This document shows, one piece after another, positions 1 to 64,000 of a stretch of DNA of 64,000 bases. The notes beneath the pieces were generated by a model, which saw only the letters and a list, made by a program, of their open reading frames with translations, was not told the origin of the DNA and ran no database searches. A program made the position numbers and the translations under genes. Each line of letters begins with the position of its first letter. Position 1 is the first letter of the stretch. The stretch is from Acidobacteriota bacterium (GTDB lineage: Bacteria > Acidobacteriota > Terriglobia > Terriglobales > SCQP01), in NCBI GenBank assembly GCA_021789895.1, contig JAJYIU010000008.1:62001-126000 (forward strand), written 5' to 3'.

Positions 1-1
1 C

Positions 2-142
2 TCGCCAGACCCCGGCCGGGGCATGGCCGGGCGCTGCGTGCAGGCGCTGCGCGACGTACTCGAGGGCAACTACGGCGGCAATCCCGCGCGCATGCCCTAC
101 GTCGTCAACAAGGAAGCCTTCGCGGAGGCCGGCCGGGCATGA
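2..142 (+). CDS. C-terminal fragment of an upstream CDS, product not identifiable with confidence (ends ...NPARMPYVVNKEAFAEAGRA)
   Basis: Open frame from window start, stop TGA at 140-142 overlapping the ATG of the next gene (ATGA). Confidence 0.5.
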   Translation, partial: SPDPGRGMAGRCVQALRDVLEGNYGGNPARMPYVVNKEAFAEAGRA

Positions 143-768
143 GCTGCGCCCTGTGCGAGCGCCGGAAACCGCGCCGCGATTGCCCCGCGCTGAGCCGGAG
201 CATCTGCGGCGCCTGCTGCGGGCGCTATCGCGAATTGACGCTCGACTGCCCCGCCACCTGCCCCCACCTGGTGGCCGCCTACCGCTACGAGTGGCAGCGC
301 CCGCTGCCGGCAGCGCAGCAGTTTCGCCCGGATTTTCACCTGACCCGCCGTCAGATGGAAGAGAATCAAGCCCTGCTGCTGGCGCTGCTCGAAGCCGTGC
401 AAGCGCTGCATCGCCGCCAGCGCGATCTCAGCGACGCCGACGTCGCCGCCGCCCTGGAAAGCCGGCTGCAAGCGCTCGAAACCGAGCAAAGCGGCTTGAT
501 TTACGACGCCTCTCCCGCCGGCGGGCTGCGGCGCGAGCTGTACCGGCAACTGGCGGCTATCGAACAGACCCCGATCCAGGCCGCCGCACTGGCGCCGGCC
601 GCGGCGGCCAGCCGCGAGCAGCGCATTGTGGCTTACGTCTGGCTGATTCGCATCCTGCGCACCTACAGCAGCATGCGGGCGCGCGCCCGCGGCTTCCTGG
701 TCTGGATGAATGATCGTTTCCCGGCGCATCCCGCCGCGCTCAGCTCGCCCCTGGTGCTCGGCGCGTGA
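139..768 (+). CDS. Hypothetical protein with Cys-rich N-terminus (CxxC...CxxCC...C)
   Basis: ORF 209 aa; N-term MSCALCERRKPRRDCPALSRSICGACCGRYRELTLDCPATCPHL; ATGA overlap with upstream CDS. Confidence 0.7.
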   Translation: MSCALCERRKPRRDCPALSRSICGACCGRYRELTLDCPATCPHLVAAYRYEWQRPLPAAQQFRPDFHLTRRQMEENQALLLALLEAVQALHRRQRDLSDADVAAALESRLQALETEQSGLIYDASPAGGLRRELYRQLAAIEQTPIQAAALAPAAAASREQRIVAYVWLIRILRTYSSMRARARGFLVWMNDRFPAHPAALSSPLVLGA

Positions 769-838
769 ACCGGCGACGGCCGGCCTCGAATATGCGAAAA
801 TAAATCCCACCATTCTTTTTCAAACTATCTCGTTCTAC

Positions 839-2560
839 ATGCCGCATTCGGATTCCTTACCCACGCCACCTCCCGCCGCCGTTGAGCCCGAAACTCTGCC
901 GCCGCCGCAGACTGCCCCGGCGCCGGCGAATGAGGATGCCAGTTTCGCCCAACTGCTGGAGCAATACAGCGCGGAATCGCCGGCCGCGGGCCCCAAAACC
1001 GGCGACCGCATGGAAGGCGTGGTGGTCAACTTGACCGCCGACGCGGTGCTGGTGGATATCGGCGCCAAGGCGGAAGGGTTCATTCCCATCGAGCAGGTGC
1101 GCAGCCCGGAAGGCGAACTCAGCCTCCATCCGGGCGACCGGGTGCCGGTCATCGTCGAAGGACGCGACGCGGAAGGCACGCTGAAGCTGAGCCTGCTGCG
1201 CCCCAGCCATCCGCGCAACTTCGAAGACCTGCGCCTGGCGCATGAGGAAAACCGCATCGTGAGCGGCAAAGTCATGGGGCTGGGCAAGGGCGGCCTGAGC
1301 GTGAAATTCGGCGAGAGCCGCGGCTTCCTGCCCGCGGCCCGCAGCGGCGCCCATACCCAGGAAGAAATGCACGCCCTGGTGGGCCAGGAAGTCCGCGCCC
1401 GCATCCTGAAGCTGGAACCGGGGCGGAATAGCGTGGTGCTGGACCGCCGCGCGGTGCTGGAAGCGGAGCGCGCCGCGGCGGAAGTGGCCGCGATCGAGCG
1501 GCTGCACGAAGGCGACATCGTCGAGGCCCGCATCACCAGCCTGGCGCATTATGGCGCCTTCGTGGATCTGGGCGGGATCGAGGCGCTGCTGCACGTCAGC
1601 GACATGAGCTGGCAGCGGCTGGAGAACCCCGCCGCGCTGGTCGCCATCGGCGACGCGGTGCAGGTGCGCGTGCTGAAAATCGAGACGCAGAAGCGGCGCA
1701 TCTCGGTGGGCATCAAGCAGCTTGGCCGCGACCCTTGGGAAGACGTGCCCAACAAGTACGCCTCCGGCCAGCGGGTGCGCGGCCGGGTGCTGCGCACTAC
1801 CGACTTCGGCGCCTTCGTCGAAATCGAGCCGGGGGTCGAGGGCCTGGTGCATATCAGCGAAATGAGCTGGTCGCGCAAGCAGCCCCGCCCGGGCGACCTG
1901 GTCAAGCCGGGCGAAGTGGTGGAAGTCGTGGTACTGCAAGTCAAGCCCGAGGAGCGGCGGATTTCCCTCGGCCTCAAGCAGGCGCTGGGCGATCCCTGGG
2001 AAGAAGCCGAGCAGCGCTTTGCGCCCGGAACTATCGTCGAGGGCCGGGTGCGCAACTTGCAAGCCTTCGGCGCATTTGTCGAGCTGAGCGAAGGCGTGGA
2101 CGGCATGATTCACATCGGCGACATGAGCGAGCAGCGCCTGAAGCATCCCAGCGAAGCGGTCAAGCTGGGCGAGACCGTGCGGGTGCAGGTGCTCGAATTC
2201 GATCGCGGCAAGCGCCGCATCCGCCTGGGCATGAAGCAACTGGCGCCCAAGCCGGTGGACCTCTACATCGCCGCGCATCAAGCCGGCGAGGTGGTCAGCG
2301 GCCGCGTGGTGCGCGCCTACCCGGGCCGCGTGCAGTTGGACGAAGGGGTGGAAGCGCTGTGCCCCTCGGCGGTACAGCCGCAGCCCAAATTCGAAGCGGG
2401 CACCCTCGCCGCCAAGCTTTCGGCGGTCTGGAAAAAGCCCGGCGCCGAGCCCCAGCCCGTGCAACCGGCCGGCGTGCAGTTGAAGCCGGGCGAGACCCGC
2501 AAATTCCGCCTCACCGCGCTCGACACTGAAAAACACGCGATCGAAGTCGAGCCGGCATAG
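839..2560 (+). CDS. S1 RNA-binding domain protein, 30S ribosomal protein S1-like
   Basis: Repeated S1 motifs: GAFVDLGGIEALLHVSDMSW, GAFVEIEPGVEGLVHISEMSW, GAFVELSEGVDGMIHIGDMS. Start placed at internal ATG (MPHSDSLPTPP) rather than the ORF start at 710. Confidence 0.85.
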   Translation: MPHSDSLPTPPPAAVEPETLPPPQTAPAPANEDASFAQLLEQYSAESPAAGPKTGDRMEGVVVNLTADAVLVDIGAKAEGFIPIEQVRSPEGELSLHPGDRVPVIVEGRDAEGTLKLSLLRPSHPRNFEDLRLAHEENRIVSGKVMGLGKGGLSVKFGESRGFLPAARSGAHTQEEMHALVGQEVRARILKLEPGRNSVVLDRRAVLEAERAAAEVAAIERLHEGDIVEARITSLAHYGAFVDLGGIEALLHVSDMSWQRLENPAALVAIGDAVQVRVLKIETQKRRISVGIKQLGRDPWEDVPNKYASGQRVRGRVLRTTDFGAFVEIEPGVEGLVHISEMSWSRKQPRPGDLVKPGEVVEVVVLQVKPEERRISLGLKQALGDPWEEAEQRFAPGTIVEGRVRNLQAFGAFVELSEGVDGMIHIGDMSEQRLKHPSEAVKLGETVRVQVLEFDRGKRRIRLGMKQLAPKPVDLYIAAHQAGEVVSGRVVRAYPGRVQLDEGVEALCPSAVQPQPKFEAGTLAAKLSAVWKKPGAEPQPVQPAGVQLKPGETRKFRLTALDTEKHAIEVEPA

Positions 2561-2634
2561 CCCTTTCTATTTGCTTGAATTGAAAAGTACCGGCTTGCCG
2601 TTAGCCGGAATTGCCCGAGCCTCAACTTCGCGCA

Positions 2635-2666
2635 TCTCCGGCAGGAGAGCCGGCCGGCTATTTTTT
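2635..2666 (+). terminator. Possible rho-independent terminator (hairpin ccggc-aggaga-gccgg followed by T-run), overlapping the 3' end of coaX
   Basis: Sequence tccggcaggagagccggccggctatttttt at the convergent junction; the T-run also encodes Lys codons of the minus-strand gene. Confidence 0.3.
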
Positions 2667-3470
2667 CCCGGCGCCGCTGGCGCGGCGGGGCTTGGACGGG
2701 CGCGCCTCGCGATTCTTTTCCCAGATCAGGCGCAGGCCTTCGAGCGTGAGATGCGGATCGTACTCGCGCAGGTAGCGCGACTGCGCCAGCAGGGTCTCCG
2801 CCCAGCCGCCGGTGGCGAGCAGGTGGGTGCCAGGACCGCTGGCGGCCAGCAGGCGCTCTAATAAGCCGTCCACCATAGCTAAATAGCCGTAATAGAGACC
2901 GGATTGTATGCTGCTGACCGTGGTATTGCCGACGAGCTGGGCGGGGGGACGAATTTCGACCCGCGGCAGCCGCGCGGTGCGGGTGAACAGCGCCTCGGCG
3001 GCGATGGCCACCCCGGGCAAGATGATGCCGCCTTCGTATTCGCCGTGCGCCGAAACCACGTCGAAGGTGGTGGCCGTGCCGAAATCCACCACAATCACCG
3101 GGCCGCGGTAACGCTCGTAGGCGGCGACCGCATTAACGATGCGGTCGGCGCCGACGTCGGCCGGCGGCTCATAGTGCACCGGCATGCCGGTTTTCAGCCC
3201 GGGCCCGACAAACAGCGGTTCCAGCGCAAAAATGCGCTCCAGCGCCTGGCGCAGTGTGGCGTCGAGCGAAGGCACGACCGAGGCAACAATGACCGCGTCC
3301 ACGTCGGCAGTCGCGGCTGGCTTGCCGGTCAGCAGGCCGCGCAGCAGCAGCCCATATTCGTCTTCCGTGCGCGAAGCGATGGTGCTCAGCCGCCACGACG
3401 CCAGCAGCCGCGTCCCGGCGTAAACGCCGAGCCCGATATTAGTGTTGCCGACATCGAGCACTAGCAGCAT
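2658..3470 (-). CDS. coaX: Type III pantothenate kinase
   Basis: MLLVLDVGNTNIGLGVY N-term, DFGTATTFDVV, GGIILPGVAIAAEALFTRTARLPRV motifs. Confidence 0.95.
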   Translation of the reverse strand: MLLVLDVGNTNIGLGVYAGTRLLASWRLSTIASRTEDEYGLLLRGLLTGKPAATADVDAVIVASVVPSLDATLRQALERIFALEPLFVGPGLKTGMPVHYEPPADVGADRIVNAVAAYERYRGPVIVVDFGTATTFDVVSAHGEYEGGIILPGVAIAAEALFTRTARLPRVEIRPPAQLVGNTTVSSIQSGLYYGYLAMVDGLLERLLAASGPGTHLLATGGWAETLLAQSRYLREYDPHLTLEGLRLIWEKNREARPSKPRRASGAGKK

Positions 3471-3471
3471 T

Positions 3472-4539
3472 TCAGCATCCCTGCGGTTCGCCGCCCGTTC
3501 CGGCCGCGCCCGCTGAATTTTCCCACTCTCGATTATCCCCTGCGGGACGCACCGGCCCGGTGACGACCGTGATCAGCTCGCCATCGGCTTCGCGCCGCAC
3601 TCGCAAAAAGCCGGCCTCGTCCAGGCCCTCCGAGCGCCCGCGCCAGGTCTCGGGCTCCTCGCCGATGACCAGCCGGCGATCGCGAGCATAGGAAGACGCC
3701 CGCTCGAATTCGGCGCGGATGGCGGCGCTCTGCCCCTCTTGCGCCTGGCGGTAGCGCGCTTCGAGCAGTTCCAGCAAGCGGGCGCACAAGCCCACCCGGG
3801 TGGGCGGGCGCGGGCAATGCTCCGCCAGGGACGTGGCCAGCGGGCGCAGCTCGTCAGGAAAATCCATCGCCCCGACGTTGATGCCGATGCCGAGCACGGC
3901 CCAATGAATCCGCGTGGCTTCCGCCTGCATTTCCAGCAGGATGCCGGCGCATTTTTTCCCTTCGAGCAGGACGTCGTTGGGCCAGCGCAGATCGGGCTGG
4001 ACCGGGCAGGCTTCGGCGATCGCCTGGCGCACGGCAAGTCCGGCGGCGAGCATCAGCGGCAGCAGCAGCGGCGGCGGGCCGGACGGCCGCAAAAGCAGGC
4101 TGAGGTAGAGCCCGGCGCCGGCGGGCGAATTCCAGCGATGTCCCTGGCGGCCGCGGCCCGCAGTCTGTTCCTCGGCGAGAAACAGGCTGCCTTCGGGCTC
4201 TTCCCGCTGCGCCGCTTGCTGGGCGGCGGCTTGGGTGGAATCAATGCGGAAGGCGTGCGCGATGTGGCGGCCGAAAAGCGGCGAGCGCAGGTTGGGCCGC
4301 AGCAGCTCGGGCAGCAGCAGGTCGGGAACGGCGGCGAGCTGGTAACCCGTGGCCGGGTGCCCGCGCACCTGCACGCCCAGCCGGCGCAGATGTTCGACCG
4401 CCCGCCAGACGGCCCAGCGGCTGACCTTGAGCTGGCGCGCCAGCCGCGCGCCCGAGATCACCAGCGTGGCGTTGGCGGTTAACTCCCCCAAGAGGCCGTG
4501 CAGCAGGTGTTCGCTGGGATCTTTCGGGGGCGATTTCAT
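3472..4539 (-). CDS. birA: Biotin--[acetyl-CoA-carboxylase] ligase with N-terminal HTH (BirA)
   Basis: HTH N-term, GRGRQGHRWNSPAGAGLYLSLLLRP, LRWPNDVLLEGKKCAGILLE. Confidence 0.93.
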   Translation of the reverse strand: MKSPPKDPSEHLLHGLLGELTANATLVISGARLARQLKVSRWAVWRAVEHLRRLGVQVRGHPATGYQLAAVPDLLLPELLRPNLRSPLFGRHIAHAFRIDSTQAAAQQAAQREEPEGSLFLAEEQTAGRGRQGHRWNSPAGAGLYLSLLLRPSGPPPLLLPLMLAAGLAVRQAIAEACPVQPDLRWPNDVLLEGKKCAGILLEMQAEATRIHWAVLGIGINVGAMDFPDELRPLATSLAEHCPRPPTRVGLCARLLELLEARYRQAQEGQSAAIRAEFERASSYARDRRLVIGEEPETWRGRSEGLDEAGFLRVRREADGELITVVTGPVRPAGDNREWENSAGAAGTGGEPQGC

Positions 4540-4558
4540 GAGAGCTAGGGGAGCGTGG

Positions 4559-5434
4559 CTACAGCGGTCGCCAGCGCAGCCCGAAATCGGCGGCGGGCGC
4601 GGATTGGGTCAGCGCGCCAATGCTGAATCGCCGCACACCGGCGTTGACGTAAGCGCCGATATTTTCCAGGCTCAGCCCGCCGCCCACCTCGATCATCACC
4701 GCCGGCGGGGCCAGTTCGATCGCCGACCGGGCGAGTTCGGGCGAGACATGATCGAGCATGACGTGGACGGCGCCGCCCGCCAGCGCCTGCTGCATTTCCG
4801 CAAGCGAGACGATCTCGATCGCCAGCGGCTGCTCGGGACGGCGGTGGGTGCGCGCCCGCTCCAGCGCCGCCGCCACCCCGCCGGCTAGGGCGACATGCGA
4901 GCGCTTGATCAGGATGCCGTCGGAAAGATCGGCGCGGTGGGTTTGCCCGCCGCCGCAGACGACTGCATATTTTTCGAGTTGCCGCAGCCCGGGAGTGGTT
5001 TTGCGGGTATCGAGGATGGCGGCGCCGGAGGCGCGCACGGCGTCCACAAATTGACGGGTGAGGGTGGCGATGCCGCTCAGGTGCTGCAGGAAATTGAGCA
5101 GCACGCGCTCGCAGGCGAGCAGGGCGCGGGCGCGCCCGCGCAGCACGGCCACCGTCTGCCCGGGCCGCAGCCGCACGCCGTCGAAGACTTCCGCCTGGCT
5201 GCCGACAAAGACCAGCGGGCCGCTGGGCGCGGGCATTTGCAGACTGGCAAACACATCGTAAATTCTGGCCACCAGGCCCAAGCCGGCCAGCACGCAGCCG
5301 TGGCGGGAAAACAGCTCCGCCTGCGCTTCCTCCCGCTCGCCGATAGTGGCCAGGGTGGTCCGGTCGGCGAGCGCGTGGTCTTCGCGCAGGGCGGCTTCGA
5401 TCAAAGCGGTGAGGCGGCGGGAATTCCAATCCAT
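4559..5434 (-). CDS. nadC: Nicotinate-nucleotide pyrophosphorylase (carboxylating)
   Basis: LNFLQHLSGIATLTRQFVDAV, ILDTRKTTPGLRQLEKYAVVCGGGQTHRADLSDGILIK. Confidence 0.95.
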   Translation of the reverse strand: MDWNSRRLTALIEAALREDHALADRTTLATIGEREEAQAELFSRHGCVLAGLGLVARIYDVFASLQMPAPSGPLVFVGSQAEVFDGVRLRPGQTVAVLRGRARALLACERVLLNFLQHLSGIATLTRQFVDAVRASGAAILDTRKTTPGLRQLEKYAVVCGGGQTHRADLSDGILIKRSHVALAGGVAAALERARTHRRPEQPLAIEIVSLAEMQQALAGGAVHVMLDHVSPELARSAIELAPPAVMIEVGGGLSLENIGAYVNAGVRRFSIGALTQSAPAADFGLRWRPL

Positions 5435-5632
5435 CGCGGAAGAATTCTATACTAGCGTGGCCTGAAGGTGGGATGAATTCAGGAGCGAATTTAAAACCGG
5501 CCGGCGGCGGCTGCCGTCTGCCGACGCGCCGCCTGTCCTGTCGCGGCTGCCCGGGCGGCCTGCCGCGGGCTATACTAAAAACGTCCGCCGGGAACCGCCG
5601 TCAGCGCGTCCCGCGGGATGAATTAGCCGCAC

Positions 5633-5706
5633 TGCCGGGTCGTTCAATGGTAGGACAGCAGACTCTGGATCTGCCTATCGGGGTTCGAGTCCCTGCCCGG
5701 CAGCCA
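5633..5706 (+). tRNA. tRNA-Gln (anticodon CTG), CCA encoded
   Basis: Acceptor tgccggg/cccggca, T-arm ggttcgagtcc, anticodon stem gcaga-ctctgga-tctgc with CTG at 34-36; ends gCCA. Confidence 0.93.
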
Positions 5707-5955
5707 AAATAATCGCTTTAAATACATCGATTTAGATCGTCGAAAATTTCCGTGTGCCCAATTTAGTCAACACACGCCTGGGTCAGCAAGAGACCGATCT
5801 TCACGCGGGTCTTTCGAAAACTGCTAACGGCCCTTCTCAGCTCGATTGCAGCAGCCGCGAAACCACTTGCCTAAAATGGACAGGATTCCACGGTTGCCTA
5901 TAGGATCATTAAGGGTAATTGTTCCGACCGCAAATGCTTGGTGGAGGCCCGCCCC

Positions 5956-7065
5956 ATGACGACCCCGGAAAAGACCCCGACCGCCGCCCTCTCCTACCAG
6001 TCGGCCGGCGTGGACAGCGCCATGAAGGACCGGGCCATGCCGGGCCTCGCGCATTGGGTCGAGCGCAGCTTCGCCCTGCGCCGTGATTTCGGCCAGGTGC
6101 TCCTGCCGCTCGGTTATTTCGCCAACGTGATTGACCTCGGCCGCGGCCAGGGGCTGGCGCTTTCCACCGACGGGGTGGGCACCAAACTGATCGTGGCGCA
6201 GCTCATGCAGCGTTATGACACGGTGGGCATAGACTGCGTGGCGATGAACGTCAACGACGTGCTCTGCGTCGGCGCCGAGCCGCTGGCGATCCTCGACTAC
6301 ATCGCCGTCGAACTCCCCTCGCCGGAGCTGCTCGGACCACTGGCCGAAGGCCTCTATCGCGGCGCCGAGCAGGCCCAGGTTGCCATCCCCGGCGGCGAGG
6401 TTGCGCAAGTGAAAGAGATGATCCGCGGCGCCCGCCCCGGCGCCGCCTTCGATCTGGTGGCCGCCTGCGTCGGCACCGTGCGCACCGACCGCATCCTGAC
6501 CGGCAGCAAAACCGAACCCGGCGACGCCATCGTCGGCCTGCAATCGAGCGGCGTACACAGCAATGGCCTCACCCTCGCGCGCCGCGTGCTGCTCGAACAA
6601 ACCGGCTGGGCCACCGATCATTGGGTCCCCGAATTGGGGCGGACGGTGGGGGAAGCACTGCTCGAGCCCACCCGCATCTACGTCCAACCCGTGCTGCGCA
6701 TGCTGGCACAGGACCTCAAAATCAAAGCGCTAGCCCATATCACCAGCACCGGCTTTCTGAACCTGAGCCGCGCCGATGCGCCGGCCGGCTATGTGCTCGA
6801 TGCCCTGCCCGCGCCGCCGCCGGTCTTCGATCTCATCGCGCGCCTCGGGCAGGTCCCCAAGCCCGATATGTACTACACCTACAATATGGGCATCGGCTTC
6901 TGCATCGTCGTCGCCCCCGCGGACGCCCCGCAGGTGCTCGCCATCGCCCGCGAGGCAGGCTTTGAGGGCCAGATCATCGGCCATACCGTTCACGACGAAC
7001 GCAAGTCCGTGCGCCTTCCGCAGCAGAAGCTCATCGGCGTGGATGACACCTTTATCGAAGAATAA
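5956..7065 (+). CDS. purM: Phosphoribosylformylglycinamidine cyclo-ligase (AIR synthetase)
   Basis: SYQSAGVD, STDGVGTKLIVAQ, DCVAMNVNDVLCVGAEPLAILDYIA, GLQSSGVHSNGLTLAR. ATG at 5956 preferred over the TTG at 5938. Confidence 0.95.
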   Translation: MTTPEKTPTAALSYQSAGVDSAMKDRAMPGLAHWVERSFALRRDFGQVLLPLGYFANVIDLGRGQGLALSTDGVGTKLIVAQLMQRYDTVGIDCVAMNVNDVLCVGAEPLAILDYIAVELPSPELLGPLAEGLYRGAEQAQVAIPGGEVAQVKEMIRGARPGAAFDLVAACVGTVRTDRILTGSKTEPGDAIVGLQSSGVHSNGLTLARRVLLEQTGWATDHWVPELGRTVGEALLEPTRIYVQPVLRMLAQDLKIKALAHITSTGFLNLSRADAPAGYVLDALPAPPPVFDLIARLGQVPKPDMYYTYNMGIGFCIVVAPADAPQVLAIAREAGFEGQIIGHTVHDERKSVRLPQQKLIGVDDTFIEE

Positions 7066-7101
7066 AAAAACCTACTCCGCGCCGCGGCATTTCCGGAAGC
7101 G

Positions 7102-9123
7102 TTAGCGCCCAAGGTGCTGCCTCACCCAACGGTTGATGGCGCGGTAGTACAGCTCCCGGTGCACCGGATCCTGCGGCGAATGGTGCGCCCCGGGAATGCC
7201 GATGAACTTCACCGGCACCCGCCGGCTGCTCAGGGCATGGTAAAGCGCAAATGATTCCGTGATCGGCACGGTGGTGTCCGCCGTGCCCGAAAGAATCAGC
7301 GTCGGCGTCGTGATCCGGCCGGCATAGGTAATCGGCGAACCGCTGCGATAGAGCGCGGCGCTCTGCGGATCCCAGGGACTGCCGCCCAGCGAATCGCGCG
7401 TCCAGGCCAGGTTGCCCGCGGCCGAAAGCTCGTATTCCTCCGTCCAGTCCACCGCGCCGTCCGCCACCACCGCGCAGCGCCAGAAGCGATGGTGCGAAAT
7501 CAGCCAGGCGGTCATATAGCCGCCGTAGGAATGCCCGACCGCGGCAATGCGCGTCTCATCCACGATCCCCTGCCGCTCCAGCTTTTGTATGCCGGAGATC
7601 ACGTCCTGGTCGGGGCCTTGCCCGGGGTCGCGGAAAATCGCGTGTTCGTGCGCGTTGCCCAGGTTGTCGCTGCCGCGGTAGTTCGGCTCGAAAACCAGAT
7701 ATCCATCCGCCGCGAAGAGGTCGCGCAGCGGACCGATTTCGCCGGTGTCGAAACCCTCGATCGAAGCCGCATCCGGCCCGCCATGGCTGTACACCACCAG
7801 CGGGTAGCGCCGGCCGGACTGGTAGCCGTTGGGGTAAGTCAGGATGCCGTCGTTCTCCTGCCCGTCGGGCGCCTGCCAGCGCACCTCGATGCTGCGCGGA
7901 AAGGCGTAGGCGTCGAAGCTGCGGTTGAAATCGCTCACTCGCATCGGATGGCTGTGCAGCGAAGGCAGCAGATAAAGCTCCGGCGCCCGGGCGGCGCCGT
8001 CGGCGACCAGCGCCAGCATGCCGCCGGAAGAAACCGCCAGGTGCAGTGCATTCAGGCCGCCCAGATCGAGCGCATATCCGGGAGCGTTGAGCGGTTGTAC
8101 ATATAGCTTGCCGCCGATCTGATCGTTCGCCATCGCCACGAGTCCCTGGCCCCGGGGCAGCCAGGCGAATTCCGCCGACAGATCGCGGTTCAGTCCGGCG
8201 CTGCAGTCGCGCGCCGCGCCGCCGCCGGCGGTGGCCAGCATCAGATCCATGTCGCTGACCGGTCCCGGCCCGTGCGGGTACAGGTAGGCCACCGCCTCGC
8301 CCAGCGGCGCAAAGCGGGGAGTGTATTCATAGCTGCGCTGGCGAGTGATCAAATGCACGGCGCCCGTGGCCACTTCAACCGCCGCGATCGTGGTCCGGTC
8401 CGAATCGCTGTCGTGGGCATTCGCTTGCTGCGTATAGGCGATCCAACGGCCATCGGCCGACCAGGAAGGCGCCGAAACCCCGCCGCCGAACGGCGGCGCC
8501 GCCTCCAGCACGCTCGCCGGGCCCCGCGTGAGCTGCCGCGCCCGGCCGGTTTTAAGCGAGAGCAGCCAGATGTGCGAAGGCACGGGCGGCTGGTGAATCA
8601 TGTAATCGTCATCGTGGATGGTGAATAGGTCGTGATGGGTGCGCCGGGCTTTCGCGCTCAGCGGGGAATGGTCCGGGGTGACATACGCGAGTTCCGCCTT
8701 GGGTCCCCAGGCGAACTGCTGCACGCCCTGGGGCGCGTCGGTGAGCTCTGCCGGCGTGCCGCCCGCAGCCGGCACGCGATAAACCTGCGGCTTTTGCCCG
8801 CCGACGCGCGCGAGAAAGGCCAGCGTCCGCCCATCCGGCGACCAGCGCGGCATGCTCAACCCGCGCAGCCCGCGCGCCAGCACTCGTGATTTTCCGCTGG
8901 CGATATCCAGCACACGCAAGGTCGCCGCATAGCGGTCGTGCACGAAATCCGGGCGCACCGTCAGAAAGGCGAGCTGCCGCCCATCCGGAGAGAACCGCAG
9001 CGACTGAATCCGAACCAGCGCCCGAAAATCTTTTAAATGAATCGGCGCGGGCGCGGCAGCGGCGCGCAGCTGCGGCAGCGCCAACCCCATCGCGAAGAAG
9101 CAAGCCAACTTGAGAGGGCGCAT
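7102..9123 (-). CDS. S9 family peptidase (dipeptidyl/acylaminoacyl peptidase-like), exported
   Basis: N-term signal peptide (MRPLKLACFFAMGLALP), TolB-like propeller repeats, GHSYGGYMTAWLISH nucleophile elbow, C-terminal HHSPQDP. Confidence 0.9.
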   Translation of the reverse strand: MRPLKLACFFAMGLALPQLRAAAAPAPIHLKDFRALVRIQSLRFSPDGRQLAFLTVRPDFVHDRYAATLRVLDIASGKSRVLARGLRGLSMPRWSPDGRTLAFLARVGGQKPQVYRVPAAGGTPAELTDAPQGVQQFAWGPKAELAYVTPDHSPLSAKARRTHHDLFTIHDDDYMIHQPPVPSHIWLLSLKTGRARQLTRGPASVLEAAPPFGGGVSAPSWSADGRWIAYTQQANAHDSDSDRTTIAAVEVATGAVHLITRQRSYEYTPRFAPLGEAVAYLYPHGPGPVSDMDLMLATAGGGAARDCSAGLNRDLSAEFAWLPRGQGLVAMANDQIGGKLYVQPLNAPGYALDLGGLNALHLAVSSGGMLALVADGAARAPELYLLPSLHSHPMRVSDFNRSFDAYAFPRSIEVRWQAPDGQENDGILTYPNGYQSGRRYPLVVYSHGGPDAASIEGFDTGEIGPLRDLFAADGYLVFEPNYRGSDNLGNAHEHAIFRDPGQGPDQDVISGIQKLERQGIVDETRIAAVGHSYGGYMTAWLISHHRFWRCAVVADGAVDWTEEYELSAAGNLAWTRDSLGGSPWDPQSAALYRSGSPITYAGRITTPTLILSGTADTTVPITESFALYHALSSRRVPVKFIGIPGAHHSPQDPVHRELYYRAINRWVRQHLGR

Positions 9124-9198
9124 CGGTCTCCTCCTGCGGAAATTAGGAATGGATAGCCGGGAAAACACCTTTATAGCGCACTCGCGCCCAAAGCCGCA

Positions 9199-10083
9199 TC
9201 ATCCGCGGCGCGCCAGCCAGCGGCGCACTGCGGCAGCGACCTGCGCTTCCTTTCCCTTCAATCCATGCCGCGCCCCGAAAACGATTTCAATATCAAACCG
9301 CCGGGAGCGAAGATGGCCTTGGAACCAGGCGGCGAGGGAGGCAGCCGGCCGGTCAGCGTATTCATCCCGGCCGGCGAGCACCACCAGCAGCGGCAGCTTT
9401 ACCTTTTGCAGCGTGCGCGGCGTCTTGCCCGGCTGGGCGTAGGTGAAGATTTCCTCCGGGCTCGCGGGCGTGTACAGGCTCAAAAACCGCTGCGCGTCGA
9501 GCGGCTGCGGCCAGACGCGGGCGGGCAGCAGCTCGAAGCGCTTGCGCCGGCGGAGCAGCGCGCGCGCGGCCGCTTCGGCGCGCCGGCGCCGGGTTTCATC
9601 CTGATGCCGGGCGCCGGCATAGTCGCTGATCGGACAGATCAGCACGGCGGAATGTATCCGCCGCGGCTTCCCCGCGCGGCTCAGATAATAAATGATCTTC
9701 TGGCATCCGCTGGAATGCCCGATCAACACGATCTCTCTTGCGCCCTGGCGAAGGCAAAAATTGACCGCTCCCTGAAGATCATCCACGCACTCGGTAAAGA
9801 CCTCATGCGCGACGCCGGCGGTTTTATAGGCATAGCCCTTGCGCCAGCCCGGGCGCAATTGCTTCACTCCGGCGACGGTATCGTGTCCGCGGTTGCTGAA
9901 AAACAGCACCGCGGTTTTCCGCCCGGCGACAGAGACCAGGTAGTCATGATGCGAAAACGCGGAGCCGCCCAGTCCGTGGACGAAGATGAGGACGCGCCGG
10001 GGGCGTCCGGCGCCGTACCAGAGCCCATCGAGCATGCAGCGGCCTGGGGTGATGATGCGTGCATATCGGCAGGATTTCAGCAT
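9199..10083 (-). CDS. Alpha/beta hydrolase
   Basis: FVHGLGGSAFSHHDYL oxyanion region, VLIGHSSGCQKIIYYL nucleophile motif, C-terminal GARHGLKGKE. Confidence 0.8.
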   Translation of the reverse strand: MLKSCRYARIITPGRCMLDGLWYGAGRPRRVLIFVHGLGGSAFSHHDYLVSVAGRKTAVLFFSNRGHDTVAGVKQLRPGWRKGYAYKTAGVAHEVFTECVDDLQGAVNFCLRQGAREIVLIGHSSGCQKIIYYLSRAGKPRRIHSAVLICPISDYAGARHQDETRRRRAEAAARALLRRRKRFELLPARVWPQPLDAQRFLSLYTPASPEEIFTYAQPGKTPRTLQKVKLPLLVVLAGRDEYADRPAASLAAWFQGHLRSRRFDIEIVFGARHGLKGKEAQVAAAVRRWLARRG

Positions 10084-10252
10084 ATATAGAAGCTACCAGC
10101 CACCGGCCCCGGCCTCCAGCCGGCAGGGTAAAAATATGCATGCCGCCGGCGGTTGAAAGCTGCGACTGGCGTTAATTGAAACCGATTAGCCCACCCTAGT
10201 AAAACGATTGTATTCACAGGCCTTCAATCATGCTATCGAATGCTGGTTCCCA

Positions 10253-10280
10253 TTGACTGGCGCCGCGGCGCGTTTATTAA
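10253..10280 (+). promoter_or_regulatory. Candidate sigma70-type promoter (TTGACT-N16-TATTAA) with a 12-nt palindrome GCGCCGCGGCGC in the spacer
   Basis: Sequence ttgactggcgccgcggcgcgtttattaa about 40 nt upstream of the first gene of the ten-gene block. Confidence 0.35.
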
Positions 10281-10319
10281 ATCGTCATGGGTAGTTTTGC
10301 AGTGTCAGGTGTGTGACGT

Positions 10320-11753
10320 TTGACGTTTCGTTTTCAGGCAGCAGCCTTAATCGCCGGTGTCGGTCTGATTGCTTCCGGATTCCGTAATGGATCCGCGCCG
10401 CAACCGCCCAGCTTTGTTTTTATTGCAGCCCCGAGTTACGCCCCGCGAAATTTCACCCGCCGTTTCCCCGGCGGCAGCCGGCTCGAGCGATGGCAGCCGG
10501 GCAGATCGGAGCCGGTGGATCTGACGCCGGAATTCTACGCTGCCGCCGATCCCCAGGTATCGCCCAGCGGCAAGGAATTGCTTTTCGCCGCGATGCGGCG
10601 GCGCCGGGGGCATTGGCAGATCTGGCGCATGGCGGCGGCGGGGGGCGCGGCGCGGCAATTGACCCGCTGCGCCGCGGATTGCCAGCGCGCGGCCTGGCTG
10701 CCCGACGGACACATCGTGTACACCCTCAGCGGCGGGCGGGCAGCGCGGCTGGGCTCGCAGCTCTACCGAGCCCGCGCCGACGGCGCGCACCCCCATCCCA
10801 TCACCTTCGGTCCCGGCAATTTCCGCCTGGAAGCGGTGCTGCGCAGCGGGCGCCTGTTGGTCTCGGCCGCGGCGCCGCTCGACCGCCGCGCGGCGGCGGC
10901 ACCCACGCGCGCGCTCTATACGCTGCGTCCGGATGGTTCCACCTTGCGGCTGTTCCGCTGGCAATATCCGGCTCATGCGGCGCCCACCAGCGCGCGTGAG
11001 CTGCCGGATGGCACGGTGATTTTCGTCGCCCAGCCCTCCCGCCCCGCAGCCGGGCCGGCAGCCAAGATGGGCAAGCTGGCCTGGTTCCCGCCGCAGGCGG
11101 CGAGGGCGGCGCTGTTACCGGGAGCGAAGCCGGGCCTGGATTCGGTGCGGCTGCTCGATGGCCGCCGCTGGCTGCTGAGCGGCAGCGCGGCGACGTCCGG
11201 CTGCGCCATCTACATCTATGATTCGGCTGCGAAGGCGCTGGTGACGCGGGTTTATCAAGCGCCGCGCATGGCCTGCGCCCAGGCGACGCCGCTGGAGGCG
11301 CAGCCGGCGCCGTGGATTTATCACAGCATTCTGCATTTGCAAATGGCCAGCGGGCGGGTGGTCTGCCTCAACGCTTATCGTTCGACTTTAGCCCCCGGGG
11401 GAAGCTGGCGGCGCGGCCGGCTGGCGCAGGTGCGGGTGCTGGCGCTGCGCGGCGGCCGGAGGGTGACGCTGGGCGCGGCACCGGTCCAGCCGGATGGTTC
11501 CTTCTATCTCCGCCTGCCGGCGGATCTGCCGCTGAGCTTCGAGTTGCTCGACGCCCGCGGCGCGCTGGTGCAGGCGCAACGGAGTTGGTTCTGGCTGCGC
11601 CCGGGCGAAGACGCCGGCTGCCAGGGCTGCCATGAAAATCCGGCGCTGGCGCCGGTGAACCGCTGGCCGCTGGCGCTGAAGCGCCAGGCCGGCGCAATTG
11701 CACTCGGGCTGGGCCGTACCGCCTCCAACCGCGCCCCCATGAGGCCCCGATGA
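10320..11753 (+). CDS. Exported TolB-like propeller protein with C-terminal CxxCH heme motif; hydrazine synthase alpha-like (HzsA-related)
   Basis: Signal-like N-term, propeller-like repeats, C-terminal RSWFWLRPGEDAGCQGCHENPALAPVNRWPLAL. Apparent TTG start. Confidence 0.7.
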   Translation: MTFRFQAAALIAGVGLIASGFRNGSAPQPPSFVFIAAPSYAPRNFTRRFPGGSRLERWQPGRSEPVDLTPEFYAAADPQVSPSGKELLFAAMRRRRGHWQIWRMAAAGGAARQLTRCAADCQRAAWLPDGHIVYTLSGGRAARLGSQLYRARADGAHPHPITFGPGNFRLEAVLRSGRLLVSAAAPLDRRAAAAPTRALYTLRPDGSTLRLFRWQYPAHAAPTSARELPDGTVIFVAQPSRPAAGPAAKMGKLAWFPPQAARAALLPGAKPGLDSVRLLDGRRWLLSGSAATSGCAIYIYDSAAKALVTRVYQAPRMACAQATPLEAQPAPWIYHSILHLQMASGRVVCLNAYRSTLAPGGSWRRGRLAQVRVLALRGGRRVTLGAAPVQPDGSFYLRLPADLPLSFELLDARGALVQAQRSWFWLRPGEDAGCQGCHENPALAPVNRWPLALKRQAGAIALGLGRTASNRAPMRPR

Positions 11754-13441
11754 AACTTTCACGACGGCAACTGCTGGCCGGCGCCGCCGCCGGCGCCCCC
11801 TGGCTGGCGCTGCGCCGGCTGCCCCGGGCGCGCCCGCCCGCCGCGGCGACGCCGCAGTTTCTCGATGTCACCGCCCGCTCCGGTATACGCTTCCGCCATT
11901 CGTTCGGGGAAAAACAGCTCAATTCGATCCTGGAAGGCACCGGCTCGGGCTGCGCCTGGCTGGATTACAACAACGACGGCCTGCTCGATCTCTACGTCGT
12001 CAACGGACGCTATCTCGAGGGCGTCACCAATCATTCCGCGCCCGACGGCCGCGAGGCCACCAACCACCTCTACCGCAACAACGGCGACGGCACCTTCACC
12101 GACGTCACCCGCGAAGCCGGCGTGGGCGGCCGAGGCTTCGGCATCGGCGTGACCGTGGGCGACTTCGACAATGACGGCCGGCCCGATATTTTCGTCACCG
12201 GCTATCTGCAATCCGTCCTTTACCACAACAACGGCGACGGCACCTTCACCGACGTCACCCGCGAGGCGGGCGTGGAAAACCCGTTCTATGCCACCGGCGC
12301 GGCGTTTCTCGACTACAACCGCGACGGGCGGCTCGATCTCTTCATCGGCAATTATCTGCGCTTCGTGCCGAGCTACCGCAACTACTACCCCGGCGACAAC
12401 TATCCCGGCCCGCTCGACTACGAACCGGAATTCAACCGCCTGCTGCACAACAACGGCAATGGCACCTTCACCGACGTCTCGCGCGATTCCGGCATCGCGC
12501 GCGCGCCGGGGCGGGCGATGGGCGTCACCGCCGGCGATTACGACAACGATGGCTGGCCTGACATCTTCGTCGCCAACGACACCATGCCGAGCTTCCTCTA
12601 CCACAACAACCACGACGGCACCTTCACCAACGTGGCGATGGAGCAGAACGTCGCCTACGGGCAGAACGGCGAAGCGACCACGGCGATGGGGCCGGTGTTC
12701 GCCGATTTCTACAACGACGGCTGGCTCGATCTGTTTGTCTCCGACGCCAGCTTTCACCGCTTTTACCAGAATCAGCGCAGCCGCCGGCGCAGCTATTTCC
12801 TCGACCGCACCAACGAGTCGGGCATCGGGAAAGTTTGCGGCCAATATGTCGCCTGGGGCGACGGAGTATTCGATTTCGACAACGACGGCTGGAAAGACAT
12901 CTTCATCGGCGACGGCGGACTGGCCTGGGAAATCCCGATGAAGAGCATCCTGCTGCGCAACCGCGGCGGCGGCGAGTTTGAGCTGGCGCCGGCGGCGGCG
13001 GACAGCTTTTTCGCCCGGCGCGAGGTTTGCCGCGGCGCCTGCTTTGGCGATTTCAACAACGACGGCTACGTGGACGCGTTTCTGACCACGCTCGGCGGTC
13101 CTGGCATCCTGCTGCAAAACACCCCGCCGCCAGGTGCGCGGCGGCACTGGCTGATGGTCAAGCTGGAAGGCACGCGCAGCAACCGCGACGGCTATGGCAC
13201 GCGGCTGGAGGCGGTGGCGGGCGGGCGGAAGCAGACGGTGGAGGTGGTCTCGGCCTCCGGCTATCTGTCGCAATCCGATCCCCGGCCGCACTTCGGGCTG
13301 GGCGAACGCACGCAGGTGGACCAGTTGACGCTGCGCTGGCCGAGCGGCGCGGTGCAGGTGCTGAAGAATATCCCCGCCGACCAGATCCTGCACGTCAAAG
13401 AACCCGGCGCGGCCGCTCCGGCGCGGAAGGAGACGCGATGA
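11750..13441 (+). CDS. CRTAC1-family FG-GAP/VCBS repeat protein with C-terminal ASPIC/UnbV-like domain, Tat-type signal
   Basis: MKLSRRQLLAGAAAG twin-arginine motif; repeated DFDNDGRPDIFVTGY / NNGDGTFTDVTREAGV; C-term VEVVSASGYLSQSDPRPHFGLGERTQVDQLTLRWPSG. Confidence 0.9.
   Translation: MKLSRRQLLAGAAAGAPWLALRRLPRARPPAAATPQFLDVTARSGIRFRHSFGEKQLNSILEGTGSGCAWLDYNNDGLLDLYVVNGRYLEGVTNHSAPDGREATNHLYRNNGDGTFTDVTREAGVGGRGFGIGVTVGDFDNDGRPDIFVTGYLQSVLYHNNGDGTFTDVTREAGVENPFYATGAAFLDYNRDGRLDLFIGNYLRFVPSYRNYYPGDNYPGPLDYEPEFNRLLHNNGNGTFTDVSRDSGIARAPGRAMGVTAGDYDNDGWPDIFVANDTMPSFLYHNNHDGTFTNVAMEQNVAYGQNGEATTAMGPVFADFYNDGWLDLFVSDASFHRFYQNQRSRRRSYFLDRTNESGIGKVCGQYVAWGDGVFDFDNDGWKDIFIGDGGLAWEIPMKSILLRNRGGGEFELAPAAADSFFARREVCRGACFGDFNNDGYVDAFLTTLGGPGILLQNTPPPGARRHWLMVKLEGTRSNRDGYGTRLEAVAGGRKQTVEVVSASGYLSQSDPRPHFGLGERTQVDQLTLRWPSGAVQVLKNIPADQILHVKEPGAAAPARKETR
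12076..12264 (+). repeat. Two copies of a 39-nt identical repeat (12076-12114 and 12226-12264), spaced 150 nt, in-frame within the FG-GAP protein
   Basis: caacaacggcgacggcaccttcaccgacgtcacccgcga seen at both positions; degenerate further copies near 12448 and 12605. Confidence 0.85.
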
Positions 13442-15372
13442 CGCCTCGGCTCCAGCGCGAAGGCGGCAAGAAAGCCGCACTGCGGCGCGCGCTCTGGGTC
13501 GCCCTGGCCATTGCCGCGGTCGCAGCCACCCTGGCGATGCGCGGCCCGCGGCATGAGGCCCGCGATTGGGCTGCGGTTTATTCCCGCCGGCGCTATTACG
13601 ATCCGGTGGATTTGAAGCTGTCGCCGCATGGCCGTCGCCTTTACGTTGCCTGCGAAGGCCGCAATGAGGTGCTCGCCATCAACACCGCCAGCCGCCGCGT
13701 GATTGCCGCGATTCCGGTCGGACGTCGGCCCAAGGCGCTGGCGCTTTCGCCCGGCGGACGGCGCCTGTTTGTGGCCAATGCCTGGTCCGGCGCCATCAGC
13801 CAGATTGACACGCGCGCGCTGCAGGTGACGCGCACGCTGCCCGCCGGCTGGGGCGTAGAAGGGATGGCGGCCGACCGCACCGGCCATTACCTCTACGCCG
13901 CCAACCCGCTCGGCAACGATATCTCGGTCATAGACCTGGCGAGCGGCCGGGAAACCACCCGCCTGGCCGCCGGCCATTTCCCCGAATTTGCGGCCCGCCT
14001 GCGCGGCAGCTGGATCGGCATCTCCAACCTGCTGGCGCAGCCGGCGCCGCCCGACACGCCGCCGTCGAGCCAGTTGACCCTGATCAACGCCGCGACCCGG
14101 CAGGTGCGCTGGCAAGTGGCGATTCCCGGCGCCGTGCAGATGCGCCATATCGCCCAGACCCCACCCCGTTTCGGCGGCTACCTGCTGATCCCCTTCCTGC
14201 AGCCGCACAACCTCATCCCGCTGATCGAATTGCGCCGGGATTGGTATGCCTCCAACGGGCTGGCTATCGTCCAGTTACGCGGCCGGCGGGCGCCGCGGGT
14301 GCGGGAAGTGCTGCTGGACGAACTCGACCGCGCCTTTGCCAACGGTTACGGCGCGGCCGTGGCGCCGCACACGCCCTGGGCGCTGATCACCGCCTCCGGC
14401 GCCAACCAGGTTGCGATCTTGAACCTCGAGCGGCTGCATCGCCTGCTGCAGTCGCCGGATGCAGATGAGCTGGCGCGGCGGCTGGATGCGGCGCCGCAGT
14501 TCGTGGCGCGGCGGCTGCCCACCGGCCGCGACCCTACCGCGGTGGCGGCTTCGCCCAACGGCCATTTCGCCTATGTCGCCAACCGCGCCGACGACACCAT
14601 CAGTGTGATTGACCTCGCGGGGCTGCGCAACGCCGGCCTCATCCGGCTGGGAGCGCAGCGCCCCCTCACCGCCCGGCGCCGCGGCCAGCAGCTCTTTTTC
14701 AGCGCCCTGCATTCGCAGGATCACGAGATTGCCTGCGCCAGTTGCCATCCCTACGAAGGCTTCGAAGACGGGTTGGTGTGGAGTTTCGAGACCCCGCGGC
14801 TGGGGCGCGACGTCGTCGAAAACAAAACCTTGTTGGCGATTCGCGGCACCTCGCCGTTCAAATGGAACGGGCTGAATCCGAACCTGGCGACGCAAGACGG
14901 GCCGCGCACCGCGATGTATATCTTCCGCTCCCAGGGTTTCAGCCCCGTCCAGGTCAGAGACCTGGTGGCGTTTATCAACGCCCGCCCGCTGCCGCCCAAC
15001 CCCCATCTCGCCCCCGGCGGGCTGAACCCGGAGCAGGCGCGCGGGCGCGCGCTGTTTTTCCGTACCCGCACCAACACGGGCCAGATCATTCCGCTGCACG
15101 ACCGCTGCTACTACTGCCACGCGCCGCTCACCCATTTCACCTCGCGGGTGCTGATGAACGTCGGCACCGCCACCCGGTTCGACGATACTGGAGCGTTCAA
15201 GGTGCCCTCGCTGGAAGGCATCTACATGCGCCCGCCCTACCTCCATAACGGCGAGGCGCAGACACTCGAGGAAATCTGGACCCGCTTCAATCCCCGCGAT
15301 CGGCACGGCATTACCTCCGACATGAACAAGGTGCAGTTGAACGAGCTGATCGCGTACCTGGACACGTTATGA
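13438..15372 (+). CDS. YVTN beta-propeller protein fused to a C-terminal diheme cytochrome c peroxidase/MauG-like domain
   Basis: KLSPHGRRLYVACEGRNEVLAIN, GHFAYVANRADDTISVID repeats; CASCHP and CYYCHA heme motifs; C-term VPSLEGIYMRPPYLHNGEAQTLEEI. ATGA overlap with the previous gene. Confidence 0.88.
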   Translation: MTPRLQREGGKKAALRRALWVALAIAAVAATLAMRGPRHEARDWAAVYSRRRYYDPVDLKLSPHGRRLYVACEGRNEVLAINTASRRVIAAIPVGRRPKALALSPGGRRLFVANAWSGAISQIDTRALQVTRTLPAGWGVEGMAADRTGHYLYAANPLGNDISVIDLASGRETTRLAAGHFPEFAARLRGSWIGISNLLAQPAPPDTPPSSQLTLINAATRQVRWQVAIPGAVQMRHIAQTPPRFGGYLLIPFLQPHNLIPLIELRRDWYASNGLAIVQLRGRRAPRVREVLLDELDRAFANGYGAAVAPHTPWALITASGANQVAILNLERLHRLLQSPDADELARRLDAAPQFVARRLPTGRDPTAVAASPNGHFAYVANRADDTISVIDLAGLRNAGLIRLGAQRPLTARRRGQQLFFSALHSQDHEIACASCHPYEGFEDGLVWSFETPRLGRDVVENKTLLAIRGTSPFKWNGLNPNLATQDGPRTAMYIFRSQGFSPVQVRDLVAFINARPLPPNPHLAPGGLNPEQARGRALFFRTRTNTGQIIPLHDRCYYCHAPLTHFTSRVLMNVGTATRFDDTGAFKVPSLEGIYMRPPYLHNGEAQTLEEIWTRFNPRDRHGITSDMNKVQLNELIAYLDTL

Positions 15373-16613
15373 AACCGCATCTTCCCAGCGTGGCGGCGCG
15401 CACAATTTCCCCGCGGGCGGCGGCGCGGCTGCGCGTCGGGCTGTTGGCTTTCACCCTGCTGGCGGCCGCCGCGGCCGCCCAAACGCCCCCACTCTACTCC
15501 CGCTGGATCAACTACACCCCCGCCAACGGCTTCCCCCGCGGCGAAGTGTACTGCGTGGCGATCGCTGGCCCGCGCGTCTGGGCGGGAACCGAGCATGGGC
15601 TGGCGCTGATCGAAAACGGACGGCTGCGCAAGGTCTTCACCCGCGCCGACGGCCTGGCCGCCTACGCCATCATGTCGCTGGCGGTGGATCCCAACACCGG
15701 CGATCTCTGGATTGGCGGGCTGGGCGGGTTGAGCCGGTATTCGGCGGGCAAGTTCATCAACTATACGGTGCTGTCGAGCGGGCTGGCGAACGATTTGGTC
15801 TACAGCGTGGCCGTGCGCGGCAAATACGTCTGGGCGGCGACCGCCGCCGGCGTCAGCCGGCTGAACACCTGGACGCATAGCTGGCGCATTTTCAGCGTCG
15901 TCGGCAAGCCCAGCGCTCCCTTCGAGGAGCCCTGGGCCTACGCGCTGGCGATCGGGCCGAAAAAGGCCTACATCGGGCTCTGGGGCGGCGGGGTGGTGGT
16001 TTACGATCTGCGCCGGAAGACCTGGCGCCCTTATCTTGATCCGGACGGCGCGCCGGAAATCGTGCTCTACCGCAATCAGGGGCTGATCAGCAATATGGTC
16101 AGCAGCCTGACCCACGGCGCGGAATCGAACGCCTTCTGGGCGGGTACTTACTTCGGCCTAAGCGGCTACGACGGCGCGCGCTGGCACAACTACATGCGCC
16201 AGGACAGCGGGCTGGCTTCCAATTTCATCAACGGCGTCGCCCTTCAGGGGCGCCGGGTCTGGGCGGCGACGCAGCGCGGCCTGTCGGAATTCGATCCCGG
16301 CGCCCGCGTCTGGGTCACCTATCGGCCGGCCAACTGGCGGGCGCTCGACGCCGGCAAAGCCGCGCGGCCGCAGCGCGGCGAAATCCTCATCACCGGCCCC
16401 GGCGGCCATCCGCGCCGGCTCGAAACCGCGACTTCGCTGGCGCACAACTATATCCTCAACCTCGCCTTTCAAGGCAACGACATCTGGGTAGCCACTGCCG
16501 CCGGCCTGAGCCACGGCTTTGCCGCCCCCGCAAGGAGAATCCTTTATGCCCATCCGAACCGAGTCCACCGCCATCCTGCCCGCGCCGCATACGCTCGCCA
16601 AACACGCCATTAG
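15369..16613 (+). CDS. Exported two-component-regulator-propeller-like (ligand_gated beta-propeller) protein
   Basis: Signal peptide, repeated VWAGTEHGLALIENG / LWIGGLGGLSRYSAG / VWAATAAGVSRLN / VWAATQRGLSEFD; ATGA overlap with the previous gene. Confidence 0.75.
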   Translation: MKPHLPSVAARTISPRAAARLRVGLLAFTLLAAAAAAQTPPLYSRWINYTPANGFPRGEVYCVAIAGPRVWAGTEHGLALIENGRLRKVFTRADGLAAYAIMSLAVDPNTGDLWIGGLGGLSRYSAGKFINYTVLSSGLANDLVYSVAVRGKYVWAATAAGVSRLNTWTHSWRIFSVVGKPSAPFEEPWAYALAIGPKKAYIGLWGGGVVVYDLRRKTWRPYLDPDGAPEIVLYRNQGLISNMVSSLTHGAESNAFWAGTYFGLSGYDGARWHNYMRQDSGLASNFINGVALQGRRVWAATQRGLSEFDPGARVWVTYRPANWRALDAGKAARPQRGEILITGPGGHPRRLETATSLAHNYILNLAFQGNDIWVATAAGLSHGFAAPARRILYAHPNRVHRHPARAAYARQTRH

Positions 16614-17040
16614 CGCGCCCGAGGTGCTGAACGAGGCCTACTGCTACGCCAAGCCGTCTTCGTTCTCGCGCGGCCTGCGAATCAACCTCAAGGGCATTAC
16701 CTTCCTGTTCATCTCTGGCACCGCCAGCGTGGATGAAAACGGGCGCAGCCTGCATGCGGGCGATTTCCGCGCCCAAACCTGGCGCACTTACGAAAACATC
16801 ACCGCGCTGCTCGAAGCCGAAGGCGCCGGCTGGAAAGACATCGTACGCACCACCTGCTACCTGCGCGATATCGAGCGCGATTACGCCGCCTTCAACGAGA
16901 TCCGCACGGAATTTTTCCAGCGCCAGGGGCTGGACCCGCTGCCCGCCTCGACCGGCATCCAGGCGATTTTGTGCCGTCCCGAGTTGCTGATCGAGATGGA
17001 AGCGATCGCGATCTTCGACAGCGGCGGCGAAGAGCGCTAG
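16546..17040 (+). CDS. RidA/YjgF-fold protein resembling the C-terminal domain of chorismatases (FkbO/Hyg5/XanB2 type)
   Basis: FLFISGTASVDENGRSLHAGDFRAQTWRTYENI ... DIVRTTCYLRDIERDYAAFNEIRTEFF ... ASTGIQAILCRPELLIEMEAIAIF; RBS aaggagaa upstream; 68-nt overlap with the previous gene. Confidence 0.8.
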   Translation: MPIRTESTAILPAPHTLAKHAISAPEVLNEAYCYAKPSSFSRGLRINLKGITFLFISGTASVDENGRSLHAGDFRAQTWRTYENITALLEAEGAGWKDIVRTTCYLRDIERDYAAFNEIRTEFFQRQGLDPLPASTGIQAILCRPELLIEMEAIAIFDSGGEER

Positions 17041-17093
17041 GTGTCTGCCGCGGCGGCGGCCCATGAGCGCCGCGCGGGGGGCCGGGAGGCGGT

Positions 17094-18038
17094 ATGCAGA
17101 TTGCCGGAAAGCTCGAAATCGAAGACCTGCCGCGGGTCTGTCCGCTGCTCAGCCGGGCGGTCAATCCGGCCTACGGCCGTCATGGCCGGCTGGCGGTTAC
17201 CGTCGCCGGGGTGACTTTCGGCGGCCGCCGCCCGGTGGTGATTGCGGGGCCGTGCGCGGTGGAGAACCGGGCGCAAACGCTGGCCCTGGCGCAGGCGGCG
17301 CGCGCCGCCGGCGCGGCTATGTTGCGCGGCGGGGCCTACAAGCCGCGCACCTCGCCCCACGACTTCCAGGGCCTGGGGCTGGACGGGCTGAAGATTCTGC
17401 GCGAGGCCGGCGATCTCACCGGGCTGCCGGTGGTGACCGAGGTGATTGACGTGCGCCTGGTGGAAACCGTGGCGCAGTATGCCGACATGCTCCAGATCGG
17501 CTCGCGCAGCATGCAGAATTATCCGCTGCTGGTGGAGGCGGGGCGCGCCGGCAAGCCGGTGCTGCTCAAGCGCGGCATGGCTGCCAGCCTGTGCGAGTGG
17601 CTGGGCGCGGCGGAATACATTGCGCTTGAAGGCAACCTGCAAATCGTGCTCTGTGAGCGCGGCATCCGGGCGCACTCCGCCGGAGAATATTCGCGCTTCA
17701 CTCTCGATCTGAACGTGATTCCGGCGGTGCGGGAAGCCGCCTTCCTGCCGGTCATCGTGGATCCGAGTCACGCCACCGGCATCTCCGCGCGGGTCGAGCC
17801 GGCCAGCCGCGCCGCCCTTGAAGCCGGCAGCGACGGGCTGATCGTCGAAATTGCGCTGCCGCAATCCGCTTGCCGGCCGCTCTGCGATGCCGGCCAGGCG
17901 ATCTCGCCCGCCACCCTGAGCCGCATCACCGCGTTCGCCGAGCGCCGCACGGCAGCGATGGAATCCGAAACGGATTGCGTGGAAAGCGAACTGGCGGCGG
18001 TGGGAGCGGAAAGCGAATCCGCGGGAGCGCGCCAATGA
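17094..18038 (+). CDS. 3-deoxy-7-phosphoheptulonate (DAHP) synthase, type I
   Basis: VVIAGPCAVENRAQTLALAQAARAAGAAMLRGGAYKPRTSPHDFQGLGLDGLKIL, DMLQIGSRSMQNYPLL, PVLLKRGMAASLCEWLGAAEYI, VIVDPSHATG. Confidence 0.93.
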   Translation: MQIAGKLEIEDLPRVCPLLSRAVNPAYGRHGRLAVTVAGVTFGGRRPVVIAGPCAVENRAQTLALAQAARAAGAAMLRGGAYKPRTSPHDFQGLGLDGLKILREAGDLTGLPVVTEVIDVRLVETVAQYADMLQIGSRSMQNYPLLVEAGRAGKPVLLKRGMAASLCEWLGAAEYIALEGNLQIVLCERGIRAHSAGEYSRFTLDLNVIPAVREAAFLPVIVDPSHATGISARVEPASRAALEAGSDGLIVEIALPQSACRPLCDAGQAISPATLSRITAFAERRTAAMESETDCVESELAAVGAESESAGARQ

Positions 18039-19441
18039 ATTTTCCCCAAACCAGCGCGCCCTCGAGGCCGGGTATGAATTGGAAACTCACTCTCTTGGCC
18101 GGCTTGACGGCCGCGCTGCTGGCCGCGCCCATGGCGGCGCAAGCCCCCGGCTGTCCTTCCGGCCCTTCTCCGACACGCGCCGCGAGGATGCGTTATGCCG
18201 ATATGCCGTCGCGGGCATTTCCTTTCGGCAGCTTCATCCAGCCGTACGCGCTTTGGTTCACCACTCCCGACTCGCTGGCCTTCGACGGCAGCGGGCGCGC
18301 GCGTCCCGACGCCGATTGGCGCCGGCTGCGCGCCATCAACCTGGGCTTTTTGGGCCCGCTCGATCCGCAGTACTCCGAGTCGGTTTACGGCATCGCCATG
18401 CTGCACGGCGCCGAGCTGGCGCTGGCGCGGGCCAACGCCCGCGGCGGCTTCCACGGCAAGCCGTTCGCGCTCAAGATTCACCGCGATTCGCCCTTGTGGG
18501 GCGCCTCGGCGATCGAGCTGGTTCGCATGGACTACCGCCAGCATGTTTGGGCCATGCTGGGTTCGGTGGACGGCGCCTCGACCCATATCGCGCTGCGCGC
18601 CACGCTGAAGCTTTGGGTGCCCATCGTGGATACCGCCACCACCGATCCCACCGTCACTGAAACCCGCATCCCCTGGCTGCTGCACGATTTTCCCGACGAC
18701 CGCCAGCAAGGCTATGCGCTGGCCGACTACATATTCAACCAACTGCACCTGAAACACGTGGCGATTCTGCGCGCCAACAATCGCTATGGCCGCCTCGGCT
18801 ACACCGTCTTTTTCAATACCGCTCGGCGCTGGGGAAAGCAGCCGGTGATGGTGTTGAAATTCGAGCCGTATGCCACCGGTTTCACCCGCTCCTTGCGCGA
18901 GTTGCAGCAATTGGGCATGGACGGCCTGGTGTTGTGGTGCAATGCCCGGCAGGCGGGCTTGATCGTGCGGCAGATGCGCGCCCTGGGGATGCGCCAGCCG
19001 GTGTTCGGCCCCAGCCGCCTCACCTATCCCGCCCTGATTCAAACCGCGGGCGTGGCCGCCAACGGCGTGGTGACGGTCGCGGCCATCAACCCCGACCGCC
19101 GCGATCCGAAATGGCTGGCCTTCCGCCGCCGCTACCGCGCGCGCTATCACGCCGACCCCGACGCCTATGCCGCTTACGCCTACGACGGCATGAACCTGCT
19201 GATCGCGGCGGTGCGCCAGGCCGGGCTCAATCGCACGCGCATCATGGATGCGCTGCACGCCTACGCGATGCGCTCGTATGCGGGCGTCAGCGGCACGGCG
19301 TTTTTCGATTACACCCTGAATAACATCGCGCCGGTGACCATGGCGCGGGTGGAACACGGCCATTTCGTCTATTGGCCCGAGCGCCGCAGCGACTGGAGCC
19401 GTCGCGGCTGGCCGGGCTGCACCGCGGCGGCCGGGCGGTAA
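18035..19441 (+). CDS. ABC-type branched-chain amino acid/urea-like periplasmic binding protein (Peripla_BP_6)
   Basis: Signal peptide MNWKLTLLAGLTAALLAAPMAAQ; NLGFLGPLDPQYSESVYGIAMLHGAELALARANARGG; YGRLGYTVFFN; ATGA overlap. Confidence 0.8.
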   Translation: MNFPQTSAPSRPGMNWKLTLLAGLTAALLAAPMAAQAPGCPSGPSPTRAARMRYADMPSRAFPFGSFIQPYALWFTTPDSLAFDGSGRARPDADWRRLRAINLGFLGPLDPQYSESVYGIAMLHGAELALARANARGGFHGKPFALKIHRDSPLWGASAIELVRMDYRQHVWAMLGSVDGASTHIALRATLKLWVPIVDTATTDPTVTETRIPWLLHDFPDDRQQGYALADYIFNQLHLKHVAILRANNRYGRLGYTVFFNTARRWGKQPVMVLKFEPYATGFTRSLRELQQLGMDGLVLWCNARQAGLIVRQMRALGMRQPVFGPSRLTYPALIQTAGVAANGVVTVAAINPDRRDPKWLAFRRRYRARYHADPDAYAAYAYDGMNLLIAAVRQAGLNRTRIMDALHAYAMRSYAGVSGTAFFDYTLNNIAPVTMARVEHGHFVYWPERRSDWSRRGWPGCTAAAGR

Positions 19442-19450
19442 TAGAGCTCT

Positions 19451-20731
19451 ATGCCGGCGTTCATCCATCCCCGCTTCGCTCTCGCCACGATGCTGCTATG
19501 GCTGCTGGCGGGAACCGCGCCCGCGCGCGCTCAGGTCCGGCCCCGGGCCGCAGCCGGGCCCTATGCCGCGATCGCCACACGCGGCACGCATTTTGACGGC
19601 GTCGGGCGGAATGCCGCCTACAATCTGCGCGGGCAAAGGCCCTGCATCGCGCTGTGGCTGCCCATGCGCGGGCCGGATCAAGCCGCCAGCCTGGCCATTT
19701 TAGCCGCCGCCCGGCTGGCGATCGCCGACGCCGGACGGGCTCGCGGCGCAGGCGCCCGGATTCCGGTGCTGGCGATTGCCGACGCCGGCGGGCCGGCCTG
19801 GGGGCGCGCCGACGACCGCCTGCTGCAGCTCGTCTTCGCGCGCCATGCCGTCGCCCTGCTCACCAATACCAACGGCAATCTCGCTCATCTCGGCCTGCAA
19901 GTGAGCAACAAGATCGGCCTGCCGGTGCTGACCTTAGCCGGCGATCCGGCCACTACCGCGATCAACATGCCCTGGATCTTCCGGCTCGCGCCCAGCGACC
20001 GGATGCAGGCGCGCATGCTGGCGCGCGTCCTCTACCGCCGGCGCGGCCTGCGCCGGGTGCTGCTGGCGGCGGAAGACGATCAGGACGGCCGCGCCGGGCT
20101 ACGCGCTTTCCAAGCCGCGGCCCGCCGGCTGGGCGCGGCGGCGGCGGTCTTCCGTTTCCATCCGCTGCAAGCCGCCGCCGCCCGATCGGCACTCGTCCGC
20201 GCGCTGCGCGCCCGCCGGGCGCAGGCGGCCGTGCTGTGGGCGCAGCCGGCGGAAGCCGGCCACTTGCTGCGCGCGATACTCCAGGCCGGCTTGCGGCTGC
20301 CGGTATTTCTGCCGCAGATGGCGGCGCAGCCGGAGGCCGGGCTGAATTTTTCGCCGCCCGCGGGCGAACCCGCTCCGGAAATTTACACCCTGGCCGGCGC
20401 GGCCCGCCACTCCGCCCGCGATCGTTTCGCGCGGCGTTTTCGCCAGGCGTGCGGCTTCGCTCCCAACCCCGTCGCCCTGGAAGCTTACGACGCGGTGCGG
20501 CTGCTGGCGGACTCGATCCGCCAGGCCGGAGCGAACCGGGCGCGGGTGCGCGACCGCCTCGCCGCAACCCGAAATTATGCCGGCGTTTCCGGCGCCGTCA
20601 ACTTCGACAATCGCGGCGACAACATCAGCGCCGTACACCTGGTGCGGGTCGGGCTCTCCGCCGCGCGCGCACCGCAAAACGCGCCAACGAGTTTCCGTTT
20701 ACCCGGGAAAGGCAGGCAGCTATGCCGTTAA
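19451..20731 (+). CDS. Second type I periplasmic binding protein (Peripla_BP_6-like)
   Basis: Signal peptide; LPMRGPDQAASLAILAAARLAIADAGRARGAGARIPVL; VALEAYDAVRLLADSIRQAGANRARVRDRLAATRNYAGVSGAVNFDNRGDN. Confidence 0.75.
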   Translation: MPAFIHPRFALATMLLWLLAGTAPARAQVRPRAAAGPYAAIATRGTHFDGVGRNAAYNLRGQRPCIALWLPMRGPDQAASLAILAAARLAIADAGRARGAGARIPVLAIADAGGPAWGRADDRLLQLVFARHAVALLTNTNGNLAHLGLQVSNKIGLPVLTLAGDPATTAINMPWIFRLAPSDRMQARMLARVLYRRRGLRRVLLAAEDDQDGRAGLRAFQAAARRLGAAAAVFRFHPLQAAAARSALVRALRARRAQAAVLWAQPAEAGHLLRAILQAGLRLPVFLPQMAAQPEAGLNFSPPAGEPAPEIYTLAGAARHSARDRFARRFRQACGFAPNPVALEAYDAVRLLADSIRQAGANRARVRDRLAATRNYAGVSGAVNFDNRGDNISAVHLVRVGLSAARAPQNAPTSFRLPGKGRQLCR

Positions 20732-22413
20732 ATTCTGAAATCTACGATGCCATCATCGTCGGCTCCGGCGCCGGCGGCGGCATGGCCGCCTACGCGCTCA
20801 CCCAAGCCGGCGCCCGCTGCCTGATGCTCGAAGCCGGCGGCGCCTACGACGCCGCCCGCGATTCCAAGTGGCTGGAATGGCAATACGACGCGCCCTACCA
20901 CGGCGGCGGCTGCGAAAACAAATTCGATTATTTCCTCGCCGCCGTCGGCGGCTGGCAGGTGCCGGGCGAGCCCTATCTCACCGCGCGGGGAGAAAATTTC
21001 CTGTGGTTCCGCTCGCGCATGCTGGGCGGGCGCACCAATTCCTGGGGACGGATTTCGCTGCGCAACGGCCCCTACGATTTCCAGCCCCGCAGCCGCGACG
21101 GCCAAGGCTTCGACTGGCCGATCCGCTATGAAGAGCTGGCGCCGTACTATGCCAAAACCGAAAATCTGATCGGGGTGTTCGGCTCGAAAGCCGGGATCGA
21201 AAACCTGCCCGACGGCGATTATCTGCCGCCGCCGGCGCCGCGCTGCTATGAGCGGCTGGTCGCGAACGCCTGCGGCAAGCTGCACATCCCCTGCATCCCC
21301 TCGCGCCTGGCCATCCTCACCCGCGCGCACCGCGGCCGTCCCGCCTGCCATTATGTAGCGCAATGCGGGCGCTGCTGCCGCCTGGGCTCGAATTTTTCCT
21401 CGCCGGTGGTGCTGCTGGAGCCGGCGCGCGCCACCGGCAAGCTGGAAATCCGTCTCAATGCGATGGCGCGGGAAGTGCTTACCCGGCCGGACGGCCGCGC
21501 CGCCGGCGTCGCCTACATTGACAAAACGACCCGCCAGGAAGTGCAGGCGCGCGCGCGGGTGGTGGTGCTGGCGGCCAGCTCGTGCGAAACCGCCCGCCTG
21601 CTGCTCAACTCGCGCAGCTCGCGCTCACCCGACGGGCTGGCCAACCGCAGCGGGCTGGTGGGACGCTACCTGATGGATACGGTGATGAGCGACGTCACCG
21701 GCTATTTCCCCGCGCTCGCCGGCCTGCCGCCGCACAACGAAGACGGCGTCGGCGGCATGCACATGTACATGCCCTGGTGGAACTACGGCCGCGAGCGCCA
21801 AAACCTGCCCTTTTCGCGCGGCTACCACATCGAGTTTTACGGCGGCCGCTCCGGCATGCCCATGCCCGGCGTGCTGAGCGGCACGGAACGACTCACCGGC
21901 GGCGGCTATGGCGCGAGCTTGAAGCAAGCCTGCCGCAGCCTCTTCGGCAGCTTCGTGCACTTTGCCGGGCGCGGCGAAATGATTCCCAACGCGAACAGCT
22001 ATTGCGAGCTCGACCCCGCCACGCTCGACCAGTGGGGCATACCGGTGCTGCGCTTCCATTTCCAATGGGGCGAGGAAGAGCTGCAGATGGCGCGCCACAT
22101 GCAAACCACCTTCCGCGAAATTGTCGCCGCCGGAGGCGGGCAGGTGGTGGCCTCGGCCGGTGCGGACGAGCAGTGGGGGATTTCGACCGGCGGGCAGGGG
22201 ATCCACGAAGTCGGCGGCGCGCGCATGGGCGGCGATCCCAAGCAGTCGGTGCTCAATTCGCATTGCCAGGCCTGGGACTGCAAAAACCTGTTCATCGCCG
22301 ACGGGGCGCCGTTCGTCAGCCTGGCGGACAAGAACCCAACTCTGACCATCATGGCGCTGGCCTGGCGGACCTCGGATTACATCGCCGAGCAAATGCGCCA
22401 GGGCAGCCTCTGA
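20722..22413 (+). CDS. GMC-family FAD-dependent oxidoreductase (gluconate/glucose dehydrogenase large-subunit type) with Cys-rich segment
   Basis: YDAIIVGSGAGGGMAAYALTQAGARCLMLEAGG; ACHYVAQCGRCCRLGSNF; C-terminal NLFIADGAPFVSLADKNPTLTIMALAWRTSDYI. Confidence 0.92.
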   Translation: MPLNSEIYDAIIVGSGAGGGMAAYALTQAGARCLMLEAGGAYDAARDSKWLEWQYDAPYHGGGCENKFDYFLAAVGGWQVPGEPYLTARGENFLWFRSRMLGGRTNSWGRISLRNGPYDFQPRSRDGQGFDWPIRYEELAPYYAKTENLIGVFGSKAGIENLPDGDYLPPPAPRCYERLVANACGKLHIPCIPSRLAILTRAHRGRPACHYVAQCGRCCRLGSNFSSPVVLLEPARATGKLEIRLNAMAREVLTRPDGRAAGVAYIDKTTRQEVQARARVVVLAASSCETARLLLNSRSSRSPDGLANRSGLVGRYLMDTVMSDVTGYFPALAGLPPHNEDGVGGMHMYMPWWNYGRERQNLPFSRGYHIEFYGGRSGMPMPGVLSGTERLTGGGYGASLKQACRSLFGSFVHFAGRGEMIPNANSYCELDPATLDQWGIPVLRFHFQWGEEELQMARHMQTTFREIVAAGGGQVVASAGADEQWGISTGGQGIHEVGGARMGGDPKQSVLNSHCQAWDCKNLFIADGAPFVSLADKNPTLTIMALAWRTSDYIAEQMRQGSL

Positions 22414-22437
22414 GCCGCATACCCGGGGAGGGAACCC

Positions 22438-23049
22438 ATGAAGAAGCCAACTCCGTCGGACCGCCTGCGCTGGCAACGGCGCGACCTGCTGCGAATCGCC
22501 GCCGGCCTGCCCGCGGCCGCGCTGGCCGGCGCACCGCGCGCGGCCGCCGCGCCGGCGCCGGTTTCAGCGCCTCCCGGCAGCCCGGCCCCAGCCCATCCGC
22601 GCGTGCTGAACCCGCACGAATGGCGGACGCTACGCCTGTTAGCCGACTGGATCCTGCCCGCCGACGCGATCTCGGGCAGCGCCGGCGAGGCCGCCGTGCC
22701 CGAATTCATTGACGATTGGCTCAGACTGAAACGCGGCCTGCTGCCCGATCAAATCCGCGGCGGCCTGGTCTGGCTCGACCTGCAATGCCGGCGCGCCTAT
22801 GGCCGCCGCTTCGCCGGCTGCTCGCGCGCGCAGCAGCAGCGCATGCTCGACCGCATTGCCTACCCTGCCAAGGCTGCGCCCGGCGACGCTCCCGGCGTGG
22901 AGTTCTTCAACCGGCTGCGCGACCTGGTGGTGAGCGGGTTCTATACCAGCCGCATGGGGGTGCGCGATCTGCCCTACCTCGGCAATGAGCCGCAAAGCGC
23001 CTGGAACGGCTGCCCGCCGGCGGTGGTCGCCCGTCTCAAGCTGGATTAA
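22438..23049 (+). CDS. Gluconate 2-dehydrogenase subunit 3-family protein, Tat-type signal
   Basis: WQRRDLLRIAAGLPAAALAG; LNPHEWRTLRLLADWILPADAISGSAGEAAVPEFIDDWL; C-term FYTSRMGVRDLPYLGNEP. Confidence 0.85.
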   Translation: MKKPTPSDRLRWQRRDLLRIAAGLPAAALAGAPRAAAAPAPVSAPPGSPAPAHPRVLNPHEWRTLRLLADWILPADAISGSAGEAAVPEFIDDWLRLKRGLLPDQIRGGLVWLDLQCRRAYGRRFAGCSRAQQQRMLDRIAYPAKAAPGDAPGVEFFNRLRDLVVSGFYTSRMGVRDLPYLGNEPQSAWNGCPPAVVARLKLD

Positions 23050-23122
23050 TATGCGGCCGGCTCACAATCGAATTGCGAGCCCTGGCCGCCGGCTGATGGC
23101 GAAGGGTTGATTACTTCCGGTT

Positions 23123-23398
23123 TCAGCCCCAGCGATAGCGGCGCGTGGCGCAGCGGCGGCAGGAATACGGGCGCAGCAGCAGCAGCGCCATGACGAAATC
23201 GAAATTTTGCGAGCGGTGGCGGCGGTCCAGATCGCTGCCGCAGCGCCAACAGCGTTTCTCGCGTTTTTCCAAGACCCGGCGGCCGCAGCCGCGGCATTTC
23301 CAGACGGAAGGGATGCGGCGGAGCTTTTCGCCGAAATAGCGCTTGGCCCGGAAGATGTCTTGGGAATTACAAAATGGACAGGTCGTCAGCATGGCCAA
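23123..23398 (-). CDS. Small multi-CxxC zinc-ribbon-like protein
   Basis: 91 aa with four CxxC: CPFC, CRGC, CWRC, CRRC. Confidence 0.65.
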   Translation of the reverse strand: MAMLTTCPFCNSQDIFRAKRYFGEKLRRIPSVWKCRGCGRRVLEKREKRCWRCGSDLDRRHRSQNFDFVMALLLLRPYSCRRCATRRYRWG

Positions 23399-23518
23399 GC
23401 GGTTCGCGGGCGGCGATCAATAGGCGCCCCCGCGCCGAACTCGCGGCATCTGCGAACATGGCCGCGTTCCAGCCCGCTATCTTGCCATCAAACGCAGGGC
23501 CTCGCAACTATTTGTAAT

Positions 23519-25708
23519 TTAGCGCACCGTCTGCAAGCGGATAGCGGCGCGCTGCAGCGCCTCGTAGAGGTAGCGCAACTGCACCGAAGCGCCCAGCCAG
23601 TTTTTCTGCTCGAGCATCTGGCTGACGCCGGGCAGGCGGGCGGTGGCGTAGCCGCGCGTAATTTCGGGCGCGTAGATCAGGTTGCGATAAAAAGGCCGGC
23701 CGGGCAGGCCGCGTTCCCGCTGCAGGGTCTGCTCGAAATCGGCCAGGGCGGTGTTGAAGCGTGCCAGGCGTTTCGGATGCTGCCCGGCGTTGGCGAGCGC
23801 CGCCTGGGCGCGGCGGCTGAAATCCCGGGCGGCGGTTTCGAGCCGCGTCGCCGCGGCTTCGGTTTGCGCCCAGTTCAATTGCGCGCCGGGCCCGGGCGGC
23901 TGCTTCTGATGCATCTGGATGAGGTTGCGGCCGATGGCGGTGGCGTAGGCATTCACATCCAGCGGCAGCAGGTTGGCGCCGGCCAGGCGCATGGCCAGCA
24001 GCCCCATCACGCGCGTGCAGGCGACGGCATAGTCGAAGTGCGGGTCTTCCTGGGTGCGGAAATAGTGGAAATCGTCATAGAGCGAGTGATAGACGCCATA
24101 GGGGCCGGCGAAGCTGATGTCGGCGGAAGCCAGGCCGGCGTAATCGAGAAACGGCTCGAAATCGCTGCCGCCGCCCAGGACGCCGATTGGCGGCGGCCCG
24201 GCGGGTGCAGACGCGCCGGCGGGCGCGCCCGCGGCGCGCTGGCATTGCCAGAGATCGTACACCGTCTGCGGCTGGCAGCCCGGCGGCGGCATGACCGAGC
24301 CGGTGGGGGTGACCGGCGGCGCTGGCACGGCGCGCGCCACCGCGTAGATCAGGCGGCGCATCGAGGGCACCGCGCCAGGGGAAAAATACGGGCCGAAGTC
24401 GCCTTCATCCATGTTGATGTAGGCGACCGCCGATTTGTGCAGCTCGGCCAAGTGGCGCTCGGCATAATCGGTCGAGCCGATCAGGGCATATTCTTCGGCG
24501 TCCCAGGAGCAGAGGCGCAGGGTGCGCCGCGGCTGCCAGCCGAGCGCATGCAGTTTGCCGAGGGCGCGGGCCAGCTCGAGCAGCACCATCGTGCCGCTAT
24601 TCGGATCCACCGCGCCGAAGGTCCAGGCATCGCGGTGATTGCCCACCAGCACCAGCTCCGGCTGGCGGCCGTCGAGCTGGCCGATCACGTCCCAGATGGT
24701 GCGATAGCTGAAATCCATGCGCAGGCGCATATGCACCTGCACCTGGGGGCTGCCGCCGAGGTGATAGGTGAAGGGCAGGCCGCCCTGCCAGGCGCGTGGG
24801 GCGGGCCGCCCGGCGAGCGCAGCCAGAATCGGCTCGGCGGCGGAGTAAGACAGCGGCGCGGTGGGTACGGTAGGCAGCGCCGCTTTCCAGGCCGCCGCTT
24901 CTCCGGCGGGCAGCGGCTCGCCCGGCTTCAACGGCGCGCCGGGATAGTTGTTGTTCAGAATCGAGCCGCGCTGGATGCCGGTGGGCGGGCGATAGGAGCC
25001 CGCCGGATAGGCATTGCCGGCGTGAAAGCCGTCGTCGTTGGGGTCGGAATAGATGAGGCAGCCGGCAGCGCCATGCAGGGCGGCCAGCTCCGATTTGATG
25101 CCGCGGTAGGAGCGTCCGTAGCGGACCAGCACGATTTTGCCGCGCACCGAAATGCCATCGCGCTTCAACTCGGCGTAGTCGTCTTCCAGCCCATAGTTGG
25201 CATACACCACCGGGGCGGTGACGTCGCCCGAAGGGGAATAGGCGTTGAAGCCGACGAAGGCGTTTTTCATCGCCGAAAAGCGGTCGCCGGGGATGGGAGC
25301 TTCGTAGTTGGCGAGCGGCTGGGGATGGGGCTGCACCAGCTCGATGCGCACTTCCAGGGGCTGCGGCAGCAGCGCCGAATAGCGCACGATGCGCGTGCTC
25401 AAACCGGCGCGGCGGAACACCGAAGCGACATAGAGCGCGGTGGCGTGGTCAGCGGCGGTGCCGGCGCCGTGCGGCTGGGCGGTGAGCCGTTCGAGGCTGG
25501 CGCGCAGCGAGGCAGCCTGGGGCAGCGCCTGCATCTGCCGCTCCCATTGCAGTTCGCGCGCCGCGGCCGCGGGCAGGAAGCCGTACATGGCCGGCGGCGG
25601 CGCCGCGGTCGGGGCCTGCGCCATCAGCAGGCCGGCCAGCACCCCGGCCGGCAGCAGCAGGCGGAGCGGCCGGCGCCCGCGCGGAACGATGGAAGCGGTC
25701 TGGTGCAT
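23519..25708 (-). CDS. M28 family peptidase with PA and transferrin-receptor-like dimerisation domains (glutamate carboxypeptidase II-like)
   Basis: LVLVGNHRDAWTFGAVDPNSGTMVLLELARAL, LCSWDAEEYALIGSTDYAE, GGGSDFEPFLDYAG, GVYHSLYDDFHY. Start placed at internal MHQTASIV (signal peptide). Confidence 0.92.
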   Translation of the reverse strand: MHQTASIVPRGRRPLRLLLPAGVLAGLLMAQAPTAAPPPAMYGFLPAAAARELQWERQMQALPQAASLRASLERLTAQPHGAGTAADHATALYVASVFRRAGLSTRIVRYSALLPQPLEVRIELVQPHPQPLANYEAPIPGDRFSAMKNAFVGFNAYSPSGDVTAPVVYANYGLEDDYAELKRDGISVRGKIVLVRYGRSYRGIKSELAALHGAAGCLIYSDPNDDGFHAGNAYPAGSYRPPTGIQRGSILNNNYPGAPLKPGEPLPAGEAAAWKAALPTVPTAPLSYSAAEPILAALAGRPAPRAWQGGLPFTYHLGGSPQVQVHMRLRMDFSYRTIWDVIGQLDGRQPELVLVGNHRDAWTFGAVDPNSGTMVLLELARALGKLHALGWQPRRTLRLCSWDAEEYALIGSTDYAERHLAELHKSAVAYINMDEGDFGPYFSPGAVPSMRRLIYAVARAVPAPPVTPTGSVMPPPGCQPQTVYDLWQCQRAAGAPAGASAPAGPPPIGVLGGGSDFEPFLDYAGLASADISFAGPYGVYHSLYDDFHYFRTQEDPHFDYAVACTRVMGLLAMRLAGANLLPLDVNAYATAIGRNLIQMHQKQPPGPGAQLNWAQTEAAATRLETAARDFSRRAQAALANAGQHPKRLARFNTALADFEQTLQRERGLPGRPFYRNLIYAPEITRGYATARLPGVSQMLEQKNWLGASVQLRYLYEALQRAAIRLQTVR

Positions 25709-25755
25709 GGTGGCGATCCTTTCTGGAAAGCGGAGGGCGCAGGCGGCGCGCCGGG

Positions 25756-26727
25756 TCAGTGTTCGGGATAGTAATTGCGCACCCAGCGATGGGGACGCAA
25801 TTGCGCCAGGGTAGCTGGCGTCAGCGCCCCCGCCGCGACCGCTTCGGCATTGGCGCGGGCGTGGGCGGGCGTTCGGATGCCGGGAATGACGGTGGAGACT
25901 TCCGGCGGCGAGATGCAAAACCGCAGCGCCAGCGCCGGCAGCTCTTCGAGCTTGATTCCCAAATCGGCGCAGATGTGCTGCACGCGCTCCCAGACTTCGC
26001 GCTTGCGGCCGCCGGCGAAGTAGAGATTGCGCCAGTCGCCCTCGGGGAATTGCGTTTCCGGGCGAATATGGCCGGTCAGGCTGCCCTCGTCGAAGGGCAC
26101 GCGCGCGATCACGCCGACACACTGGCGCCGGCAGGCGGGAAACAGCTCGTCTTCGGGCGACTGATCGAAGATGTTGTAGATCACCTGCACCACGTCCACC
26201 AGCCCGGTCGAGAGGGCGCGCAGCGAGTTGGACGGCTGATGATCGTTGATCGAGATGCCGATGGCGCGGGCCTTGCCGCCGGCTTTGATCTCTTCCACCG
26301 TGCGCCGCCACTCCGGCTCGTCCGCCCAGCGATCGTTCCAGACGTGGAACTGAAACAGGTCCACCCGCTCGCGGCCCAGGTTGGCGAGCGAGGTGTTGAG
26401 CGAGGCGAGCACGTGCTCGCGGGGAAAGACCTCGGCCAGGGTCGAATCCGGCCGCGCCGGCCAGATCAGGTTTTTGGGCGGCACCTTGGTGGCGAGGAAG
26501 ACTTCAGCGGAGGACCCGAACGCGCGGGCCAGCAGGCGCTCGCTGTGCCCCTCGCCGTAGGCCAGCGCGGTGTCGTAGAAATTGACGCCGGCATCGCGCG
26601 CGGCCTTCAACGCCTCGAGCGAGGTGGCGTCGTCGGCGCCGATCCACATGAACTGCCCGATGCCCCAGGCGCCGAAGCCCAGCTCGCTGATCTCCATGCC
26701 CGTGCGGCCCAGCTTGCGATAACGCAT
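25756..26727 (-). CDS. Aldo/keto reductase
   Basis: MRYRKLGRTGMEISELGFGAWGIGQ, NFYDTALAYGEGHSERLLARAF, VFLATKVPPK. Confidence 0.93.
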   Translation of the reverse strand: MRYRKLGRTGMEISELGFGAWGIGQFMWIGADDATSLEALKAARDAGVNFYDTALAYGEGHSERLLARAFGSSAEVFLATKVPPKNLIWPARPDSTLAEVFPREHVLASLNTSLANLGRERVDLFQFHVWNDRWADEPEWRRTVEEIKAGGKARAIGISINDHQPSNSLRALSTGLVDVVQVIYNIFDQSPEDELFPACRRQCVGVIARVPFDEGSLTGHIRPETQFPEGDWRNLYFAGGRKREVWERVQHICADLGIKLEELPALALRFCISPPEVSTVIPGIRTPAHARANAEAVAAGALTPATLAQLRPHRWVRNYYPEH

Positions 26728-26890
26728 TATGCCTCCTTAGCCGATGATGCAAGGGAATAGGAAATTTTGCCACTCCTGCGCGCGGCGGCGAAACGAATTG
26801 CGGCGGGCGGTGGCCAGCGGAAGCGTTTTAAGGTAATGCCGGCAATATAACGTTGCCTTCCTGCCGCCGATTGGCCAACTATGGTGGCCT

Positions 26891-27304
26891 ATGAAGCTGA
26901 ACTACGCCACCCTGGTCCTGGTGTTGGCCGGCGGGTATCTGTTTCTCCGGTATGCCTGGCCGCTGCCCTGGACACCGTGGCGGATCGCGGGCATGGCGAT
27001 CGCGGCGCCGGCGTTCGTGCTATTCGTGCTGGCGCGCATTCAACTGGGTCAAGCCTTCAGCGTACGGGCGAAGGCGAGCGCGCTGGTGACCACGGGGATT
27101 TACGCGCGCATTCGCAACCCCATTTATGTGTTCGGCGGCTTGTTTATCGCCGGCATCGTCATCTGGGCGCATCGCCCGTGGTGGCTGCTGATATTGGCGG
27201 TTCTGGTTCCATTGCAGTGGCTTCGCCAGCGGAAAGAAGCGCAGGTGCTGGAGGCGAAATTCGGCGACGCCTACCGGGAATACAGGCGCCAGACGTGGTT
27301 TTGA
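26891..27304 (+). CDS. Isoprenylcysteine carboxyl methyltransferase (ICMT)-family integral membrane methyltransferase
   Basis: LVTTGIYARIRNPIYVFGGLFIAGI, EAQVLEAKFGDAYREYRRQTWF. Confidence 0.88.
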   Translation: MKLNYATLVLVLAGGYLFLRYAWPLPWTPWRIAGMAIAAPAFVLFVLARIQLGQAFSVRAKASALVTTGIYARIRNPIYVFGGLFIAGIVIWAHRPWWLLILAVLVPLQWLRQRKEAQVLEAKFGDAYREYRRQTWF

Positions 27305-27341
27305 AAACGCTTAGCGCATCCTGGCAGCCAAAGCTCTGCAG

Positions 27342-28286
27342 TCAATCGCCGGCCGGGCGCAGGCGCGCATATTCCAACGCGGCGGCCTGGAGGGCCGGCT
27401 CGTCGCCGAAGCCGGCGAGCCAGTGAATTTCCGCATCGCGGCGAAACCAGGTGAACTGGCGCTTGGCGTAGTTGCGCTGCTCCTGCTGCGCCTCGGCCAG
27501 CGCGGCGGGCAACTCGGCGCCGCGCAGCAGCAGGTCGCAGGCCTGCTTGTAGCCATGGGCGGCAAAGAGTTTCAGCCCGGCGGGATAGCGCGCCAGCAGC
27601 CGGCGGGTTTCTTCCTGAATGCCGCCGGCGAACATCGCGGCGGCGCGGCGGTTGATGCGTTCGTAGAGCGCAGCGCGCGGCGGCGCCAGGCCGAGCTTGA
27701 GGGCGCGCACCGCCGGCAGCGGCTGGCGCGGATGCTCGCGCCAGGCCGCGGCCAGGCCGCGGCCGGTGAGGCAGCGCACTTCCAGCGCCCGAATCGCCTT
27801 GGGAGCGTCGCGTACCGCAATCCGTCGCGCAGCTTCGGCGTCGAGCCGGACGAGCAGGCGGTGCAGGCGCTCGGGGCTGCGCCGCCGCAGCCGCCGCCGC
27901 AGCTCGGGCGAGGCCGCCGGCAGCGGCGACAGCCCTTCGAGCAGCGCCCGCAGGTAGAACCCGCTGCCGCCCACCAGCACCGGCAGGCGTCCGCGCGCGG
28001 CAATTTCGGCCAGGCGCGGACGGGCGCGGCGGGCGTATTCGCCGGCGGTCATGTCTTCCTCCGGCGCGAATTCGCCGATGAAATGATGCGGCACGCGCGC
28101 CAGCTCCGCCGAGGTGGGCTTGGCCGTGCCCAGGTCGAAGCCGCGAAACATCTGCATGGAATCGAAGTTGACGATTTCGCTGCCCAGCCGCTCGGCCAGA
28201 TATAGCGCCAGCGGGGTTTTGCCGCTGGCGGTGGGGCCGGCGACGACGACCAGATCGAGCGGCGGCGGTTCCGCGGCTTCGGCCAT
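27342..28286 (-). CDS. miaA: tRNA dimethylallyltransferase
   Basis: VVVAGPTASGKTPLALYLAERLGSEIVNFDSMQMFRGFDLGTAKPTSAE; HHFIGE; RNYAKRQFTWFRRD. Confidence 0.95.
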   Translation of the reverse strand: MAEAAEPPPLDLVVVAGPTASGKTPLALYLAERLGSEIVNFDSMQMFRGFDLGTAKPTSAELARVPHHFIGEFAPEEDMTAGEYARRARPRLAEIAARGRLPVLVGGSGFYLRALLEGLSPLPAASPELRRRLRRRSPERLHRLLVRLDAEAARRIAVRDAPKAIRALEVRCLTGRGLAAAWREHPRQPLPAVRALKLGLAPPRAALYERINRRAAAMFAGGIQEETRRLLARYPAGLKLFAAHGYKQACDLLLRGAELPAALAEAQQEQRNYAKRQFTWFRRDAEIHWLAGFGDEPALQAAALEYARLRPAGD

Positions 28287-28598
28287 GGCTTCATCTTAAG
28301 CGAGCGGGGGAGAGCGGAACAAGCCGCTAATCATCCGCTAAGAACAGATAACATTACCCTTTTACTTCCGAGTCGTCTGACACAGTGTCGGTGGGCAAAA
28401 GTTGATTATCGCTAGCTTGCCAAGTATATTTTAGCCTTTCAAGTATTCTACTAATTTTCGTGGAAATCGGCTGAAATAGCCTATATAGAAAGTCCTGCAA
28501 TGGGTCGGGCTGTCCCTTATCATTATCCTCGCCGCCAACAGTAGTCTAGTTGTCAATTACCTCTTCTCACCGCCATATTGTCGCAGAAAAACCCTGCG

Positions 28599-29294
28599 CT
28601 ATAAATAATTCCGCTTAACGTGAGAATTCGATTTGGATGCAACTTTATCATGGCTGGCATCCCACGCCAAACAATCTAATGCTATTGCGGGTACTCTGGC
28701 TTTTCTCGTAATCGATCTGATGCGCATTTGAAATTCATTGTATATCTGACGATTCTTGATAAAACTCATAGTGGCGCTTGACGGGATATTACCGATTTTT
28801 GATCCTTTGCAGTTTGCAATGGCCTGAATAGTATATTTGTCAAGGGGAACTTCTAAAAAGTGGACAATTCGAAGAAATCTCGGTTCTGAAATTCCATTAA
28901 AGAGGCAAAGTCGCTTCGCTAATAAGTTTGGTAACTTTAGGGATGGACCGAACGGTATGTCCTTTTGCATCCGGCGTCTCCAATATCTTCTAAAGTCATC
29001 GCTTATTTGATCTAACCAAATTGAATAATCATTCTGCGAACTAATGTGTTTGAAATTTTCCAGTCTACTATTTTTTAATATTTTAAGCGCCCAAGTGCGA
29101 AATACTTTAGATGGTGCACTTGGCGAGTTACGAAAGGCTCTGAAAGTATTCCCTCCGATTGAGTGATAAATGATTGTTTCCAGGGTTGATTTGCGTTCGC
29201 TATAACGTTCAAGTTTGAACCACGCCAGCCAGGGATATTCTCGCAACGCGAGCACAAGCTCTTTCTCACAAGTGTAACGGCGAAGCTTTGGCAT
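28599..29294 (-). CDS. Hypothetical protein of unknown family in an AT-rich island
   Basis: 231 aa ORF in clearly lower-GC sequence; codon usage rich in AAA/ATT/AGA/TTT, unlike flanking genes. Confidence 0.6.
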   Translation of the reverse strand: MPKLRRYTCEKELVLALREYPWLAWFKLERYSERKSTLETIIYHSIGGNTFRAFRNSPSAPSKVFRTWALKILKNSRLENFKHISSQNDYSIWLDQISDDFRRYWRRRMQKDIPFGPSLKLPNLLAKRLCLFNGISEPRFLRIVHFLEVPLDKYTIQAIANCKGSKIGNIPSSATMSFIKNRQIYNEFQMRIRSITRKARVPAIALDCLAWDASHDKVASKSNSHVKRNYL

Positions 29295-29395
29295 TCAATT
29301 GCCCTACTCACTTATTCTACACAATATTGTAGCTTCTCACAAGACTTTCTTGCTAAACGAACCCTACAACTCATACGCAATCATAGCGTCTAAGA

Positions 29396-30703
29396 CTATT
29401 CTTTCACCCGCAGCAATATGACTCCGTGGGAGGGCACCGTCGCGGTGAAGGTGGGCCGGGGCAGGCGCAAGTTCTTGTGCGTCCACAGGTTGCGGGCGCG
29501 CAGCGGCGGCTGCAGCCCGAGCTGCGACCAGTGGACCGTGATCGCCGCCGCTTTCGAGCCGCGGTTGAAGAGCGCCACCGCGACCGCGCCGCCGGCGAGC
29601 GGCTTCATCCAGATCTCGCGATCCTGGTCCAGCTTCCGCCCGCTGCGCCAGACGCGGTAGCCCTGCCGGCCGAGCCGGTCCTGATCCACCGCGATCACGT
29701 CGCGATTGGTCAAAATCGCCAGCGCCGCCCGCGACATGTGGCGCAGATCGTTGCCCGCGATCAGCGGCGCCGCCAGCATCGCCCACAGGCTCATGTGGGT
29801 GCGGTACTCGGTATCCGTCATGCCGCCGTTGCCCACTTCCAGCATGTCCGGATCGTTCCAGTGTCCGGGAGCGGCGTAGGGCGCGAGATAGCTCTGGTTG
29901 AAGCCGATCGCCGACATGCGCTTCCAGGTGTCGTTGATGTCGCCGGTGGTGCGCCAGAGATTGCCGCCGACGAAGGGGCCGAAATGCCAGGGGTCGAGCA
30001 GGCCGTACTCGCACAGGCTGAAGACGATCGGGCGGCCGGTGGCCTTCAACGCCCGGTACATCTTCAAATAAACCTGCGGCAACTGCTGCAGCTTGTAAAC
30101 GCGGCTGGCGCTGCACCAGTCGTATTTCAAATAATCGATGCCCCAGGCGGCGTAGGTGCGCGCGTCCTGGGCCTCGTGCCTGTAGCTGCCGGCATAGCCG
30201 GCGCAGGTGAAGGGCCCGGGCGAGGAATAGATGCCCAGCTTCAGGCCTTTCGAGTGCACGTAATCGGCCAGGGCTTTCATGTCGCCGAACTTGGCGTTGG
30301 GCTGGATGTTGCCCTGGGCGTCGCGCTGCCCTTCCCAGGTGTCGTCAATGTTGATGTAGGTGTAGCCGGCGGCCTTCATGCCGCTCGAGACCATGGCGTC
30401 GGCGATCTGGCGGACGATTTTTCCGGTGATGCGGCGATGGAAGTGGTTCCAACTGTTCCAGCCCATGGGCGGGGCGGGCGCCAGTTGGGCTTCGCGGCGC
30501 TCGCGGGCGCGCAGTTGGGCCAGATAGCGGGCCCGTGCCTGCAGCCATTTCGCGCGCGCCCGGGCGCGGGCCTGGGCCTGCTGCCGCGGGGACGGCTTCT
30601 GATTTTGGGCGGAGAGCATCAGCCCCGGCAGGAGCGCGAGCGCCAGCGCCGCTGGCGCGAGGCCGGCCGCGGCGCGCGAAAACAACCGCTTAGAAATGGA
30701 CAT
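29396..30703 (-). CDS. Glycoside hydrolase family 27 alpha-galactosidase-like, exported
   Basis: PPMGWNSWNHFHRRITGKIVRQIADAMVSSGMKAAGYTYINIDDTW; GIDYLKYDWCSA; GHWNDPDMLEVGNGGMTDTEYRTHMSLWAMLAAPLIAGNDL. Confidence 0.93.
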   Translation of the reverse strand: MSISKRLFSRAAAGLAPAALALALLPGLMLSAQNQKPSPRQQAQARARARAKWLQARARYLAQLRARERREAQLAPAPPMGWNSWNHFHRRITGKIVRQIADAMVSSGMKAAGYTYINIDDTWEGQRDAQGNIQPNAKFGDMKALADYVHSKGLKLGIYSSPGPFTCAGYAGSYRHEAQDARTYAAWGIDYLKYDWCSASRVYKLQQLPQVYLKMYRALKATGRPIVFSLCEYGLLDPWHFGPFVGGNLWRTTGDINDTWKRMSAIGFNQSYLAPYAAPGHWNDPDMLEVGNGGMTDTEYRTHMSLWAMLAAPLIAGNDLRHMSRAALAILTNRDVIAVDQDRLGRQGYRVWRSGRKLDQDREIWMKPLAGGAVAVALFNRGSKAAAITVHWSQLGLQPPLRARNLWTHKNLRLPRPTFTATVPSHGVILLRVKE

Positions 30704-30714
30704 AGCGTTTAGCC

Positions 30715-33700
30715 TTATTTGCCTTGCTTGCGGGAGCCGCTGGCCGCAGCGCGCGGATGCCGTCCCTTGGCGGGTGCGGCCGGAAGGCCGATGACCGGGA
30801 TATGGGCGCGGTTGATTTCGCGGTTGAGCTGGGCCAGGTCGCGGATTTCCAGTTGGCGCATCGCCGCCAACTGCTGCTCCAACTCGCTATTGAGGCGCTT
30901 GAAGACGGTATAGGACGCGGCGGTGGGCGCGGTGTCGGCGCTTTCCACCGTGCTGGCCAGGTTTTCCAGCTTGGCGTCGAGCTTGATGCGGTAGTTGAGC
31001 GCGTCTTCGCCGCTCTTGGACTTCAACTGCGCGATGGCGGCAATGACCTGGCCAAGTTTTTTCGACAGCGCGAGGGCGTTTTTGGCGATCGGCCGGGCGG
31101 CGGCGTCGCCGGCCAGGCGCTGCCGCAGCGCCGCCATCTGGCGCTGCAGCGACTGCATGCGGGTTACCGCCTGGTGCGCGGCGCCGACCTGGCGATTGAT
31201 CTGCTGCATCAGGGCCAACTGCGCCGCCAGCGCGGCCGGCGCGGCTTTCACACGCGGGTCGAGCACGACCTCTAGCGGCGCAGTATAGGTCGCGCCGGCG
31301 GCGGTCAGTTTGATCTGATAGCGGCCGGGCAGCGCCAGCGCACCCTGGGGAAAGCCCCAGGTGATTTCGCCGGGTATGCGCGCCGGGGCGGGATAGCGCA
31401 AGTTCCAAACGAAGCGGTTCAGGCCGGGCTTGGCGGGCAGGCTGGGCGCGCCGCCGCCGAAGAAGAAGCCGCCGCGGCCGCCGGCGGGCTTTTTCTTGGC
31501 GCTGCTGAAGCGGTGCACCAGCCGGCCGCGGCGGTCGTAAATGGCCAGCGTAATCGGCTGTTTGGGCTTGGCCTTGAGTTGATAGTCAATGACCGCGCCG
31601 GCGGGCGGGTTGACGCCGACGCCGGCAAAGCGGCGCATGAAAAACCCGCCGCCGCGCTGCCGGTAAGCCACGGCCGGGGTGTAGAGATGCACTGCGGCCT
31701 GGAGGATGCCGGCATCGAGCTGGCGCAAGGGGGTGATGTCGTCGAGTATCCAGAACGCCCGCCCGTGGGTGGCCGCCACCAGGTCGTTGCCGTGCACCAG
31801 CAGGTCGCGCACGGGGGCGGTGGGCAGGTTGAGCTGCAGCGGCTGCCAATGGGCGCCGTCGTCGAAGCTGACGAAAACGCCGATTTCGGTGCCGGCGAAG
31901 AGCAGGCCGCGGCGCACCGGGTCGGCGCAGATGGCGTGCGCCACGGCGTCGGCGGGCAGGCCGGCGTTGATTTCCGTCCAGGTGCGGCCGAAGTCGGCGG
32001 TTTTATAGAACATCGGCCGCAAGTCGCCGAGTTTGCGGCGGTTGGCGGCGACGTAGGCGGCGCCGGCGGCGAAAGGCGAGGGCGCGATCTGGCTGATTTT
32101 GGTCCAGGCGGGCAGGCTGGAGGGGGTGACGTTGGCCCAGCTCCGGCCGCCGTTGCGGGTGAGGTGAATCAGCCCGTCGTCGCTGCCGGCCCAAAGCTCG
32201 CCGCGGGCGAGCGGCGATTCGGCCAGGGCGAAGATGGTGTCGTAGTATTCGACGCTGGTGTTGTCCTGGGTGAGGGGACCGCCGGCGGAGTGCTGCTTCG
32301 ACTTATCGTTGCGGGTCAGGTCGGGGCTGATCACCTGCCAGTTCTGGCCGCCGTCGGTGGAGCGGAAGAGGACATTGGCGCCGAAATAAAGGGCGTGCGG
32401 GGCGAAGGGGGAGATCATGATCGGCGCCGTCCACTGGAAACGGTATTGCAGCTTGGAAGCGCCGGCCCCCATGGGATTGTCCGGCCAGGGGGTCACGTCC
32501 TGTTCCTGGCCGTTGGCGTGGTTATAGCGGGTGATCAGGCCGTCGTAGGAGCCGGCATAGACGATTTGCGGGTTCCCCGGCTCGGGCACGACGAAGCCGC
32601 TCTCGCCGCCGCCCACGTCATACCAATCGGATGGAGTGATCACGCCGTGATCGGTGCGGCTGGGAATGGCGACGGTGGAATTATCCTGCTGCGCGCCGTA
32701 GAGAAAATAATGAAAGCGGTTATCCACCGCGACGTGATAGAACTGCGCCGTGGGCTGGTTATCCTGCGTGCTCCAGGTCTTGCCGCCGTCAATCGAGACG
32801 GTCGCGCCGCCGTCGTTGCCGACGATCATGAAGCGGGGATGGACGGGATTGATCCAGAAGCCGTGATTGTCGCCGTGGGGCACCGGCACGCCGGTAAATG
32901 TACGGCCGCCGTCGGTCGAGCGCATGACGGAGGTGTTCAGCTCGTAGAGGGTGTTGGCGTTTTTCGGGTCGGCGAAGATGTGGGTGAAGTACCAGGCGCG
33001 CTGGCGGAAGTTGTGGCTGGGGTTGACGCGCATCCAGTGCTTGCCGAGGTCATGGGAGGCATACAAACCGCCTTTTTTGGCTTCGATCTGGGCATAGACG
33101 GTTTGGCCGTCGGCGGCGACGGCGACGCCGATTTTGCCCAGCACGCCGGCGGGCAAGCCGTGGCCGGAGAGCTGCTGCCAGGTATCGCCGCCGTCGCGCG
33201 ATTGGTACAACCCGCTGCCCGGGCCGCCGCTGGTGAAGCCCCAGGGCGAGCGCCGCACCTGCCAGAGGGCGGCAAAGAGGATGTGCGGATTGCGCGGATC
33301 GAAGACTACGTCCACGCCGCCGGTGTTCTCGTCTTTATAAAGCACGCGCTGCCAGGTCTTGCCGCCGTCCAGGCTGCGGTAGATGCCGCGCTCGGAATTG
33401 GGGCCGAAGACGTGTCCCAGGGCCGCGACGAATACACGGTCGGGGTTGTTGGGATCCACGACGATGGCGGCGATATGGTGGCTGTCTTTCAACCCTATAT
33501 GCTTCCAGGTCTTGCCGCCATCGAGCGATTTGTACATGCCGTCGCCAAAGGACAAATCGCCGCGCGGGCAGCTCTCGCCGGTGCCGACGTAGATGACGTT
33601 CGGGTCGGAGGGCGCGACGGCGATGGCCCCGATGGAGGAGACTTTCCGGTGCTGGAACAGCGGCTGCCAGGACTGGCCGGCGTCGGTGGTCTTCCAGACG

Positions 33701-33915
33701 CCGCCCGAGACGGCGCCGAAGTAGTAGGTATAGGGATGGCCGGGAACGCCGGCGACCGCCAGCACGCGTCCGCCGCGGAAGGGTCCCACCTGCCGCCAGC
33801 GCAGGCCTTTGAACTGCGCAGGCTGGAACTGCAGGCCGGATTGGGCGGCCAGCGGCAGCGCCAGCAGGCAGAGGCAGGCCAATTGGAAAACAGGGCGGCG
33901 AAATAGCGATTTCAT
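30715..33915 (-). CDS. VPS10/sortilin-type BNR-repeat exported protein
   Basis: Repeated BNR motifs (GGVWKTTDAGQSWQPLF, GMYKSLDGGKTWKHIGL, GIYRSLDGGKTWQRVLY), N-term signal peptide. Confidence 0.85.
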   Translation of the reverse strand: MKSLFRRPVFQLACLCLLALPLAAQSGLQFQPAQFKGLRWRQVGPFRGGRVLAVAGVPGHPYTYYFGAVSGGVWKTTDAGQSWQPLFQHRKVSSIGAIAVAPSDPNVIYVGTGESCPRGDLSFGDGMYKSLDGGKTWKHIGLKDSHHIAAIVVDPNNPDRVFVAALGHVFGPNSERGIYRSLDGGKTWQRVLYKDENTGGVDVVFDPRNPHILFAALWQVRRSPWGFTSGGPGSGLYQSRDGGDTWQQLSGHGLPAGVLGKIGVAVAADGQTVYAQIEAKKGGLYASHDLGKHWMRVNPSHNFRQRAWYFTHIFADPKNANTLYELNTSVMRSTDGGRTFTGVPVPHGDNHGFWINPVHPRFMIVGNDGGATVSIDGGKTWSTQDNQPTAQFYHVAVDNRFHYFLYGAQQDNSTVAIPSRTDHGVITPSDWYDVGGGESGFVVPEPGNPQIVYAGSYDGLITRYNHANGQEQDVTPWPDNPMGAGASKLQYRFQWTAPIMISPFAPHALYFGANVLFRSTDGGQNWQVISPDLTRNDKSKQHSAGGPLTQDNTSVEYYDTIFALAESPLARGELWAGSDDGLIHLTRNGGRSWANVTPSSLPAWTKISQIAPSPFAAGAAYVAANRRKLGDLRPMFYKTADFGRTWTEINAGLPADAVAHAICADPVRRGLLFAGTEIGVFVSFDDGAHWQPLQLNLPTAPVRDLLVHGNDLVAATHGRAFWILDDITPLRQLDAGILQAAVHLYTPAVAYRQRGGGFFMRRFAGVGVNPPAGAVIDYQLKAKPKQPITLAIYDRRGRLVHRFSSAKKKPAGGRGGFFFGGGAPSLPAKPGLNRFVWNLRYPAPARIPGEITWGFPQGALALPGRYQIKLTAAGATYTAPLEVVLDPRVKAAPAALAAQLALMQQINRQVGAAHQAVTRMQSLQRQMAALRQRLAGDAAARPIAKNALALSKKLGQVIAAIAQLKSKSGEDALNYRIKLDAKLENLASTVESADTAPTAASYTVFKRLNSELEQQLAAMRQLEIRDLAQLNREINRAHIPVIGLPAAPAKGRHPRAAASGSRKQGK

Positions 33916-34023
33916 CGGAATCTCTCCTTCACAACCGGCGGCGGGACACCTTTACGGATACGTAAGTGGAAAACGGAAGGATACTACCACCCTGATCAGA
34001 AGAAAGAAAGAGCGGGCGAGCGT

Positions 34024-35148
34024 TCAGAGGCGGGCGATGAAGCTTTGGCTGAGATGATCGTGCCAGCTCAGCTTTTCCTCGTCCAGATACGCCCAGAAGA
34101 AGCTCACGCCGAGGGCGGCAAGGGCGAGCAGGCTGAACCAGGCGCGGGCGCGCAACTGCGCGGCGGCGCAGCGATGGCCTTGAAAATCGAGCACTTCCAG
34201 GCGCAGGGCGCGCATGCCCGGGGTGGCGCCGCAGTAATAGAAGGAAAGCAGCAGGTAGAGCGCGCCCCAGAAGGCGGGAAAGGGCAGCAACAGCATCCAG
34301 CCGGCGGCGTGGCGGGGGTGCGGGAAGCCGAGCAGGAGGGAGGCGGAGAGGGCGAAGAGCAGGGTAAGGCCGGCGACGGCGGCCAAATCGAGCAGGCCGG
34401 CGAGCAGGCGCAGGCGGGGCGAGGCGGCGGGGCGGGGCAAGATGCGGGCGGCGGCGAGCGCGGGGGGCAGCGGGCGCACGGAAATTTCCAGCGCCGCCGG
34501 GGCGGGAGACCAATAAGCGCTGGGCGGGAGGCGCTGCGGCTCCAGCACCGACCGGGGAAAGGCATCCGCCAGCGGCTCGGGCGCCACGGCGCACGGCGCG
34601 GCGAACTCGGGCGGCGGGGATAATGCGGGCGGCGGGGCCGGAGGATCAGAGGGCATGGCCGGCGAGAGCGGCGGGGCAGAAGAAACCGGCGATTCGGCCG
34701 CGGCCGGCAGGGCCGATGCGCTGGGGGGAGGGGAGTCCGGCGCATCCGCCGCCAAAAGCGGGCGATGGACGGGGGCAGGAGCGGGCTTAGCCGCGGCCGC
34801 CTCAGCGGCGACCGGGAAAAGTGTCGTGCAGGGATCCAGCTTGCGCTGCGGCTCGTCTTCGAGCAGCACCGGATCGGCCAGCGGAGCGGCGGGGGTTTTT
34901 TGAAAAACGATGACGTTATCGGGCCGGCGCCGGCGCGGGGCCGGCTGGAAATCGAGGTTCTGCTGCTCGGCGCCGCCGCGCAGCCGGCGGCGCTCGCGGT
35001 AGCGCTCCAGCCGCTGCCGCACTTCGTTCTGCCAGGCCGGCTCGGCCGCGTCCAGCGCCAGCGCCGGGGCGCTGCTGTCGCCGGAGGCCTGTGGCGGCGG
35101 CATGCAGATGCAGGCGGAATCGGAGCGTCCACATCGGGAACAATGCAT
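34024..35148 (-). CDS. RDD-family membrane protein with N-terminal zinc-ribbon-like segment and long Pro/Ala-rich linker
   Basis: MHCSRCGRSDSACICMPPP; C-terminal RLLAGLLDLAAVAGLTLLFALSASLLLGF ... YYCGATPGMRALRLEVLDFQGHR. Start moved to ATG at 35148. Confidence 0.75.
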   Translation of the reverse strand: MHCSRCGRSDSACICMPPPQASGDSSAPALALDAAEPAWQNEVRQRLERYRERRRLRGGAEQQNLDFQPAPRRRRPDNVIVFQKTPAAPLADPVLLEDEPQRKLDPCTTLFPVAAEAAAAKPAPAPVHRPLLAADAPDSPPPSASALPAAAESPVSSAPPLSPAMPSDPPAPPPALSPPPEFAAPCAVAPEPLADAFPRSVLEPQRLPPSAYWSPAPAALEISVRPLPPALAAARILPRPAASPRLRLLAGLLDLAAVAGLTLLFALSASLLLGFPHPRHAAGWMLLLPFPAFWGALYLLLSFYYCGATPGMRALRLEVLDFQGHRCAAAQLRARAWFSLLALAALGVSFFWAYLDEEKLSWHDHLSQSFIARL

Positions 35149-35319
35149 AAGCAATAGCCCGGCGCCGCGCCGGAAGGCCGGCGGGCGAGTTGGCTGTTTT
35201 TTCACCGGCGGCGGCGAATCTCCCGGCACATAATGAAGCTTGCCGGGCCGCTGCCGTCCATCGTTCGGCCATTGCGCCGCTGCGCTGGACGCGCAAATGC
35301 CCGGACGCCTTTCGCGCCC

Positions 35320-37656
35320 ATGCTCTTGCCGCGCAGCCGACTCGCTATTTTTGTTATCACGCTGAGCTGCCTTTGTCATGGCTTTTTCCGCCTGCGGGCA
35401 CAGTCGGTTATTGCACAGTCAGGTTCATCCGCCGCCGCCGGGCCGGCCGCGCGGCGGCAAAACCTGGCGCTGGCCGGCGGCCATGGCCCGTTCACGCTCG
35501 TGGCGCGCGAGCTTTGGTACGTAGGCTCGGTGGCCCATGCGGTGGGCCAGGTCGAGCTGGAATACGCCGGCGTACACCTGCGCTGCGACAGCCTGACCTA
35601 CGACCGGCAAACGGAGATCGCCAAAGCCCAGGGGCACGTGGTGGTGTACGATCCGCGGGAGCAGACCCGCATTCACGCCACCTCGGCGGTGTACAACTTC
35701 CGCACCTCGCAGGGCGAGTTCGACAACTTTCACGGCTTCAGCGGCGCCCTGCTCGCCGGCCGGCGGCGCCTGCTATTTTCCAACAACCCTTTGTATTTCA
35801 GCGGCCGCCGCCTGCTGCAGTTGAGCCGGCGGAAATTCCGCATTGACGACGGCAGCATCACGTCCTGCCAACTGCCCCACCCCAAGTGGACGCTGACGGC
35901 GCACGAAGCCGATTTCACCCTGAACCAATCCGCCACCCTGCACGGCTCGACCTTCCGTCTGTACGGGGTGCCGGTTTTCTATTTCCCCTATCTCACGCAC
36001 TCGCTGCACGCGCACGGCCGGCAAAGCGGCTTTTTGCTGCCCAATCTCGGGCACACCACGCAGAAGGGCGACGTCTTGGGCGAAGCGTTTTATTGGGCCA
36101 TCAACCGCAGTTGGGGGTTGACGCTGGGAAGCGAGTATTTCAGCACCCGCGGCTGGGCCGAACACCTGCGCCTGGACAGCCGCCCCACCCGCGAATCGCG
36201 GCTCCAAGCCACCCTGGACGGGGTCTTCGACCGCCTCGGCCAGGGCGGCCAGGAAGTGCGCGTGACCGCCTCGCACGCTCCCGTGGCCGGCTTCCGGGCG
36301 GTGCTGGACGCCGACTATCTGACGTCTTACGTTTACCGCCTCGCCTTCCAGCCCGGATACGACCAGGCCATCAACTCGGAAGCGATCTCGACCGGCTTTC
36401 TGGAAAAGCAGGAAAACGGCTACGATTTCTCGCTGGTCGGGCATCGCTATCAGAATTTTTTAAGCAAGACGAAAAACGACGATGTGATCATCACCAGCCT
36501 GCCCAGCCTGGGCTGGAGCTCGTGGGACCGGCGGCTCTGGGACGCGGCGCCGGTGTATTTGGGATGGACGGTGGCTTGGGGGCTGCTCGACCGGTCGCAG
36601 CCGGGCTACCAGACCGGCATGGTCAGCCGGCTGCACCTGGCGCCGGAGGTGACCCTGCCGTGGCACACCGCATTCGGCGACTGGCAGGCGGGCGCCGGCG
36701 TGGACGAGACCTATTATTCCCGCCGGCAGACGCCCACTGCCACGCCGCAGGCGATTCCCGGCCTGCTCAACCAGGGCATCAACCGCGCCGCCGAGCGGCT
36801 GCGGCTGCGCTGGACTCCGCCCGGACTGGAACGCGTTTTCCGCGGCCCCGGCGGCTGGCTGGGCACCCGCCTGAAACACGTATTGCAGCCGCGAATCTCG
36901 TATCACTACACCAGCGGCGTGCACGATTTCCAGGACCTGCTGCAGTTCGACCCGACCGACATCCTGACCGACACCCGCGAGCTCGATTACCAGCTCAGCA
37001 ACCGGCTCTTTACCCGCGCCGCCGACGGCTCGACGCACGAGCTGCTGGCGTGGACGCTGGAGCAGAAGTACTTCTTCGATCCGCTCTTTGGCGGCGCGTT
37101 CACGCCCGGGGCGCGCAACGTTTTTCTGACCACGGCCGAGCTTTCTCCCTTCGCCTTCGAGGCGCTGCCGCGCGCGTTTTCGCCCATCAGCTCGATCGTG
37201 CGGGTCTCGCCCTGGGCCGATTTCAACGGCGAATGGCGGCTCGACATCGGCCCCCGCGGCACTCTCCGCGCCAGCGCCTTCAGCGGCGACTTCCACATCG
37301 GCTCGATGTATTTCGACGGCAGCCATTTCCTGGTGCGCGCTCCCACCGGCATTAACCCCGCCCTGCTTCCCGGCGGGCAGACCCGGTTCAACCAGTTTCG
37401 CTTCTCCACCGGCTACGGCGCGCGCAATCACAGCGGCTTGAGCCTCGGGCTGGCCGCCGCGTATGACTTGCACCGCGGGGTGCTGCAATACGGCGCCCTC
37501 GAAAGCTCGTACAACTGGAACTGCTGCGGCATTTCCTTCGAATACCGCCGTTTTTCCCTGCTCAACATCCGCCGCGGCCCGGAATATTTTTTCAGCTTCA
37601 ATCTCGCCAACGTCGCCAGCTTCGGCAATCTGCGCACCGGCGAGCGCTTGTTCTGA
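35320..37656 (+). CDS. lptD: LPS-assembly protein LptD (OstA)
   Basis: N-terminal OstA-like LEYAGVHLRCDSLTYDRQTEIAKAQGHVVVYDP; VFYFPYLTHSLHAHGRQSGFLLPNLGHTTQKGDVLGEAFYWAINRSWGLTLGSEYFSTRGW. Confidence 0.9.
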   Translation: MLLPRSRLAIFVITLSCLCHGFFRLRAQSVIAQSGSSAAAGPAARRQNLALAGGHGPFTLVARELWYVGSVAHAVGQVELEYAGVHLRCDSLTYDRQTEIAKAQGHVVVYDPREQTRIHATSAVYNFRTSQGEFDNFHGFSGALLAGRRRLLFSNNPLYFSGRRLLQLSRRKFRIDDGSITSCQLPHPKWTLTAHEADFTLNQSATLHGSTFRLYGVPVFYFPYLTHSLHAHGRQSGFLLPNLGHTTQKGDVLGEAFYWAINRSWGLTLGSEYFSTRGWAEHLRLDSRPTRESRLQATLDGVFDRLGQGGQEVRVTASHAPVAGFRAVLDADYLTSYVYRLAFQPGYDQAINSEAISTGFLEKQENGYDFSLVGHRYQNFLSKTKNDDVIITSLPSLGWSSWDRRLWDAAPVYLGWTVAWGLLDRSQPGYQTGMVSRLHLAPEVTLPWHTAFGDWQAGAGVDETYYSRRQTPTATPQAIPGLLNQGINRAAERLRLRWTPPGLERVFRGPGGWLGTRLKHVLQPRISYHYTSGVHDFQDLLQFDPTDILTDTRELDYQLSNRLFTRAADGSTHELLAWTLEQKYFFDPLFGGAFTPGARNVFLTTAELSPFAFEALPRAFSPISSIVRVSPWADFNGEWRLDIGPRGTLRASAFSGDFHIGSMYFDGSHFLVRAPTGINPALLPGGQTRFNQFRFSTGYGARNHSGLSLGLAAAYDLHRGVLQYGALESSYNWNCCGISFEYRRFSLLNIRRGPEYFFSFNLANVASFGNLRTGERLF

Positions 37657-37737
37657 AATGGAGTTGACCGGGATCGGCCGCCGCAAATTCCCGCTTGCAT
37701 TCCGGGCCGGTCCGGCATACATAGGAACATAAGCGCC

Positions 37738-38589
37738 ATGCACAGCGTTGCCGCCAACCCGATCGTGCTCTCCATCGCCGGCTTCGACCCGGCCGGCGGC
37801 GCCGGCGTGCTCGCCGACATCAAGACGCTGGCGGCCAACGACTGCTATGGCGTGGCGGTGGTCACCGCTACGACGGTGCAAAACAGCCGCGCCGCCGAGC
37901 GGCTGTTTCCGCTGCCGGCCAAACTGGTGCGCGAGCAACTGGACTTTCTCACCGCCGACATCGCCCCGCGCGCGGTCAAAATCGGCATCCTGGCGAACGC
38001 CGAGCTGACCGCGATGGTGGTGGATTTTCTGCAGCACCTGGCGGGCGTGCCGGTGGTGCTCGACCCGGTGCTGGCCGCGACGTCCGGACTGCCCATGCTC
38101 GAACCGGAGGCGATTGCGCTCGTGACCGAGCGGCTGCTGCCGCTTTGCACCGTGATCACGCCCAACCGCAACGAGGCCGCCCGGTTGAGCGGGCTGGCGG
38201 CGGATACGCCGCCGCAGATGGAAGCCGCCGCCCGCGCGCTACACCAGCGCGGCGCCGCCAACGTGGTGGTGACCGGCGGCGATCTGGATAAGCCCAGCGA
38301 CCTGTTCTTCGACGGCCAGCAGGCGGTGCTGCTCGGCGGTGACCGCGTGCGCACCAGCAATACACACGGCACCGGCTGCACCTTTTCCGCCGCCCTGGCG
38401 GCGAACCTGGCGCTGGGCAAGCAGGTCAGCGACGCGGTGGTACAGGCCAAGGCTTATGTCACGGCCGCCCTGAAGCAGTCCTACCCGGTCGGGGCCGGCG
38501 CCGGGCCGCTCAACCACTTCTTCCGCTGGCACGAGCCCCCGCGCGCGCAAACCGATCCGGTCCCCGCCGAAGAACATATCGGACGCTAA
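37738..38589 (+). CDS. thiD: Bifunctional hydroxymethylpyrimidine kinase/phosphomethylpyrimidine kinase
   Basis: SIAGFDPAGGAGVLADIKTLAANDCYGVAVVTATTVQN; VITPNRNEAARLSG; NTHGTGCTFSAALAANLALG. Confidence 0.95.
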   Translation: MHSVAANPIVLSIAGFDPAGGAGVLADIKTLAANDCYGVAVVTATTVQNSRAAERLFPLPAKLVREQLDFLTADIAPRAVKIGILANAELTAMVVDFLQHLAGVPVVLDPVLAATSGLPMLEPEAIALVTERLLPLCTVITPNRNEAARLSGLAADTPPQMEAAARALHQRGAANVVVTGGDLDKPSDLFFDGQQAVLLGGDRVRTSNTHGTGCTFSAALAANLALGKQVSDAVVQAKAYVTAALKQSYPVGAGAGPLNHFFRWHEPPRAQTDPVPAEEHIGR

Positions 38590-38838
38590 CTACAACTGGC
38601 GTTGACAGCCAGCCGGCGCCACTCGCCAGCATGGCAGGGGAAGGGATCCGCCGGGAGACACGCCATGCTGCGAAGGAGCGGGTCAAAACGCAATTAAGTA
38701 ATTGGAATATAGTGATTTAAAGAAGCAGAAGCGGATTGAAGAAAAAACTCAAAGTGTCTCACTTTTCATGAATAAATTCTAATCCAACGAAATACTATGC
38801 TTGTAATATATAAATATTGATGCCCGCCGGCTGGGGGG

Positions 38839-39816
38839 TTATTTATCCGGTAGCAGGTCGGGGGTGAAGTAGCTGAGCACCATGTCGGCGCCGGCGCGGC
38901 GGATGGCGAGCAGGGTTTCGCGAACCACGCGCGCCTCGTCCAGCCAGCCGGCCCGCGCCGCCGCCTTGATCATCGCGTATTCGCCGGAGACCTGGTAAGC
39001 GGCCAGCGGGATGTCGAAGCGCCGGCGGGCGTCGGCGAGTATATCCAGGCACGGCAGGGCGGGCTTGACCATTAAAATATCGGCGCCTTCGTCGAAATCC
39101 AACTGCATTTCATGCAAGGCTTCGCGGCGGTTGCCCATATCCATCTGGTAACCGGAGCGGTCGCCGGTCTGGGGGGCCGATTCCGCCGCCTCGCGAAAGG
39201 GGCCGTAGAAGGCGGTGGCGAACTTGGCCGCATAGGCCAGAATCGGGGTTTGCTGAAAGCCGCGGGCATCGAGGGCGCGGCGAAGGGCGGCGACGCGTCC
39301 GTCCATCATATCGCTGGGCGCGACCATATCGGCGCCGGCCTGGGCATGGGAGACGGCGGTGCGCGCCAGCAGCTCAAGGGTCGGATCGTTGAGCACCTCG
39401 ACGCCGCCGGGGGCGGGGCGGAGCACGCCGCAGTGTCCGTGGCGGGTGTACTCGCAGAGGCAAACGTCGGTGATGATTTGCAAATCGGGCAAGGCGCGCT
39501 TGAGCGCGCGGGTGGCGGCCTGCACTATGCCGTTTTCCGCCCAGGCGCCGCTGCCCTGGTCGTCTTTGGATTCGGGCAGGCCGAAGAGCAACAGCGCCGC
39601 CAAGCCGCGATCGTGCAGCCGGCGCGCCTCTTCCACCAGTTCGTTGACCGGCCAGCGGAACTGTCCCGGCATGGAAGCGATTTCCTGGCGGGCGCCGCCG
39701 GCCTGGACGAACATGGGATAGACCAGGTGCTCGCGTCCGACGCGAGTTTCACGCATCAAGGCCCGCCAGGCGGGATTCTGGCGCAGGCGGCGCGGGCGGT
39801 GCAAAGGGAAGGGCAT
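38839..39816 (-). CDS. hemB: Delta-aminolevulinic acid dehydratase (porphobilinogen synthase)
   Basis: [77 protein letters not shown]. Start placed at [10 protein letters not shown]. Confidence 0.95.
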
Positions 39817-39980
39817 AAGGCAGTGCGCGCAATTCGCGGGGGATTGCTCAAACGCATGATGACGGATGAGCGCGGTTCGGGTCAAATGGGCGGGATGAAA
39901 GGGCGGCGGGGACGCTGGCCTAACGAGCGGCGTACAATGGGCAGTTGCGGGACGACCGGAACGGAGAGGGAAACCGGCTG

Positions 39981-41177
39981 ATGCCGCCATTGGATATCGT
40001 CATCGCGGCCGGCGCGCGCACGCCCATGGCGCGCTACAACGGCAAGTTCAAAAACCTGAGCGCGCTGGAATTAGGGGCGCGGGCGGCGCGGGCGGCGATG
40101 GAGCGCAGCGCGACACCCGCCGCAGATTTCCAGCACGTCGTTTTCGGCAACGCCTTGCAGACCAGCAGCGACGCCATCTACGGCGCGCGCCACGTGGGCT
40201 TGAAAGCGGGGCTGCCGGAAACCACGCCGGCGCTGACGGTGAACCGGATATGCGGCTCCGGCCTGCAGGCGATCGTCAGCGCGGCGCACCTGATTCTGGC
40301 GGAGGAAGCCGATATCGTGCTGGCCGGGGGGATGGAATCCATGAGCCAGGCGCCGCACGTGATTCGCGGCGCCCGCTCCGGCTTCCGGCTGGGCGAAGGC
40401 AAGCTGGAAGACGCGCTGATGTCGGCGCTGCTGGACACGCAGTGCGGGCTGAACATGGCGCAGACCGCCGAAGGGCTGGCCGCCGACCTGGGCATCAGCC
40501 GCCGGGAGCAGGATGAATATGCGCTGTTGAGCCAGCGGCGCGCCGATGCGGCCGCGCGCGCCGGCCGGCTGGCAGAGGAGATCATACCGGTGGAGCTGGG
40601 GCGGGGCGAAGCGCTGGCCGAAGACGACCATCGCCGACCCGAGACGACGCTGGAGCAGTTGGCGCAATTGCCGGCGGCGTTCAGCCGCGACGGCTGCGTC
40701 ACCGCCGGCAATGCCAGCGGGATCGTGGACGGGGCGGCGGCGCTAGTGGTGATGCGGGGCGCGACGGCGCGGCGGCGCGGACTGCGCCCGCTGGGGCGGG
40801 TGGTGAGCTGGGCGGTGGCCGGGGTCGAGCCGCGGCGGATGGGACGCGGCCCGGTGCCCGCCAGCCGGCAGGCGCTGGCCCGCGCCGGACTGCAACTCGA
40901 GGAACTCGACCGCATCGAGGTCAACGAAGCGTTCGCCGCCCAATACCTCGCCGTCGAGAAAGAGCTGGGGCTCGAGCGCGAGCGCACCAACGTCAATGGC
41001 GGCGCCATCGCCCTGGGCCATCCGCTGGGGGCGACCGGGGCGCGCCTGGCGCTCACGTTGTTGTATGAACTGCGCCGGCAGCGCGCCCGCTACGGCCTGG
41101 CCACCGCCTGCATCGGCGGCGGCCAGGGGATCGCGATGATCTTCGAGGCCGCACCGGCGGGGAAGGAAACCGCATGA
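39981..41177 (+). CDS. Acetyl-CoA acetyltransferase (thiolase)
   Basis: [74 protein letters not shown]. Confidence 0.95.
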
Positions 41178-42094
41178 ATTCCGCATTGCCATTCGCCCGC
41201 GTCGGCGTCGTCGGATGCGGCCTGATGGGCTCCGGCATCGCCCAGGTTTGCGCCACCGCCGGCTACGCCACCCGCGTGGTGGAGCTGGAAGCCGCGCCGC
41301 TGGAGCGCGGGCAGCAGATGATCCGCAAATCGCTCGAGCGGCTGCGCGCGAAAAATCAGCTTTCCGCCGAGCAGACGGCAGCGGCGCTGAGCCGGCTGCA
41401 GCCCTCGCTGAAGCTGGAAGAGCTGGCAGACTGCGCGCTGGTGATCGAGGCGATCGTGGAAAACCCGGCGCAGAAGCGCGCGTTATTCCAGCGCCTGGAC
41501 GCGATCGTGCCGGGCGGCGCGCTGCTGGCCTCCAACACCAGCTCGATTTCGATCACCGAGCTGGCCACCGCCACGCGGCGCCCGGAACGCTTTCTCGGGC
41601 TGCATTTTTTCAATCCGGTGCCGGTGATGAAGCTGGTCGAGGTGGTGCGCACGCTGGCGACGGAGGAGGCGGCGATGCAGCAAGGGCTGGCGTTCGCGGC
41701 CTCGCTGGGCAAGATTGCGGTGCGCACCAGCGACCGCCCCGGCTTCATCGTCAACCGCCTGCTGGTGCCGTACCTGCTGGACGCGGTGCGGGCGCTGGAG
41801 GAAGGAGCCGGCTCGATCGAGGATATTGACGCCGGCATGAAGCTGGGCTGCGGGCATCCGATGGGGCCGCTCACGCTGCTCGATTTCGTCGGGCTGGACA
41901 CGACCTATTTCATTGCTAATATCATGTTTGACGAATTCCGGGAGCGCCGTTTCGCGCCGCCCACGCTATTGAAGCGGATGGTGCTGGCCGGCTGGCATGG
42001 CCGCAAAACCGGCCGCGGCTTCTACGATTACAGCGACCCCGAGCATCCCCGTCCGGGGCGCGGTTTCACCGCCGCCTCAGGCGGGCAGACCTAA
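41174..42094 (+). CDS. 3-hydroxybutyryl-CoA dehydrogenase
   Basis: VGVVGCGLMGSGIAQVCATAGY; LLASNTSSISITELATATRRPERFLGLHFFNPVPVMKLVEVV; MGPLTLLDFVGLDT. Confidence 0.95.
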   Translation: MNSALPFARVGVVGCGLMGSGIAQVCATAGYATRVVELEAAPLERGQQMIRKSLERLRAKNQLSAEQTAAALSRLQPSLKLEELADCALVIEAIVENPAQKRALFQRLDAIVPGGALLASNTSSISITELATATRRPERFLGLHFFNPVPVMKLVEVVRTLATEEAAMQQGLAFAASLGKIAVRTSDRPGFIVNRLLVPYLLDAVRALEEGAGSIEDIDAGMKLGCGHPMGPLTLLDFVGLDTTYFIANIMFDEFRERRFAPPTLLKRMVLAGWHGRKTGRGFYDYSDPEHPRPGRGFTAASGGQT

Positions 42095-42100
42095 AGCGCC

Positions 42101-42886
42101 ATGAGCGAACTCACCTGCTTGCGCTGGGAGACGCAGCCGCCGCTGGCCTGGATCACGCTGGCGCGGCCGGAAAAGCTCAACGTCTTCAACCGGGTGCTGC
42201 TGGAGGAGCTGGAGCGGGTGCTGGACGAGCTGCGCCTGAATGCAGCGGTGCGGGTGCTGCTGATCACCGGGGCGGGCGACAAGGCCTTCGCCGCCGGGGC
42301 GGACATTGGCGAGCTGGCGGCGCTCGAACCGCTGGCCGGCCGCGACCACGCGCTGCGCGGCCAGGCGCTGTTCCGCCGGCTGGAACTGTTTCCCAAGCCG
42401 GTGCTGGCGGTGATCAACGGACTGGCGCTGGGCGGCGGGCTGGAGCTGGCGCTGAGCTGCAGCTTCCGGCTGGCGGCCGAGAGCGCGCGGCTGGGCCAGC
42501 CCGAGGTGAAGCTGGGCATCATTCCCGGCTACGGCGCCACGCAACGGCTGCCGCGGCTGATCGGCTCCGGCCCGGCGCTGGAAATGCTGCTCGCCGGCGA
42601 GCCGATTTCCGCCGCCGAGGGCCTGCGCCTGGGCTTGATCAACCGCGTCGTGCCGGCGGCCGAGCTGCGCGCCTCCGCCGAGGCGCTGGCGCTGAAAATC
42701 GCCGCCAATCCGCCCTGGGCGCTGCGCCTGTGCCTGGAAGCGGTGCGGCAAGGCATGGAAATGAACCTGGCCGAAGGGCTGCAACTGGAAGCCAGCCTGT
42801 TCGCCCTCGCCTGCAACAGCGAAGACATGCGCGAGGGCACGCGAGCCTTTCTGGAAAAACGTCCGCCGAGGTTTACCGGCCGGTGA
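42101..42886 (+). CDS. Enoyl-CoA hydratase/isomerase
   Basis: AWITLARPEKLNVFNRVLLEEL; AFAAGADIGELAALE; KPVLAVINGLALGGGLELALSCSFRLAAESARLGQPEVKLGIIPGYGATQRLPRLIG. Confidence 0.95.
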   Translation: MSELTCLRWETQPPLAWITLARPEKLNVFNRVLLEELERVLDELRLNAAVRVLLITGAGDKAFAAGADIGELAALEPLAGRDHALRGQALFRRLELFPKPVLAVINGLALGGGLELALSCSFRLAAESARLGQPEVKLGIIPGYGATQRLPRLIGSGPALEMLLAGEPISAAEGLRLGLINRVVPAAELRASAEALALKIAANPPWALRLCLEAVRQGMEMNLAEGLQLEASLFALACNSEDMREGTRAFLEKRPPRFTGR

Positions 42887-43518
42887 GCCCCCGCTCAGAG
42901 CGCTTTGCGGATTACCCCCCCGCCCCGGCCCGCCGCGCCGGACGGGTGTATCGCGGCGATTTGAGCGCGCGCGGCCGGCGCTTCTGCCTGGTGGTCAGCC
43001 GCTTCAACCAGCACATTACCGAGCGCCTGCTGGCGGGCGCGCTGGAGGGGCTGGAACGGCTGGGGGCGCGGCGGGCGGATTTGGAAGTGGTGCGCGTGCC
43101 CGGCGCCTTCGAACTGCCGGCCGCCGCCCGGCGCGCCGCCGCAAGCGGCCGCTTTCATGCGATCATTTGTCTGGGGTTGATACTGCGGGGCCAAACCCCG
43201 CATTTTGCCGTCCTCAGCCGCGAGGTCGCGCGCGGAATTGATCAATCGGCGCTGGAAAGCGGGGTGCCGCACGCCTTTGGGGTGCTCACCTGCGACCGGC
43301 TGTCGGAAGCGATCGAGCGCGCCGGGCTGAAGGCCGGCAACAAAGGTTTCGAAGCAGCGCTCGCGGCGGCGGAAATGGCCAGCCTGTTCGAGCACATGCC
43401 GGCGCCGGCCCGCACGCGGCGCGCTGCCAACACCACCCCGGAAGGAAAAATCCATGCAGCCAAGCGGCGTTCCGGCGCCCCCCGAAGCCAGCAAGAAAAA
43501 AATCGTCGTCGTCGTTGA
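42883..43518 (+). CDS. ribH: 6,7-dimethyl-8-ribityllumazine synthase, likely GTG start overlapping upstream stop
   Basis: FCLVVSRFNQHITERLLAGALEGLERLG; EVVRVPGAFELPAAARRAA; AIICLGLILRGQTPHF; VPHAFGVLTCDRLSEAIERAG. Confidence 0.9.
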   Translation: MSPRSERFADYPPAPARRAGRVYRGDLSARGRRFCLVVSRFNQHITERLLAGALEGLERLGARRADLEVVRVPGAFELPAAARRAAASGRFHAIICLGLILRGQTPHFAVLSREVARGIDQSALESGVPHAFGVLTCDRLSEAIERAGLKAGNKGFEAALAAAEMASLFEHMPAPARTRRAANTTPEGKIHAAKRRSGAPRSQQEKNRRRR

Positions 43519-43870
43519 AGACCTGTTTTTTCTGGCGAAGATCCGCGAAACCGCCCGCCTGCTGGGGATTGCGCTGCACTGCGCGCATACTCCGGAGGAA
43601 GTCGAACAAAAGCTGGACGAAGCGCCGCCGCCGAACCTGGTGATCGTAGATTTAAACGGCCGGCGCAATCAGCCCCTGGATTTGATCGCGGGCCTGCGCC
43701 GGCGTCCGGACTATAAGCGGACCACGCTGGTCGGATTTCTCAGCCATTTGCAGGCCGAGCTGAAGCAGCAGGCGCAGGCGGCGGGCTGCGATCTGGTGAT
43801 GCCGCGCTCCGCGTTTTCGCAGAATTTACCCGCGCTGCTGCGCAGGCACGGGCTTTCCGATCCGGCCTGA
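43454..43870 (+). CDS. Degenerate response-regulator receiver-like protein
   Basis: IVVVVEDLFFLAKIRETARLLGIALHCAHTPEEVEQKL...NLVIVDLNGRR...TTLVGFLSH...GCDLVMPRSAFSQNLPALL; keeps Asp-like site but lacks the usual K-P. Confidence 0.7.
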   Translation: MQPSGVPAPPEASKKKIVVVVEDLFFLAKIRETARLLGIALHCAHTPEEVEQKLDEAPPPNLVIVDLNGRRNQPLDLIAGLRRRPDYKRTTLVGFLSHLQAELKQQAQAAGCDLVMPRSAFSQNLPALLRRHGLSDPA

Positions 43871-43884
43871 AGCAGCGGCCGATT

Positions 43885-45252
43885 ATGCCCGACGCCAACT
43901 CCGCTTCCGGCCAGTCCGACACCATCGCCGCGATTGCGACGCCGGCCGGCGCGGGCGGGCTGGGCGTGGTGCGGCTTTCCGGCCCGCGCGCGGCCGCGAT
44001 CGCGCGGCAGTTATTGCCCGGCTGCGAATTGCATCCCTGGCGGCTGCGCCAGGCCTGGTGGCGGGAAGCCGGCGACGGGCTGCGCGACCAGGTGCTGGTG
44101 GCCTACTTTCCCGCGCCGCGCTCGTACACCGCCGAAGATGTAGTGGAGATTTCGGCCCACGGCGCTCCGGTGGTGCTGCGCCGGCTGCTGGCGGCCTGCC
44201 TGGAACGGGGCGCGCGGCTGGCCGAAGCCGGCGAGTTCACCCGCCGCGCCTTCCTCAACGGCCGCATGGACCTGGTGCAGGCGGAAGCGGTGCGCGATCT
44301 GATCGCGGCGCAGACGGTGGCGCAGGCGCGCAACGCCGCGCGGCAGATGGAAGGCAGCCTGAGCCGCCTGGTGCAGCCGCAGAAACAGGAGTTGAAAGAG
44401 CTGATTGCGCGGCTGGAAGCCGGCATAGATTTTGCCGACGACGACGTCAGCCCGCCCGCGGCGGAATCCATCGCCGCGCCGCTGGCGGCGATGCGGCCGC
44501 GGCTGGAGCGGCTGGCGGGCAGTTACCGGGAAGGCCGCTGGCTGGCGCAAGGAGCGCTGCTGGCGATCATCGGCCGGCCGAATGCGGGCAAATCCAGCCT
44601 GTTCAATGCACTGCTGCAGCGGGAGCGAGCGCTGGTCAGCCCGCTGCCCGGCACCACGCGCGACGTGATCACCGAAACGCTCGAGTTGGCGGGCGTGCCG
44701 GTGACGCTGGCCGATACCGCCGGCCTGCGCCGCGAAGGCGAGAGCCTGGAAGTGCTGGGGATGGCCAAATCGCGGGAGATGATGGCCGAGGCCGACCTGG
44801 TGCTGGCGGTCTTCGATCTCAGCCAACCGCTCGAGCACGACGATTACGAACTCGCCGCCCGCGTGCGCGAGCTTCCCCGCGCCTTTGCCGCGGCCAACAA
44901 ATGCGACCTGCCGGCCGCCTGGAAGGCGGAGGAGCTGGGCCTGGCGGCGCCGGCGGTTTCGGCCCGCACCGGCGAAGGGCTGGAAGCGCTGACCGCAAGC
45001 CTGGGGCGGAGACTGCGTCCGGATGGCGAGGAAGACCAGCTCTGGATCACGCATCAGCACCAGGCGCAACACCTGGCCGCGGCCGCCGCGGCGCTGGAAC
45101 GGGCGGAGGCCGGCCTCGGCCTGGCCGTGCCGCATGAAGCCTTATTAGTGGATTTGTATGCCGGCTTACACGAACTCGATGCCCTCACAGGCCAAACAAC
45201 GGTTGAGGATATACTGGGATTGATATTCTCCACCTTCTGCATCGGCAAGTAG
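43885..45252 (+). CDS. mnmE: tRNA uridine-5-carboxymethylaminomethyl modification GTPase
   Basis: DTIAAIATPAGAGGLGVVRLSGPRA; GRPNAGKSSLFNALLQRERALVSPLPGTTRDVITE; C-terminal TTVEDILGLIFSTFCIGK. Confidence 0.96.
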   Translation: MPDANSASGQSDTIAAIATPAGAGGLGVVRLSGPRAAAIARQLLPGCELHPWRLRQAWWREAGDGLRDQVLVAYFPAPRSYTAEDVVEISAHGAPVVLRRLLAACLERGARLAEAGEFTRRAFLNGRMDLVQAEAVRDLIAAQTVAQARNAARQMEGSLSRLVQPQKQELKELIARLEAGIDFADDDVSPPAAESIAAPLAAMRPRLERLAGSYREGRWLAQGALLAIIGRPNAGKSSLFNALLQRERALVSPLPGTTRDVITETLELAGVPVTLADTAGLRREGESLEVLGMAKSREMMAEADLVLAVFDLSQPLEHDDYELAARVRELPRAFAAANKCDLPAAWKAEELGLAAPAVSARTGEGLEALTASLGRRLRPDGEEDQLWITHQHQAQHLAAAAAALERAEAGLGLAVPHEALLVDLYAGLHELDALTGQTTVEDILGLIFSTFCIGK

Positions 45253-45296
45253 ACCGGGGTTCACCGTTCTCCTAATAATCTGCGGCGGAGGTCAAG

Positions 45297-46346
45297 ATGC
45301 GGCCGTCTCGTTTTTTCAGTTGGGGTTGGGTACTGCTGCTGGCGCCGCTGCTCGGCGCGCAACTGGCGGTCGCCCCGCGCGGCTGCCATCTTCCCTATCA
45401 CGGCGCGGAGGCCAATCCCTTGCTGATTGGCAGGCGGAACGTCGGCGGAGGGCTGGATTTTTACTCGCGCCAGAAGGAAATTGACCTGGGCCGCAGTGTT
45501 TCGGACCAGATCAACCGGCAGGCGAAACTGGTTCACGATCCGATCGTCACGGAGTATATCAACCGCATCGCCCAGAATCTGGTGCGCAATTCCGACGCGA
45601 ACGTGCCGTTTACGGTCTTCGTGGTGCATGACGACTCGCTCAACGCCTTTGCCTTGCCGGGCGGATTCTTCTATGTCAATACCGGCCTGATTCTGGCCAG
45701 CCGCGCGGAAGACGAGCTGGCGGGAGCGATGGCGCATGAAATTGCGCATGTGGCCGCCCGCCACGCCACCCGCAACATGACCAAAGGCACGCTGCTGCAG
45801 TTAGCCACCATCCCGCTGGAAATCGCCGCCGGGCCGATGGCGGGCGGCTGGGGCAGCGTGATTGTGGAACAAGGAGCCAACTTCGTCATTCCGCTGCAAT
45901 TCACCCGCTTCAGCCGCGGGGCGGAACGCGAGGCCGATTGGCTGGGGGTGCAGTACCTGTGGAAGGCCGGCTACGATCCCAACGGGATGGTGAAGGAGTT
46001 TCAGCACCTTTTGAAGCTGCAGGTGCAGCGTCCGGGACTGATGGACCGCGCCTTCGCCAGCCATCCGCAGACACCCGACCGGATCGCGACGAGTGAGTGC
46101 GAAATCGCGCGCGTGCTGCCGGCGCGCCCGCAATATCTGGTCAATACCTCCGATTTCCAGCGGGTACAGCATCATCTGGCCAAGCTGCTGCGGGAGCACA
46201 TGGCCGGCTTCCAACTGCATCCGCAGCGGCCCCAGGGCGCGCCCCAACGGAAAAAGCCGGCGACGGTCAAGCCGCCGGTATTAAAGCGTCCGGGCAGTCC
46301 GGCGAAGCCCGGTTCGAGCCCGGCCACCCCCCATCCCGGCATTTAA
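45297..46346 (+). CDS. M48 family metallopeptidase (exported)
   Basis: AMAHEIAHVAARHATRNMTK (HExxH), FSRGAEREADWLGVQYLWKAGYDPNGM; signal peptide. Confidence 0.92.
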   Translation: MRPSRFFSWGWVLLLAPLLGAQLAVAPRGCHLPYHGAEANPLLIGRRNVGGGLDFYSRQKEIDLGRSVSDQINRQAKLVHDPIVTEYINRIAQNLVRNSDANVPFTVFVVHDDSLNAFALPGGFFYVNTGLILASRAEDELAGAMAHEIAHVAARHATRNMTKGTLLQLATIPLEIAAGPMAGGWGSVIVEQGANFVIPLQFTRFSRGAEREADWLGVQYLWKAGYDPNGMVKEFQHLLKLQVQRPGLMDRAFASHPQTPDRIATSECEIARVLPARPQYLVNTSDFQRVQHHLAKLLREHMAGFQLHPQRPQGAPQRKKPATVKPPVLKRPGSPAKPGSSPATPHPGI

Positions 46347-46506
46347 ATCAATGCGGAAAGTCCGTTGGAGCCAGTCACAGTGACAGAAACTGGCCAGCAA
46401 CCCACCTTTCGACTAAGCAGGGAATCATCCTTTTTCAGGCAACGCTCATCTAATCCTCGAGTTGCCGGGAATCACCCAAAGGCAGGTAGTCACGAAGAGA
46501 GCCACT

Positions 46507-46734
46507 ATGAATGTGCAGCAAATACAAGAGTCCCTGCAGGAATTGCGCCAGGAGCAGGCCCGGCTGCAGGAAGCGATCCGCACCCTGGAGCAGTTGCTGA
46601 GCGGCAGCAGCGCCAATCGTCTCAGCCCGGCGGGCCGGGCGCGGATCTCGGAAGCGGCCAAGCGGCGCTGGGAAGAGCACCGGCGGCAGCAGGCGGCGCG
46701 GCGCAGCGGCCGCGTCAACACCAAAGCCGCCTAA
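46507..46734 (+). CDS. Small coiled-coil/basic protein
   Basis: 75 aa: MNVQQIQESLQELRQEQARLQEAIRTLEQLL...LSPAGRARISEAAKRRWEEHRRQQAARRSGRVNTKAA. Confidence 0.6.
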   Translation: MNVQQIQESLQELRQEQARLQEAIRTLEQLLSGSSANRLSPAGRARISEAAKRRWEEHRRQQAARRSGRVNTKAA

Positions 46735-46747
46735 GCCTGGGGCAGTT

Positions 46748-47113
46748 TCAGGGCCGGCGCCGCGCCACCAGACGCCAGCGCAGCCGGGCGTAGCGCGCCG
46801 GACTCAGCAATCCACGTTGCAAAAGTTCGCGTTTGCTGCGATAGGGTCTTCCCTGCACAATCCGCGCCGCCAGGCGCGGGCTCAATCCTAAATTTTCCAG
46901 TTCAGCCGGAGGAGCATGGTTGATATCCACCAGCGCCGCCGCCGGCCGGCGGGCCGCCTGGACGACGGGCCGGGGGGCGCAGCCGGGGGCGGCGGCGGGC
47001 GCGGGAGGGAGATTGCCCAACCGCTGGGCAAACACCTGCTGCCGGCGTTGGCAGCCGACCGCCGCTGCCAGGAGTCCGGCGGCGAAGAAAGCCCGCCAAG
47101 GCCGCGCATGCAT
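46748..47113 (-). CDS. ComEA-like helix-hairpin-helix protein with lipoprotein-type N-terminus
   Basis: MHARPWRAFFAAGLLAAAVGCQ; VDINHAPPAELENLGLSPRLAARIVQGRPYRSKRELLQRGLLSPARYARL. Confidence 0.7.
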   Translation of the reverse strand: MHARPWRAFFAAGLLAAAVGCQRRQQVFAQRLGNLPPAPAAAPGCAPRPVVQAARRPAAALVDINHAPPAELENLGLSPRLAARIVQGRPYRSKRELLQRGLLSPARYARLRWRLVARRRP

Positions 47114-47187
47114 AGCCCTAGAGTGTGACTCGGCGGGAGAAATTACAAGCGCGGCATGGCGGGCGCAGCGATAGGGGCGACGCGGGA

Positions 47188-48039
47188 TTAATCCAAATCA
47201 TGGCCCAGCAGGCGGTGTATGCGCGCCGGGATGGGCGGGTGAGTGGAAAACAGGTTGGCGAGCCATTGCCGGTTGGCGGGCCGGATGATGAACAGATGCG
47301 CGGTGGAAGGGGACGCGGGCAGGGGGAGCCGCTTGGAGTAGGCATCCAGCTTTTGCAAGGCGCGGGCCAGCGCCTGGGGATTGCCGGTCCAACGGGCGCC
47401 GCTGGCGTCGGCGGCGTATTCGCGGGTGCGCGAAATCCACATTTGGATCATCAAGGCAGCGATCGGGGCGAGGATCATCAAGGCCAGCAGGCTGAGCACG
47501 TTGCCCTCGCCGCGATCGCGGTCGCCACCGCCCAGGCCGCCGAACATCGCCGCCCAGCCGGCCCAGCGGGCCAGCATCATGATCGCGCCGGCGACGGTGG
47601 CGGCAACCGAGCTGATGAGGATATCGCGGTTGCGGACATGGCCCAGCTCGTGGCCGAGCACGCCTTCGAGCTCTTCGTCATCGAGCAGGTCTAAAATGCC
47701 GCGGGTGACGGCGACCGAGGCATGCTGGGGATTGCGGCCGGTGGCGAAGGCGTTAGGCGAGTTGGTGGGAATGACATAGACCTTCGGCATGGGCAGATTT
47801 TCCCGCCCGGTGAGGCTTTCCAGAATGCGATAAACGCGCGGCAACTCGGCGCGCGACACCGGCTGCGCGCTGTAGCTGCGCAGGGCGATTTTATCGGAAT
47901 AGAAATAGGCAAAGAAGTTGAAGCCGGCCGCCAGCAGCAGGGCGAGCAGCATGCCCGACTGCCCGCCGAAGTAATCGCCGATGCCGACCAGCAGCAGCGT
48001 CAGCACGGTCAGCAAAAAGGTGGTTTTGAGGATTTGCAT
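47188..48039 (-). CDS. htpX: Zinc metalloprotease HtpX (M48)
   Basis: KVYVIPTNSPNAFATGRNPQHASVAVTRGILDLLDDEELEGVLGHELGHVRNRDILISSVAATVAGAI; THPPIPARIHRL. Confidence 0.95.
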   Translation of the reverse strand: MQILKTTFLLTVLTLLLVGIGDYFGGQSGMLLALLLAAGFNFFAYFYSDKIALRSYSAQPVSRAELPRVYRILESLTGRENLPMPKVYVIPTNSPNAFATGRNPQHASVAVTRGILDLLDDEELEGVLGHELGHVRNRDILISSVAATVAGAIMMLARWAGWAAMFGGLGGGDRDRGEGNVLSLLALMILAPIAALMIQMWISRTREYAADASGARWTGNPQALARALQKLDAYSKRLPLPASPSTAHLFIIRPANRQWLANLFSTHPPIPARIHRLLGHDLD

Positions 48040-48095
48040 AAGAAAGATCGCCTTTCCTAAAGATGCGCCCGCCGGGATGCCGGTTCCAAGCCAAT

Positions 48096-50723
48096 TCAGG
48101 CCACTTCGGCGGGTTGGGCCGCGGGGCGGGCGTGGAAGCGCAGCGTTTCGCCGTCCGGCGCGGTCTCGGCCACGACGATTGCGCCCGGCTTGATTTCGCC
48201 TTTCAGCACCGCCGTGGCCAGCGGGTTCTGCACCAGGCGCTGCAGCGCCCGCTTGAGCGGCCGCGCGCCGAACTGCGGATCGTAGCCCTGGCGTATGATC
48301 AACTGCCGCGCCGCGGGCGCGAGTTCGAGCTGGATCTGGCGATCGGCGAGCAGCGCGCGCAGGCGCGCCAGTTGCAGGTCCACGATGGGCGCCATCTGCG
48401 CTTCGGTAAGCGCGGAAAAAATGATGATGTCGTCCACGCGATTGAGAAATTCGGGCTTGAAGTGCGCCTGCAGCACTTCCATCACCTGGGCGCGCATGCG
48501 GCCGCGCCGCTGCGGGTCGGCGAAATCCTCGGGCCGCAGATATTGGCTGCCCAGGTTCGAGGTCATGATGATGACGGTGTGACGAAAGTCCACGGTGCGG
48601 CCTTTGCCGTCGGTCAGCCGGCCGTCGTCGAGCACCTGGAGCAGGATGTTAAACACTTCCGGGTGCGCCTTCTCGATTTCATCGAGCAGGAGCACGGCAT
48701 AGGGGCGGCGGCGGATGCGCTCCGTCAACTGGCCGCCCTCTTCGTAGCCAATGTAGCCCGGCGGGGCGCCGATCAGCCGCGCGACGGCGTGTTTTTCCAT
48801 GTATTCGCTCATGTCGAGCCGCACCATCGCCTGCTCGTCGTCGAAGAGGAATTCGGCCAGGGCGCGGGCGAGTTCGGTTTTGCCCACCCCGGTGGGACCG
48901 AGAAAGAGGAAGCTGCCCAGGGGGCGGCGCGGGTCGCTGAGGCCGGCGCGGGCGCGGCGGATGGCGTCGGAGACGGCCGTAACCGCCTCCTCCTGGCCGA
49001 TGACCCGCCGGTGCAGGCGTTCTTCCATGTGCACCAGCTTTTCGGTTTCTGCCTCGAGCATGCGCTCGACCGGGATCCCGGTCCATTTCGCCACCACGCG
49101 GGCGATCTCGTCGGCGGTGACTTCCTCGCGCAGCAGACGGCTCTCCAACTGCTGCAGTTGGCGGGTGGATTGGGCCAGGGCGCGCTCGGCTTCCAGCCGC
49201 CGGCCATAGCGGATTTCGGCGACGCGGCTAAGCTCGCCGGCGCGCTCGGCCTGCTGTTCTTCGGAGAGCAGCGTTTCCAGGCGCGCCTTGCCGGCGCGCA
49301 CTTCCTGGATCACTTCCTGTTCATGCTTCCAGCGGGCGGTGAGGGCCGAATCCTGCTCGCGCAAATCGGCGATTTCGCTTTCGATCAGCCGGCGGCGCTC
49401 GCGGGAATGAGGGTCTTTTTCCTTGGCCAGCGCGGTGCGCTCGATTTCGAGCTGGGTGAGGCGGCGCTCGAGCGCCTCGATTTCCGCCGGGCGGGAATCC
49501 AATTGCATGCGCAGCGAGGCGGCGGCTTCGTCCACCAGATCAATCGCCTTGTCGGGGAGGAAGCGGTCGCTGATATAGCGGCTGGAGAGCTGCGCCGCGG
49601 CGACCAGGGCGGCATCCTGTATGCGCACGCCGTGGTGCACCTCGTAGCGCTCTTTCAGCCCGCGCAAAATGGCCAAGGTATCTTCGACGCCGGGCTCGCC
49701 GACGAAGACCGGCTGGAAACGGCGCTCCAGCGCGGCATCTTTTTCGATGTACTTTTTATACTCGTTCAGCGTGGTGGCGCCGATGGCGCGCAGCTCGCCG
49801 CGCGCCAGCGCCGGCTTGAGCATGTTGGAGGCGTCCATCGAGCCTTCGGCCGCACCCGCGCCGACCAGCGTGTGCAGCTCGTCAATGAACAATATGATCT
49901 GGCCGCCGGCATCTTCGATTTCCTTCAATACCGCTTTCAGGCGGTCTTCAAACTCGCCGCGATACTTGGCGCCGGCCACCAGCGCTCCCAGATCGAGCCC
50001 CACCACGCGCTTGCTCTTCAAAACCTCGGGCACGTCGCCGGCGACGATCCGGCGCGCCAGGCCTTCGACAATCGCGGTCTTGCCCACGCCGGGCTCGCCA
50101 ATCAGCACCGGGTTGTTCTTGGTGCGCCGCGACAAGACCTGCACCACGCGGCGGATCTCTTCATCGCGGCCGATCACCGGATCGAGGCGGTTCTTGCGCG
50201 CCAGCTCGGTGAGGTCGCGGGCGTAGCGCTCGAGCGCCTGGTATTTGGCTTCGGGGTTGGGGTCGGTGACGCGCTGGCTGCCGCGCACCGCCAGCAACGA
50301 TTGCAGGATACGGTCCGGGGTCACGCCCTGGGCGCGCAACAGCGCCGCCGCCGGCTCCTGTTCCTGGGCCAGCAGGCCCAGCAGCAGATGCTCGGTGGAG
50401 ACATAGTCGTCTTTGAATTTATCGGCCTGCTGAAAAGCCTGCTCGAGCGCCTGGCTCAGCTCGCGGCTCAAGCCGCGCTCCAGGCTGGCGCCTTCCACCC
50501 GGGGACGGCGGGTCAGCTCGCGCTCAACTTGCGCTTCCAGCGCCGGCAGATTGACGCCCAGCTTTTGCAGGACGGGCACGACCACGCCCTCGCGGTCGTG
50601 CAACAGCGCCTGCAACAAATGCAGCGGCTCGATCGCGGCCTGCCCGCCGGCGGCGGCCAGGTCGCGGGCGGCTTCGAGCGCTTCCTGCGCTTTGAGCGTC
50701 AATTTGTCGAAACGAATGGGCAT
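48096..50723 (-). CDS. clpB: ATP-dependent chaperone ClpB
   Basis: Two AAA modules: [24 protein letters not shown] and [46 protein letters not shown]; middle coiled coil; Clp_N repeats. Confidence 0.97.
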
Positions 50724-50796
50724 AAATCAAATCCGGGGCGCGCCGGCGGAAGGCGTTGCCGCCCGCCGGCGCGCCTGTTGGTAGTTTGCGCTTCGA

Positions 50797-51210
50797 TCAG
50801 CTTGCCTGCACCTGAATCTGGCGCGGCTTGCTTTCCTCGCGCTTGGGCATGGTCAGCACCAGCACGCCCTGGTTGAGCTGGGCGGTGATGTGATCGGCAT
50901 CCACCGATTCGGGCAAGGTGAACTTGCGGCTGAAGGGGCCGTAAGCGCGCTCGACGCGCAAGTACTGATCCATATTGGACGGCGCCTTGCGCTCGCCGCG
51001 CAGGCTGAGCACGCCTTTTTCGACCACGATTTCCAGCTCGTTTTGGGCGACGCCGGGCAGGTCGAATTCCAGCTTCAGCTCGCTTTCGGTCTCGAAGATA
51101 TCCGCCCGCGGGGACCATTCCGTCACGGGGGCATTCCAGGCCGCTTGCAAGAGCTGATCCAGGCCATGGTGGATTTCCGGCAACGATTTCCAACTCACTA
51201 AAGTCGTCAT
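50797..51210 (-). CDS. Hsp20/alpha-crystallin family small heat-shock protein
   Basis: PRADIFETESELKLEFDLPGVAQNELEIVVEKGVLSLRGERKA; YGPFSRKFTLPESVDADHITAQLNQGVLVLTMPKREESKPRQIQV. Confidence 0.95.
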   Translation of the reverse strand: MTTLVSWKSLPEIHHGLDQLLQAAWNAPVTEWSPRADIFETESELKLEFDLPGVAQNELEIVVEKGVLSLRGERKAPSNMDQYLRVERAYGPFSRKFTLPESVDADHITAQLNQGVLVLTMPKREESKPRQIQVQAS

Positions 51211-51254
51211 AAAAGGTTCTCCTGGGATTGGGATCAACATCTGATGCACAAGCA

Positions 51255-51283
51255 ATAATAAAATCTTAGCGTAACATTGTCAA
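51255..51283 (-). promoter_or_regulatory. Sigma70-type promoter for the hsp20 gene (TTGACA-N17-TATTAT on the minus strand)
   Basis: Reverse complement reads ttgacaatgttacgctaagatttTATTAT about 45 nt upstream of the ATG at 51210; near-consensus boxes, 17-nt spacer. Confidence 0.7.
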
Positions 51284-51303
51284 GCATTATATTTATTTTG
51301 TTT

Positions 51304-52506
51304 TCAATAGTTTACGTCTTCACAAATAAAGATCAGACACTTTAAATAGTGCGTTTCGGGCACGGTCAGCAGCACTGGATGATCCAGGGCCTGGGTCCTC
51401 CGTTCGACGACTTTCAGTCTTTTGCGGGCATCGAGGGCCGCTTCGGCGACGATCTGCAGCAGCCGTGATTCGCTCACGTGGTGGGAGCAGGAGCAGGTGG
51501 CGAGAATGCCGCCGGGGCGCAATAGTTTCAGCGCGCGCAGGTTGATTTCCTTATAGCCGCGGCTGGCGGAATCGAGCGCCGAGCGGCTTTTCGCGAAGGC
51601 GGGGGGATCGAGCACGATCAGGTCGAAGCTGCGCCGCTGCGCATCGTATTCCCGCAGCAGATCGAAGAGATTCGCCTCCATCCACGCGATCGGGCCGAAT
51701 GGATTAAGTTGGGCATTGCGTTCGGCGCGCTCCAGCGCCGGGCGGGAGAGATCGACCGCCTCGACCTGGGCGCCGCGAGCGGCGAGATGCAAGGCGAATC
51801 CGCCCTGGTAAGTAAACCCATCGAGGCAATGCATGCCCGGCTGCGCCCAGGCGGCGACCGCGCGCCAGTTCTCGCGCTGATCGAGATAGCCGCCGCTTTT
51901 CTGGCCGGCGAGCAGATCCCATTCTATTTCCAGCCCATGCACGCGCGCGCGGGCCAGCGGGGAATCACCTACCATCAAGCGGGTTTCCAGCGATAAGCCT
52001 TCCTGCAGGCGAACCCGGGCATCGTTGCGCGCAACCAGCAGGGCGGGGGAAAAAAGCTGCTGGAGCAGCTCTACGATTTCCGGCTCGCGCGCCGCCATGG
52101 CCGCGGTGGTGATTTGATAGCTGAGGGCCGCGCCATAGACATCCACCACCAGGCCGGGCATGCCGTCGGCCTCGCCGGCGACCAGGCGATACGCCTCGCT
52201 GCCGCTGACGACGCGCTGGCGCCAGGCCTGGGCGTCTTGCAGGCGCCGGCGCCAGAATTCCCGGTTTATCACCGCCGACGGATCGGCACACAGCCGGCGC
52301 AGCGCAATTTCCGAGCGCGGGCTGTAATCGGCCCAGCCGAGGGAATGGCCGCGGGTATCGCGCACCAGAACCACGGCAGGCGACTTGGGTAGTTCAGGAG
52401 AGCGCAGATCGGAACGGTAGATCCAGGGATGTCCGCCGGCCCAGCGCCCGGCGCCGGAGGGGGAAATTCGAACCTCGAGCGGCAAGCCTGCGGATGACGC
52501 TTCCAT
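51304..52506 (-). CDS. Class I SAM-dependent rRNA methyltransferase (RlmI/RlmK-like, PUA + MTase)
   Basis: N-terminal PUA-like VRISPSGAGRWAGGHPWIYRSDL; CLDGFTYQGGFALHLAARGAQVEAVDLSRPALERAERNAQLN; DLIVLDPPAFAKSRSALDSASRGYKEINLRALKLLRPGGILATCSCSHHV. Confidence 0.92.
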   Translation of the reverse strand: MEASSAGLPLEVRISPSGAGRWAGGHPWIYRSDLRSPELPKSPAVVLVRDTRGHSLGWADYSPRSEIALRRLCADPSAVINREFWRRRLQDAQAWRQRVVSGSEAYRLVAGEADGMPGLVVDVYGAALSYQITTAAMAAREPEIVELLQQLFSPALLVARNDARVRLQEGLSLETRLMVGDSPLARARVHGLEIEWDLLAGQKSGGYLDQRENWRAVAAWAQPGMHCLDGFTYQGGFALHLAARGAQVEAVDLSRPALERAERNAQLNPFGPIAWMEANLFDLLREYDAQRRSFDLIVLDPPAFAKSRSALDSASRGYKEINLRALKLLRPGGILATCSCSHHVSESRLLQIVAEAALDARKRLKVVERRTQALDHPVLLTVPETHYLKCLIFICEDVNY

Positions 52507-52552
52507 AAAGGTTACACGCAGCGCGCGCGGCGCGAAGCGGCGCGGGGTAAGA

Positions 52553-53155
52553 CTACATGTGTAATTGTGTCAGCGGCTGGCCCTGGCGGCAGAGCGGGCA
52601 ATCCTCGGCTGGCCAGGATTGCGTTTGCAGGCGGGTCATGCGGCAGTAGGGTGTGGGGCCGAAATCGGGTTCGGCGGAGGATTCCTGGGCGAGCACGCCG
52701 ATGGCGAGCACTTCGGCGCCGGATTGTTCGACCAGTTGATGCAGTTGACGCAGCTTGCGCCCGGTGCGCAGCATATCGTCCACTAAAACCACGCGTTCGC
52801 CTTTATGCTCGTCCATGAACTGGCGGAAGTGCAGTTGCTCGCCTTCGCCCTCGGCCCAATAAGTACGAACGGCGCGCAGCGCCTCGGCGACGCCAAAAGC
52901 CACCGGCAGGCCGCCGGTAGCCGGGGCCACGATGCTGACTTCGGGCAGGTAGCGGCGCACCGCATCCAGGGCGCGCAGCCGGCGGCTCAAGCCGACGCAG
53001 AGAGCCTTGGATTCGGTAAAGTGGCGCAGCGCCAGGGCCAGTTGCAGGCATTGGCCGGTATGCAAGCCTTTCCGGTTCACGAAATGTCCCTGGCGCAGCG
53101 CGCCGGTGCGCTGCAGCAAGTCCTGCACTTCATCCGGCGTGGGTATCAGCTCCAT
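52553..53155 (-). CDS. Orotate phosphoribosyltransferase-like protein
   Basis: LLQRTGALRQGHFVNRKGLHTGQCLQ; VAPATGGLPVAFGVAEAL; GERVVLVDDMLRTGRKLRQL (PRPP motif); extra C-terminal CPLC segment. Confidence 0.82.
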   Translation of the reverse strand: MELIPTPDEVQDLLQRTGALRQGHFVNRKGLHTGQCLQLALALRHFTESKALCVGLSRRLRALDAVRRYLPEVSIVAPATGGLPVAFGVAEALRAVRTYWAEGEGEQLHFRQFMDEHKGERVVLVDDMLRTGRKLRQLHQLVEQSGAEVLAIGVLAQESSAEPDFGPTPYCRMTRLQTQSWPAEDCPLCRQGQPLTQLHM

Positions 53156-53340
53156 CGCTGCCCTCCCAAGGCATGCTAGCACGTGCAAAGATAGCGCGGC
53201 CGGAAAACGGCGGTGCGGCGGCCGGCGGTGCGAACGGTGGGGCAGAGCATCCGCGGCGCCGGGGGCGCATCCAAACGGAAGGATCGCGGAAAGCGGCCCC
53301 GGATGAGGCGGCGGTTGCGAGCCGCAAAGAGGAGGACGAG

Positions 53341-53505
53341 ATGGCGCTGCAGGAAGGCGAAGTTTATCACTGCCCGGATCCGGATTGCGGGTGCGAAATT
53401 GAAGTGACGCGCGGGGCTTCCGATCCCGCCGCCGCGGGCGCTGCCAATCCACGCTGCTGCTGCGGCCGCGAGATGCAGCGCGGGCCGGCATCCGTGGCCG
53501 CCTGA
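53341..53505 (+). CDS. Small Cys-rich metal-binding-like protein (54 aa)
   Basis: MALQEGEVYHCPDPDCGCEIEVTRGASDPAAAGAANPRCCCGREMQRGPASVAA; preceded by purine-rich agaggaggacgag RBS. Confidence 0.7.
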   Translation: MALQEGEVYHCPDPDCGCEIEVTRGASDPAAAGAANPRCCCGREMQRGPASVAA

Positions 53506-53534
53506 CGACAGGCGGCGCGGCGGCGGCAGCGCAG

Positions 53535-54734
53535 TTACAGCGCGGCGCAAAAATCGCGCAGGCGCTGCAGCCCGCGTTCGATATTTTGCGTGGAGGTGGC
53601 GTAGGAGAAGCGCAGGTGGGCGGCGGTGCCAAACGCTTCCCCCGGCACCGTGACCACGCCATACTCGCGCAGCAGGCGCTGGGAAAAAGCCATGGGCGTT
53701 TCCAGCCCGGGGCGGAGCAGGGCCTTGAGGTTGGGGTAGGCGTAAAACGCGCCCGCCGGCTCGACGCAGCGCAGGCCGGGAATGGCGCGCAGCCCGGAGA
53801 CGATCAGATCGCGCCGCCGGCGATACTCGCTCAGCATGCCGGCGACGCAATCCTGCGGGCCTTCGAGCGCGGCGATGGCGGCTTTTTGCGCGAACGAGAC
53901 CGGGTTCGAGGTCGAGTGCGACTGCAGATTGAGCATGGCGCCGATCACCGGCTTGGGAGCCAGGGCATAGCCGATGCGCCAGCCGGTCATGGCGTAGGTT
54001 TTGCTGAGCGAGCCGGCAATGATCACACGCTCGCGCGCGCCCGGCTCGGCGGCCACGCTGTAAGGCGCGCCGGCATAAATAAACTGCAGATAGCACTCGT
54101 CGCTGATGAGCCAGATGCCGCGCTCGCGGCAGATGGCCAGCACCGCCTGGAAGAGCGCAGGCGGCAGCACCGCGCCGCTGGGATTGGAGGGGGAGTTGAG
54201 AATGATGGCGCGGGTGCGCGGCGACAAGGCGCGCTCGATCATGGCGGGGGTGAGGGTAAAGCCGTGCTCCTCGTCGGCGGCCACCACTTTCGGCCTTCCG
54301 CCGGCGTAGGTGATCATGTCGTAAAAACTGACCCAATACGGCGCCGGCAGTATGACTTCATCGCCATGGTCCACCAGGGCGGAGATGCAATTGAACAGCG
54401 CATGCTTGCCGCCGAGCGTGACCAGCACCTCGGCGCGCTCATAAGCAGTGCCGCAGAGGGCGGCATGGCGGCGGCAGATGGCGTCTTTGAGCGGAGCGAT
54501 GCCGCCGGTTGCGGTATAGCGGGTGAAATTTTCCCGCAGCGCCGCCACCGCCGCCTGCTTGATGTGCTCGGGCGTGGGAAAATCCGGCTCGCCGGCGCCG
54601 AAATCCACCAGGTCGGCGCCTTCGGCGCGCAGCCGCTCGGCTTCAATCACCATCGCCGCGGTGGCGGAAACGGAAATGCGCTGCATGCGGCCGGCCAGCG
54701 CCGGCGGCGAAACGGACAGGGCTTCGACTGCCAT
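53535..54734 (-). CDS. Class I/II pyridoxal phosphate-dependent aminotransferase (aspartate aminotransferase-like)
   Basis: DFGAGEPDFPTPEHIKQAAVAAL; NSPSNPSGAVLPPALF; GSLSKTYAMTGWRIGYALAPK; RFSYATSTQNIERGLQRL. Confidence 0.95.
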   Translation of the reverse strand: MAVEALSVSPPALAGRMQRISVSATAAMVIEAERLRAEGADLVDFGAGEPDFPTPEHIKQAAVAALRENFTRYTATGGIAPLKDAICRRHAALCGTAYERAEVLVTLGGKHALFNCISALVDHGDEVILPAPYWVSFYDMITYAGGRPKVVAADEEHGFTLTPAMIERALSPRTRAIILNSPSNPSGAVLPPALFQAVLAICRERGIWLISDECYLQFIYAGAPYSVAAEPGARERVIIAGSLSKTYAMTGWRIGYALAPKPVIGAMLNLQSHSTSNPVSFAQKAAIAALEGPQDCVAGMLSEYRRRRDLIVSGLRAIPGLRCVEPAGAFYAYPNLKALLRPGLETPMAFSQRLLREYGVVTVPGEAFGTAAHLRFSYATSTQNIERGLQRLRDFCAAL

Positions 54735-54828
54735 GGTGTTACCAGTTTATCGCGCCGGAGGCGGAAGCAGGATGGCCTCAGCGCCGCCGGGCGGGTTGGG
54801 CATGGCATGGACGCGCGGGCTGATTTGT

Positions 54829-55329
54829 TCAGCCGTGGACTTGCGGGCCGCCACCGTGGGCATGCATGCGCGCCTCGACTTCCGGCGGGACCAGTTCGGC
54901 CACCGGACGGCCCAGTTGAAACACTTCCTTGACCAGGCGGGAGCTGAGGTAACTGTAGGCTTCGGCGGGCATCATGAACACGGTTTCCAGTTCCGGCGCC
55001 AGGCGGCGGTTCATCCACGCCATTTGAAATTCGTACTCATAGTCGCTGATGGCGCGGATTCCGCGCAGCACCGCCCGCGCTCCCACCCGGGAGGCGAAAT
55101 CCACCAGCAGCCCGTCGAATTCCTGGACCTCGACCTGGGGCCAGCAGCGGCAAATTTCTCGCAGCATCTGCACCCGTTCCTCGACGCTGAACAGCGGCGT
55201 TTTTTCGCTGTTGCGCAGCACGCCGACTATCAGCCGGTCGAACAGGCGGCAGCCGCGGGCGATCAGGTCGAGGTGGCCCAGGGTGGGGGGATCGAAACTG
55301 CCGGGATAGACGGCGGTGACGGATGACAT
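54829..55329 (-). CDS. coaD: Phosphopantetheine adenylyltransferase
   Basis: AVYPGSFDPPTLGHLDLIARGCRLFDRLIVGVLRNSEKTPLFSVEERVQML; VLRGIRAISDYEYEFQMAWMNRRLAPELETVFMMPAEAYSYLSSRLVKEV. Confidence 0.96.
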   Translation of the reverse strand: MSSVTAVYPGSFDPPTLGHLDLIARGCRLFDRLIVGVLRNSEKTPLFSVEERVQMLREICRCWPQVEVQEFDGLLVDFASRVGARAVLRGIRAISDYEYEFQMAWMNRRLAPELETVFMMPAEAYSYLSSRLVKEVFQLGRPVAELVPPEVEARMHAHGGGPQVHG

Positions 55330-55591
55330 TCTGCCTCGGTTCAAGAGCGAATGGATAAGCTTCGCCCAGCTTGGTTGTGCGCCGCTCGGCAATCCTCAGG
55401 TACGCGCATGCACACTCCGGCTGCCTCGCGCCGCGACTCGCTCTGCCGGCTTCTGCCTTCGCCTTAGCCTAATACAAATAGCGGCCCTGATCGAAAACTC
55501 CAACTTTCCGCGGCCTGGGCAAATCTCATTTGCGCAATTTCTAACCGAATGCTGACTTTGGCGCAATCTATCCCTGGATTCACTCCCGGGA

Positions 55592-56266
55592 TCAGCTTTT
55601 GCGGCGGCGCTGGAAGGCGCGCAGCAGCCCGCGCGCGCGGGTGCGCGCCACCTGCATCATGGTTTCATCGCCGGCGATGCGCAGCAGCAGCGGCGACAGC
55701 AGTTGCGGCGCGGCTAAATTATGCTGGCGCCAATCCCGGCGGATGGCATCCAGCTCGGCCAGCACCCCCAACGGATCATAGCGAAGCGCCTGGCGCAGGC
55801 GCAGCCGGTGTTGTCCGGTTTCCGAGACGGCTTCAAACCAACTGGCCAGCGCCGCCGCCGCCCGCACCCGCGTATAGTTGAACCGCTGCGCGCCGCGATG
55901 GCGGGGCCCGCGGTATTCCAGGCGCTTTTCTCCCATGAAGCCGACGCGGGCGCGCGATTCCAGCCGCGGCTTACGGAAATAGTCGAGCTGCCGGGCCCAG
56001 CGGAACACCAACGCCACGCCGGCCGGAGGGAGTTGAAAGCTGAGCCATAGCCGCGGCTGGCCCGCGGCCGCCTGGCTGCCATAGCGGCCGCGGCCGTCGG
56101 AGGCGAGTTGCACTTCGTACCAGACCGGTTGCGAACCGGGGAAATGGTTGCTGAAGATGATTTCGGGCAGGCGCGCAGGGGCAGCGCCCGCACCCGGGCG
56201 CGGCGGCGCCTGAGCCCTGCCGACCAGCACCATGGCGGCCAGTAACCACCCGATCCGTGGGCTCAT
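55592..56266 (-). CDS. Hypothetical exported protein
   Basis: 224 aa, signal-like N-term MSPRIGWLLAAMVLVGRAQA; no recognised motif. Confidence 0.6.
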   Translation of the reverse strand: MSPRIGWLLAAMVLVGRAQAPPRPGAGAAPARLPEIIFSNHFPGSQPVWYEVQLASDGRGRYGSQAAAGQPRLWLSFQLPPAGVALVFRWARQLDYFRKPRLESRARVGFMGEKRLEYRGPRHRGAQRFNYTRVRAAAALASWFEAVSETGQHRLRLRQALRYDPLGVLAELDAIRRDWRQHNLAAPQLLSPLLLRIAGDETMMQVARTRARGLLRAFQRRRKS

Positions 56267-56327
56267 ATACCGAAATTATAAGCGGCGGCCGTGAATTGCG
56301 CCGGGCGACGACGCTTTGGCCGGCGGC

Positions 56328-57632
56328 TCAAGCCGCCGCGGGCCGCCGCCCCACCGCCTCGCCGGCAATGCGCGGCAGCAGGCTGCCGCCGGAGCGCAGC
56401 ACGGCGACTTGGGCTTCCCGCCCCTGCCGCAGAAACGCCATCGCCAGCGCCGTCTGCACCGAAACCGCCGGACGAAAGCCCAACTGCCGCGCTTCGGCCG
56501 GGCAAATGCCGCTCGAGACCAATATGATGTCGGCATGATCGAGCGCCTGCGCGGTGTAGGCCATCACCGCCGCTCCCATCACGTCGCGAATCTCGCGATT
56601 TTCCACCCGCCGCACGATCTCGTCGTAGGGGAGCGAACCCTGCTCGAGCAAAACCGGATGATTTTCCGCCACCCCTTCCGGCGACGAGGTGACCAGGATC
56701 ATGCAGCCATTGCGCCGCACCGCCATCGTGCCGCAGTAGATCCCTTTCGCCGATTGCCAAAAATCGCGATCGGCGGGATGCGAATCCACCAGCACGATCT
56801 CGGCGCGGCGCGGCAGCTCGACCGCATAAATCCGCTCGGCCAATTGGCAGCCGCGGCGATGGGCTTCGACCGGATCGCCGGCAAAACAGCCGGCAATGGC
56901 CTCGCCCCCCGGGGCCGCGGGCGCCAGGACCAGGTTGACGATGTAGTTCAATCCCGCCCGCCGGGCGGCGTCGTCAATCCGCTGGCGCAGGCGGTTGTCG
57001 CGCACTCCCATCAGTTGTTCGGCCCACATCTGCGCTCCCAGCCAATGATTTGCGGCGGCCGATTCATAGCCGGCGCATCCCGGAAACACGATTTTCGAGC
57101 CGCCGGAGAAGCCCTTGATGCGGTGCACGCCAATGTGCCCCAGGCCGATGACCAGGCCGGCGTCGCGCAAGCGGCGATTGGCCAGCACCGGAAAGCCATC
57201 GTCGAGTTTTCCCCAATCGTGTATTTCTTCGCTATCCAGATAATCGTGCTGGTGCACTTGCAGCCGCTGGGCATAAGCCCCCAGTTTGAGTTTCAGCTCG
57301 GCCTCGTTCATGGCGCGATGCGAGCCCTTCGCGATCAGCACCTCGATCTTGCGCTCTTCCACCCCCGCACCCGTCAGCCGCGGCAGCAAGGCATCGAGCA
57401 TCGGCTCAACCGGCGTTCCGCGGGTGCCATCGTCGCTCAAAATCAGCACCGGTTTCCCCGATGCAGCCAGCTTTTCGATGCGCGGCGCGCCGATGGGATG
57501 ATCCAAGGCGTTGGCGATCAGCCCGGCCGCATCCGTAGATGAATCGAGCTTTTGCGGCTCGTACACGCCCAACAAATTCGCATCGGGAATTTCAACCGGC
57601 GCAATACCCGGGTAAGGAAAGGAAATATGCAT
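56328..57632 (-). CDS. LarA-like nickel-dependent lactate/2-hydroxyacid racemase family protein
   Basis: ISFPYPGIAPVEIPDANLLGVYEP; ILSDDGTRGTPVEPML; LIAKGSHRAMNEAELKLKLG; GHIGVHRIKGFSGGSKIVFPGCAG. Confidence 0.85.
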   Translation of the reverse strand: MHISFPYPGIAPVEIPDANLLGVYEPQKLDSSTDAAGLIANALDHPIGAPRIEKLAASGKPVLILSDDGTRGTPVEPMLDALLPRLTGAGVEERKIEVLIAKGSHRAMNEAELKLKLGAYAQRLQVHQHDYLDSEEIHDWGKLDDGFPVLANRRLRDAGLVIGLGHIGVHRIKGFSGGSKIVFPGCAGYESAAANHWLGAQMWAEQLMGVRDNRLRQRIDDAARRAGLNYIVNLVLAPAAPGGEAIAGCFAGDPVEAHRRGCQLAERIYAVELPRRAEIVLVDSHPADRDFWQSAKGIYCGTMAVRRNGCMILVTSSPEGVAENHPVLLEQGSLPYDEIVRRVENREIRDVMGAAVMAYTAQALDHADIILVSSGICPAEARQLGFRPAVSVQTALAMAFLRQGREAQVAVLRSGGSLLPRIAGEAVGRRPAAA

Positions 57633-57995
57633 TGCCGCCTCAATGCGTCCCGCCACCGTTGCCGGCAGCCGTTCGCCTTCCGCGCTGCCAGGATTCGACG
57701 CGCTTAGACACCGTTTGGATACCTATGTACCGCAAAAACCTGACGATGATAAACTACTAATATAGTTATTGTCTAACTGCGCTCCAGTACGCGGAGAGAA
57801 ATACAAGGCTCCCAACTACAAATATCGTCACAATTCAATGAAACCTTAAAAGAGCTACATTTCGCCTGCGCTGCCATGCCATAGGTCGGCGCGATATTCA
57901 TAAGCCTTAAATACTATTAACGTAATAAATAATCAGACATGAGCGAATTAGCCATAATTGGAGGATAGAAGCGAGTGGGGAGGAGATGAAACCCG

Positions 57996-58328
57996 ATGAG
58001 CGAACTGGCAAGCAAATCCTGTGTGCCCTGCCGTGGCGGAGTTCCCCCGCTGTCCGGCGAACCGTTGCGCAAACTGGCGGCTCAGCTTCCCGGATGGGAG
58101 GTGGTTTCCGATCATCATCTCCGGCGTCAATATACGTTCCCGGATTTCGCCGGCGGGCTGGTCTTCGTCAACCGCGCCGGGGCGATTGCCGAGCGCGAGG
58201 GACATCATCCCGACCTCTGCTTGAGCTGGGGGAAGGTCGAGGCGACGATTTACACCCACAAGATTCAAGGCTTGACCGAGAGCGATTTCATACTGGCGGC
58301 CAAGCTGGACGAAGCCTACCAGGGCTGA
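57996..58328 (+). CDS. 4a-hydroxytetrahydrobiopterin dehydratase (PCD/DCoH)
   Basis: LPGWEVVSDHHLRRQYTFPDFAGGLVFVNRAGAIAEREGHHPDLCLSWGKVEATIYTHKIQGLTESDFILAAKLDEAY. Confidence 0.93.
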   Translation: MSELASKSCVPCRGGVPPLSGEPLRKLAAQLPGWEVVSDHHLRRQYTFPDFAGGLVFVNRAGAIAEREGHHPDLCLSWGKVEATIYTHKIQGLTESDFILAAKLDEAYQG

Positions 58329-58918
58329 TCGCGGGCCTCATCGAGCCGTTCCGCTTCGGCGCCGGGGTAGAGCAGTTGCCCGTTCACGACCCGGGCGAAG
58401 GGGGTGAGCGCCGCCGGCGAGGCTGGGCCGCGGCCGAGGATGTGCTCGACCCGCCAGCCGCGCAGCAGCAGGGCGTCGCCGAGCAAGCGGCGATGGCAGC
58501 GCCAGGCCAGCGCTTCGGCGCACATGGCCACGGTCAGGCGCTGCCGCGCCCAGGCTTCCAATTCCGCCAGCGCGGCGGCAAATTCGGCGGTTTGCATATA
58601 GTCGGCATAGCTGCGAAAGCCGGCATTTTGCCAGCCGCGATTGGGGGAATCCGGCTGCGGCGGCCGGCGTCCGCCGAGGGCGGGGAAATGGCGGTAGGCG
58701 ATGCCGGCTGCGGCGAGCGCGTCGCGCAGCGCCTCGGCGCCGAACTGGGGCCAGCGGCGCGAGCCGGCAAAGCGCCGAATATCGGCCACTGCGCGGACCG
58801 CATGCGCCTGCAGGCGGTCTAAGAAGGCCGCGAAGGCCAGGTTGGAGTGGCCGATGGTGAGGAGGCGCGGGGCGCCGGCGTCGGGGCTGAGGGTCTCGCC
58901 CATAGCGGGCTCATTCAA
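58316..58918 (-). CDS. DUF488 family protein
   Basis: LLTIGHSNLAFAAFLDRLQAHAVRAVADIRRFAGSRRWPQF...YRHFPALGG...VAMCAEALAWRCHRRLLGDAL. Confidence 0.9.
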   Translation of the reverse strand: MNEPAMGETLSPDAGAPRLLTIGHSNLAFAAFLDRLQAHAVRAVADIRRFAGSRRWPQFGAEALRDALAAAGIAYRHFPALGGRRPPQPDSPNRGWQNAGFRSYADYMQTAEFAAALAELEAWARQRLTVAMCAEALAWRCHRRLLGDALLLRGWRVEHILGRGPASPAALTPFARVVNGQLLYPGAEAERLDEARDQPW

Positions 58919-61900
58919 CGGCGGGTTGGCCGCGGCGGCGGGTCATGTAGTAATAGATCGTGGGGGTGACAAAGAGCGACAGCACCATGGCGATCAGGAG
59001 GCCGCCGATGACGGCGATAGCGAGCGGTTGCAGCATTTGCGAGCCCGCGCCGAGGGCCAGCGCCAGCGGCAGCATGCCGGCGATGGCGGCAATGGCGGTC
59101 ATGACAATCGGGCGCAAGCGGCGGCGGCCGGCTTGAAAGATGGCTTCCTCGCGCGAAAAGCCGGCGGCGCGGAATTTCTCATCGGCATCGAGCAGCAGGA
59201 TGCCGTTTTTGGCCACGATTCCGATGACCATGATCAGCCCCATGAACGACGACAGATTGAAGCTGATGCCGGCGACCAGCAGCGCCATGAACACGCCCGC
59301 CGTGGATAAGACCGCCGATACCAGGACCGAGACCGGGGCGGAAAAGTTGCGAAATTCGAACAGCAACACCAGGAACACCAGGATGATCGCCAGCGCGAGC
59401 ACCAGGGTGAGATCGCGGAAAGATTTCTGCTGGACCTGATACAAGCCGCCATATTGGATTCGGATCGAGGCGGGCAGGTGCAGTCCGGCGACCGCCGCCT
59501 GGACCGCGGCCACGCCGTGCCCCATATCCAATCCTTCCAGGCGGGCGCTGACGGCGACGTAGCGCTGCTGGTTATCCTGCAGAATCTCGGTTTGTCCGGG
59601 CAATTCCGTCATCGCCGCCAGCGAGCCCAGGTTGGCGGTTTGGCCGCCGGGGCTGACCAGCAGGGTATTGTTCATGGCGGCGAGCGAGGCGCGGGTAGAA
59701 GCGGGATAGCGTATGCGCACCGGGTACGGCCGGTCGTTGATCACGACCGGCGCCGCCGTGGTGACGCCATCGAGCATGGCCTGGGTTTCGTTGGCCAGGT
59801 CTTGCGGGGTGAAGCCGGCGTGGGCGGCGCGCGCCTCATTGACCTGGAAGGATATGGCCGGCCCGCTGGTGGTCGAGTCAATGCCATTATCGATATCCAC
59901 CAACGGATGTTTTCCGCCGACGGTGATTTTGCTCAAAGCATCGGCGACTCTGGGGGCCCAGGTATTGAGCAGATGGGCGTCGGGTGAAAACATCATGATA
60001 TAAACCGGCTGGGGCGCGCTGGTGAGATCGCCGATCATATCCTGCAACTTCTGCACGAAATCCACTTCCAGCGCCGGCTCGGCGCGGGTCACACGGGCCC
60101 GCACCTCGCGGATGATGGACCAGATGTCGCGGCTGCGATTGGCTTTCAAATTGACTGAGATGTCGCCGATATTGGCCTCGGTTACCGCCGCCAGGCCCAA
60201 CTGCAGCCCGGTGCGGCGCGAAGTGCTTTTGACCTCGGGCACGCGGTGGAGAATCTGTTCGACCCGCAGGATCATGCGGTTGGTCTCGGCGAGCGAGCTG
60301 CCGGGGGGCGACACATAGTCGAGAATGAAGCTGCCTTCGTCCATTTTGGGCAGCAGATCGCTGCCGATGTGCTGATAGCAGAAATAGGAGATGCCCACCA
60401 GCGCCAGGCATAAAACCGGCACCCAGAGCGGATATTTCAAGCTGCGCCGGAACCAGCGTTCGTAGGCGCGGATCACGCGGCCGAAGTAGCCGGTCATCAG
60501 GTGGTGCTCCTCGGCCTGCAGCAGCAGGGTGGAGCGTTCGGAGATGGCGCCGGGGCGGGCTTCCAGTTGGGCCGCTTCCTGCTCCGCCTGGCTCTCTTCC
60601 GCGCTGGGGCCATCGGAGCCGGTTTCCGCCTCGGCCATACCGGCATCGCCGCCGCGCCGGCGCAGGAGATACAGGCACAGCGTCGGCGTCCAGGTCAGCG
60701 CCAGGGTGAGCGAGGTGAGCAGGGCGACGCCGATGGTGACCGCCATGGCGCGGAAAAAGACGCCAGTCACGCCGGTAATCGCAATCAGCGGCAGAAACAC
60801 CACGATCGGGGTCAGGGTGGAACCGACCAGGGCGACGGAGAGTTCGCGCAGCGTGAGCGCGACCGCCTGGAAGCGGCCTTCGCCGGCTTCGCGGTGCAGC
60901 ACGACGTTTTCCAGCACCACGATGGCATCGTCAATGATCAAGCCGACGGCGGCGGCCATGCCGCCCAGGGTCATCAGGTTGAAGCTCTGGCCCAGGAACT
61001 TCATGGCGATGAAGGTCACCAGCAGGCTGATGGGAATGACCATGCCGGCAATGAACGAAGTGCCCCAATCCTGCAGGAACAGCACCAGCACCGCCGAGGC
61101 CAGCAGCAGGCCGATGAGGATGGCGTCGCGCACGCTTTGGATGGACTGGCTCACGATCCAGGACTGGTCGTAGAAAGTGCTGACCTGTATGCCGGGCGGC
61201 AGCCGGCGCTCGATGCGCGCCATTTCCGCCTTCACCGCGTTGGCGACCTGCAGGGTATTGCTGTTGCGCTGGCGGTTGATGTTGAGCAGCACCGCCGGCT
61301 GGCCGTTGGCGGTAACGATGGTGAATTGCGGCGCGTAGGCGGCTTCGACCCGGGCCACGTCTTGAATGTAGATGGGCGCGCCGCCGGGCGAGCTTTTAAC
61401 AAAGATCCGGCCGATTTGCGCCGCATCGTGCGCCTGGCCGCTGACCAGCCCGAGGTAGAGTTGGTGGTGCCGCGGAAACAATCCGGGCGACCGCACCAGG
61501 TTCGAGCGGTTCACCGCGGCGAGAATATCGGAAACGCTGACCCCGGCTTCGCGCAGCTTGGCCGGATCGGGCACGATGTGGAATTCGGGCTCCTGGCCTC
61601 CCTGGATCAGGATTTTGCCCACCCCGGGCAGGCTCGCCAACCGCGGTTTAACGGTGTAGGTCGCCAGCTCCCAAAGCTGCCGCTGCGACAGCGTCTTGGA
61701 CGTCAGTCCATAGCCCAGGATGGGGAAGCTGGAAAATTCCAGGCGCTCGCTGCTGACATGCGCGCTGGGCGGCAGCGTGCTCTCCACCCGCGCCAGCGCG
61801 GCGTTGACCCGCTGCAGGGTGCGGAACATGTCCACGCGCCAACTGAAATACAGGTCAATTTCGGCCGAGCCGCGGCTGGTGATGGAGCGCACATCCTGTA

Positions 61901-62237
61901 TGCCCTGCACCCCGCTGACGGCTTCCTCGATGGGACGGGTGATGGTGACCAGCATCTGGTCAATCGGCATCACGCCGTTGTCCACGCCCACGATGATGCG
62001 GGGGAAATCGGTGGTCGGAAAAACCGAGATCGGGATGCTGAAGGCGAAATAGGCGCCGACCAGGGCGAGCGTCAGAATCAGGAAGATGATGGACTTATGT
62101 TCGCGCGCGAACCAATACGCCTGCGCCCGGCGATCGGGGTTGTCGGGAAGGGCGGGTTGGAGATCAGTCGGATTTTCCACGGCTGCGGCTACGCCTTTAT
62201 TCCCCGCCGCCCGGGGCGACAATGACCCTGGTGCCAT
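58911..62237 (-). CDS. RND efflux transporter permease (AcrB/HAE1/MdtB type)
   Basis: PISVFPTTDFPRIIVGVDNGVMPIDQMLVTITRPIEEAVSGVQGIQDVRS; MTLGGMAAAVGLIIDDAIVVLENV; SFMGLIMVIGIVAKNGILLLDADEKFRAAG. Confidence 0.96.
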   Translation of the reverse strand: MAPGSLSPRAAGNKGVAAAVENPTDLQPALPDNPDRRAQAYWFAREHKSIIFLILTLALVGAYFAFSIPISVFPTTDFPRIIVGVDNGVMPIDQMLVTITRPIEEAVSGVQGIQDVRSITSRGSAEIDLYFSWRVDMFRTLQRVNAALARVESTLPPSAHVSSERLEFSSFPILGYGLTSKTLSQRQLWELATYTVKPRLASLPGVGKILIQGGQEPEFHIVPDPAKLREAGVSVSDILAAVNRSNLVRSPGLFPRHHQLYLGLVSGQAHDAAQIGRIFVKSSPGGAPIYIQDVARVEAAYAPQFTIVTANGQPAVLLNINRQRNSNTLQVANAVKAEMARIERRLPPGIQVSTFYDQSWIVSQSIQSVRDAILIGLLLASAVLVLFLQDWGTSFIAGMVIPISLLVTFIAMKFLGQSFNLMTLGGMAAAVGLIIDDAIVVLENVVLHREAGEGRFQAVALTLRELSVALVGSTLTPIVVFLPLIAITGVTGVFFRAMAVTIGVALLTSLTLALTWTPTLCLYLLRRRGGDAGMAEAETGSDGPSAEESQAEQEAAQLEARPGAISERSTLLLQAEEHHLMTGYFGRVIRAYERWFRRSLKYPLWVPVLCLALVGISYFCYQHIGSDLLPKMDEGSFILDYVSPPGSSLAETNRMILRVEQILHRVPEVKSTSRRTGLQLGLAAVTEANIGDISVNLKANRSRDIWSIIREVRARVTRAEPALEVDFVQKLQDMIGDLTSAPQPVYIMMFSPDAHLLNTWAPRVADALSKITVGGKHPLVDIDNGIDSTTSGPAISFQVNEARAAHAGFTPQDLANETQAMLDGVTTAAPVVINDRPYPVRIRYPASTRASLAAMNNTLLVSPGGQTANLGSLAAMTELPGQTEILQDNQQRYVAVSARLEGLDMGHGVAAVQAAVAGLHLPASIRIQYGGLYQVQQKSFRDLTLVLALAIILVFLVLLFEFRNFSAPVSVLVSAVLSTAGVFMALLVAGISFNLSSFMGLIMVIGIVAKNGILLLDADEKFRAAGFSREEAIFQAGRRRLRPIVMTAIAAIAGMLPLALALGAGSQMLQPLAIAVIGGLLIAMVLSLFVTPTIYYYMTRRRGQPAVE

Positions 62238-63447
62238 CGGGCAGCCCGTAAGCTCCCGCCGTCACCACCTGCTGTCCGGGCCGCAGCCCGCTCAGAATCT
62301 GCGCTTCGCTTCCCTGTCGGATCCCGACCTTGACCGCCGTCTGGCGCGCGATTTGGTCCGCTCCGATCAGCATCACCGAGGTGGACCCGTCGGAGGCGGT
62401 CAGGATCGCCGCCGCCGGGATGACCACGGCGTCGGGCACGGTGCGCGCGGTGATGCTGACCGGCACGGTGGCCCCGGGCTGGAGCCGGCCGCCGGGATTG
62501 GCGGCTTGCACCCAGACCTGCACGGTGGTGCTGTTGGGATCGAGCGCCGGGCTGACGACGCTGACCCGGCCCGGCAGCGGCGGATCGCCATTGCCGGCCC
62601 GCAGCAGCGCCGGATCGCCGATGCGCAGCAGCGCCGCGTCCGCGGGCGAAACATAGGCGCGGGCGATCACCTGCCGCAGATCCATTACCGTCATCAGCGG
62701 CTGGCCGGCGTTGGCCATCTGTCCCTGGTTGAGCGGGCGGTCGGTCACCACGCCGGCAATCGGGCTGCGAATCTCGGAATATTGCAGGTTGGCCAGCGCG
62801 GCCTGGTATTGCCCCTTCGCCGCCGCCAATTGTCCTTGGGCGAGCTGCCGTCCGGCCTGGTTGCCGACCGCTTCCAGCCCTTGCAGCCGCGCCTGCGCCA
62901 GTTGGTACTGGTTGCGGGCCTGTATGTAGGCGACCTGCGATTGGTTCAGCAGATTGCGCGCCAGGGCGCCGGCGCGGTAGAGCTTCTGCCGGCTCCGGTA
63001 GACCGCGCGCTGGGCGGCGGCGGCCTGGCGGGTGGCGGCGAGATTGAGCCGCGCCTGTTCGATCTGCTGCGGCAGGCTTTCGCGCAGGCTGCGGGCGTAG
63101 TTGGCTTTCGCCTGCTCGTAAGCGCCGCGGGCCTGCTCCACCGCCGCGGTCAGGTCCCGGTTCTCGAGCACCGCCAGCAATTGTCCAGCCCGCACCCGGC
63201 TGCCGCGCTGCACGTAAAAATGCGCGATCGGAGCGCTGATTTTGGGCACGATGGTGGCGACATGGCGGGCGTGCAGCTCGGCTTCGGTATCCACGATTTG
63301 CGCAATCGGCCGGCGCGCCGCCGCCGCCGCCTGCACCGTGACCACGGGCGCGGGGGGCGGCGCGGATTTGCCGCTACAGCCGGCGGCCGCCAGCGCGGCG
63401 CCCAGCAGCAGCGCGGTCGTGAGCCGTTGGAGGCGTTGCCGCGGCAT
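62197..63447 (-). CDS. RND efflux periplasmic adaptor subunit (lipoprotein)
   Basis: Lipobox-like LAAAGCSGKS; ARHVATIVPKISAPIAHFYVQRGSRVRAGQLLAVLENRDLTAAVEQARGAYEQAKANY; LRPGQQVVTAGAYGLPDGTRV. Confidence 0.94.
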   Translation of the reverse strand: MPRQRLQRLTTALLLGAALAAAGCSGKSAPPPAPVVTVQAAAAARRPIAQIVDTEAELHARHVATIVPKISAPIAHFYVQRGSRVRAGQLLAVLENRDLTAAVEQARGAYEQAKANYARSLRESLPQQIEQARLNLAATRQAAAAQRAVYRSRQKLYRAGALARNLLNQSQVAYIQARNQYQLAQARLQGLEAVGNQAGRQLAQGQLAAAKGQYQAALANLQYSEIRSPIAGVVTDRPLNQGQMANAGQPLMTVMDLRQVIARAYVSPADAALLRIGDPALLRAGNGDPPLPGRVSVVSPALDPNSTTVQVWVQAANPGGRLQPGATVPVSITARTVPDAVVIPAAAILTASDGSTSVMLIGADQIARQTAVKVGIRQGSEAQILSGLRPGQQVVTAGAYGLPDGTRVIVAPGGGE

Positions 63448-63448
63448 G

Positions 63449-64000
63449 CTAGAGGCTCCCCGTCAAGGTTTCCAGCGCGGCCAGCGCGTCGCGATAGCGC
63501 GCTTCGCCGGCGGCGTCGCGGTTGCGCGCCTGCGCCAGCGTGTTTTCCGCGTCCAGCACCTGCAGCACCTGCGCGTCGCCCGACTGGTACTGCAGGGTCA
63601 CCAGTTGCAGGTTGCGCGCGGCCAGATCCTCCGATTGCCGCAGGCTGCTCAGCTCGTTCCAGGCTTCCAAGGCGGCATTATAGTAGTTGTCGAGCGCGGC
63701 CAGCGCATTGCGCTGCGCGTAATTCAGATTGACGCGCGCCAGGCGCCGCAGGTCCTGGGCGGCGTGCAGCCGGCTCCAGCGCGCGCCCCAATCCCAGACG
63801 GGCAGCTTGAGCGAATAGGTGACGAAGTAGCCGGGGTTCGGCTGCACGATGCCCGGGCGCGTGGTGTTCACGCTGCGCAGCGCCAGGGCGTTGGCTTCGA
63901 TGCCATAGTCGAAATCAATCGAGAGCGCAGGCAGAAAGGCGGTTTTCGCGACCGCCACTTCCAGGCCGCTGCGGCGATAGGAAGCCAGCGCCGCCTGCAG
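63449..64000 (-). CDS. TolC-family outer membrane efflux protein (N-terminus beyond the window)
   Basis: ORF runs off the window end on the minus strand; AKTAFLPALSIDFDYGIEANAL, LQLVTLQYQSGDAQVLQVLDAENTLAQARNRDAAGEARYRDALAALETLTG. Confidence 0.9.
   Translation of the reverse strand: MQAALASYRRSGLEVAVAKTAFLPALSIDFDYGIEANALALRSVNTTRPGIVQPNPGYFVTYSLKLPVWDWGARWSRLHAAQDLRRLARVNLNYAQRNALAALDNYYNAALEAWNELSSLRQSEDLAARNLQLVTLQYQSGDAQVLQVLDAENTLAQARNRDAAGEARYRDALAALETLTGSL

Follow-up and report, generated by a model that had tools for sequence, protein, structure and literature searches.

A conserved Acidobacteriota gene block joins exported hydrazine synthase relatives to a chorismatase-like single-domain RidA protein and a DAHP synthase

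Introduction

Why would exported relatives of hydrazine synthase (HZS) be encoded together with a RidA protein and a DAHP synthase, two enzymes that point to the shikimate pathway? This question is raised by a 64,000-nucleotide stretch of DNA from an Acidobacteriota bacterium (contig JAJYIU010000008.1; hereafter the window). HZS relatives outside anammox bacteria bear on the origin of anammox chemistry, and a tight tie to a chorismate-related cassette offers a concrete chemical lead on the role of such relatives, one that is testable by a simple enzyme assay. Here we describe a conserved operon-like block of soil bacteria in which exported HZS relatives are joined to two enzymes that probably divert chorismate to a small aromatic acid.

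Results

Layout of the ten-gene block

The window carries ten ORFs between positions 10320 and 23049, all on the plus strand, as reported in the initial annotation, and its four 4-nt ATGA overlaps (11750/11753, 13438/13441, 15369/15372 and 18035/18038), two longer overlaps (16546/16613, which is the 68-nt overlap between genes 4 and 5, and 20722/20731) and remaining gaps of 9–53 nt were all recovered. Gene 1 starts with TTG. Judging from this sequence layout, it is plausible that genes 1–10 are transcribed as one unit.

Export signals were judged by eye in the protein sequences. Both Tat-type motifs claimed earlier could be located, SRRQLLAG in the gene 2 product and QRRDLLRIAAG in that of gene 10. 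Genes 1, 3, 4, 7 and 8 show signal or anchor segments, and the RidA protein (gene 5) and DAHP synthase (gene 6) have the cytoplasmic appearance first ascribed to them. By the same inspection the GMC oxidoreductase (gene 9) itself shows no signal, and it could be exported together with the gene 10 product. Gene 4 (15369..16613) encodes an exported Reg_prop propeller (PF07494, 4e-9), while genes 7 (18035..19441; PF13458, 3e-36; Leu/Ile/Val type) and 8 (19451..20731; PF13458, 1e-29) encode two orphan periplasmic binding proteins that are paralogues according to their sequence cross-hits. No permease or ATPase gene for these binding proteins occurs within the ten-gene block.

Hydrazine synthase relatives at the core of the block

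The initial annotation of the block core overlooked genes 1 and 3 as homologues of HZS alpha and HZS beta-gamma. Gene 1 (10320..11753) encodes an HzsA-like protein with a TolB-like propeller and an HZS alpha middle domain (PF18582, 3e-19), and its first PDB match is HZS alpha (5c2v_A, 9e-14). Gene 3 (13438..15372) encodes an HzsB-HzsC-like fusion of a YVTN propeller with a di-heme CCP/MauG domain (NF052342, 1.5e-36; 5c2v_B, 3e-27; 5c2v_C, 4e-14). Between them lies gene 2 (11750..13441), a CRTAC1-type FG-GAP / UnbV_ASPIC protein (PF13517, 5e-56; PF07593, 3e-22). On these sequence matches, gene 1 is a relative of HZS alpha and gene 3 a relative of the beta-gamma fusion, with homologues of all of HZS alpha, beta and gamma encoded together in the block.

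The active-site positions depart from those of HZS. Gene 1 has a single heme motif, CQGCH at residue 434, and the protein ends shortly afterwards with heme alphaII absent; neither gene 1 nor its listed relatives have a Tyr after the alphaI CxxCH that would match the HZS ligand Tyr591. Gene 3 has two heme motifs (CASCH at 433 and CYYCH at 557), carries Trp (PFKWNG) at the position of HZS gamma His144, and lacks a Cys at the position of gamma Cys165.

A single RidA domain with both chorismatase half-sites

Gene 5 (16546..17040) encodes one RidA domain of 164 aa. By comparing the half-site partition across chorismatase domains, a triple-domain RidA protein and this single-domain protein, we found that the one domain of gene 5 holds both half-site signatures that chorismatases divide between two domains. 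Residues E150, C143, G58 and G137 fall at the positions of Hyg5 E334 (the catalytic Glu), Cys327, Gly240 and Gly173, respectively, although E150 and G58 are also found in ordinary RidA proteins, and only part of the signature is discriminating. In the alignment column of C143, Hyg5 (5ag3) has Cys, 5a3k has Ser and FkbO has Ala. In gene 5, SGTAS, C143-R144 and the F40/R42 motif match chorismatase C domains, and N-half identity within chorismatase N domains is moderate (0.56). At the deaminase Arg105 column gene 5 has Ser135, and Ser occupies this column in all operon RidA proteins examined.

Family models place the protein closer to general RidA: it scores 60 bits on general RidA models versus 27 on the chorismatase model (TIGR04444, 26.7 bits against a cut-off of 325). 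A Foldseek search with the single-domain RidA model returned RutC/RidA first, with no chorismatase among the top 50 matches listed, and the single-domain fold alone is therefore not discriminating. For the triple-domain RidA protein, chorismatases gave the best structural matches in the PDB. Chorismatase activity of the gene 5 protein is likely, as judged from its residues, the domain partition and the gene context.

Conservation across relatives and genomes

Conservation was surveyed in loci from other genomes, using the 80 best of 403 relatives; apart from one Arcobacter record (L088), probably mislabelled, they are all titled Acidobacteriota. In about 47 of these 80 best loci, and also in other families of the phylum, at least five of the ten genes are found together, a recurrence for which the initial annotation had called as a check on its grouping; the co-occurrence is far beyond chance. 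Genes 1–5, 7 and 8 form the conserved unit across the 80 loci, with the Reg_prop gene 4 kept in 49. The ten-gene extent first proposed stands for this unit and, as a frequent companion, for DAHP synthase (22/80, at varying positions in the locus), but not for the GMC oxidoreductase and subunit 3. At the module borders, no further module-linked family was seen in four or more loci with a simple gene caller that misses genes.

The GMC oxidoreductase (gene 9, 20722..22413; PF05199, 2e-23) and the gluconate 2-dehydrogenase subunit 3-like protein (gene 10, 22438..23049; PF13618, 2e-26) have adjacent GMC_oxred and Gluconate_2-dh3 domains and form a recognizable pair, originally taken as the core of the block. 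Among the 80 best loci (of 403), GMC is present in 12 (with 71–85% identity) and subunit 3 in 10, all of them near relatives of the window, and the HZS-like module exists in other families of the phylum without the pair, which is an addition specific to the window's lineage. The proposed analogy with PQQ-alcohol dehydrogenase loci also fell away, and such a locus was ruled out, with the accessory models scoring far below their cut-offs (TIGR03863, 17.7 versus 413.6 bits; TIGR03866, 87.2 versus 287.3 bits).

The link between the RidA/DAHP synthase cassette and the HZS-like module was estimated in 297 genomes of the phylum, 15 with the module and 282 without. This single-domain RidA protein or its three-domain version is present in 15/15 module genomes versus 16/282 others (Fisher p=5e-17), and among the 80 best loci RidA is placed inside or adjoining the module in several arrangements. 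Gene 6 (17094..18038) belongs to the DAHP synthase family (TIGR01361, 306 bits; cut-off 267.75, or 268 when rounded), and lengths and paralogues indicate that the operon enzyme lacks the N-terminal FL regulatory domain. DAHP synthase was recruited beside RidA about three times; its three groups led us to drop the idea of a single travelling paralogue. In about 30 of the 80 RidA loci the module is not nearby and the neighbours are mixed (2OG-Fe(II) oxygenase, CRTAC1, PSD1/DUF1501 and heme-TPR), with no obligate single partner. RidA-DAHP synthase pairs also occur apart from the module, where the cassette adjoins other secreted heme proteins, and many of the module loci have no DAHP synthase. Overall, the linkage of the cassette to the HZS-like module is well supported. 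The tie between an exported redox/propeller module and the shikimate pathway, first suggested from the window, is seen again in distant members of the phylum, and RidA and DAHP synthase form the link.

Discussion

A proposed route and its alternatives

We tentatively propose, at somewhat less than an even chance, that cytoplasmic DAHP synthase and a single-domain chorismatase-like RidA protein supply a hydroxybenzoate-type aromatic to an exported CCP/MauG-type HZS-like heme complex, and that the binding proteins bind the aromatic or its product. The family and domain make-up of the extra DAHP synthase strongly suggest that, without a regulatory domain, it would increase flux to chorismate. Residues, domain partition and gene context are consistent with a RidA trimer in which a chorismatase active site is rebuilt at the subunit interfaces and which would cleave chorismate to pyruvate and a hydroxybenzoate-type acid; the Hyg5-like residues would favour 3-hydroxybenzoate over the FkbO diene. 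The acid would then exit the cytoplasm, and the periplasmic HzsA-like, HzsBC-like, CRTAC1 and Reg_prop proteins may use it as a substrate, an electron mediator or a cofactor precursor. Either the acid or its oxidised product may be what the two binding proteins bind. We infer this use of the RidA product by the HZS-like complex. The GMC dehydrogenase of the window's lineage would be exported along with the Tat-signal protein that partners it and could provide an extra electron entry. Counting against this explanation are the RidA model scores, the non-specific E150 and G58, the N-half value, the module loci without DAHP synthase and the RidA loci without the module.

The HZS-like complex could instead have an unrelated substrate in the periplasm, such as H2O2 or a nitrogen compound, with RidA and DAHP synthase making an aromatic that serves as a signal or building block and is only co-regulated with the complex. 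The inconstancy of DAHP synthase in module loci and the occurrence of both enzymes beside other secreted proteins away from the module fit such an arrangement, whereas the presence of RidA or its triple version in every module genome, and its position within or adjoining the module in several arrangements, do not, and we regard it as rather unlikely. It is more doubtful still that gene 5 is an ordinary Rid protein clearing reactive imine/enamine, with DAHP synthase for general aromatic amino acid supply: the Rid family is its best general match and the single-domain model fits RidA/RutC folds, but the deaminase Arg is replaced by Ser in all operon RidA proteins examined, the motifs are of the chorismatase C-domain type, and other DAHP synthase and RidA-like copies already exist in the genome.

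A periplasmic sugar/alcohol oxidation system centred on the GMC dehydrogenase, with accessory propellers, is very improbable; both genes are genuine members of the GMC and subunit-3 families, and GMC shows good conservation in the loci that have it, yet the local distribution of the pair and the modules that do without it led us to rule out a GMC-centred module. There is hardly any likelihood that the HZS-like module represents a true hydrazine synthase or some other nitrogen-coupling enzyme. Its alpha and beta-gamma homologues are adjacent and find their best PDB matches in HZS alpha and beta/gamma, but the alphaI Tyr, heme alphaII and gamma Cys165 are all missing, Trp stands at gamma His144, and PMC12758564 likewise concludes against this function for its own homologues. 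A true hydrazine synthase was ruled out on the HZS active-site residues missing from genes 1 and 3.

Under the proposed chorismate route, a broader and doubtful generalization would be that non-anammox HZS relatives are exported heme complexes needing a chorismate-derived aromatic acid from a dedicated single-domain homotrimeric chorismatase, the RidA form of which would resemble the ancestor of two-domain chorismatases before duplication and active-site partition. Our observations suggest such a route from a trimeric RidA protein to the two-domain enzymes, and offer a possible role for the RidA variant without the deaminase Arg that is widespread in Acidobacteriota.

Comparison with known systems

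Clusters of alpha, CRTAC1 and beta-gamma homologues with two SBP genes were published in December 2025 and assigned to clades I–III (Hagglund et al. 2025; PMC12758564). The block shares with clade II the order of HzsA-like, CRTAC1 and fused HzsBC-like genes, a short alpha and two hemes in the beta-gamma protein, a likeness judged by these features, and with the published HZS-homologue clusters the absence of heme alphaII from the short alpha, Trp at the His144 position and two binding-protein genes downstream. The statement in the initial annotation that no such locus is described therefore does not hold for the core and the SBP genes; it does hold for the combination with RidA, DAHP synthase and GMC, which PMC12758564 does not mention for these clusters. 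The chorismatase-like RidA, DAHP synthase, Reg_prop and GMC pair set the block apart from the clusters as described there, and the link to RidA and DAHP synthase and the half-sites in a single RidA domain are new here.

The FkbO/Hyg5 chorismatases (4bps, 5ag3, 5a3k; TIGR04444) share both half signatures with gene 5, including the Hyg5-type Cys, Glu and Gly, and are structurally nearest to the triple-domain RidA version, but they have two RidA domains where gene 5 has one, and its score lies far under their cut-off. The 3x-RidA proteins consist of three fused RidA domains presumed to form a covalent trimer, and Ser occupies the Arg105 position in about 10% of RidA proteins (PMC4433059). The fused domains of the triple version and the Ser at Arg105 are shared with these proteins; the chorismatase-type half-site specialisation and the link to DAHP synthase and secreted heme proteins distinguish those described here. 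Finally, anammox hydrazine synthase (PDB 5c2v) resembles the block in its alpha and beta-gamma architecture, including propellers and c-type hemes, whereas the block is without key heme ligands and residues, has the reverse gene order, and accompanies its module with a shikimate-linked cassette.

Gene content of the ten-gene block

The initial annotation had described an operon-like block (10320-23049, plus strand) of ten plus-strand ORFs with four ATGA overlaps, two longer overlaps and short gaps, and all of this was confirmed on checking the window sequence. The source assembly (3.75-Mb, 79 contigs, completeness 95.5%) has Acidobacteriota as its nearest named genomes. Gene 1 (HzsA-like) contains the middle domain of hydrazine synthase (HZS) alpha (PF18582, 3e-19) and gene 3 (HzsBC-like) hits NF052342, the model of the HZS beta-gamma fusion (1.5e-36), with both scoring under the NCBIfam cut-offs for true HZS subunits. 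Against solved structures, the top match of gene 1 was HZS alpha (5c2v_A, 9e-14), while for gene 3 a YVTN surface-layer propeller ranked first, followed by HZS beta (3e-27) and gamma (4e-14). The remaining genes encode a CRTAC1/UnbV protein (gene 2), a Reg_prop propeller (gene 4), a RidA-fold protein (gene 5), a DAHP synthase (DAHPS, gene 6), two Leu/Ile/Val-type binding proteins paralogous to each other (SBP1 and SBP2, genes 7 and 8) and a GMC/subunit-3 pair (genes 9 and 10). Elsewhere in the window, a 231-aa ORF at 28599-29294 (minus strand) has zero Pfam matches and looks recently acquired; GC at 28-30 kb around it is 0.535, versus mostly 0.62-0.70 across the window.

Gene 1 has a single heme motif and ends 39 residues past it, which leaves it without heme alphaII, and its alphaI heme motif is not followed by a Tyr. 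Gene 3 has Trp (PFKWNG) at the gamma His144 position and no Cys at the gamma Cys165 position. The corresponding heme could be placed in 46 relatives, and 44 of these have P(F/Y)xW; the presence of Cys at the Cys165 position varies between lineages. Lacking these features, the proteins were ruled out as a hydrazine synthase; judged from its residues, the di-heme site of the gene 3 type is that of CCP/MauG.

A chorismatase-like RidA protein

We compared the single-domain RidA of gene 5 with true two-domain chorismatases from the same phylum, whose N-terminal domain carries the set R...Y..F..R and PAxSxxG and whose C-terminal domain carries SPSFARA, SGTAS and CRxELLxEIE. Single-domain RidA has both half-site sets together, and triple-RidA proteins (L146:377-1570, minus strand; L196:7359-8513, minus strand; L198:7344-8507, plus strand) have the N-half alone in domain 2 and the C-half alone in domain 3. 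At half-site positions hand-picked by us, mean C-half identity to the window RidA was 1.00 for singles, 0.95 for both chorismatase C domains and triple domain 3, 0.32 for RidA paralogues (a set including L019, probably multi-domain itself) and <=0.08 for chorismatase N domains and triple domain 2; mean N-half identity was 0.97 for singles, 0.86 for triple domain 2, 0.56 for chorismatase N domains and 0.23 for paralogues. In the C143 column, Hyg5 (5ag3) has Cys, entry 5a3k has Ser and FkbO has Ala. E150 aligned with Hyg5 Glu334, while G58 and G137 fell on the CH-II glycines given in PMC7170507; ordinary RidA also has G58 and E150, which calls for caution on their specificity. At the position of the deaminase Arg105, the window RidA has Ser135.

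In a tree, triple domain 3 clusters with the C domains of chorismatases (97/97). A triple protein modelled by AlphaFold (mean pLDDT 90) resembled RidA far less than chorismatases, which it matched along its length (E 2e-20, TM 0.58-0.73). The structural matches of single-domain RidA were RidA/RutC, as expected from one domain. Triple-RidA proteins are possibly covalent trimers and evolutionary intermediates.

Distribution and partners of RidA and DAHPS

The exported HZS-like module, called by PF18582 matches plus syntenic relatives and thus recognized through HzsA only, was found in 15/297 sampled genomes of the phylum. Eleven of these 15 have single-domain RidA and the remaining four (G125, G198, G242, G249) a fusion of three RidA domains. 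Either form is present in 15/15 module genomes versus 16/282 others (Fisher p=5e-17, or 1e-8 by a rough family-level count, both ignoring kinship). Among 60 relatives, operon-type RidA (>=68% identity) occurs in 12 genomes including the window's and is sharply separated from paralogues (about <=40%). Except in G014 and G047, RidA in these relatives' module loci lies between Reg_prop and the first binding protein.

Scanning 84,980 species genomes yielded 403 relatives. Their best 80 loci, many cut by contig ends, contained Reg_prop in 49, HzsBC in 46, CRTAC1 in 45, SBP1 in 45, HzsA in 39, DAHPS in 22, GMC in 12 and subunit 3 in 10. RidA may lie inside the module, ahead of HzsA (L080, L093, L117) or past the binding proteins (L079, L088, L124), and in L095 and L108 its gene diverges from a longer HZS alpha/beta-gamma pair without CRTAC1. 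L088 (DYJN01000003.1), a public MAG titled Arcobacter sp., has the module arranged as in Acidobacteriota L079 and L124 and is probably a mislabelled record.

Outside module loci, the cassette of RidA with or without DAHPS adjoins one-heme (CANCH) PD40-TPR proteins of 761-776 aa (L198:8528-10855, L207:3738-6020, L211:8935-11217), which make up a second type of heme-bearing secreted partner, or else an eight-heme TPR protein (L200) or PSCyt2/PSD1 plus DUF1501 genes (L199, L206). Secreted heme or cytochrome-like proteins are the apparent theme common to these partners, a pattern noticed post hoc. Five module-free RidA loci (L053, L061, L067, L072, L089) have one neighbouring gene family in common, both scanned members of which are 2OG-Fe(II) oxygenases.

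The operon DAHPS scores above the TIGR01361 cut-off and lacks the N-terminal regulatory domain present in the same genome's copy on contig C54; there, a YVTN-type protein gene adjoins the regulatory-domain copy (L175:7728-9945). RidA-DAHPS pairs also occur without the module nearby (L174, L196, L207, L208, L209, L211). In a quick tree of unknown root, RidA-linked DAHPS form three groups (n=23, 10 and 4), and because the groups of 10 and 4 fall among housekeeping copies, the tree suggests that DAHPS was recruited repeatedly beside RidA.

Proposed mechanism and comparison with described clusters

Gene content, homologies, the absence of HZS residues, the split of the half-sites and the association across genomes are all observed; the mechanism is a proposal. 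We infer that DAHPS would increase chorismate supply and that RidA may act as a chorismatase at its trimer interfaces, with a putative hydroxybenzoate-type product. This product would be exported; in the weakest step of the proposal, the HZS-like complex and the binding proteins might use it.

HZS-like clusters described in December 2025 (PMC12758564) in Planctomycetota, Syntrophobacter and Paludibaculum have HZS alpha-like and fused beta-gamma-like genes either side of a CRTAC1 gene, followed downstream by two ABC substrate-binding genes. The main text of that paper mentions none of RidA, DAHP synthase and GMC. The window's layout is that of clade II in the paper, and its locus is a variant of this newly reported cluster type to which a strong, testable new component is added.
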